Shown here: positions 1 through 35,850 of the stretch, piece by piece | Position numbering within the stretch: the first letter of the stretch is position 1 | Layout: every line of letters starts with the position of its first letter | Assembly: GCA_900318935.1 (NCBI GenBank) | Contig: ONMP01000008.1 | Location: 1-35,850 of the forward strand | DNA: 35,850 nucleotides | Direction of reading: 5' to 3' | From: an uncultured Actinomycetes bacterium | Lineage (GTDB): Bacteria > Actinomycetota > Coriobacteriia > Coriobacteriales > Atopobiaceae | Program-made: the position numbers and the translations under genes | Notes under the pieces: generated by a model | Told to the model about the DNA's origin: nothing | Seen by the model: only the letters and a program-made list of their open reading frames with translations | The model's database searches: none

Positions 1-1782
1 GCCGGCCCTCGTGGCCTTGGGCAGCGTCACCTCGCCGGTCGCGGGGTCGACCGCGAAGCCCCTGGCCGTCGCGTCGGCGGAGGCGTTCTCGTAGGAGAGC
101 GCGCCGACCTTGCCGCTGGTTCCGACGTTCTTGGGCGTCACGGTCGCGGCCTTCGGGTTGTAAGTCACGGAGACGTTCGCCTTCAAGGCCTTGGCTGTGA
201 TGGGGTTCGCGGCCTTTGCGATGGTGAAAGCCGCCTTGGCAGACCCCGTATACCAGCCGATGCCCTTCACGGTGACCTCGTAGGTTCCGGCATCCTTGCG
301 ACCGGAGGCGTACGACACGGTGTAGTCGGTACCCCGGACGAGCGGGGTGCCGTTGAGCGTGACTGATTTGACGACAGGCTTCTTTGCGGTGGCATCATAG
401 GTGTAACTCGTGGTCGAGAGCCTGATGGCGGCCTTGGCGATGCTGCGCGCGGGAGCATTGGTGTAAGTGTCAGCGACGCCGGAGCGAACAGCGACCTTGT
501 CCACGGAAAGCCAGCTAGACGCCTTGCGAGACCACCAGCCCTTCGCGGCCGTCGCGGCCGGAGCGGCGCCATCGAGATCCGTTCGGTATCCGGCACCCAC
601 CTTCCACAAAGCGAGCGACCCGCAGCCTTCGTACATGTCGCCCATGTCGACGTCGTGGTCCCTCGGCATGTCAAAGTTCGAGAGGTTGAGCGACTCGAGC
701 GATGTGCATTCAGCGAACATCCTGTATGTCCCGTATCCACCGGAAAGCCCCTGCACTGAGAGATTGTCTCGAGTTACGGGGTCGGCGATGAGACTAGCGC
801 CACTCAGCGCAGACGCGTCCAGGGACTTGAGGGAGGTGCAGCCGTCAAACATGTGGCCCATGTACAAAACCCTGTCGCTGTGGAACCCCGAGATGTCCAG
901 CGAGGTTAGTGAGTTGCAGCGAAAGAACATGGACATCATGTCCTCCACACTCGACGTATCGAACGTGGAGATGTCCAGTGTCGCAAGCGCATTGCATGAG
1001 CCAAACATGTTTGACATCGACTTGACATTACGGGTGTCAAACCCATTCAAGTCGAGTGAGCGAAGCTTGCTACAGCCAACAAACATGGCGGCCATGTTCG
1101 TCACCCTCGACGTATCCCATCTCGAGAGGGCGAGCTCTATGAGTTCTGCATCCACGCGGAACATGCTGTTCATGTCTGTGGCCCTCGACGTGTCGAGCCC
1201 ACTGAGATCCATGCTCTTGACGTTGGGAAAGAAGCTGAACATATATGCCACGCTCGTCCCGCAGACCACGGTGCCCTCGACCTTGACCCCTGTGATTGAC
1301 GACTTCTCCGAGACAGCCCACGGCCATGAGGAGATACTGGGATTCTTAAGATCTGGGAGCTCGCCGCGCACGCCACCTGCCGGAGCGATTGTGAGGACAC
1401 CCCCGCTTATGGACCATCGGCACGTGCCGAACTTGCCACTCGTGGGGGAGCTTTCCTGGGTTGTCAGAACACGGGGGGTGTCTTGCTCAGGAGCGTAGGG
1501 AGAAGAATCATCTTCTGCCGAGACAACTTCTTGTGGCTCCGTCTCATCCTGAGCGACGAGCCCTTTCTCGATAGGAGCCTCGTTGGCATCGATGCTCTCC
1601 GCCTCGGCGGCTTCTACCGGGGGCACTTCGATGATGGGCGAGTCGTCGCTAACGGGTGTCACGCTCTCCTGCACGACATCCCCATCCTCGATTGCGTCGG
1701 CCAGCGCCTGTGCCGGCAGGCTGCCTAGCGCCATGGCGAGGCTCAGTCCCAGCGAAATCGCCGCCCTCGGTGTCCTTCTCAT
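1..1782 (-). CDS. Secreted BspA-like (DUF285) leucine-rich-repeat surface protein, 3' end outside window
   Basis: Reading the minus strand from ATG at 1782 gives an open frame that runs off the window edge, so the C-terminus is missing. The start follows a G-rich ribosome site (GAGGGGGG); an in-frame ATG at 1797 has a weaker one. The N-terminus MRRTPRAAISLG... with a hydrophobic core and an AQALA site is a signal peptide, followed by an acidic linker. Residues of about 150-370 hold repeated units of the type MFxxCxxLxxLDlSxFDTSxVxxM, the hallmark of DUF285/BspA-like repeats. After a WW-containing linker comes an Ig-like repeat (YDATAKKPVV... to GIGWYTGSAKAAFTI) of the same kind as in the two subtilases at 10739-18108. 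The family is extracellular and often adhesive. The surface anchor, if any, lies outside the window. Role in adhesion is inference. Confidence 0.85.
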   Translation of the reverse strand, partial: MRRTPRAAISLGLSLAMALGSLPAQALADAIEDGDVVQESVTPVSDDSPIIEVPPVEAAEAESIDANEAPIEKGLVAQDETEPQEVVSAEDDSSPYAPEQDTPRVLTTQESSPTSGKFGTCRWSISGGVLTIAPAGGVRGELPDLKNPSISSWPWAVSEKSSITGVKVEGTVVCGTSVAYMFSFFPNVKSMDLSGLDTSRATDMNSMFRVDAELIELALSRWDTSRVTNMAAMFVGCSKLRSLDLNGFDTRNVKSMSNMFGSCNALATLDISTFDTSSVEDMMSMFFRCNSLTSLDISGFHSDRVLYMGHMFDGCTSLKSLDASALSGASLIADPVTRDNLSVQGLSGGYGTYRMFAECTSLESLNLSNFDMPRDHDVDMGDMYEGCGSLALWKVGAGYRTDLDGAAPAATAAKGWWSRKASSWLSVDKVAVRSGVADTYTNAPARSIAKAAIRLSTTSYTYDATAKKPVVKSVTLNGTPLVRGTDYTVSYASGRKDAGTYEVTVKGIGWYTGSAKAAFTIAKAANPITAKALKANVSVTYNPKAATVTPKNVGTSGKVGALSYENASADATARGFAVDPATGEVTLPKATRAG

Positions 1783-1874
1783 CGCCGCCCCCCTCATCGG
1801 TGCGTTTCCAGTTCTGATTTAGGCATTCAGGCACATCGCAGGGGGCTTCTTGCGATTGTGGCAGAGTGTACCAA

Positions 1875-1903
1875 AGGATATTCCCCGCCGCCTTTGGGCA
1901 CAA
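1875..1903 (-). promoter_or_regulatory. Possible promoter of the DUF285 surface protein gene
   Basis: On the minus strand a TTGTGC hexamer (1903-1898) and TATCCT (1880-1875) are separated by 17 bases, about 93 bases before the start codon. The -35 match is poor, so this is tentative. The rest of the 1783-1989 gap shows nothing else recognisable. Confidence 0.3.
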
Positions 1904-1989
1904 ATTGACGTTCTGGCCCTATCGCACAGCACGTCCCGCGCGAAACCGACATTGGCATCGACGAAAAATACCCAAGAGTCGGCAGGCAC

Positions 1990-2418
1990 CTAGCGCCACG
2001 CGGCAACGATGTCGCGGGTGCGTTGGTCGGGCTCCCCGCCGTAGTACTTGTCCAGCACGCAGCCAAAGACCGCCTCGCCCGTCTCGTCGCCAAAGAGCGT
2101 CATGCACGAGCGCACCTTCACGGCATCGATCCAGCCCAGCACGCGCTCGGGGTTGTTCCCGTCAAGGGCCAGCAGCGCACCGGTAATCTCTCGCAGGCGC
2201 GGCATGAGCACGGGGTGCGCCACGTAGGCATCGAGCTCGGCTCGCGAGGCGATGCCGTAGTAGGACGCCATCTGGCTCCTGCCCAGCCCCCGCACCTGCG
2301 GGAAGATATACCAGATCCAGTGCGACGCCTTGAATCCTGCGCGGATCTCCCCGAGCGCGCGCTCGTATTCGCCGCCCTCCTGCGCCCGCACGAACCTCTC
2401 GACACTTGCCTCAGCCAT
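1990..2418 (-). CDS. DUF1810 family protein
   Basis: A 142-residue cytosolic protein with the full set of DUF1810 motifs: an N-terminal RFVRAQ segment, WIWYIFPQVRGLGRS at about residues 34-48, SYYGI, AHPVLMPRLREI, and the C-terminal VRSCMTLFG and FGCVLDKYYGGEPD motifs. The length equals the family norm. The molecular function of DUF1810 is unknown to me; the family occurs widely as a small stand-alone protein. Its ATG overlaps the stop of the upstream membrane-protein gene by 8 bases (ATGGCTGA), so the two are probably translationally coupled and co-transcribed. No signal peptide or membrane segment is seen. Confidence 0.88.
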   Translation of the reverse strand: MAEASVERFVRAQEGGEYERALGEIRAGFKASHWIWYIFPQVRGLGRSQMASYYGIASRAELDAYVAHPVLMPRLREITGALLALDGNNPERVLGWIDAVKVRSCMTLFGDETGEAVFGCVLDKYYGGEPDQRTRDIVAAWR

Positions 2419-2767
2419 CCGTGCCCTCCTCGTCCCGCTGCCGCAGCAGCTCGTCGTACTGCGCGTACAGCCGCTGCGTGCCGTTCTCCAGATGATAGTA
2501 ATGCACGACGTACGGCACGAGCAACACTAGGAACAAGACCATGAGCGCCGCCGACGCCACGGTCGGCGAGAGAATCGTCGCGACGGCCGTCGCGAGCTCC
2601 ATCAGCGCAAAGGCGAGGGTGACGAGCAGGTGGACCAGCCGCTCGTGCTGAAAGAAGGACGTCTGCGCGAGGTGCTCCTCGAGGACGCGGCCCCAGTCCG
2701 TGCCGGAGGGGCTGGCCCCGAGCAGCGCATCGATTCGTGCCAGGTATTCGTCAAGTCTCTTCCCCAT
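2411..2767 (-). CDS. Small membrane protein with two transmembrane helices
   Basis: A 118-residue protein from the ATG at 2767, chosen because GGAGGTGAC lies directly before it; the frame stays open upstream to 2809 but no ribosome site supports that longer start. The N-terminal 50 residues are soluble and charged (MGKRLDEYLARID...). They are followed by two closely spaced hydrophobic stretches (about residues 48-68, LVTLAFALMELATAVATIL, and 72-90, AALMVLFLVLLVPYVVHYY) and a charged tail. The topology suggests a membrane hairpin with both ends in the cytoplasm. I do not recognise a named family. It forms a two-gene unit with the overlapping DUF1810 gene. Confidence 0.75.
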   Translation of the reverse strand: MGKRLDEYLARIDALLGASPSGTDWGRVLEEHLAQTSFFQHERLVHLLVTLAFALMELATAVATILSPTVASAALMVLFLVLLVPYVVHYYHLENGTQRLYAQYDELLRQRDEEGTDG

Positions 2768-2808
2768 GTCACCTCCTCTGCTGCGATGCGCACGATACGT
2801 CACAGACA

Positions 2809-3044
2809 CTAGCCCCCAAAGAACGACGCGAGCACTTGAGAGGCTCTCCTGCGCAGCTGCGTCATGTCGTCGCTGTCATTCGCAAGCAAGTAGTCAAGCA
2901 TACAGCTCCTCAAGCTGGTACTCGGCATCCCCAGAGATTGTTGTAGTCCTTGACGTCCCGGATAACGCTAGAAGTGTCGGTGCGACCCATGATGTCCTCC
3001 ATCCCACGAGCGTCCTCCGCACGCCGGCTATCATAATGCATCAT
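2809..3044 (-). pseudogene. Probable relic of a small gene, split over two frames
   Basis: No intact gene of normal size is present in 2810-3105. On the minus strand a 44-codon frame (3044-2910) contains MEDIMGRTDTSSVIRDVKDY. A second frame overlaps it downstream and reads DAEYQLEELYA then stop. A third (2901-2809) starts MLDYLLANDSDDMTQLRRRA. Together they read like one continuous helical polypeptide broken by frameshifts. I cannot assign a family. It lies next to the decayed ATPase gene at 3106-4415, so this may be one degenerating accessory patch. Alternatively the short frames are chance. Confidence 0.3.
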
Positions 3045-3105
3045 ACCAGCCGCAGGGAATCAATTTTGCATAAGGCTTCACGGTAATCCACCCCTTCGGC
3101 GTTAC

Positions 3106-4415
3106 TCACGACCGACCGGCCAACCGCGCCGGACTGAGTCGGTCCTCGCGGTGCACGTTCCTGACCAGGTCGTAAATACTATGCGCCTTGAAGGGAGCGA
3201 CATACCCGCGCGCACGTCGGCATGAGCTGCCCCAACATCCAAACTCCACCTCGGCGTTCGGAACCGCAAGCACGTATTCTTCGGTGCGTTCATCGTGCGC
3301 CTTTATGGTGAGGTATCCTGCCTGATAGAGCAGTGGCACGATATCCGGGTCATCGATGCGATAATCCGAAAGGCGCTCTTCCGTAGCGTAAATCGTCTCG
3401 TCAACGAGTCTTCGCGGGTCAAAAGCCTCCTCGTGTAGACGCCTCACGAGGAACGTCGGCGTCCCCGTACCAAACCACTAAGAACCGAGGCGAAGCTCAG
3501 TGAGAGCGTTGAGCAAACTATACGGATTATAGACACGCGTGTTTGAACGCCTGTCGTCATCTCGCCCTGAATCGTCTGGCGATACGTCATCCGCTAACAC
3601 ACGCAGGGCGAAAGGTCCATCGGGAAGAAAGCAGTATCCGTCGTATTTTGCGCGCAGCGCACTCAGGCAAGCTCCTCCGTCCATTCGCTTCGCTCGCGCG
3701 AACTCCTCGAGCTCAGGACCAAAGGTAGCAACCAGCTCCTCCTCGGTGATGCCACAGACGCCGGCAAACTCCGCGGAGAGCGAAATGTCGCGCAGGTTGA
3801 TCAAGTCACTGAATATGGACACCTTGCTGAACTTCGTCACCCCGTGATAAAGACCGTGCGCAAATGTGCGTCGGCTTTCTTGAGTACGGTATAAAACCCC
3901 TTGAGTATCGCCCTATTTCGCTCTAGTACTGCAGAGTTTCCATCGCGTCAAGCAAGGGCTTGTCGTATTCGTCGACAAGGACTGCGCAACGTCTGCGCGT
4001 GCGCCGCACACAACACATCGTAGAAACGATCGCCAAAACCCACCGCCACTCGATTGAGCTCAAGGTCACGCTCCCATCGAGCAAGCTGCGTACCAAGCAC
4101 GTCTTCCAAACGATCTTCCCGGTAGTTCGCGCCATCAAAGTCCAGATGGAAGACGGGGTTTCCCTCCCAAGCACCAGGATCCTCTTCCGCGAGCCTCTCG
4201 ATCGCAAGCCTCTCAAAGAGGCCTTTCCTTCCAGCAAGATAATACTTTAGCGTCGAAACAAGCAGACTCTTGCCAAAGCGTCTGGGCCGACTCAGAAAGA
4301 AAGGCGTCGATATGGATGCTATCCGATATATGTAGGCAGTCTTGTCCACGTACACATACCCATCGCGCCTCTGCTTTTCAAAGTCCTGTATGCCTATGGG
4401 TAGCATCCTGCCCAT
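3106..4415 (-). pseudogene. Decayed AAA-ATPase-like / PD-(D/E)XK nuclease family gene
   Basis: The pieces together match the AAA-ATPase_like (PF09820) protein family that normally carries a C-terminal PD-(D/E)XK nuclease domain (DUF1703). The first piece starts MGRMLPIGIQDFEKQRRDGY, with the family motif FFLSRPRRFGKSLL acting as a P-loop. It then frameshifts near 3970, and another frame gives the Walker B-like VLVDEYDKPLLD. That frame hits TAG at 3923. A third frame gives ERNRAILKGFYTVLKKAD and stops at 3842-3840. A fourth starts VTKFSKVSIFSDL. An in-frame TAG at 3478 then breaks this frame before WFGTGTPTFLV. The tail after VLAVPNAEV is scrambled and the nuclease domain is missing. At least four disabling changes make function very unlikely. 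These genes are common multicopy accessory genes in gut anaerobes. Confidence 0.88.
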
Positions 4416-4534
4416 GTTCCGGACCCCCTCGACCAGCGATAACAGTAGTCATAAAGCAGCACAGTTATTGTTTGACCCATGCGGGGACATCCCCCATTTA
4501 CCCACCCCGAAGCGCATGGCCTGAACACGTGAAA

Positions 4535-4571
4535 GACGCCCCCGCTACGTAACTCACGCAACGGGGGCGTC
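4535..4571 (-). terminator. Terminator after rpsJ
   Basis: GACGCCCCC pairs with GGGGGCGTC around a 19-base loop region. On the minus strand the stem is followed by TTTC. It lies about 28 bases past the rpsJ stop and would end the rpsL-rpsG-fusA-rpsJ transcript. The remaining 4416-4534 gap holds only a small GGGGACATCCCC palindrome. Confidence 0.65.
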
Positions 4572-4598
4572 CCACTTCACTCGCGCTATTCGATCGCT

Positions 4599-4907
4599 CT
4601 ACAGCTTGATCTCGATGTCCACGCCTGCGGGCAGGTCCATGCGCATCAGGCTGTCAACCGTGGAGCTCGACGGGTCGAGGATGTCGATGAGACGCTTGTG
4701 GGTGCGCATCTCGAACTGCTCACGGGAGTCCTTGTCCTTGTGCGGCGAGCGGATGACCGTGTAGAGGTTGCGCTCGGTGGGCAGGGGGATGGGGCCGCTG
4801 ACGCGAGCGCCCGTCTTCTGCGCGGTGTCTACGATTAGCTTGGCGGATTGATCAACTACCTCATGATCGTAGCCCTTGAGGCGGATCCTGATCTTTTGGG
4901 TTGGCAC
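4599..4907 (-). CDS. rpsJ: 30S ribosomal protein S10
   Basis: A 102-residue S10 with [11 protein letters not shown] at the N-terminus, [12 protein letters not shown] and the RTHKRLIDI motif; length is normal. S10 binds 16S rRNA in the 30S head and, as NusE, takes part in transcription antitermination. The start is GTG at 4907, preceded by AGGAGG. It sits 51 bases after fusA, in the place where tuf is usually found in the str operon. It is cut off downstream by a terminator rather than being followed by rplC-rplD, so S10 appears attached to the str operon and separated from the rest of the S10 cluster, unless that cluster lies elsewhere with a second arrangement. Confidence 0.98.
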
Positions 4908-4923
4908 TGTTACCTCCTGTGAT

Positions 4924-4941
4924 GCGGGGCCCTCGCCCCGC
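4924..4941 (-). other. GC-rich hairpin between fusA and rpsJ
   Basis: A perfect 7-bp stem (GCGGGGC/GCCCCGC) with a CCTC loop lies in the 51-base fusA-rpsJ gap. There is no T tract, so it is more likely an mRNA stability or processing element than a terminator. It also marks where tuf would be expected. Confidence 0.45.
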
Positions 4942-4958
4942 GTAGGCTACGGATATTA

Positions 4959-7052
4959 CTAGGCGTTGCCGCCATGCTTTTCTATGATGTCTTCACGTAC
5001 TGACTTGGGCACCGGCTCGTAGGAGTCGAACTGCATGGTGTAGCTCGCACGGCCCTGCGTCTGAGAGCGCAGGTCGGTGGCATACCCAAACATCTCGCCC
5101 AGTGGCACCTTAGCCTTGATGACCTTGGTGGTAGTGCGATCCTCCATGCCCTCGATCTTTCCGCGACGAGAGCTGAGGTTGCCCATGACGTCGCCCATGT
5201 ACTGCTCGGGCGTCTCGACCTCGACGGCCTCGACCGGCTCGAGAAGGACAGGGTCGGACATCTTGAGCGCCTTCTTGATGGCCATGGAGCCGGCGACCTT
5301 GAAGGCTGCCTCAGAGGAGTCGACCTCGTGGTAGGAGCCGTCCACGAGCGTGACGCGGATGTCCTGCACCGGGTAGCCAGCGATTACGCCAGAGTTCAGC
5401 GCCTCCTGGATGCCCTTGTCCACGCTGGGGATGTACTCCTTGGGCACGACACCGCCAACGGTGGCGTCCACGAACTCGTAACCCGTGCCTGCGGGCAGCG
5501 GCTCCATGTCGATGACGGCGTCACCGTACTGGCCACGGCCGCCGGACTGGCGGACGAACTTGCCCTGCACGTGCTTGACGGCCTTACCAGCGGTCTCGCG
5601 GTAGGCGACCTGAGGCTTGCCGACGTTGCACTCGACCTTGAACTCGCGTCGTAGACGGTCGACAATGATCTCGAGGTGCAGCTCGCCCATGCCGGCGATG
5701 ATGGTCTGGCCGGTCTCGTGGTCGGTGCGCACCTGGAAGGTCGGGTCCTCCTCGGCGAGCTTCGCCAGACCGACGGACATCTTTTCCTGCTCGGCCTTAG
5801 TCTTCGGCTCGACGGCGACGTCAATAACGGGAGCAGCGAACTCGATGGACTCGAGAACGATGGGGTGCTTCTCGTCGCAGAGCGTGTCGCCGGTGGTGGT
5901 GTTCTTGAGTCCGACGCAGGCCACGATGTCGCCGGCGAAGCAGTTGTCGCGGTCCACGCGCTCGTTGGCGTTCATCTCGAGGATGCGGCCCAGACGCTCG
6001 CGCTTGTCCTTGACGGAATTGTACACGTAGCTGCCGGCCTCGGCCTGTCCCGAGTACACGCGGAAGTAGGTAAGCTTGCCGACATAGGGGTCGGTCATGA
6101 TCTTGAACGCGAGGGCACTGAAGGGCTCCTTGGGGTCTGCGATGCGATGGTCCTCGTTGCCCTTGAGGTCCACGCCGTCGATCGACTTGACGTCGAGCGG
6201 GCTGGGCAGGTAGTCGACGACTGCGTCGAGCAGCTCCTGGATGCCCTTGTTTTTGTAGGCAGAACCCACAAAGACAGGATTCAACTCGCCGGCAAGCGTG
6301 CCCTTGCGGATGGCTGCCTTCAAGGTCTCGACGGGAATCTCTTCCTCCATGAGGGCGAGCTCCTCGAGCTCCTCGTCAAACATTGACGCCGCATCAAGCA
6401 GCTCGTCGCGCTTTTGCTGCGCGAGCTCTGCGAAGTCCTCGGGGATCTCGTCGAGCTTCTGGGGATAGATCATCCCCTTGGCGTCCTCCTGGAAGTCCCA
6501 GGCCTCCATGGTAACGAGGTCCACAAGGCCCCAGAACTGTGACTCGGAACCCATGGGAATCTGTGCCGCCACGGCATTTGCGCCCAGACGGTCCTTCATG
6601 GTCTCGATGGCATGGAAGAAGTCCGCGCCGACGCGGTCGTACTTGTTGATGAAGGCGATGCGCGGCACGCCGTAGGTACCGGCCTGGCGCCACACCGTCT
6701 CGGACTGGGGCTGCACGCCGGCCACGGCGTCAAAGACCGCCACGGCACCGTCAAGCACGCGAAGGCAGCGCTCGACCTCGGCCGTGAAGTCTACGTGGCC
6801 CGGGGTGTCGATGATCTGAATCACGTAGTCACCCCAGAAGCACGTGGTCGCTGCAGAGGTAATCGTCACGCCGCGCTCCTGCTCCTGAACCATCCAGTCC
6901 ATGGTGGCAGCACCGTCGTGCACCTCGCCGATCTTGTGCGTCTTGCCCGTATAATAGAGAATGCGCTCGGTCGTCGTCGTCTTGCCCGCATCGATGTGGG
7001 CCATGATGCCGATGTTGCGCAGGTTTTCGAGCTTGTACTTAGCTTTTGCCAT
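4959..7052 (-). CDS. fusA: Elongation factor G
   Basis: A 697-residue translational GTPase that drives tRNA-mRNA translocation. The G1 P-loop is [12 protein letters not shown] at residues 18-29, G2 lies in the [11 protein letters not shown] switch, G3 is DTPGHVDFT and G4 is NKYDR (commonly NKMDR in the family). Domain II, the split domains III-V and the C-terminal [10 protein letters not shown] region are all present; length is typical. The ribosome site GGAGAG lies a little far (about 10 bases) from the ATG. It is the third gene of the rpsL-rpsG-fusA-rpsJ operon, 29 bases after rpsG. Confidence 0.98.
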
Positions 7053-7081
7053 AAAGAGTAACTCTCCGGATTCTGACTAGC

Positions 7082-7552
7082 CTAGAAGCGATAATGCGAG
7101 AAGGCGCGGTTGGCCTCGGCCATCTTGAAGAGGTCCTCACGACGCTTGACGGAGGCACCGACACCATTGGCGGCATCCATGATCTCGTTTGCGAGACGCT
7201 GAGCCATCGTCTTCTCCTTGCGGGCGCGGGAGAAGTTGACCATCCAGCGGATGGCGAGCGTGGTGGCACGACGGGAGTTGACCTCCATGGGCACCTGATA
7301 GGTGGCGCCACCGACACGCTTGGGCTTGACCTCGAGGGTCGGGCGGACGTTGTCCATGGCCTTCTTGAAGACGACCAGCGGATCCTGCTCGGTGCGCTGC
7401 TCGACGATGTCAAAGGCATCGTAGACGATGCGCTCGGCGATGGACTTCTTGCCGTCAAGCAGGACCTTGTTAATCAGCTGCGTGACGAGACGGTTGTTGT
7501 ACTTTGCGTCCGGCATGACCTCACGACGGACTGCTGCTGCACGACGCGGCAT
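7082..7552 (-). CDS. rpsG: 30S ribosomal protein S7
   Basis: A 156-residue S7, the primary 16S rRNA binding protein that nucleates assembly of the 30S head. It starts [20 protein letters not shown] and has [28 protein letters not shown] and the [10 protein letters not shown] motifs in family order. The ATG follows GAGGAG. The C-terminus ends AFSHYRF, the normal short form. It lies between rpsL (50-base gap) and fusA (29-base gap) in the str operon. In many bacteria S7 represses translation of this operon; nothing in the gap can confirm that here. Confidence 0.98.
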
Positions 7553-7602
7553 GTTGTATCTCCTCTACCTAGAACTATTCTTGCGTGTGTGGACAATGCC
7601 GC

Positions 7603-7974
7603 TTACTTGGGGCGCTTAGCACCGTAGCGGGAACGGGCGCGCTTGCGATTCTGCACGGCCGCGCAGTCGTAGGCGCCACGGATAATCTTGTAACGAACGC
7701 CGGGGAGGTCGCGCACACGGCCACCGCGGATGAGCACGATCGAGTGCTCCTGAAGGTTGTGGCCCTCACCGGGAATGTAAGCCGTTACCTCGATGCCGTT
7801 GACGAGACGCACGCGGGCAACCTTGCGAAGTGCGGAATTCGGCTTCTTGGGCGTAGTCGTGAAGACGCGGGTGCAGACGCCACGTTTCTGGGGGTTGTGC
7901 TGGAGTGCCGCGTTCTTGGACTTGGACGCAACGGACTTGCGACCCTGACGCACGAGCTGGTTAATGGTAGGCAA
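7603..7974 (-). CDS. rpsL: 30S ribosomal protein S12 (Arg at position 88)
   Basis: A 123-residue S12 of the decoding centre, with [13 protein letters not shown] at the N-terminus, [19 protein letters not shown] and [10 protein letters not shown]. Translation begins at TTG (7974), preceded by AAGGAGAAACGC; no ATG or GTG fits better. The loop normally reading GGRVKDLPGVRY reads [12 protein letters not shown], placing Arg (codon CGC, 7713-7711) at residue 88. This is the position where Lys-to-Arg change confers streptomycin resistance in Mycobacterium (K88R) and E. coli (K87R). Lys43 in the PKKPNSA loop is the sensitive type. It is the first gene of the str operon and has its own strong promoter at 8057-8085. 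Confidence 0.98.
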
Positions 7975-8056
7975 AGCGTTTCTCCTTCGTACCTATCGGT
8001 TGTTTATGTATCGACAAAGGCGGCGCAGCACCACCACCTTGAATCAGCAATGTGTT

Positions 8057-8085
8057 AGACTACGCCGCTTTGCACTTGTTGTCAA
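8057..8085 (-). promoter_or_regulatory. Promoter of the rpsL-rpsG-fusA-rpsJ operon
   Basis: On the minus strand there is a perfect TTGACA (8085-8080), a 17-base spacer and TAGTCT (8062-8057). The predicted transcription start is about 75 bases before rpsL. The REP doublet at 8126-8191 lies 40 bases upstream of the -35 box. Confidence 0.75.
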
Positions 8086-8125
8086 CACACCGCGCAGCCG
8101 GGCGTTGCCCTTTGTGACGGCCCTG

Positions 8126-8191
8126 TGACCACAAACCCGCTGTGGGATCGTGGTCAGTTTTGACCACGATCCCACAGCGGGTTTGTGGTCA
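8126..8191. repeat. REP doublet (REPIN-like), left of the RAYT gene
   Basis: Two 31-base units in perfect inverted order, separated by GTTT: arm A (8126-8156, starting TGACCACAAACCC and ending GTGGTCA) and its exact reverse complement A' (8161-8191). Each arm is itself an imperfect hairpin (TGACCAC...GTGGTCA with CCC/GGG inside). The last arm supplies the TGA stop codon of the RAYT gene. Such paired REPs are the substrate form mobilised by RAYT proteins. Confidence 0.92.
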
Positions 8192-8944
8192 TCGTCTACG
8201 CGCACGACGAACGGTCGATACGCTTAATCCCGTCATTCGAGCCACCTGGCCCGCAGTAATCCCTCGATCAAGCAAGGTGCACAGGAGGTTTGCGCGAGTT
8301 TCTGGCTTCATACCCGACAAATCCTTGAGCTTGCTTGCCCCAAGAGCAGCGTGCGCAATGACCAACGCCTCATCGTCTGTAAGGTGACCTCTCAATCTGC
8401 TGCCAGGAAACGCTAGGCCAGAGAGCTGCATCTTGTGGAACCTGACAAACTCTTCGATACTTCCGAACATTCCCATCAACAAATCCGTACGGCACAGCAA
8501 GGGGGTGTTTTTAAGATGCTCTTGCACGCTGCTCCAGGCATACTGACTGGCAAAGCAGATTCCTGCCACCTGCGGATTCTGATGGATATAGCGAGCGGCA
8601 CACAGAAGGTACGCATCGTTCTCGACCGGCTCGCTCCAAAAGCGGCCCGAATACAGAGTCCCCTCATGCTCATACCGGTTGCGGTAGTGTTCAGTATAGC
8701 CACGGTTTAGCAGCGCCATCGCATCCGAAAGCCGTCGTTTGGGATCCTCAATGAGCATGTGCACGTGGTTACTCATCAGGCAATAAGCGTGATACGAAAG
8801 CTCGCATTCATCGCGAACCTCGCGCATCAGCGCTTTGAACCTTGCGCGGTCTGAATTGTCCTCGAACAATATATGTCCGTCGTTCCCTTTCACGACCGCA
8901 TGGTAAAAGCCCGATTGGCTCAGCTTGCGTGGGGTACCCGACAT
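8189..8944 (-). CDS. REP-associated tyrosine transposase (RAYT, Y1/HUH family)
   Basis: A 251-residue TnpA_REP-type Y1 transposase. The N-terminal GFYHAVVKGNDG is typical of the family. The metal-binding HUH motif is SNHVHMLIE (His60, His62) and the catalytic tyrosine is Tyr119 in ARYIHQNP. A C-terminal helix-turn-helix (about residues 215-247, ending ITAGQVARMTGLSVSTVRRARRR) probably recognises the REP hairpin. These enzymes nick and rejoin single-stranded REP hairpins and are single-copy, often vertically inherited genes that spread REP sequences through the genome. The ATG at 8944 follows GGGAGGAG. Its TGA stop is the first codon of the left REP doublet, and a second doublet lies 55 bases before its start. 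It looks intact. Confidence 0.93.
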   Translation of the reverse strand: MSGTPRKLSQSGFYHAVVKGNDGHILFEDNSDRARFKALMREVRDECELSYHAYCLMSNHVHMLIEDPKRRLSDAMALLNRGYTEHYRNRYEHEGTLYSGRFWSEPVENDAYLLCAARYIHQNPQVAGICFASQYAWSSVQEHLKNTPLLCRTDLLMGMFGSIEEFVRFHKMQLSGLAFPGSRLRGHLTDDEALVIAHAALGASKLKDLSGMKPETRANLLCTLLDRGITAGQVARMTGLSVSTVRRARRR

Positions 8945-8999
8945 GATGGCTCCTCCCTAGCGCGATTATTCGGACGATGCTTTACCTTATACCCACTTT

Positions 9000-9065
9000 T
9001 GACCACGATCCCACAGCGGGTTTGTGGTCAAAACTGACCACAAACCCGCTGTGGGATCGTGGTCA
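9000..9065. repeat. REP doublet (REPIN-like), right of the RAYT gene
   Basis: The same two 31-base arms as at 8126-8191 but in swapped order: A' (9000-9030), spacer AAAC, A (9035-9065). Both doublets are perfect palindromes apart from the spacer. The two inner arms facing the transposase gene are therefore direct repeats. Confidence 0.92.
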
Positions 9066-9110
9066 CGGGTACCACTCGCGGAAGTCGTGCAAGGGCAGAC
9101 CGCAAACGGG

Positions 9111-9116
9111 TATATT
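9111..9116 (+). promoter_or_regulatory. Possible -10 box of the flotillin gene
   Basis: TATATT lies 36 bases before the flotillin ATG and just after the REP doublet. No good -35 hexamer is seen at the right distance (TGCAAG is nearest), so this is tentative. Confidence 0.35.
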
Positions 9117-9152
9117 CCTTTTTACCGTTGTTTGGCTTGAAAGGAGCCTGGC

Positions 9153-10589
9153 ATGTTTGGACTAAGCTTCATAACCCTCGTCCTCATCGTGGCGCTGGTG
9201 ATCGTCTGCGCCACCTTCCTCCTCTCGGGGTACGTCAAGGCGTCTCCCGACGAGGCGCTCATCATCAGTGGCCTGCATGCCAAGCCCCGTGTCCTCACCG
9301 GCCGCGCCGGCTTCAAGATCCCCTTCTTCGAGCGCACCGACCGCCTCTGCCTCAAGCAGATCTCCGTCGACATCAAGACCGACCAGTACATCCCCACCAA
9401 CGACTTCATCAACGTCAAGGTCGACGCCGTAGCCAAGGTGCACGTCACCGACGACCCCGAGGGCATGCTCCTCGCCGAGCGCAACTTCCTCAACATGTCC
9501 GAGGAGGCCATCGCCGCGTCGCTGCAGGACTCGCTGCAGGGCAACATGCGCGAGATCATCGGCACGCTCGACCTGCGCTCCATCAACACCGACCGCGACT
9601 CCTTCTCCGACCAGGTCATGGCCAAGGCCAGCAAGGACATGGAGAAGCTCGGCATCGAGATCCTCTCCTGCAACATCCAGAACGTCACTGACGAGCACGG
9701 CCTCATCAACGACCTCGGCATGGACAACACGTCCAAGATTCGCAAGGACGCCTCCATCGCCAAGGCCAACGCCGACAAGGAGGTCGCGGTGGCGCAGGCC
9801 GAGGCCGACCGCGAGGCCAACGACGCCCGCGTGCGCGCCGACCGCGACATCGCCGTGAAGCAGAACGAGCTCACCATCCAGAAGGCCCAGCTCAAGACCA
9901 TCGAGGACACCGAGCGCGCGAAGGCCGACGCCGCCTACCGCATCCAAGAACAAGAACAGCAGCGTACAGTGCTCGAGGCCGAAGCCCGTGCCAAGTCCGA
10001 GACCGTTCACGTTCGCGAGCAGGAACTTGCCGCCGAGGTCAAGAAGCGCGCCGAAGCCGACAAGTACAAGGAGATCCAAGAGGCCGAGGCAGCCATGGAG
10101 GCCGAGAAGCGCCACGCAGAGGCAGCCGTCTACGCAGCCGAGCAGGAAGCCCGCGCAACCAAGCTTCGTGGCGAGGCAGAGGCAGAGGCTATCCGCGCCA
10201 AGGGTGTCGCCGAGGCAGAGGCCATCAAGGCCAAGGGCGAGGCCGAGGCTGCCGCACTCGAGAAGCGCGCCGAGGCATTGCAAAAGATGAACCAAGCTGG
10301 TATGGCCGAGATGATGATCAAGGTCCTGCCCGAGGTCGCAGCCGCCGTGGCACAGCCGCTCTCGAGCATCAGCAACGTGAGCGTCTACGACGCCGGCTCC
10401 GGCAACGGCGAGGCAGGCGTCTCCCGCGTGTCGGCCGCAATGCCCGTCGTCATCAAGCAGGTCTTCGACACGATGAGCGACGCCACCGGCGTCGACATGC
10501 GCGAGGTCATGCGCGCGAGCACCTACGACGCGGCTGTCAACCACAACGTCCACGTCGAGGGCGATATCGCCACCGTCACCGAGTCATAA
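9153..10589 (+). CDS. floT: Flotillin-like SPFH-domain membrane protein
   Basis: A 478-residue flotillin (SPFH/Band 7 family). One N-terminal membrane segment (residues 5-27, ITLVLIVALVIVCATFLLSG) is followed by the SPFH domain (about 28-190, including PDEALIISG and TDQYIPTNDFINVKVDAVAKV). A long Ala/Glu/Lys-rich coiled coil (about 195-380) has repeated AEAEAIKAKG units. A C-terminal oligomerisation region follows (QAGMAEMMIKVLPEVAAAVAQPL). Flotillins organise ordered membrane microdomains and scaffold signalling or secretion complexes. The ATG follows AAGGAG. The gene is monocistronic, bounded by the RAYT unit and a strong terminator. A 463-codon frame antiparallel to it is a codon-bias shadow. 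The symbol follows Bacillus FloT by similarity of architecture. Confidence 0.92.
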   Translation: MFGLSFITLVLIVALVIVCATFLLSGYVKASPDEALIISGLHAKPRVLTGRAGFKIPFFERTDRLCLKQISVDIKTDQYIPTNDFINVKVDAVAKVHVTDDPEGMLLAERNFLNMSEEAIAASLQDSLQGNMREIIGTLDLRSINTDRDSFSDQVMAKASKDMEKLGIEILSCNIQNVTDEHGLINDLGMDNTSKIRKDASIAKANADKEVAVAQAEADREANDARVRADRDIAVKQNELTIQKAQLKTIEDTERAKADAAYRIQEQEQQRTVLEAEARAKSETVHVREQELAAEVKKRAEADKYKEIQEAEAAMEAEKRHAEAAVYAAEQEARATKLRGEAEAEAIRAKGVAEAEAIKAKGEAEAAALEKRAEALQKMNQAGMAEMMIKVLPEVAAAVAQPLSSISNVSVYDAGSGNGEAGVSRVSAAMPVVIKQVFDTMSDATGVDMREVMRASTYDAAVNHNVHVEGDIATVTES

Positions 10590-10614
10590 GCCAAGGCCAG
10601 AAGGGCACGTAAGC

Positions 10615-10651
10615 AGTGGGGCGGGAAGGCTACCAACCTTCCCGCCCCACT
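10615..10651. terminator. Bidirectional terminator between flotillin and subtilase genes
   Basis: A perfect 15-bp stem AGTGGGGCGGGAAGG/CCTTCCCGCCCCACT with a 7-base loop lies 25 bases after the flotillin stop. It is followed on the plus strand by TATATTA. The convergent subtilase gene ends at 10739, so the hairpin can serve both. Confidence 0.85.
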
Positions 10652-10738
10652 TATATTACGGTCTGGTCCACTACCTTGCCGGATCAACGAACACGCAAGA
10701 AACTGACCCCTTCCGTATACCTCTGCCCCCATCACTCC

Positions 10739-13700
10739 TTATTTCTGGCGGAAGGCGTGAGCTGTGGAACCGGGTGCCTTGCCACCCTTGGGAACAAGCA
10801 CTATCTGGATGGCCTCAAGGCGCTTCGCGTGACCCGCCGTGCCCGCGCTGGCACCGTTCTTTGCCCAACCCATCCAGCCAAAGCTTTGGGCATGCACACG
10901 GTAGTACACGTCGTACCGCGTCGCCATCTGACCGGTGAGCTTGATCTGAATGGCCTCAAGGCGCTTGGACTCACCCGTAGTGCCAGAGAGCTTGCCGTCC
11001 TTGGCCCAGGACTTCTCCCAACCATAGGTCTGCACATGGGTGCGGTAGCTGATGCCACCCGAGACCGGAAAGCCGCTCCCCAGCTTGATGTAGATACCTT
11101 CGAGCCGCTTGGACTCGCCCGTAGTGCCACTCGTCTGGCCGTCCTTCTTCCAAGCGGTCTCCCAGCCGTAGGTCTGACGATGCACGCGATAGAGCACCTG
11201 AGGAGCGACAATGCGGAACGTCTGCTTGCACGACCCCGTATAGTTGCCCTTGCCCCTCGCGGTGATGGTAGCCGTGCCGACGCGCAGGTTATTGGCGTAT
11301 GAGAGCGTATAATCAGTGCCTTGAGTCAGCGTCCTGCCGCCCACCCTCACGGAAAGCGCGGGTTTGATGGCCTTACCGGTATAGGCCTGCGCCGCGACTG
11401 TACCCACGGTCGCCTTGGCGATACTCGCGGCCACCACCTTGAACTTGGCTTTCTTCGCGCCGGTGAAGTTACCCTTGCCCGTGACGGTGACGGTTGCCGT
11501 GCCGACCCTCACGTTGTTTGTGTAAGACGCGCTATAGCCAGAGGTCGACACCGCAAGCGAACCCGCCTTTACCGTCGGCGCGGGCTTGAGGGCAGAACCC
11601 GTATAGGCGAAGCTCTTCGAGACGCTCGCCGAGGTGATGGCGGCAGGCGCTATCTTCCATGAGAGCGTCTTTGAACTGGTCGCGCCATCGTCCCAGCAAT
11701 AGTTCTTGTTGTCCGTAAGCGCCGCAGTCGCCTTGTAGCTCCCCGCATTCGTAGCCTTCGTAGTGCCAGAGAGCTTATAGCGCGCGCCTGACGCAACCCC
11801 TACTTTTGCCTTGCCATCATAGACGAAGCCTGTCTTCACCGAAGGCACCTCCACTTCGGCTCGTTCGATGACAAAGTGCTCCTCCCGCACGCCGGCATAG
11901 TCACCCAGTCCCTCAATCCTGGCAGTCGCCTTACCCGCATTCACATTGTTTGAGCACGACAGAGCATAGTCATCGCCTTCCACGAGCACGCTCGAGCCCT
12001 CGTCGTCCTCATACGTTACCGTCACCTCAGGAACCAAAGCCGAACCCGTGTACACGAGGTCGTCCTGCACGTCAATCACGATCCGTCGATCAGCTATGCT
12101 GTGCGGCGTGATCTTGAACCCTTTCGCAACAACACCGGCATAGTTGCCCATCCCCTCGACCGTGAGCGTGGCAGTTCCCGCCATAACGTTGTTCTCATAG
12201 CCAAGCGCATAGTCTTCGCCCTCCACGAGCGTCACCCCGGCATGAACGACCGTCGGCACGGGTTCCACCGCGTCGCCTGTGTATGGAAAGCTCTCGTCGG
12301 CAAGCAACACGTCTTCATCGAGTAGCTCCGCCGGAACGATCTCGAAGTCCGCCGTCCTCGATCCGGTGTAGGTGCCCATGCCCTCAATCGTCACCGTCGC
12401 GACGCCGACATCCACGTCATTCTCGTAGCCCACCGCCCTGTACTCAACGGAATCCACGAGGGTATGGGTCCCCACGAGCATGGAACCACCTTCGGCGTCG
12501 TAGTCATACTGCTCCTGAATCAGCCTGATTGCAGGACGACAGGCTTTCCCGGTGTAGGCAGCCTCGCCAACCACCGCAATCACGGTCTCGTCGTCAAGCT
12601 CGTGCGGCACGACCTCAAATGTCGCGCTAGCGCTGCCCGTATAGTTGCCTGCACCATAGACCGTGACGACCGCCGTCCCGAGATTGACGTTGTTTGAGTA
12701 CTCCGCGCGTTCGGCAAAGTCGACACCCTTCACGAGCGCCATTCCTCCGTCAATCACCTCAAGCACCTCTGGCACGAGCGCATGACCATCCCAAGCTAGC
12801 TCCTCGGCGGCAAGTATCACCTGTGCGCCACCCAACGGACGCGGTGCAATCGCGAACCGCAGCCCCTTGACAAAGAGGCCCTCGTATTCGCCCATACCCA
12901 CGACCGTTGCCGTGCCCACTCCGGCGTCCACGTTGTCCGAGTACTCCACGCGGAAGTCGACGTTGCGCACAAGCATCGCGGACGCGCCGTCAAACCGAAG
13001 CTCAATCTCGACATCGGGCTCCTTTGGCGTGTAATCGAATACGTACCCACCGTCCGGCAGCGCAAGACTCATCGCGAGCGTACCGAGGCCCTCGACGTCC
13101 ACTATGCTTCCCCCACTGGCAAGCTCAACGGCAGCGAAGGCGTCCGCCTCACCGTAGCCCGTCTCTTCGTCCCATCCCAGCTCGCCGATGTCATGTGCGC
13201 TCGCATAAAGAATGCTCGTCGCCTCATCAGCACTCAGCTCGGGATTTGTGGCGAACTCAAGCGCAAGAACGCCAGCGACCTGAGGCGTGGCCATGGACGT
13301 ACCTGAGAGGGTGCCGAACAAGTTCCCCATAAAGGTGCTGTAGATGCGATTGCCCGGCGCCGAGATGTTCTTGCCGCTCGTCGTATGCACGCCACCCTGG
13401 CCAGCAACGTTGTAGTTCGAAGTCGCGCTGCGACTCACTACAAAGGAGCCAGATGGATCGTTGCCTGCACTCGAGGGCACGCCAGCAAGGTCCATCACGC
13501 TCACGACTGATTCATCGTCGCTCGGAAAGGCACGAAAGGGCACCACGCCCTTGTTTAAGGAACTGTTGCAGGATGCGACGACGGTGACGATTCCGTTGTC
13601 CCGCGCCGTTCGAATCGTTCGTATAAGCGCCTCATCCGATACGCTCGGAAAATCCGCCTCATTGCCAATGTTCATGCCAATGCTCATGCTCACAACGCGC

Positions 13701-14656
13701 ACGTTGTAGTCGTCTGCCACATCCAAGACGTATCTAAAGGCTGTCACCAGGTCAGCAGTGGTAACGTTACCGCTATCGCTGAAAGCCTTGATGGGCACAA
13801 CACCGGCGTTGTAAGAAATGCCCGCCACCCCATAGCCGTTGTTTGTGACGGCACCGAGGATGCCGAGCACATGGGTACCGTGGTTGTTGGCTCGCAACGG
13901 CGAAACATCATACATGTCCTCGATGTCACCGACGCGAGCGGCATGAGCATTGTAAGCGCTACCAGCGATGATATTTGCCTCGAGGTCACGGTGAGCAATG
14001 TCGAAACCGCTGTCGATGACGGCGACGGCAACCCTGCCCTCGCACGTCGCGATTCCCCAAGCATCAAAGGCGCGCATGCTCTTGAGGGCCCACTGCTCGC
14101 TCACGATTTTGTCATCAACTCCCACCGAAGCAAGGCCGAGCAGCTCGACCAAAGGCTCGGGTTCATTCTCGGCAAGATAATAGACGTAGTTGGGCTGAGC
14201 GCCCGTCACAGCCGACGTCGCGGACTGGAGTACGGAGTTTACCGCGTCCTCCACGCCGGCGCCGTCCTCGACCTGTACAGAAACGACACCAGACGTGATC
14301 TCTTCGGGCGAAGGTTCTCTCGCCAGAACCTCATCGGCCTGGGCAAGCGATGCTTCGACGTCTGCAGGAGCCGCTTCGGGGTCGACGCACACAAGCACCT
14401 CTCCGGGTACATACTGCACGCCATCAGGCATCTCGAACACCTTAGCAGGTTGGCCTTCTTCGGCGGATGCCGGAACCGCCAAGCAAAGCAAGCATGCCAC
14501 CACAAGGAGAAGACATGCGAACCCGCCGACTCCACCGCCAGAAGGCCCGCTTATGCACAAGGTCGCTATCTCATTTGCGACACGAGCCGCCCAAGGAGTA
14601 CTGCCATGAGAGAACGCGGCAGCGCGTGAACGGATTCGATGCGAATGCCGATACAT
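10739..14656 (-). CDS. Secreted subtilisin-like serine protease with Ig-like repeats and three ChW repeats
   Basis: A 1305-residue S8 protease. A long positively charged leader precedes the hydrophobic signal core (about residues 46-62, ending VPASA). A propeptide-like domain follows (about 75-165, with YVPGEVLVC). The catalytic domain (about 190-520) has Asp215 (AVIDSG), His259 (NNHGTHVLG), oxyanion Asn364 (ASCNS) and Ser454 (GTSMATPQVAG), so it should be active. Next come about eight Ig-like repeats, each with YTG near its start and a GxGNYTG turn. Three C-terminal ChW (PF07538) repeats, type YRVHxQTYGW...GTTGESKRLEAIQIKL, are a likely cell-wall or cell-surface binding module. There is no LPXTG signal. 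The ATG at 14656 follows AAGGA; an in-frame TTG at 14662 is less likely. It is a tandem paralogue of the next gene. Confidence 0.92.
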   Translation of the reverse strand: MYRHSHRIRSRAAAFSHGSTPWAARVANEIATLCISGPSGGGVGGFACLLLVVACLLCLAVPASAEEGQPAKVFEMPDGVQYVPGEVLVCVDPEAAPADVEASLAQADEVLAREPSPEEITSGVVSVQVEDGAGVEDAVNSVLQSATSAVTGAQPNYVYYLAENEPEPLVELLGLASVGVDDKIVSEQWALKSMRAFDAWGIATCEGRVAVAVIDSGFDIAHRDLEANIIAGSAYNAHAARVGDIEDMYDVSPLRANNHGTHVLGILGAVTNNGYGVAGISYNAGVVPIKAFSDSGNVTTADLVTAFRYVLDVADDYNVRVVSMSIGMNIGNEADFPSVSDEALIRTIRTARDNGIVTVVASCNSSLNKGVVPFRAFPSDDESVVSVMDLAGVPSSAGNDPSGSFVVSRSATSNYNVAGQGGVHTTSGKNISAPGNRIYSTFMGNLFGTLSGTSMATPQVAGVLALEFATNPELSADEATSILYASAHDIGELGWDEETGYGEADAFAAVELASGGSIVDVEGLGTLAMSLALPDGGYVFDYTPKEPDVEIELRFDGASAMLVRNVDFRVEYSDNVDAGVGTATVVGMGEYEGLFVKGLRFAIAPRPLGGAQVILAAEELAWDGHALVPEVLEVIDGGMALVKGVDFAERAEYSNNVNLGTAVVTVYGAGNYTGSASATFEVVPHELDDETVIAVVGEAAYTGKACRPAIRLIQEQYDYDAEGGSMLVGTHTLVDSVEYRAVGYENDVDVGVATVTIEGMGTYTGSRTADFEIVPAELLDEDVLLADESFPYTGDAVEPVPTVVHAGVTLVEGEDYALGYENNVMAGTATLTVEGMGNYAGVVAKGFKITPHSIADRRIVIDVQDDLVYTGSALVPEVTVTYEDDEGSSVLVEGDDYALSCSNNVNAGKATARIEGLGDYAGVREEHFVIERAEVEVPSVKTGFVYDGKAKVGVASGARYKLSGTTKATNAGSYKATAALTDNKNYCWDDGATSSKTLSWKIAPAAITSASVSKSFAYTGSALKPAPTVKAGSLAVSTSGYSASYTNNVRVGTATVTVTGKGNFTGAKKAKFKVVAASIAKATVGTVAAQAYTGKAIKPALSVRVGGRTLTQGTDYTLSYANNLRVGTATITARGKGNYTGSCKQTFRIVAPQVLYRVHRQTYGWETAWKKDGQTSGTTGESKRLEGIYIKLGSGFPVSGGISYRTHVQTYGWEKSWAKDGKLSGTTGESKRLEAIQIKLTGQMATRYDVYYRVHAQSFGWMGWAKNGASAGTAGHAKRLEAIQIVLVPKGGKAPGSTAHAFRQK

Positions 14657-14691
14657 AGGCAATCCTTGGTCAGCGTGTCATATATATACCC

Positions 14692-14697
14692 ATCATA
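14692..14697 (-). promoter_or_regulatory. Possible -10 box of the first subtilase gene
   Basis: The 65-base gap between the two subtilase genes contains TATGAT on the minus strand (14697-14692), followed by an AT-alternating stretch (TATATATAT). No convincing -35 box is present. The gap is short enough for read-through from the upstream paralogue. Confidence 0.3.
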
Positions 14698-14721
14698 CGC
14701 GAAGAGAACCTACCTCCACCC

Positions 14722-17700
14722 CTATGGGTGTGCCGCACGGTATGCTAACTCGGCTTGCGCGTAGGCAACAAGGGCGCACGCCGCGTCATGGCCACCATCC
14801 TGGGCATGTGCCTCAGCACCCAGTAGCAACTTGACGTAGGCATAACCTGATCCTTTAAGAACGAATTCGCCTCCGCAGTCACCGGTTACGACAATGGGAT
14901 CAGCGAGCTGCCAACCTCGGATACCAGCAATGCGCACACGCCAACGGGAGCCGACCCTCGTCACGGAAAGCTTGGAGGCCGGAACGGACTTGCCGCCCAA
15001 GGTGGCCGTCGTGATCGTAGGTTTCACTCCGTCCACAGTGGTGAGCACAAAATCGAGGGAAGTCTCGGATTCGAGCACAAGGGAAGCGCTGGTCGCCGTT
15101 ACGGAAGTACCTTCGATCTCTGCAGACAAGACATGGTCCCCAAGTACCGACGCCACGGCAGAGCTGTCGTAGCCACTGGCATAGAACGTATCCATCGCCA
15201 TGTACTGCCCCTCGCCATCACCCAGACTCCAGTGATTAGACGCGGAGAGAAATGGCTGCACCCAGTGGCCGTAGTCCGCCACGGCATGCACAAGCGAGAC
15301 AGTATCGTCATCAAAGGAGGACGCGGAATCCTCGAATCCTTCGACGTATCTCTTGACCGAAATGCCTTCCTTAGTGAGGGTGAGTCCATCGCCGTAGTGC
15401 AGCGTGGCCGTCACGGGCTCCGCCATCTCCACCGATGAGACCGGCACCGTGAAGCCATAATACTTCTTTGTCGAGTCGCGGAAATTCGCGTCAAAGGGCA
15501 CCTCCACGTCACGCTCACGCCTACTGCCCGCATGCCCCACGTGGAAAGCCATCTTGCTCTGCGACCAGTCGATCCTATCCGTCTCGGGCAGGTCAACAAA
15601 GACAGTAAGCCCTATCTGCCCCGTAAGCACGAGGTTCTGCCTCACGAAGGATGGCTCAGGAATCGGGTCAGAGGCAGGAGGCTCTATCGTAAAGGTCGCT
15701 ATTCTCACGTCCTTGTAGTTACCGATGCCCGTGATCACGACTTTTCCCGTTCCCACGTTCACGTTGTCTTCGTATGCCAGCGTATAGTCCTTGCCTTCCT
15801 CAAGCTCATAAATGAGCTCGCCTGAGACGGCAGTCTTCCGCTCGTGACGAAGAGTCACGCCAGGCTTGTGCTCCTTTCCGTCATAGGTGAAGCTTTCCTC
15901 ATCAAGTTCTAGCGTGACCTTGGAGTAGTTGACGGATCGGGGAAGAATGGTGAACTCCTTGACCGCCTCGCCCTCATAGTTTCCCATACCCGCGACGACC
16001 GCGAATCCCGTCCCCGCATCTTGATTGTGCGAGTAGGTCACTGAGCCCTCGTAGTCGACGTCCTCCACGAGGGTCACGTCGCCGTCCTTGACTTTCGTCA
16101 CCGCAGGTCGTACTGGACGTGCGTCATAGTCCCACACGGAAGACGAGAGCGTGACCATGTTTGCAGTCAGTTGTCGTCTCCCGATGGTCGCATGCAGCGT
16201 CTCGCAGAACGCGCCTGCATATGAGCCGATGCCGGCGACTGTTGCGGACATCATGCCGGATTCCACGTTGTTGGCATAGGTAACTTCGAAGTCCACATCG
16301 CGCACGAGCGTCGTGACCACCCCCTGCGCGTCCTCGAGCATTACCTCCACGTCGGGCTCCTTGGCGCTGCGATCGTATACCAAGCCACCATCTGGCACGT
16401 TGAGCCGCATCGAGACCTCGCCCAGGCCGTTCGCGTCCGCTTGCACCGCGCCTGACTGCGCCATACGTACCGCCGCGTAGGCGTCAACCTCCCCGTGGCC
16501 GTACTTCTCGTCCCATCCCGCGTCTCCGATATCGTGTGCGCTGTGATAGAGGATGTCTACCGCCTCGTCCGCAGTAAGGCTGGAGTTAGCTGCGAACTCC
16601 AAGGCAAGGACACCCGCAACGACAGGTGTCGCGTTCGATGTGCCAGTAGAGCTACCATATAAGTTGTTGTTTATGGTGCTCAAGATGGACGTGCCAGGTG
16701 CCGAGATGTTCTTTCCCTTGTGGGTATGCTCGCCGCCCTGTCCGCTCACGTTGTAGTTGGAGGTGGTCCCCAACTCGACGTCATATGCACCCGACGCGTC
16801 ATCCCCCTCATCCACTTGTGTGCCTCTGAGGTTCATCACGCTCACGATGGACTCGTCGTCACTGGGATACGCATAGAACGGCGCGTCACCTGTAGACGAG
16901 TTGCTGTTGCAGGCTGCGGCAACGGTCACGATGCCCCTCTCGTACGCCTGCCTCACCTTACCTATGAGTACGCTGTCAGAAAAGCTGTCCGTATGATACT
17001 TTGCACCAACGCTCAGGTTTATGACACGGATGTTGTCGCTCTCAGCGCGCCCGAGCACATAGTCATACCCCATCACCACACTTGCCGTAGTTGCTTCCCC
17101 GTCGTCGTTAAAAACCTTCACGGGCACGAGCTTGGCGTTGTAAGAGACACCAGCCACTCCCTTGCCGTTGTTTGCCACTGCTCCAATAGTGCCCGCCACG
17201 TGAGTGCCGTGGTTGTAGTTCTTTGACGGAGGAGTAAGGTCATCCGTGCTTCCCTGACCCGTGTTGGCAGCATGCGCGTTGTAGGCACTCCCAGGGATAA
17301 TGTTGTCGACTAGGTCCTCATGATCGAGCTGAAAACCAGTGTCGAGCACAGCCACGGCGACTGACCCCTCGCAGCGCGAGATGGACCATGCATCATAGGC
17401 ACGCACGCTCTTGAGCGCCCACTGGCTGGCAGCAGAGGGGTCGTTGACGGATTCGTTGGTGGAATCATCGGCAGCCTGCAACGTCGGCGACACGTCCATC
17501 AAGCCGGCGTCAGATCTCTCGTCGCCCCCCGCGTCGATGGGCTGTACCCCCGCTTGTGATGCAGCAGTCTCGTTGGGTTCGACTGCGGAGTCGACTTCAT
17601 CTACAGGCCCTACGTCCACAATGGGTTCCTCATCGTCCGTTTCCTCGAGGTCCACGACGTCTTCGGCATCCATCAGGTGGTAGATGTAGTTTGGCTGGCA

Positions 17701-18108
17701 ACCCACTATCACGCCCGGCGCAGCCTCGAGCGTGTCGTTGACGGCATCCTCGACCGATGTCCCCGGCTCGAGTGGCACCGTCACGATGCCGGATGCGAGC
17801 TGCTCCTCTTCTACCGACGAAGAGGAGACGTCGGGGACCTGAGCAAGTGCCTCTTCCACTTCCTCGGTACTCGCGTCTGTGCTCACGACCACAATCATCT
17901 CGTCGGGCTCGTATTCCACCCCTTCGGGAATCGAAAACGACTCCTCCTCGGGGCTCTCCTCCTTCGCGGATGATCGCGAGTCCGCCGCCTGCTCTCCATC
18001 GACCTGCGCCTGTGCCTCCCGCAGCATGGGCATCGGCACGAAACACGCGAAGACAAGTTCCACGCTCACCAACATGGCAATCGCGCGCATTGCGGTTCGC
18101 TTTTGCAT
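14722..18108 (-). CDS. Secreted subtilisin-like serine protease with Ig-like repeats
   Basis: A 1128-residue S8 protease, paralogue of its downstream neighbour. The start is ATG 18108 after GAGGAGGGG; the frame is open to 18474 but that extension lacks a ribosome site and would cross the pfp gene. The signal peptide is about residues 1-35. An acidic propeptide follows, with an unusually long Asp/Glu-rich linker (about 147-225). The catalytic domain has Asp256 (AVLDTG), His300 (YNHGTHVAG), Asn401 (AACNSN) and Ser491 (GTSNATPVVAG; the family usually has Met after Ser). Three Ig-like repeats end at GIGNYKDV. Then comes a roughly 300-residue C-terminal region (FVRQNLVLTGQIGLTVFVDL...) that I do not recognise as a named domain. 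ChW repeats are absent. It is probably secreted to act on host or environmental proteins. Confidence 0.9.
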   Translation of the reverse strand: MQKRTAMRAIAMLVSVELVFACFVPMPMLREAQAQVDGEQAADSRSSAKEESPEEESFSIPEGVEYEPDEMIVVVSTDASTEEVEEALAQVPDVSSSSVEEEQLASGIVTVPLEPGTSVEDAVNDTLEAAPGVIVGCQPNYIYHLMDAEDVVDLEETDDEEPIVDVGPVDEVDSAVEPNETAASQAGVQPIDAGGDERSDAGLMDVSPTLQAADDSTNESVNDPSAASQWALKSVRAYDAWSISRCEGSVAVAVLDTGFQLDHEDLVDNIIPGSAYNAHAANTGQGSTDDLTPPSKNYNHGTHVAGTIGAVANNGKGVAGVSYNAKLVPVKVFNDDGEATTASVVMGYDYVLGRAESDNIRVINLSVGAKYHTDSFSDSVLIGKVRQAYERGIVTVAAACNSNSSTGDAPFYAYPSDDESIVSVMNLRGTQVDEGDDASGAYDVELGTTSNYNVSGQGGEHTHKGKNISAPGTSILSTINNNLYGSSTGTSNATPVVAGVLALEFAANSSLTADEAVDILYHSAHDIGDAGWDEKYGHGEVDAYAAVRMAQSGAVQADANGLGEVSMRLNVPDGGLVYDRSAKEPDVEVMLEDAQGVVTTLVRDVDFEVTYANNVESGMMSATVAGIGSYAGAFCETLHATIGRRQLTANMVTLSSSVWDYDARPVRPAVTKVKDGDVTLVEDVDYEGSVTYSHNQDAGTGFAVVAGMGNYEGEAVKEFTILPRSVNYSKVTLELDEESFTYDGKEHKPGVTLRHERKTAVSGELIYELEEGKDYTLAYEDNVNVGTGKVVITGIGNYKDVRIATFTIEPPASDPIPEPSFVRQNLVLTGQIGLTVFVDLPETDRIDWSQSKMAFHVGHAGSRRERDVEVPFDANFRDSTKKYYGFTVPVSSVEMAEPVTATLHYGDGLTLTKEGISVKRYVEGFEDSASSFDDDTVSLVHAVADYGHWVQPFLSASNHWSLGDGEGQYMAMDTFYASGYDSSAVASVLGDHVLSAEIEGTSVTATSASLVLESETSLDFVLTTVDGVKPTITTATLGGKSVPASKLSVTRVGSRWRVRIAGIRGWQLADPIVVTGDCGGEFVLKGSGYAYVKLLLGAEAHAQDGGHDAACALVAYAQAELAYRAAHP

Positions 18109-18120
18109 ATCCCCTCCTCT

Positions 18121-18147
18121 CGTTTGCGCAGCACATCGGCGCAAACG
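18121..18147 (-). promoter_or_regulatory. Hairpin in the 5' leader of the second subtilase gene
   Basis: A perfect 9-bp inverted repeat, CGTTTGCGC/GCGCAAACG with a 9-base centre, lies directly before the ribosome site of the subtilase (start 18108). It could be an operator or an mRNA structure controlling translation. A TATTAT -10-like hexamer lies about 25-30 bases further upstream on the minus strand. Confidence 0.5.
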
Positions 18148-18355
18148 AATCTTTCTCCCTAACAGAGATAATATGACGATAACACGATTTGCACTGCAAG
18201 CATACATGCGATGCACACAAGCGACATGCCGCGCCGTTTTGCGTGTGCTGCTTGAGATACACCTCCTTTGGCGCAATCGGCGCATCCGCCCCGAGCGTCG
18301 CATAGGGCTCGCGCCGTGATAGCATGGAGCTAAGGGCAAACGAAAGGGGCAATTC

Positions 18356-19609
18356 ATGGCGTGGAACACAAACGTTTTGGTTGGACAATCGGGCGGACCA
18401 ACGGCGGCCATCAACGCGAGTCTGGCGGGCGTCTTTGACACCGCACGCGATCTCGGCGCGCACGTATTGGGCATGCGCTACGGCATCGAAGGCTTCCTGG
18501 CAGGGCGCATCGTCTACCTCGACCGCACGCTCGGCGACCCCATGGACATCGAACTGCTGCGACGCACGCCGGCGAGCTTCTTGGGCAGCTGCCGCTTCAA
18601 GCTTCCCGAGCCCGAGGAGGATCCGGCATTCTTTGAGGACGCCTTCGCGAAGTTCGAGGACGCACATGCCGGCGCCGTCCTCTACATCGGCGGCAACGAC
18701 TCCATGGACACCATCGACAAGCTCGGGCGTTGGGCAGATGCTCACGGCAGCGACGTGAGGCTCATCGGCATCCCAAAAACCATCGACAACGACCTTGTGG
18801 GCACGGACCATACCCCCGGTTTCGGCAGCGCCGCCAAGTTCATTGCCACGACCATGCGCGAAATCGAGCGTGATTCGAGCGTCTATGACCTCAAAAGCGT
18901 CACTTTCGTTGAGATTATGGGTCGCGATGCCGGCTGGCTCGCTGGCTCGGCCTGTCTCGCAGGCGCCCTCGGAAACCCCTGCCCCGACCTCGTGCTCCTT
19001 CCCGAGGTGACACTGAACCAAGAAGCTCTGCTCGACCGCATCTCTTTGCTACTCGCGCGCAAAAACACCGTAGTCGTGGCCGTAAGCGAGGGCGTACGCC
19101 ATCGTGACGGCACGCTCCTCTGCGACGCCGCAGCCGAGGCGGCAGACGGCACGCGCCTCGATGCCTTCGGCCACGTCGCGTCGCTCTCGGGTACAGGACG
19201 CTATCTCGCAAGCGTCACTCGCGCAGCGCTTGGCTGCAAGACGCGCGCCATCGAACTCTCGACACTGCAACGCTGTGCCAGCCATGTCGCAAGTGCCACT
19301 GACCTTGCTGAAGCATATGCCTTGGGAGGTGCGGGTGTGCTTGCCGCACAAGACGGAAAGACGTCGGTGATGACCGCCATCAAACGCATCTTTGACAAGC
19401 CCTACCTCTACGACACCACGCTCACGCCCATCGCAGACGTGGCAAACAAGGCCCGCAAGGTGCCACGCGAGTTCATCGCCCCCGACGGCATGGGCGTAAC
19501 GGCCGCTTTTGACCGCTACGCACGCCCGCTCATCGAAGGCGAGGTGTCCAGCACCTACCAGGGCGGCGTCCCCCACCACATCAAGGCCCTCGAAGCTGAC
19601 CGCTCGTAG
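18356..19609 (+). CDS. pfp: Pyrophosphate-dependent 6-phosphofructokinase
   Basis: A 417-residue phosphofructokinase that phosphorylates fructose 6-phosphate using pyrophosphate, a reversible glycolytic step. The phosphate-donor loop reads GGNDS (112-116) where ATP enzymes have GGDGS; Asp115 replaces the Gly that admits ATP. The next loop reads PKTIDND (140-146) with Lys141 instead of the ATP-type Gly. Both substitutions mark the PPi-dependent class. The substrate motif MGRDAGWLA lies at 188-196 and the N-terminal QSGGPTAAIN at 11-20. The ATG follows AAAGGGG. The gene is transcribed divergently from the subtilase and ends in its own terminator. Use of PPi as donor fits an anaerobic fermenter saving ATP. 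Confidence 0.95.
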   Translation: MAWNTNVLVGQSGGPTAAINASLAGVFDTARDLGAHVLGMRYGIEGFLAGRIVYLDRTLGDPMDIELLRRTPASFLGSCRFKLPEPEEDPAFFEDAFAKFEDAHAGAVLYIGGNDSMDTIDKLGRWADAHGSDVRLIGIPKTIDNDLVGTDHTPGFGSAAKFIATTMREIERDSSVYDLKSVTFVEIMGRDAGWLAGSACLAGALGNPCPDLVLLPEVTLNQEALLDRISLLLARKNTVVVAVSEGVRHRDGTLLCDAAAEAADGTRLDAFGHVASLSGTGRYLASVTRAALGCKTRAIELSTLQRCASHVASATDLAEAYALGGAGVLAAQDGKTSVMTAIKRIFDKPYLYDTTLTPIADVANKARKVPREFIAPDGMGVTAAFDRYARPLIEGEVSSTYQGGVPHHIKALEADRS

Positions 19610-19631
19610 ATGAGCGGATCGTCACATGAAA

Positions 19632-19683
19632 AAGTGGCCCCTTGCGTGCACCTATTTGGCGCATGCAAGGAGCCAACTTTTTT
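19632..19683 (+). terminator. Terminator after pfp
   Basis: A long imperfect stem (AAGTGGCCCCTTGCGTGC against GCATGCAAGGAGCCAACTT) is followed by TTTTTT on the plus strand. The minus strand also has an A/T flank, so it may serve the convergent barstar gene too. Confidence 0.8.
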
Positions 19684-19695
19684 GAACCTGTAACC

Positions 19696-19974
19696 CTATG
19701 GGCGAATCGTACAGCCGAGGAAACAGCTGCGTTGGGCGCTCTCGCTGATGACCTCGACGAAACTCTCAAACCAGACCTTTGACTCAGACGGATCGGTCGC
19801 GCGCTCGAGTACGATGCGCGTGGGCCTATCGATGTCGCCTAGGCAGTCCTCAAGTGCATCGAGATTATGGCCGTAAAACTCTGGGAAGCCAAGTTTTTGC
19901 GCCAAGCGCTCGTGCGCCTCTTCGGCCGTCTCAAGCTCAACCTCCCGGAGCACCACCCTACGTGGACGTGGCAT
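19696..19974 (-). CDS. Barstar-family ribonuclease inhibitor
   Basis: A 92-residue cytosolic protein of the barstar family. It has an N-terminal strand (VVLREVELETAEEAHERLAQKLGFPEFYGHNLDAL) leading into the family core FYGHNLDALEDCL at about residues 33-45, with acidic residues (Asp39, Glu42) where barstar's inhibitory helix lies. RIVLE and a C-terminal helix follow. Barstar plugs the active site of barnase in the producing cell. The gene lies 14 bases after the barnase-type gene in the same direction, with GGAGG before its ATG, so toxin and immunity are co-expressed. Confidence 0.9.
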   Translation of the reverse strand: MPRPRRVVLREVELETAEEAHERLAQKLGFPEFYGHNLDALEDCLGDIDRPTRIVLERATDPSESKVWFESFVEVISESAQRSCFLGCTIRP

Positions 19975-19988
19975 GTCGCACCTCCTCT

Positions 19989-20642
19989 TTAATATAGTTG
20001 CTCGAATGTCTTGTAGTGATTGCCGGTGTAATAGATGAGGCCATCGTTCGAGTACACGATGCGCTTGGCCCCGCGCGACCCACCCCTATAGTCGATGTCG
20101 CACTCGTACCACGTTCGGCCTTTTGCGTTCGGCAGACGCTTTTCGCGGTTGCCAAAGCGGTCACCACCGATGGACTTGCCGGGGCATGCCTCGTCCAGAC
20201 TCAACCCCTCGGTCTTCCATCCGGCGTCCTCCGCCTCATCCTTGGTTACGTAGTTGCTGGGCAGATGTCCGAATTCGTGCAGGTAGAGCGCTACCTCCTC
20301 CTTTGAGGTGTAGGTACCATCCTCGGTGACGCCCGGCGCTCGGGCACCACCGACCGACCTGTCTTGCGCGCTATCCCCCTCAACGTCGGAGGTATCGACC
20401 TCAGCGTCCTGACCCTCTTCGAGCTCAACTCCCTCGCTCTTGGCCCCCTCATTGGCCTCCGCCTCCGATGCCTCGGACTCGGCGGCTACAGCATCGTCAC
20501 CCTCAACGTTCTGAGTTTCGCCTGTCGCCTCGGCATCCGTTCGTTTAGCCCCAGAGCCATCCGGCGAGCACCCCGGCAGAAACAGCATCCCCACCAACGC
20601 AAGCATCGCCACGAGGGCAACCCACCATCGCTTTCGCGCCAT
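19989..20642 (-). CDS. Lipoprotein barnase-type ribonuclease
   Basis: A 217-residue protein. The N-terminus MARKRWWVALVAML... ends in a lipobox (FLPGC), indicating lipid anchoring to the outer face of the membrane. An acidic, low-complexity linker follows (about residues 30-100). The C-terminal 110 residues match barnase closely: YLHEFGHLPSNYVTKDEAEDAGW, GKSIGGDRFGNRE and GRTWYECDIDY. The equivalents of the catalytic Glu73, Arg83, Arg87 and His102 (TGNHYKTF) are all present. It should cleave RNA after guanosine. The ATG at 20642 was chosen; a TTG at 20648 lies at better distance from AAAGGGG, so the start is uncertain by two codons. It is paired with the barstar gene downstream. Confidence 0.92.
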   Translation of the reverse strand: MARKRWWVALVAMLALVGMLFLPGCSPDGSGAKRTDAEATGETQNVEGDDAVAAESEASEAEANEGAKSEGVELEEGQDAEVDTSDVEGDSAQDRSVGGARAPGVTEDGTYTSKEEVALYLHEFGHLPSNYVTKDEAEDAGWKTEGLSLDEACPGKSIGGDRFGNREKRLPNAKGRTWYECDIDYRGGSRGAKRIVYSNDGLIYYTGNHYKTFEQLY

Positions 20643-20778
20643 ATCCAATCACGACCCCTTTCTATATCGCTCCTTACGATGCCCTTCATCATACTCGCTC
20701 CACATACGACGTGACCCACGACGTGCTAGAATGGGACCTTCAAACGCACCCGAAACGCACCCTAGGAGGTCCTCGTCT

Positions 20779-22782
20779 ATGAGGTGGACCGCACGAACGT
20801 ATCTCTTTGCGCTCCTGGCCTTTGTCGTGGCATGCGCGATGCTCTATACCGCTACGCCTGCCTTGGCCGATGAGCAGCTAGCAACCGCAGAACAGAACGA
20901 GGCCATCGCCGACGCGGCAGAAACCATGGCCTCCGATGAGACGACCTCCACCGACGCCAAGGATTCCACGTCAAAGAAGAAGAAAGAAGAGCCCCCGCCA
21001 CCCAAAGAGTATCTCGTCCACTACGATTCAAACGGCGGCGAGGGATACATGGAGGATTCCGTCTTCATCGAAAAAAAGCCCGCTCCACTCGCACGTTGCA
21101 CGTTTACACGGGCAGGCTATACCTTCGAGGGCTGGAATACTGCGCCCGACGGCACTGGCGCGTCCCTCGCCGACGCTGTCGACGTGCGCGACCTCCTGAG
21201 CGACGCCGGCCTGACCGTCTACGCGCAGTGGGGTTCGCAGATTTACGTCATCCGCTACACCTCGGGCGTTCCCACACAAGACACGTCGCAGGTCTCTGGC
21301 TCGATGCAGTCCCAGCTCGTGGTCCACGACGCCGAAGTTGCGCTCAAGGATTGTGCGTTCGAGCGCGTAGGTTACACCCCCAAGTGTTGGGTGGACCAGA
21401 ATGGCGCGCAGCACGAGTTCGACGAGCATGGCGTCAACTATTCCACCGCAACCGACACCCGATCGTGGGAACTCGCCACTATCGAGAACGGCATTCCTGA
21501 TGAGGGCAAAGACGGACACTGGTCCTGCCAGGGATCGGTAGTCTTTGCGGGAGACGACGGCTCGCTCTGCGCTGCGATGGCGTTTTACTTCGCCGGGTCG
21601 GGGTACTCCAAGGGCTCGCTCGACAACTACGACTCCATGATCAAGGTCGTCAACCTCGATACCGGGGAAGAGTTGAAGAGCAAGCGCGGACTCATGCTCG
21701 AACACGCCAACGATATCGCCTATCGTCCGGACAACAAGCACTTCTACGTGGCGCAGGGCGGCATCAACGAGGGCTTCCCCGATGGCATCGTCGAGCTCGA
21801 CGAAAACCTTGACGAGGTGCGCACCGTGACGCCCGAGGGCACGCACAACATTTGGAACCTCTCGTACTCCGATGGACGCTTCTATGCCATCGGCAACGTT
21901 AACGGCGACAGTTTCGCCCGCGGTAACCCAAACGGCGAGACGAGCGACCTCATCGTGCTCGACGATAACCTCAACCTACTCGAGATCCACACGGTGGACT
22001 ACTCGCTGCAAGGCTTCTCTGGGCAGGGCATGGTCTGCGACGGCAGCTTCCTCTACTCCATCCTCATGAATTTCGGCGAGCACGAGGCTGTGACGAAGCA
22101 ACGGCTCGCCATATTTACGCTCGAAGGAGAGCCGCGCGGTACGCAGCGCATCGACATTCTGGAAGAGGTCGAATCCGCTTCAACACTCGACGGCCGCATG
22201 TATTTCTCGACCAACGGCGGCAACCACGGCACCATCTACGGTACCGATCTCGCAAGCGCAACGATGTCGGTGGTGTGGGAGGCAAATCCCTACCAGATCG
22301 CCTTTGACGAGGGTGGTTTTCCCGCGACGGACATGCCCAAGACCGTAGACACCCATTACGACGAAGAGGTGGCTTTGCCCACCGAGCCGCCTGCGTGTCC
22401 TGGTTATGATTTCGTGGCGTGGACCGAGAATCCCGACGGATCGGGCCAGAGCTTTACCCCGGGCGAGACGGTACATAATCTTGCCGAGTCGGGCACCGTC
22501 ACGCTGTACGCCCAATGGCGTCGAGTTCAAGTCCCGTTCGTACCTGACAATGGCTCGATGACCGACAGCAGCAGCATCGAACCAGAACTTGAAGCCCCCG
22601 CGCCGCGCAGCGCACCGAAGCATCTGGCACAGATGCTTGCGTTGTGCACCGCAATCGTGCTTTTAGGAGCACAAAAAAGACTCCATGGTGACAGGGGGGA
22701 CAGTCCCCTGGGTACCCAGGGGACTGTCCCCCTTTTCCCTTTTTCCCTTTTGCGTACGTTGCACCCTGGGTTAACAGCGTAG
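20779..22782 (+). CDS. Secreted InlB-repeat protein with central propeller-like domain
   Basis: A 667-residue secreted protein starting at ATG 20779 after AGGAGG (the open frame begins earlier at 20731). The signal peptide is residues 1-30 (TATPALA). A KKKKEEPPPP linker leads to a first InlB B-repeat (PF09479 type; HYDSNGGEGY... FTRAGYTFEGWNTAPDGTG... TVYAQW, about 78-151). The central part (about 240-500) has repeated short strand motifs (NDIAYRPDNKHFYVAQGG, DGIVELDENL, DLIVLDDNLNL) suggestive of a beta-propeller. A second InlB repeat follows (EVALPTEPPACPGYDFVAW... TVTLYAQW). It ends with a hydrophobic helix (LAQMLALCTAIVLLG) and Lys/Arg, a membrane anchor without a clear LPXTG. The last 35 codons run through a 38-bp palindrome (22695-22732), probably a later insertion that changed the C-terminus. 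Ligand is unknown. Confidence 0.82.
   Translation: MRWTARTYLFALLAFVVACAMLYTATPALADEQLATAEQNEAIADAAETMASDETTSTDAKDSTSKKKKEEPPPPKEYLVHYDSNGGEGYMEDSVFIEKKPAPLARCTFTRAGYTFEGWNTAPDGTGASLADAVDVRDLLSDAGLTVYAQWGSQIYVIRYTSGVPTQDTSQVSGSMQSQLVVHDAEVALKDCAFERVGYTPKCWVDQNGAQHEFDEHGVNYSTATDTRSWELATIENGIPDEGKDGHWSCQGSVVFAGDDGSLCAAMAFYFAGSGYSKGSLDNYDSMIKVVNLDTGEELKSKRGLMLEHANDIAYRPDNKHFYVAQGGINEGFPDGIVELDENLDEVRTVTPEGTHNIWNLSYSDGRFYAIGNVNGDSFARGNPNGETSDLIVLDDNLNLLEIHTVDYSLQGFSGQGMVCDGSFLYSILMNFGEHEAVTKQRLAIFTLEGEPRGTQRIDILEEVESASTLDGRMYFSTNGGNHGTIYGTDLASATMSVVWEANPYQIAFDEGGFPATDMPKTVDTHYDEEVALPTEPPACPGYDFVAWTENPDGSGQSFTPGETVHNLAESGTVTLYAQWRRVQVPFVPDNGSMTDSSSIEPELEAPAPRSAPKHLAQMLALCTAIVLLGAQKRLHGDRGDSPLGTQGTVPLFPFSLLRTLHPGLTA
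22695..22732. repeat. 38-bp perfect palindrome of the GGGGACAGTCCCC type
   Basis: The sequence is its own reverse complement over 38 bases, centred on GGTACC, with GGGGACAGTCCCC and GGGGACTGTCCCC as arms. It lies in the 3' end of the InlB-repeat gene and is followed by runs of CCCTTTT, so it may also work as a terminator. The arms differ from the REP units at 8126-9065, so it represents another repeat family. Confidence 0.9.
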
Positions 22783-25161
22783 TCGCGAAGGCTTCATGAG
22801 TCGCATGCCGTTAAGCACCACGATGAGTGCCACGCCCGTGTCGGCAAAGACGGCCGCGCCCATGCCTGCCAGCCCCAGCGTCACAAGCACAAAGACGAGC
22901 GCCTTGACGCCGAGAGCAAAGGCGATGTTTTCTCGGACGATGTTCATCGTACGATGCGCAAGGGCAAAGAACTGCGGCAGTTCGGCCAAGCTGTTTGAGA
23001 GAAGCGCGACATCAGCGACCTCCAGGGCCGTGTCGGAGGCGGCGGCTCCCATGGTGATGCCGATGTCCGCCTTTGCCAGAGCTGGCGCGTCGTTGATGCC
23101 GTCGCCCACCATGGCAACCTTCTGCCCCGCTCCTTGGATCTCGCCGATGCGTGCGAGCTTGTCTTGCGGCATCAACTCAGCAGAAACCCGATCAACACCC
23201 AACTCGTCGGCAACGGACGCGGCAACAAGCGCGTTGTCGCCCGTGAGCATCTCGAGAGCAAGTCCCTCATTGGCAAGCTCGGCCATTGCCTGCGAAGCCT
23301 CCGGTCGCGGCGCATCCGCCACCGCGATGACGCCCACTACGGCACCGCCACGCACAACCACCAGCGGTGTGCTGCCAGACGCGCTCATGCGAGCGGCCTC
23401 GTCGTCCACGTCCTTCTCAACGACTGTAATCTCATGTGCGTAGGCAAGCTTGCCCACCACGCACAACTCCCCTGCCACTTCACCACGAATGCCAGATGCT
23501 GCAATTTCTTCGACACCCTCGGCCTCCGGCACCATCACGCCAAGCCGCTCGGCTTCGGCAACGACCGCACGCGCAAGCGGATGCGTTGACTTCTTTTCGA
23601 GCGCCGCCGTCACCGAAAGAAGGTCCTCCGCGGAAGCAAGTCCCAACGGCACGATCTCGCGTACCTCAGGCTCGCCCTTCGTGAGCGTGCCCGTCTTGTC
23701 AAAGGCGATGGCTCTCACGTGGGTGGCAATGTCGAAATACGCGCCACCCTTCACGAGCACGCCCATACGAGCCGCACGTGTAAGTGCCGAGACGAACGAC
23801 ACCGGCGTGGAGATGACCAGCGCACATGGACACGCGACTACCAGCAACGAACATGCACGATAAGCCCAATCGCGCCACAGTTCGATCGTCATGCCACCCT
23901 GCATGACAGCAAGCGCCACGGGCACGCCGATACCCAGAATCAATGCACCGACAATAACGAGAGGCGTGTACGCCGCAGCGAAACGGTTGACAAAGCTCTC
24001 GTACGGCGCCTTCTCGGCCTGAGCCCCCTGCACCTCGCTCACGATGCGCGCCAAGGTGGTGCAGTCCTCGTCCGCCGTGACGAGCACGTCGACCACGCCC
24101 GACGTATTGAGCGTGCCCGCAAACACCTCAGCACCCTCGCCCTTATCCTGCGGGACCGACTCACCCGTGACAGGCGCCTCGTTGAACGAGCTGCTTCCAT
24201 GGGTGATGATGCCGTCGAGTGGCACGCGCTCTCCTGGCAGCACGCGAATGGTGTAGCCCTCCTCAACACCCGAGGTCTGCACGTCCACCGTTCCCCCCTC
24301 AGGAGAGACAACATGCGCAACCGACGGGGCGAGTTCCATGAGGTCACGCACTGATCCAGCCGTCTTGCGCATGGACCAGCCTTCTAGCCACTCCCCCACT
24401 TGGTCGAGGAAGATGACAATCGCCGCGTCCCCAAAGACCGACGGGTCGCCTGTAAATCCGATGATGAGGGCGCCGATGACGGCAATGCCCATGAGGACGT
24501 TCATATCGGCAGTGCGACGACGCAGCGCCGCAAAGGCCATGGGAGCTATGAAGACCAACCCAGCCACGGCAGCTGCCACATAGAAGGGTATGGCACGCTG
24601 TTCATTGCCCAGCGCATGCTCTGAAACAAGCCCCGCGACCAACATGAATGCCGAAGTGCACATGAGGATCTTTTCGCGGTTCTCGTCAAACCAAGAGCGC
24701 TCTGCCTCGAGCTCAGCAAGTTCTTCCTTGCTCATCTTGAGGTCTTCGCCGCATGAACGAACGCAGGCGAGTACGGCACGCTTGCAAGCCCCGACATCAG
24801 TGTCGTCGGATGCGACAACTTCAAGCGTCGCCGTCGCGTACACCAAGCGCGCGTCTTCGACCTCCTTGAGCATGCGCACGGCGTTTTGGACCCCAAGGGC
24901 GCAGTTGGGGCAGTCGAGGCCTACGACGGTATAGGAGAAGGTGGGCTCTGCAGAGAGTTCGCGCGCTGGCATCTCATCGTGATGGTGATGCCCGCAATCG
25001 CAGTGGTCGTCGTGGCAGTGCTCGTGCTCGTGCCCGTGCTCGTGCCCGCAGTCGCAGTGGTCGTCGTGGCAGTGCCCGTGGTCGTGGCCGTGGTCGCAGT
25101 GGTCGTCGTGGCAGTGCCCGTGGTCGTGGCCGTGGTCGTGATGCTTCTCCTCGTGCGACAT
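22771..25161 (-). CDS. zntA: Zn2+/Cd2+/Pb2+-exporting P1B-type ATPase with His-rich N-terminus
   Basis: A 796-residue heavy-metal exporter. The first 65 residues carry 26 His with Cys and Asp in near-repeats of the HGHCHDDHCD type. A heavy-metal-associated domain follows with GLDCPNCA. Membrane helices flank the actuator loop (GESVPQDK). The metal-channel motif is ACPCALVIS, followed by the phosphorylation site DKTGTLT, the THPLA loop and MVGDGINDAPAL. CPC plus GLDCPNCA is typical of the Zn/Cd/Pb subgroup. It lies 2 bases after the ArsR-type sensor gene and shares its promoter and operator. Its 3' end overlaps the convergent InlB-repeat gene by 12 bases. The His-rich region may buffer or sense metal; that is inference. 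Confidence 0.95.
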   Translation of the reverse strand: MSHEEKHHDHGHDHGHCHDDHCDHGHDHGHCHDDHCDCGHEHGHEHEHCHDDHCDCGHHHHDEMPARELSAEPTFSYTVVGLDCPNCALGVQNAVRMLKEVEDARLVYATATLEVVASDDTDVGACKRAVLACVRSCGEDLKMSKEELAELEAERSWFDENREKILMCTSAFMLVAGLVSEHALGNEQRAIPFYVAAAVAGLVFIAPMAFAALRRRTADMNVLMGIAVIGALIIGFTGDPSVFGDAAIVIFLDQVGEWLEGWSMRKTAGSVRDLMELAPSVAHVVSPEGGTVDVQTSGVEEGYTIRVLPGERVPLDGIITHGSSSFNEAPVTGESVPQDKGEGAEVFAGTLNTSGVVDVLVTADEDCTTLARIVSEVQGAQAEKAPYESFVNRFAAAYTPLVIVGALILGIGVPVALAVMQGGMTIELWRDWAYRACSLLVVACPCALVISTPVSFVSALTRAARMGVLVKGGAYFDIATHVRAIAFDKTGTLTKGEPEVREIVPLGLASAEDLLSVTAALEKKSTHPLARAVVAEAERLGVMVPEAEGVEEIAASGIRGEVAGELCVVGKLAYAHEITVVEKDVDDEAARMSASGSTPLVVVRGGAVVGVIAVADAPRPEASQAMAELANEGLALEMLTGDNALVAASVADELGVDRVSAELMPQDKLARIGEIQGAGQKVAMVGDGINDAPALAKADIGITMGAAASDTALEVADVALLSNSLAELPQFFALAHRTMNIVRENIAFALGVKALVFVLVTLGLAGMGAAVFADTGVALIVVLNGMRLMKPSRLRC

Positions 25162-25163
25162 GG

Positions 25164-25490
25164 CTACTCCTCCTCTTTGGGCTCTGCGGCATGCTCCAGA
25201 CCGATTCCGATGAGCAGGCCCACATGGTCATCCGAAAGCGAATAGATCACACGCTGCCCCGACCTGCGTGCCGAAACCAGGCTTCTGTCTCGCAGAAGCC
25301 TCAACTGATGTGATATGGCAGACTGCGATACATGGCAGATCTCTTGCAGCTCCGAGACGCTTCTATCATCCTCGAGCAAAGCGGAGAGAATCTGGAAGCG
25401 CGTGAAGTCCGAAAGCGCATCGAATATCTGCGTTGCGCCATACACCACCGCGTCGTCTGCCAGAAGCTCGTCGAGTCTCTTCTCATCCAT
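25164..25490 (-). CDS. ArsR/SmtB-family zinc-responsive repressor
   Basis: A 108-residue winged-helix repressor: FDALSDFTRFQILSALLEDD, recognition helix region CHVSQSAISHQLRLLRD, and a wing RRSGQRVIYSLSD. The last helix reads SDDHVGLLIGIGLEHAAE. It contains Asp-x-His, then His 11 residues later and Glu 3 after that, which is the spacing of the alpha5 zinc site of SmtB (D104, H106, H117, E120). The alpha3N cysteine pair (CxC) of cadmium/lead sensors is absent. It should therefore release DNA on binding Zn2+. It starts at ATG after AGGAG and ends 2 bases before the exporter gene. The promoter with an overlapping inverted repeat lies just upstream. Confidence 0.93.
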   Translation of the reverse strand: MDEKRLDELLADDAVVYGATQIFDALSDFTRFQILSALLEDDRSVSELQEICHVSQSAISHQLRLLRDRSLVSARRSGQRVIYSLSDDHVGLLIGIGLEHAAEPKEEE

Positions 25491-25502
25491 TGTTTTCTCC
25501 TA

Positions 25503-25562
25503 ATATATGCACATCTGCTCATGTGTTCATACCCAGTATACCGTCCTTCGCACAGAATGCAA
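25503..25562 (-). promoter_or_regulatory. Promoter and ArsR-type operator of the zinc export operon
   Basis: On the minus strand TTGCAT (25562-25557), a 16-base spacer and TATACT (25540-25535) form a good promoter. Directly downstream, 25503-25526 holds an imperfect inverted repeat with arms ACACATGAGCA and TGTGCATATAT around GA, 7 of 11 positions matching. This resembles operators of SmtB/CzrA repressors and covers the expected transcription start, so bound repressor would block initiation. Confidence 0.7.
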
Positions 25563-25637
25563 GCGCAGATTCGCAGACTAGTTCGCGCTAGAATGTACGA
25601 GCCCCGCAATGAAACCCAAAAACGGAAAGGCACCGAT

Positions 25638-26378
25638 ATGAAACAGCCCTCCGACGTTCTAGCGCCAAAGCCTTATCGAGTGCTCAGCGGTAGCGCACTC
25701 AAGCTCATCGCCGTCATCAGCATGTTCATCGACCACGCCTCGAAGCGGCTGCTCGTCCGTAACCCCACAATCACCGAGACGCTTTTTTCGGTGGGCACGC
25801 ATGACATCAGCTGGTTTTATATCCTCACGTCCATCATTGGCCGACTTGCGTTCCCCATATTCTGCTTCCTGCTTGTGGAGGGGTTCATCTATACACGCGA
25901 TCGTCGACGCTACGGATGCAATCTGCTACTGTTTGCGCTTATTTCCGAAGTGCCATTCGACATAAGTCGCATGCTCACGCCCTTTGACCCCTCCTACCAG
26001 AACGTATTCTTTACGCTCTTCATCGGATACCTTGGCATGTGTGCGTTTGAGCGATTCAAAGACAATCGCGCCATGCAAGCCTTCTCCGTCATCGGCCTCG
26101 CGCTCGTCAGCATGGCGCTGAAATGCGACTATGGGGAGAGAGGGTACGCACTCATCATGATATGCTATCTACTGCGCGACAATGCCGTCGCCAAGTCAGC
26201 TCTTGGCTGCTGCGTAACGAGTGCCGCCTGGCGTGCTGGTCTTGCCTTCATCCCCATCAACTTCTACAACGGCAAGCGCGGATTCATCAAGGGGCCTGTG
26301 CTTAAGTTTGCGTTCTACGCCTTCTACCCCGTCCACCTGCTTTTCCTTTGGTGGGCACGCATACAGCTCCACGTCTAA
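25638..26378 (+). CDS. TraX-family integral membrane protein
   Basis: A 246-residue multi-spanning protein of the TraX family (PF05857). Family motifs are SGSALKLIAVISMFIDH at residues 17-33, IIGRLAFPIFCFLLVEGFIYT, LLLFALISEVPFD, QNVFFTLFIGYLG, FYNGKRG and YAFYPVHLLFLW. These proteins resemble membrane acyltransferases; TraX of F plasmid acetylates pilin, but chromosomal copies in Gram-positives have no proven substrate. The ATG at 25638 follows GGAAAGG, chosen over the open frame from 25332 because that would overlap the ArsR gene. It is divergent from the zinc operon and ends before the rpoC terminator. No conjugation genes are nearby. Confidence 0.88.
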   Translation: MKQPSDVLAPKPYRVLSGSALKLIAVISMFIDHASKRLLVRNPTITETLFSVGTHDISWFYILTSIIGRLAFPIFCFLLVEGFIYTRDRRRYGCNLLLFALISEVPFDISRMLTPFDPSYQNVFFTLFIGYLGMCAFERFKDNRAMQAFSVIGLALVSMALKCDYGERGYALIMICYLLRDNAVAKSALGCCVTSAAWRAGLAFIPINFYNGKRGFIKGPVLKFAFYAFYPVHLLFLWWARIQLHV

Positions 26379-26412
26379 AACCCCTCGCAAAACAAGCCCC
26401 TTCATGGTAAAA

Positions 26413-26450
26413 CAAGGCGGCACACCCACATCATCGGGTGTGCCGCCTTG
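26413..26450 (-). terminator. Terminator of the rpoBC operon
   Basis: A perfect 15-bp stem CAAGGCGGCACACCC/GGGTGTGCCGCCTTG with an 8-base loop. On the minus strand it is followed by TTTTA, 24 bases after the rpoC stop. It probably also stops the convergent traX-like transcript. Confidence 0.92.
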
Positions 26451-26473
26451 GCATTTCACATTTGGAAGAGTCG

Positions 26474-29400
26474 CTAGTCGTCGCTCTCCTCCTGGCGCTT
26501 GAAGCTGCCAAGCAGGTCGTCAAGCGAGCTCAAGTCCTCGTTGATCACGTTGTCGCTGGCAATCGACCCGCCGCCGATGAATTCAGTCTCGTCATAGTGG
26601 TGCGTAGACGGGGCTGCCGTACCGAGCATAACGTCGTCAGAGTCGGGCGAGAAGACCATGTTGAGCAGTTGCGACAGGTCCTCGTTGTCGGCCTCGTCAT
26701 CGTCGGCCTCCAAGATAAAGAGCAGCCCACGGCTCTCGAGCCCTTCGCGCAACTCCTCTATAGCCTTGGCGCCGATACCGTCAATGCGGAACAGGTCGTC
26801 CTCGCTCTTGCCGATGAGGTCGCCCACGGTCTCGATGCCCACTTCGCTGAACTTGTTCGTCCAACGCTGCGACACACCAAGGTCATCAAAGAGGTACAGC
26901 TTCGCGTCCTCGCTTGAGAGCGTGCGTCCGTTCTTCGAGAAGCTGACACCATAATCGTCACCCACCCAATCAAGCTGCTTGGGCAGACGCTCCTCGATGC
27001 TCTTGAGGGTATCGGGAGCCCACTCGGGCAACGACTTGGCGATGGGACTCGTCGCTCCGTCGATACGTTGACCGTGGTAGGTCAATGCGACGTCTTCGTA
27101 GGCCTTGAGGCCTGTACCTGCAGGAATCTTCTTGCCCACGATTACGTTGGACTTGAGGTCGAGCAGATGATCCGTATCGCCCTCGATGGCCGCCTCCGTA
27201 AGCACGCCCGCAGTGCGGATGAACGACGCACTCGAGAGCCACGAGTCGATGGAGCTAGCTACCTTGAGCGTGCCCAGAATGACGGGCTCGGCCTCGGGCG
27301 GCGTGCCGCCGGCAAGCGTGATGTTGCGCACCGTTTCGGCAAAAATGTAGCGGTCCACGTACTGACCGAGCAGGTAGGTGGAGTCGCCAGGGTTGGTGAC
27401 CTGCACGCGGCGCAGCATCTGACGTGCGATGACCTCGACGTGCTTGTCGTTGAGGCTAACGCCCTGAGAGGTGTAGACGTCCTTGACCGACTTCACGAAG
27501 GTATGCATGGTCGACTCGATATCGGTAAGCGTGCGCAGCTTGCGGAAGTCGACGAAGCCGTAGGTGAGCTGATCGCCCGCGCGTACGGGCACCGGCTGAA
27601 CGTGTGCCTTTTCGATGCCGGGCATGAAGCGCACCGACACGGGAACGCGCTTCTCAGTAATGATGCGCGTGGGGTCGTCCTCATCGAGAATCTGCAGCAC
27701 GTACTCGTTCTGCTCGGTGAAGATGTTGAGCATGCCGGTGACGGGAGCAAGGTCAGCCTCGCGACCCAGAATCTTTTCGTTGACGTTGCTGACAACGTCA
27801 AACATACGGGCAACGGTGGGCAGACCCTGCGTAATGTCTTCGGCGCCAGCAACGCCACCGGAGTGAATCGTACGCATGGTGAGCTGTGTACCCGGCTCGC
27901 CGATCGACTGGGCAGCGATGATGCCCACAGCCGTGCCGATGTTGACCGGACGGCGTGTCGAGAGGTCCCAGCCATAGCAACGCTGGCAAACGCCATACTT
28001 GCTCTTGCAGGTGATGAGCGCACGCAGGGGAACCTTCTTTATCCCAGCGGCGAGCAGACGCTCAAGATCCTCGCGCGACTCGATGTAGCCACCCGCTGGG
28101 ATGAGCACCTCACCCTCGGGCGAGAGAACATCTCTGAGCGCACAGCGGCCAATCAGGTCAGTGTCAACGTTTTCCTCACCAGGCTTCACGAGGTCGTAGC
28201 TGACGCACTCGTCGGTGCCGCAGTCCTCCTCGCGAACGATAACATCCTGGGCCACATCGACCAGACGACGAGTAAGGTATCCAGAGTCGGAGGTGTGCGA
28301 TGCCGTGTCGACCAAGCCCTTGCGTGCGCCATAGGTCGAGATGAAGTACTCGAGCGGGGCCAAGCCCTCGCGGAAGTTCGCCTTGATGGGCAGGTCGATG
28401 GTGTCACCTGACATGTCAGCCATGAGGCCACGCATGCCCGCAAGCTGTCGGAGCTGCGTCTTTGACCCACGGGCGCCAGAGTCAGCCATCATGAAGATGG
28501 GGTTGTCTTCTGCAAAGCCCATGAGCATCTTTGAGCCCAGCTCATCGGTGCATGCGCTCCAAGCTTCAATGACCTCAGCGTGACGCTCACGCTCCGAGAG
28601 GAAGCCGTCCTCGTAGAACTCGTTGATGGTATCAACCTTTTCCTGCGTCTCGTCAAGCATGTCCTGCTTGTCCTCGGGGATGACGGCATCCCATACCGAG
28701 ACCGTAAGGCCAGCGCGCGTGGCATAGTGGAAACCCGTATGCTTGATGGCATCGAGGATAGGCTCAACGTCGGAGGTGGAATAGCGGTCGCAGCAGTCGT
28801 TGACCAGCGCGCTCACGTCGCCCTTTGACATCTTGAAGTTAATGAAGGGGTAGTCTGCGGGCAGACACTGGTGATTGAATATGATGCGGCCAACGGTCGT
28901 CTCGATGCGCACTGGACGGTCGGTAACGTCATGCCGCTCCACAACGCCACCCGCCTCATGCACGCAGAAGAAGCGACGTCCGTTGGCGATCTCATTGGCA
29001 TCAGTGGCTCCCACGCGCACGGTAACGCGAGCCTGGATGTCGAGGTGATCGCGGTTGTCGTAAGCGCACACGACGTCATCGAAGTCCATGAAGATACGGC
29101 CCTCGCCTTCGGCGCCCGGCTTCTCGGTAGTAAGGAAGTAGGTGCCAAAGACCATGTCTTGCGAAGGAACGGTGAGTACCTTGCCCGACGCCGGCGAGCG
29201 CAAGTTGTTTGAGCTGAGCATGAGGACGCGAGCCTCGGTCTGAGCTTGCGTGGAGAGAGGCACGTGTACCGACATCTGGTCGCCATCGAAGTCCGCGTTG
29301 AAGGGTGCACACACGAGCGGGTGAAGGTGGATGGCTTTACCTTCGGTGAGAACCGGCTCAAAGGCTTGGATGGACAGGCGGTGCAGGGTCGGTGCGCGGT

Positions 29401-30910
29401 TCAGCAAAACGAGGCGGTTCTTGATGACCTCGTCAAGCACGTCCCAGACCACGGATGCGCTGCGGTCGATGGCGCGCTTGGCACCCTTGATGTTCTCCAC
29501 CTTGCCGAGCTCGACCAGGCGGTGCATGACGAAGGGCTTGAAGAGTTCGAGCGCCATGGCGGAAGGCAGGCCGCACTGGTGCAGCTTGAGCTGTGGGTCG
29601 ACGACGATGACCGAACGGCCGGAGTAGTCGACGCGCTTGCCCAGCAGGTTCTGGCGGAAGCGGCCCTGCTTACCCTTGAGCGCCTCAGCGAGTGACTTGA
29701 GCGGACGTCCGCCGCGGCCCGTGACGGGACGACCACGACGACCGTTGTCAAAGAGCGCGTCCACGGACTCCTGAAGCATGCGCTTCTCGTTGTTCACGAT
29801 GATTGCCGGCGCGTCGAGGTCGAGCAGGCGCTTGAGACGATTGTTGCGGTTGATGACGCGACGATAGAGGTCGTTGAGGTCGGACGCCGCGAATCGGCCA
29901 CCATCGAGCTGCACCATCGGGCGCAGGTCGGGCGGGATGACGGGGATGACCTCGAGAATCATATTTGACGGGTCGTTACCGCCCTTGAGGAAGGCGTCGA
30001 CGACTTCCAGACGCTTGACGGCTGTGTCGCGCTTCTGCTTCTGGGACTCCTCGGAAGAGATGATGGCACGCAGCCTCTCGGCCTCGGCCCCGAGATCCAC
30101 CGCACGCAACAGCTCGCGAATGGCCTCGGCACCCATACCGCCCTTGAAGTAGGGCGAGTAATAGCGACGCATCTCGGAGAAGAGCAGCTCGTCAGAGACC
30201 AGCTCGCGCTCCTCCAGGCTCATGAACTTGTCGTATGCCTCGCTGCGAAGCTGCTTCTCCTCGGCAAACTCCTCCTCGAGGTCGGCGATGGAGGCACGAA
30301 GCTCCTCCGGGCTCATCGGCTCGATGTCGGAGAATTCTTTGCTTGCATTGTCGGCGGCCTGCGACTCGTCGTACTCCTCCTGCAGATGCGCAATCTCTTC
30401 CTCGAGCTCTGCGTCCATCTGCTGGAGGTCAGCAATCAGCTCCTCCTTGAGGTCAGGCTCATCGGCCTTTCGCGCCTCGTCGTCGATGCTCGTGATGATG
30501 TAGCTGGCGAAGTAGAGCACCTTCTCCAAGTCCTTGCTCTTGATGTCAAGCAAGCGCGCGAGCGGGAAGCTCGTTGGGCTCTTGAAGTACCAGATATGGC
30601 TCACGGGAGCGGCGAGCTCGATGTGGCCCATGCGGTCGCGGCGCACCTTGGCGCTCGTCACTTCGACGCCGCAGCGCTCGCAGGTGATGCCCTTGTAACG
30701 GATGCCCTTATACTTGCCGCAAGAGCACTCCCAGTCCTTGACGGGTCCAAAAATCTTCTCGCAGAAGAGACCGTCCTTCTCGGGCTTGAGCGTACGGTAG
30801 TTGATTGTCTCGGGCTTCTTTACCTCGCCATGGCTCCAGCCGCGAATCTTGTCTGCGGCCGCGAGCGAGATTCGGATGGCATCAAAATCTGTGGTCTCGA
30901 AATCTGCCAC
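26474..30910 (-). CDS. rpoC: RNA polymerase beta' subunit with an alpha-CTD-like C-terminal domain
   Basis: A 1478-residue beta' subunit. The N-terminal zinc site has Cys62, Cys64, Cys77 and Cys80. A charged coiled-coil insertion spans about 140-245, as in actinobacterial enzymes. The active-site NADFDGDQ is at 538-545 and the trigger-loop region follows ([16 protein letters not shown]). The catalytic core ends around residue 1320. Residues 1342-1398 (DDLGVSQRW... to ...LESRGLLF) then align without gaps to the E. coli alpha-subunit C-terminal domain, followed by an 80-residue acidic tail with two NEDLSxL motifs. The start is GTG at 30910 after AAGGAG, 5 bases after the rpoB stop. See the finding on the extra domain. 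Confidence 0.98.
26717..26887 (-). other. Alpha-CTD-like helix-hairpin-helix domain inside rpoC
   Basis: This segment codes for RpoC residues 1342-1398. Aligned by eye to E. coli RpoA from memory, 19 of 57 positions are identical with no gap. DNA-contact positions Arg265, Asn268, Gly296, Lys298 and Glu302 are kept; Cys269 is Lys and Ser299 is Ala. The shared end reads SRGL. Confidence 0.75.
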
Positions 30911-30915
30911 GTTCG

Positions 30916-34423
<3,508 letters not shown>

Positions 34424-34477
34424 CAGGCAGTTCCTCCTAACAAACAGACGAGAAAGCGGCTTTTGTCGCAATATACC

Positions 34478-34506
34478 AATTTAACGGAACGAGCTAGTAA
34501 GGTCAA
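34478..34506 (-). promoter_or_regulatory. Promoter of rpoB-rpoC
   Basis: On the minus strand TTGACC (34506-34501), a 17-base spacer and TAAATT (34483-34478) lie about 55 bases before the rpoB GTG. This gives rpoBC a promoter of its own, separate from the ribosomal protein operon ending in rplL. Confidence 0.75.
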
Positions 34507-34516
34507 CGATTGCTTC

Positions 34517-34545
34517 TTGACAATGCCCGGTTTTTGGTTTATAAG
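34517..34545 (+). promoter_or_regulatory. Divergent plus-strand promoter facing yfcE
   Basis: A perfect TTGACA (34517-34522), 17-base spacer and TATAAG (34540-34545) point to the right, back-to-back with the rpoB promoter 10 bases away. The transcript would start near 34552 and run about 460 bases through a repeat array before the yfcE start. No good reading frame is seen in that leader, so it could be a long 5' leader or a non-coding RNA. Confidence 0.65.
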
Positions 34546-34720
34546 AGTTTCTTTTGTTTCTACCTGCGAAAACTTCGCGCCTATTTGTGTAGATATTGTG
34601 ACTGTGTCATAAGTGTCTCAATCCTTCCGCTCTGCTTACGGCGTCGGCGCGCTGACTCCACAAGCCTTCTCATCGCCACGTAGGTGGGAACGCCAATCGC
34701 GTGAGGCAGGTTGCGTAGGC

Positions 34721-34975
34721 GTTCCGCCAGTTTGACGTCTCCGTGGCTTGCGCCCCGTACCCTTCGCCCCCGCACAGCAGCCCCTTCCGCCAAATCGACG
34801 TCGCCGTGACCCGCTTTCCCCGAGATTGCCGTTGGCGTGGATTTTTACCCCCCAGATTGACGTTCCTGTGGCACTTGAAGCCACGGCGACGTCGATCCCA
34901 TGGAATCCAGCCACACGAACGTCAATCCGGAGGAACGGCCGCCACGGCGACGTCGATCCGGCGGAACGGGTTATG
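34721..34975. repeat. Phased array of seven short repeats between rpoB and yfcE
   Basis: Core consensus GACGTCGCCGTGGC, usually preceded by TTCCGCCxxATT/C. Forward copies begin at 34734, 34797, 34828 and 34859; reverse copies occupy 34880-34893, 34910-34923 and 34941-34954. Steps are 63, 31, 31, 21 (centre to centre at the turn), 30 and 31 bases, all close to whole helical turns. The two halves are mutually complementary and could fold into one long stem. The 34424-34720 part holds the two promoters and otherwise nothing recognisable. Confidence 0.75.
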
Positions 34976-35010
34976 ATTGGCGTTACGAACGGCAGACGAC
35001 AGGGGGAATC

Positions 35011-35553
35011 ATGAAACTCGTTATCGCATCCGACATACACGGGGCGGCGTCCGCGTGCGAGCGACTCATGCGCGTGGTGGATGCCGAGGTACCCGACAGG
35101 CTCGTGCTGCTCGGCGACCTTCTTTACCACGGACCGCGCAACGACCTGCCAGATGACTATGCGCCCAAGCGCGTCATCGAGATGCTCAACGAACGCGCCA
35201 CGCGCATCATCGCCGTGCGAGGCAACTGCGAAGCCGAAGTGGACCAGATGGTGCTCGACTTTCCTTGCATGGCAACGTACAACGAGCTCTTTGACCCCCA
35301 AACCGGGCACATGCTGTTCCTCACCCACGGTCATGTCTATGGGCCGGGCCTCCACAACAGCATCGACAATCCCCCACGGCTCACACCCGGCGACGCGCTC
35401 GTCTACGGCCACACGCACGTAAAAGTCAACGAGCAAAGCACAGCACAACCTGGTGTCACGCTTTTCAATCCAGGTAGCATCGGCATCCCCAAGGACGGCA
35501 GCGCCAGCTTCGGCATCTACGAAAACGGACGTTTCGAGCTTCGCGCGCTCTAG
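35011..35553 (+). CDS. yfcE: YfcE-like metallophosphoesterase
   Basis: A 180-residue calcineurin-like phosphoesterase of the YfcE/MJ0936 group, which hydrolyses small phosphodiesters using two metal ions. Metal ligands are seen in order: ASDIHG (Asp8, His10), LLGDLLYHGP (Asp39 and following), VRGNCEAEVD (Asn in GNC), LTHGH (His) and YGHTHV, then NPGSIGIPKD. All family motifs are present and length is normal. The ATG at 35011 follows AGGGGG. The gene lies on the plus strand inside what is usually an uninterrupted rplL-rpoB junction. A shadow frame on the minus strand (34636-35598) is not a gene. Confidence 0.93.
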   Translation: MKLVIASDIHGAASACERLMRVVDAEVPDRLVLLGDLLYHGPRNDLPDDYAPKRVIEMLNERATRIIAVRGNCEAEVDQMVLDFPCMATYNELFDPQTGHMLFLTHGHVYGPGLHNSIDNPPRLTPGDALVYGHTHVKVNEQSTAQPGVTLFNPGSIGIPKDGSASFGIYENGRFELRAL

Positions 35554-35612
35554 GGCTTCGCGCTGCGGGAACGTCGCCCTCCGCCTTATGCGATGCACGC
35601 CTCCATATGAAA

Positions 35613-35640
35613 GAAGGCCGAACCCGTGGGCTCGGCCTTC
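35613..35640 (-). terminator. Terminator between rplL and yfcE
   Basis: A stem GAAGGCCGA/TCGGCCTTC extended by CCC/GGG. On the minus strand it is followed by TTTC, 23 bases after the rplL stop. It can also act for the convergent yfcE transcript. Confidence 0.82.
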
Positions 35641-35663
35641 GTAAAGCTGGTTGAAGCAAAGAA

Positions 35664-35850
35664 CTACTTCAGGGTGACGGCGGCGCCAGCCTCCTCGAGC
35701 TCCTTCTTGGCAGCCTCGGCGTCCTCCTTCTTGACACCCTCCATGATGACATTGGGGACCTTCTCGACGGCCTCCTTGGCCTCCTTGAGGCCAAGACCGG
35801 TGAGCTTGCGGACGACCTTGATGACGGCGATCTTCTTGTCGCCGAAGGAG
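35664..35850 (-). CDS. rplL: 50S ribosomal protein L7/L12, C-terminal part
   Basis: The frame enters from the right edge; only the C-terminal 61 codons are in the window. The visible part, [20 protein letters not shown] then [15 protein letters not shown] and ending AGAAVTLK, is the conserved L7/L12 C-terminal domain that recruits elongation factors to the ribosomal stalk. Residues for the factor-binding helix ([15 protein letters not shown]) are intact. Downstream is a terminator rather than rpoB, so the usual rplJL-rpoBC linkage is broken by yfcE. Confidence 0.97.

Follow-up and report, generated by a model that had tools for sequence, protein, structure and literature searches.

A RAYT-like transposase gene of a Coriobacteriia genome and its probable partner family of tag-free, REPIN-like hairpin repeats

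The window that was analysed, a 35,850-nucleotide stretch of Coriobacteriia DNA, carries a gene for a RAYT/TIRYT-type transposase that is flanked on either side by a long hairpin doublet, and related hairpins are dispersed through the rest of the genome (G000, a metagenome assembly of 3.8 Mb in 397 contigs, 88% complete). The locus is probably best understood as a transposase gene together with its cognate REPIN-like repeat family, the arms of which would have been spread by the enzyme while the linkers were inverted by host processes. The locus and its neighbours are composed as follows.

7603-7974, minus strand: rpsL, one neighbour of the transposase locus
8126-8156, plus strand: outer 31-nt arm A of the left doublet (exact match)
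8157-8160, no strand: left linker GTTT (AAAC in the sister genome G009)
8161-8191, minus strand: inner arm A' of the left doublet (exact match), its final three bases being the transposase TGA stop
8189-8944, minus strand: RAYT/TIRYT-type Y1 transposase gene, 251 aa, with HUH (H60/H62), Y119---N123P124 and a C-terminal HTH
9000-9030, minus strand: inner arm A' of the right doublet (exact match)
9031-9034, no strand: right linker AAAC (GTTT in G009)
9035-9065, plus strand: outer arm A of the right doublet (exact match)
9153-10589, plus strand: SPFH-like gene, the other neighbour

All four arms are copies of one 31-mer, TGACCACAAACCCGCTGTGGGATCGTGGTCA, with zero mismatches, where none would be expected from shuffled sequence. 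The left doublet (8126-8191) reads A-GTTT-A' and the right doublet (9000-9065) A'-AAAC-A, exactly as a first-pass annotation had described them: two perfect 66-bp palindromes made from identical 31-mers. By itself the 31-mer is an imperfect hairpin (TGACCAC-AAA-CCC-GCTGT-GGG-ATC-GTGGTCA), and computed folding predicted that each doublet forms a perfect 31-bp DNA hairpin of about -43 kcal/mol (z about -15 to -16). The same annotation was right that one palindrome overlaps a stop codon, as the TGA at 8189-8191 forms the border of the left doublet; the reading frame that it closes is intact. An inversion between the two doublets was considered as the source of their opposite arm orders and ruled out on paper, because inverting a doublet preserves its order. 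Indeed, the inverted A-GTTT-A' is A-AAAC-A', so the earlier annotation was correct that the second arm order does not arise from merely inverting one of the doublets.

The 251-aa protein matched Pfam Y1_Tnp above the cut-off (E 1.6e-12) and contained a C-terminal HTH (HTH_7 at E 2.5e-5; HTH_23 was weaker). Across 20 homologues, the residues of the HUH motif (H60, H62) and of the class 2 signature Y---NP (Y119, N123, P124) were invariant. The NCBIfam model REP_Tyr_transpos performed better on this protein than the IS200 model, and its curated cut-off was missed (57.6 versus 80 bits) although the E-value was 1.2e-15. A profile search of solved structures identified TnpArep (4er8, E 1.4e-5), whereas a single-sequence search had returned a spurious repeat protein alone. 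The 88% complete genome contained one match to the transposase, which is thus low-copy, unlike a multi-copy IS. Judged from its predicted domains, the protein is RAYT-like (HUH, Y---NP), with an HTH as in TIRYT or subclass 2.1, where it is placed by domain order only. Transposase genes of this type were present in 31 of 60 relatives. The earlier remark that RAYTs are best known from Gram-negative bacteria agrees with the literature, in which Actinobacteridae have only subclass 1.1 (PMC6006769), but it does not extend to the Coriobacteriia, which carry many.

The repeat family was defined by the pattern TGACCAC-N3-CCC-N5-GGG-N3-GTGGTCA with up to three mismatches allowed. This gave 93 matches in the own genome and 0 with the reversed pattern, and 92 arms could be extracted in 58 places, comprising 33 inverted doublets, 24 single arms and one same-sense pair. 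The first-pass annotation had named the absence of the 31-mers elsewhere in the genome as the observation that would speak against a RAYT-REPIN system; with about 92 family copies, a RAYT-type protein and a cognate dispersed repeat family, its proposal was largely borne out. The exact window 31-mer occurs in this genome at the four window sites only, and the variant adjoining the transposase gene is not the commonest of the family. Most doublet linkers (26 of 33) are 4 nt long, and 22 of these 26 are AAAN or NTTT. When the 58 places were inspected by eye, no recurrent GTAG was found in linkers or flanks and no target-site duplication was seen in the flanks. The repeats are REPIN-like but lack the GTAG tag, so that the label REP, as used before, does not hold in its classical sense. 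The loop ACAGC comes first in 21 doublets and GCTGT in 12; since both arm orders are common genome-wide, the two opposite orders in the window are ordinary. They would be explained most simply by a separate history of each arm, and the two doublets around the transposase would be one instance of a dispersed population.

Among relatives, the repeats were found together with this particular transposase. The sister genome G009, where the transposase at the corresponding locus is 98% identical, had at least 117 pattern matches, while zero were detected in 12 of 14 other genus-mates. G010 and G014 had 4 and 7-8 matches, and their transposases are merely about 34-35% identical, with no close one present. 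At other Coriobacteriia transposases the gene lies between palindromic doublets whose sequence is unrelated to the window family (L075, L076, L077, L078 and L096) or between terminal inverted repeats, many of which carry GGGGACAG or GGGGACGG. A strict centre-based palindrome finder missed many of the flank repeats of these other transposases, and the search was repeated with BLAST. The motif GGGGWSAS, found in the majority but not all of the TIRYT flanking repeats, is absent from the window locus and present as GGGGACAG or GGGGACGG at many relatives. Each transposase is paired with its own repeat, which is the pattern known for RAYTs. From this directly observed association, and from known RAYT biochemistry, we infer that the HUH-tyrosine protein transposed the repeats and was the likely past spreader of the 31-nt hairpin to about 58 places, mostly as AAAN- or NTTT-linked inverted doublets.

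G009 is about 94-96% identical at the locus and has the same transposase gene and both doublets at the same position. By both flanks, 35 of the 58 repeat places of the own genome could be mapped to G009, and all 35 were filled there, though filled places are over-represented in this sample. None of the mapped loci was a clean empty site, which is weak evidence, since the sister DNA compared was centred on repeats. Differences between a single arm and a doublet were observed at a few places (L113, L141, L150 and L125), and arm order was retained in almost all orthologous doublets. The repeat places are old and largely stable now. This does not favour the earlier description of the system as recently active.

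What does differ between the sisters is the linker. Both window linkers are inverted in G009 (AAAC left, GTTT right), as are those at L114, L116, L118 and in the second L125 doublet. A 2-nt linker, GA/TC, was likewise inverted, the loop was inverted in both arms at L131/L159, and at L145 a single 31-nt arm was exactly inverted between unique flanks. The earlier suggestion that the swapped order records hairpin processing by the enzyme finds no support in these data: both orders are common, the order is kept between orthologues, and the linker is what inverts. All perfect inverted repeats in the extracted DNA served as the test set for inversion. Among the REP doublets whose arms are 21 nt or longer, 12 cases were informative and 5 of them showed an inverted linker; an unrelated palindrome with 29-nt arms was inverted too (L211/L186, TTTG versus CAAA), whereas none of 16 short hairpins outside the family (arms of 9-15 nt) was. 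Altogether, about 40% of informative long hairpins were inverted between the sisters, one unrelated hairpin family included. The inversion of an unrelated long palindrome and the 0 of 16 among short hairpins point to a general process acting on long hairpins, most likely one of the host that involves cruciforms or replication. Chloroplast DNA is known to undergo comparable minute inversions at hairpins (reviewed in PMC5492656). Probably, the doublets act as cruciform or hairpin DNA, and host replication or cruciform repair would hold the arms near-identical while flipping the 4-nt linker and, rarely, one entire single arm.

These inversions were seen between draft metagenome assemblies, and short-read assembly error at palindromes could be their source, which we consider rather unlikely. 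One G009 contig (C325, L189) is along its entire 7,254 bases a perfect fold-back centred on a fully palindromic, ATAT-linked doublet, which is an assembly artefact, and an inversion frequency of about 40% is not far from that of randomly oriented linkers. By reasoning, however, a word spanning flank, arm and linker should set the orientation for k above about 36, while below this k the many arm copies would break contigs. Moreover, the exact inversion of the single arm at L145 between unique flanks argues against an artefact.

It is also conceivable that the transposase itself inverts linkers and arms by cutting the single-stranded hairpin and rejoining it in the opposite sense, so that orders and linkers would be its footprints. 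TnpAREP enzymes do cleave single-stranded REP DNA and join it again in vitro (PMC8266576), and inversions at REP doublets are frequent. Nevertheless, the L211/L186 palindrome family, for which this genome yielded no cognate gene, is also inverted, arm length seems to be what chiefly governs inversion, and the arm order, which such an activity should scramble, is retained in almost all orthologous doublets. We therefore regard inversion by the transposase as unlikely and prefer a host process acting on repeats that the enzyme once spread.

The overlap with the transposase stop codon is one of many. The outer TGA of the repeat closes an open frame 100 or more codons long at 25 of the 58 places (43%) in the own genome and at 27 of 68 places in G009. 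The control in the same DNA was about 7% per TGA, which makes a chance expectation of about 14% for a place, as each has two edges; some of the nominal cases may be chance open frames, the genome being G+C-rich. Compared with its nearest relatives without the repeat, the L145 gene stops at precisely the same residue, and the L147 gene, likewise compared with relatives without it, stops within a few residues of the corresponding point. These shared ends indicate that at L145 and L147 the repeat occupies the natural gene end, with no truncation. The TGA edge often supplies the stop of a neighbouring gene, which places many copies at gene ends, and a hairpin in this position may terminate transcripts or make them more stable. 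REPs lying no more than 15 nt from a stop codon were reported to lower translation in E. coli (PMC12306157).

The repeats also delimit segments that differ between the sisters. At three places with a single doublet in the own genome (L107/L166, L110/L199 and L122/L184), G009 contains additional genes enclosed by repeats on either side. These repeat-bracketed genes, missing from the matching places of the own genome, are the following.

L166, 9115-13959
L199, 1102-3698
L184, 9816-11614

At L139/L167, a bracketed segment of 0.5 kb (L167, 8905-9538) is inverted and 79% identical, compared with 93-95% for its flanks. In G009, 17 neighbouring repeat places lie no more than 3.5 kb apart, where we estimate roughly five under uniform placement. 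Recombination between repeats is enough to account for both the repeat-bounded segments and the clustering. A bolder reading, which we consider unlikely, is that the hairpins are invertible and exchangeable boundaries: flipping frequently where they stand, overlapping stop codons and enclosing genes that have been acquired, lost or turned round between the sisters, they and a group-1-like RAYT would shape gene-cassette turnover in rumen Coriobacteriia.

The many copies on stop codons, the other repeat-bracketed genes and the three repeat-bounded segments that differ between the sisters might suggest that the hairpins are common structures of gene ends, acting as terminators or mRNA stabilisers, that were multiplied by recombination and happen to bracket a transposase among many genes. 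We find this improbable, because the family tracks the window transposase across the genus and unrelated transposases carry unrelated doublets at both sides. Least probable by far is an isolated IS-like element inserted once beside rpsL with repeats confined to its ends: although repeats flank the gene on either side and their exact variant is confined to this locus, the idea is contradicted by about 92 family copies elsewhere, an arm order unlike that expected of terminal inverted repeats, and the presence of one gene copy only.

A transposase gene with a cognate dispersed family, as we favour, has its closest parallel in the TIRYT/TIRtrons of Di Nocera 2013 (PMC3733652), which correspond to subclass 2.1 of Quentin 2018 and group 1 of Bertels 2017, as mapped in PMC6006769. 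Common to both are a Y1 transposase with HUH, Y---NP and a C-terminal HTH, and flanking repeats instead of GTAG REPs. The repeats of the TIRYT Stenotrophomonas maltophilia ORF 1152 are self-complementary, dimeric and multi-copy (PMC3733652), and repeats of a comparable general kind were described beside such transposases in other phyla (Di Nocera 2013, PMC3733652). Unlike TIRYT, the window locus has at each end a perfect doublet of the 31-nt hairpin, about 92 dispersed copies and a Coriobacteriia host. With the REPINs of group 2/3 RAYTs (Bertels and Rainey 2011, PMC3116915; PMC8266576) the family shares inverted hairpin doublets, dispersed copies and a transposase flanked by its own repeat. 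It differs from them in having no GTAG tetranucleotide, the tag used by the biochemically studied enzymes, in linkers of 0-4 nt as opposed to longer spacers, in arms that are imperfect palindromes with a 5-nt loop, and in that both arm orders are common. As in the chloroplast inversions (PMC5492656), a short loop between inverted repeats flips between close relatives; here, however, this concerns bacterial repeat doublets, about 40% of informative sites and two sister species.

REP-like flanks were reported as not found for subclass 2.1 (Quentin 2018, PMC6006769). This largest RAYT branch (group 1, subclass 2.1) was without an identified REP-like partner until now, and the window locus offers a clear one, a tag-free hairpin in a phylum with little-studied RAYT-REPIN systems. 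If confirmed by reads, the linker inversion would make hairpin or cruciform formation in living cells traceable from sequence alone, and whether transposase or host is its cause would become testable.

Other palindromes were observed as well. Positions 22690-22737 of the window form a perfect, loopless GGGGGACAGTCCCC palindrome with 19-nt arms, the motif being that of the flanking repeats of other TIRYT-type transposases; no second TIRYT-type gene to match it was found in the own genome beyond 8189-8944. A similar palindrome is located at L192 75-117, and at least two more long palindrome families, TTTTCAGGTTCAAATGCGCACTGTGTA and GGACAGGGGGGACGGGGGAGTTTGTCC, recur in these genomes (L204 18261, L207 4207, L154 2405, L128 607, L112 1260 and L167 2935). 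Elsewhere in the window, a subtilase-like, secreted protein of very large size, in which domains are repeated, is encoded at 10739-14662; stretches of it recur about 3-4 kb onward (13488/16829 and 14252/18665), which suggests a tandem paralogue. Finally, the heavy-metal P-type ATPase encoded at 22771-25161 has an N-terminal His/Asp/Cys-rich tandem repeat, HGHDHGHCHDDHCD, the DNA repeat being located at 24983-25140.

Follow-up and report, generated by a model that had tools for sequence, protein, structure and literature searches.

A phased palindromic repeat array beside rpoB, probably the interior of a foldback-like ISL3-type mobile element

An opposed repeat array between rpoB and a phosphoesterase gene

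The window, by which we mean the whole 35,850-base stretch of DNA analyzed here, carries an array of short repeats between rpoB and a calcineurin-like phosphoesterase gene (called yfcE in the first-pass annotation, which was made from the sequence alone). That annotation described seven repeat cores, four forward and then three reversed, at spacings of 63, 31, 31, 21, 30, and 31 bases, and all of this is exact in the window. The starts of the core, GACGTYNNYGTGGC, are the first coordinates of the seven core entries below.

31619..34345, minus strand: rpoB (start read at 34345, open reading frame 31619-34471); outside the element
34721..34975, no strand: whole array, the probable interior of a foldback-like ISL3-type element, terminal inverted repeat undetectable
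34734..34747, plus strand: core 1 (GACGTCTCCGTGGC), the forward unit farthest from the turn; core 2 follows after 63 bp, or two unit lengths
34797..34810, plus strand: core 2, forward unit; two-unit profile match at 34797-34840, E 1.1e-9
34828..34841, plus strand: core 3, forward unit with 2 mismatches; the polarity marker ATTTTTACCCCCCAGATTGACG comes after it
34859..34872, plus strand: core 4, forward unit at the turn
34873..34879, no strand: turn of the palindrome, 21 bp from core to core
34880..34893, minus strand: core 5, reversed unit
34910..34923, minus strand: core 6, reversed unit
34941..34954, minus strand: core 7, reversed unit
35011..35553, plus strand: phosphoesterase gene, calcineurin-like (PF12850, E 1.9e-21; 100% self match over 35011-35550); outside the element

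Allowing up to two mismatches, we found 22 matches to GACGTYSSYGTGGC in the window, compared with 6.8 ± 2.67 in 100 dinucleotide shuffles of it, the largest shuffle count being 14. Eight of the 22, one of them an off-register overlap, fall within 34734-34954, and cores are packed into this 220-bp stretch far more densely than chance would give. The two halves are also complementary and able to fold, as had been noticed, with a 60-nt stretch of the arms 77% complementary and a 28-nt stretch 86%; single-strand folding of the array is more stable than that of shuffles (z of -5.7 as DNA and -7.5 as RNA). The array is thus a real and unusual feature, and the original observation of it is confirmed. 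The divergent promoter pair proposed in front of it held up in part: a scan gives a single promoter-like site, that on the minus strand for rpoB (34506-34478, with 0.6 expected), and the plus-strand candidate, TTGACA-N17-TATAAG near 34517, picked out by eye, fails the rule of that scan.

A dispersed family built on a 30- to 31-bp unit

Arrays of this kind, which we call type A, are scattered through the window's own genome (G000, a 3.8-Mb draft) and that of a sister species of the same genus (G009). Judged by RpoC, the named contigs closest to the window's genome belong to Olsenella (81% similarity) and Atopobium (78%). An exact two-core pattern occurs 7 times in G000, 18 times in G009, and in none of 58 other relatives, and the reversed-pattern control gave 0 in every genome. 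A two-unit profile of 44 positions, constructed from 50 of 74 non-redundant pairs of neighboring units, has at least 167 matches in G000, at least 196 in G009, and at least 3 in a third genome of the genus, G010, these being lower bounds with 150 first-look candidates scored per genome; none was among the matches listed for the other 13 of the 16 genus genomes. Three matches to the two-core pattern in viral contigs look by eye like unrelated coding or low-complexity repeats, and the terminal repeat described below had no match in viral contigs.

The layout of forward units, a turn, and reversed units recurs in every well-preserved array. Spacing was measured without a preset distance in 38 sources (the window, 36 stretches from G000 and G009, and one from G010). 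The distance to the next core was 29, 30, or 31 bp in 5, 106, and 80 cases, respectively, together 191 of 218 with a mean of 30.4 bp, counts that are not all independent because some insertions are common to G000 and G009. The turn measures 21 bp in 28 of 40 cases and 12 bp in 7, and GATTCTT stands at the turn position in most complete elements. Conservation reaches past the core (TTCC-N-YGRGATY-GACGTYSSYGTGGC), and units vary in length only within the poorly conserved bases that follow GTGGC. One arm of complete elements contains a unit with a T-run and ACCCCC, which fixes the polarity of the array and recurs in the window copy as core 3. The near-integral-turn spacing pointed out at first pass is therefore genuine three-turn phasing and a trait of the whole family, so it is no accident of the window site. 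The same annotation had named, as what would refute it, the core being a common dispersed repeat at unrelated spacing; it is dispersed, and its spacing is kept. We read the array beside rpoB as a single member of a mobile-DNA family dispersed over the genome and not as a special polymerase switch.

Two further unit types share the period. Type B (GCGCTTCGTGCGGGG-like) occurs in composite elements of G000 and G009, with 16 of 23 neighbor distances at 30, 31, or 32 bp and the others at 14, 17, and 62. Type C occurs in G014, where type-A matches are absent, in elements with the same ends (for example L161:1527-1857 and L158:1120-1460), and 8 of its 11 distances are 30 or 31 bp. With units collected by patterns picked by eye, kinship exceeds column-permuted controls between types B and C (0.0005) and does not between A and B (0.21) or A and C (0.29).

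Ends, target sites, and ISL3 transposase genes

In complete copies, the array is bounded by inverted repeats of GGNTCARTCCCAAAACCTGTGGG. With at most one mismatch, the terminal repeat core CCCAAAACCTGTGGG is found 25 times in G000 and 26 times in G009, the control giving 0. Simple copies measure 357 to 476 bp end to end (L175, which has a weak right end, measures 566 bp), and composite copies of 749 to 956 bp (L143, L144, L151, and L180) combine a type-A array and a second palindromic array within one pair of ends. Among 25 arrays of the window's genome, 11 of whose stretches were picked for an end match, ends lie within 260 bp on both sides in 9, on one side in 9, and on neither in 7.

The 8-bp sequences that flank the ends are AT-rich and agree at a mean of 4.59 of 8 positions, compared with 2.62 ± 0.33 when partners are shuffled, over a table of 22 rows. 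One element, L144, is entered twice in it, and three rows are of other interior type; L161 and L262 differ in their interiors, and L159 is probably no true element. None of 2,000 shuffles reached the observed mean, and the flanks of L269 are identical at all 8 bases. Furthermore, G010 has a clean empty site for the G009 element L172: the joined flanks of L172 align through their junction to G010 at 88% over query positions 6-312. G010 carries one copy of this target region, and G000 matches its left flank only. In the empty-site comparisons for L269 and L146, flanks are conserved only in part.

Several single loci deserve mention in their own right. By eye, L172 seemingly lies beside a tRNA gene. 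The G009 element L181 has its right flank in common with L091/L250 of G000 at 99% and a different left flank, which suggests that a rearrangement may have passed through the element. A short element in G013 (L163) has a similar end on one side and a GGGGACAGTCCCC-type palindrome in place of the array, and a palindromic repeat cluster in G014 (L159:1000-1560), with lags of ~62 and ~71 bp, adjoins a degenerate end.

The ends point to the ISL3 family, whose elements are described in one account as having 8-bp direct repeats and imperfect inverted repeats of 15-39 bp (PMC5395568). The ISL3 DDE transposase domain PF01610 is present in 5 of the 16 genus genomes, with no match in the draft assemblies of G000 and G009. 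Multi-copy insertion sequences are often missing from draft assemblies. In four relatives, ISL3 genes stand by the same ends: in G015, a zinc-ribbon ISL3 domain (PF14690, E 9e-6) whose start codon lies ~115 bp inward of the end; in G008, a PF01610 C-terminus against the end (E 2e-9); in G090, a similar ISL3 C-terminal reading against the end, by eye only; and in G149, an ISL3-type N-terminus that starts ~115 bp from the end and scores below the Pfam cut-off. All of these genes are fragments or run off their contigs, and no complete autonomous copy was seen among these four. Of 140 genomes of the taxonomic family, 9 carry a longer end pattern, spread over 4 of 35 genera. Homology of the outer domains to internal ISL3 sequence was marginal, with shuffled fractions that varied by pair between 0.000 and 0.816, and is not claimed.

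Readings of the array and known systems

The window copy is assigned to the family by its unit sequence, unit spacing, 21-bp turn, and polarity marker. It has no match to the terminal repeat at up to three mismatches, and its flanks show no likeness to the outer domains above shuffles (fractions of 0.11-0.35). This is common: among 14 own-genome arrays picked by array match (those of the window and L263-L275; the rule applied yielded no cluster in L264 or L276), 7 are without the terminal repeat within 260 bp, and arrays may therefore also exist or spread without ends. The window copy is thus one of a sizeable end-less class, with decayed copies as the simplest reading.

At the orthologous rpoB site of G009, where the RpoB N-terminus is 100% identical, the array has three extra whole units (30+31+31) in the stretch between core 1 and core 2, on a contig that ends inside the array. 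The N-terminal 200 amino acids of RpoB were found in 15 of the 16 genus genomes; outside G000, the array lies upstream of rpoB in G009 only. The phosphoesterase (metallophosphatase) gene is likewise present in 15 of the 16 and has the array beside it only in G000. The rplL-rpoB gap, read gene to gene in G014, G010, G012, G008, G007, G003, G001, and G002, contains neither a phosphoesterase gene nor a type-A array; in the other genomes compared, the gap is not bounded by rplL. In the window (34345-35850), the phosphoesterase gene sits on the opposite strand between rplL and rpoB, and it is missing there in these eight relatives. A different set of palindromic repeats (GTGCGCAC...) occupies the gap in G007 (L218), and the gap seems prone to repeat insertions.

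We consider the array, at a probability of roughly 0.77, to be the surviving interior of a non-autonomous, foldback-like, ISL3-type transposable element whose family is dispersed in G000 and G009. Behind this reading stand several demonstrated features: the elements are dispersed, have ends and duplicated targets, and left one empty site; the ends accompany ISL3 transposase genes in relatives; and unit number changes at orthologous sites. Complete copies begin and end with an ISL3-type terminal inverted repeat of ~23 bp. Inside these lie two outer domains, one per side, and between them a central palindrome, whose two opposed arrays (unit of ~30.4 bp) are joined by a turn of 21 bp. Cutting at the terminal repeats and insertion into AT-rich sites, with duplication of 8 bp, would be the work of an ISL3 transposase supplied in trans; whole units come and go in the arrays, and old copies, the window copy included, would shed their ends. 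We infer both that copies are mobilized by an ISL3 transposase and that the window copy formerly carried ends of this type.

Compatible with this element, and adding a function to it, is the possibility that its phased interior is working DNA, bound once per three turns by a protein (the DNA-binding part of the transposase or a host nucleoid protein) to form a nucleoprotein bundle for synapsis of the ends. The idea is modeled on the proposal for the fly element Galileo, whose THAP domain is described as binding repeats inside the long ends (PMC3688188), and we regard it as possible, if rather unlikely. It would fit the 29- to 31-bp distance kept by 191 of 218 neighboring cores, and also types B and C, which differ in sequence and have the same period of 30-32 bp. 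However, plain inheritance with duplication of whole units could give a constant period, and the ISL3 ends of relatives (the ~115 bp from end to start codon) hold no such units by eye, so ISL3 ends in general can do without them. A binding role is an unproven but live option because ends are combined here with a repeated, species-specific interior, as in Galileo. More speculative still is a bacterial foldback class in which the interior turns over between species while the three-turn period and opposed layout are kept by selection, because a multimeric transposase or a DNA-bending complex of the host assembles on the phased interior and brings the ends together.

Three other readings appear improbable. 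Selection for folding, as a structured RNA or DNA hairpin (a terminator, an insulator, or a long double-stranded leader of the phosphoesterase gene), could account for a folding energy well under that of shuffles. However, conservation of the long RNA stem suggested at first pass is not borne out, as an arm pairs no better with the facing arm of its own element than with that of another: in the 23 of 29 turn-centered arrays with assignable polarity, facing arms have an identity of 0.659 within elements and 0.669 across them, and the observed value is reached in 92.6% of permutations. At the turn, positions 7-8 of the paired cores mismatch in 32 of 46 cases. Each arm is closer to the same arm of other elements (0.769 and 0.723), which favors descent from one ancestor whose two arms already differed, and the lack of covariation between facing arms makes a selected RNA or DNA stem unlikely. 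No Rfam family was found at gathering score in 13 element loci, and the window stretch gave four chance-level matches, none of them credible; we consider the hairpin very unlikely. Slightly less probable again is that a regulator of the rpoB operon or yfcE binds at the array. Although the array lies between the two start codons and at the same site in G009, the family is dispersed through the genome, and both the rplL-rpoB gaps and the phosphoesterase surroundings are without it in the other genus genomes examined. The autoregulation of rpoB or control of yfcE once proposed is thus unsupported, the array being read as a dispersed mobile-element interior that is absent at both genes in the other genomes examined, save at rpoB in G009. 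On present evidence, the position beside rpoB is incidental, and the window copy probably does nothing particular for either gene. A cluster of REP/BIME type, the least probable of the three, would share the dispersal, the palindrome at the level of the array, and the intergenic position at the window site; yet the consensus of the 30-bp unit shows by eye no self-complementary stem of the kind that a small hairpin would have, and the single turn, the fixed spacing, and the many copies with transposon ends and target duplications argue against it. For annotation, the case is a caution that a striking phased array by a key operon can be debris of a mobile element.

Among known systems, CRISPR arrays are similar in having direct repeats at regular spacing, but here the sequence between cores is itself conserved (TTCC..GGGATT) and the array reverses direction; its period comes to roughly half that of CRISPR repeat-spacer units. 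REP/BIME sequences, in which each repeat is a hairpin of 20-40 bp linked to a RAYT transposase, and REPINs are likewise dispersed palindromic intergenic repeats, whereas our family has by eye no single-unit hairpin, a fixed three-turn spacing, and transposon ends. With ISL3-family insertion sequences it has in common the 8-bp duplications, the imperfect inverted repeats, and an end sequence found with ISL3 transposase genes in relatives, but a palindromic array apparently takes the place of a transposase inside it. Bacterial miniature inverted-repeat elements (MITEs), as treated in one review, are also short, non-autonomous, and equipped with terminal inverted repeats and target duplications, with truncated copies that lack ends (PMC10969869). 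Examples are Correia, RUP, ERIC, Nezha, Chunjie, and QMITE. In our elements, by contrast, the interior is an opposed array of phased units, and the words "tandem," "foldback," and "ISL3" are absent from the main text of the same review of prokaryotic MITEs (PMC10969869). No description of this kind of element was found among the open-licence papers searched.

Foldback architecture is known mainly from eukaryotic transposons. Our elements resemble Drosophila FB (whose unit is 31 bp), Galileo, and Tetris in their long inverted arms of tandem repeats, variable unit number, short middle, and short conserved extreme ends; the inverted arms of tandem units are found here, as is a three-unit difference at the window's site in G009. 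Galileo is described as having short conserved ends and an interior that differs between species (PMC3688188), and Tetris as having only its end portions in common with another non-autonomous element (PMC4079207). Unlike the Drosophila elements, ours are bacterial, with ISL3-type ends, an 8-bp duplication, a simple element of less than ~500 bp, and a unit of 30-31 bp (~220 bp in Tetris), so that the likeness is one of architecture only. It is a foldback-like architecture on a bacterial ISL3-type miniature element, and a compact bacterial foldback of <500 bp with such ends would make the role of internal repeats in transposition testable in an easy system.
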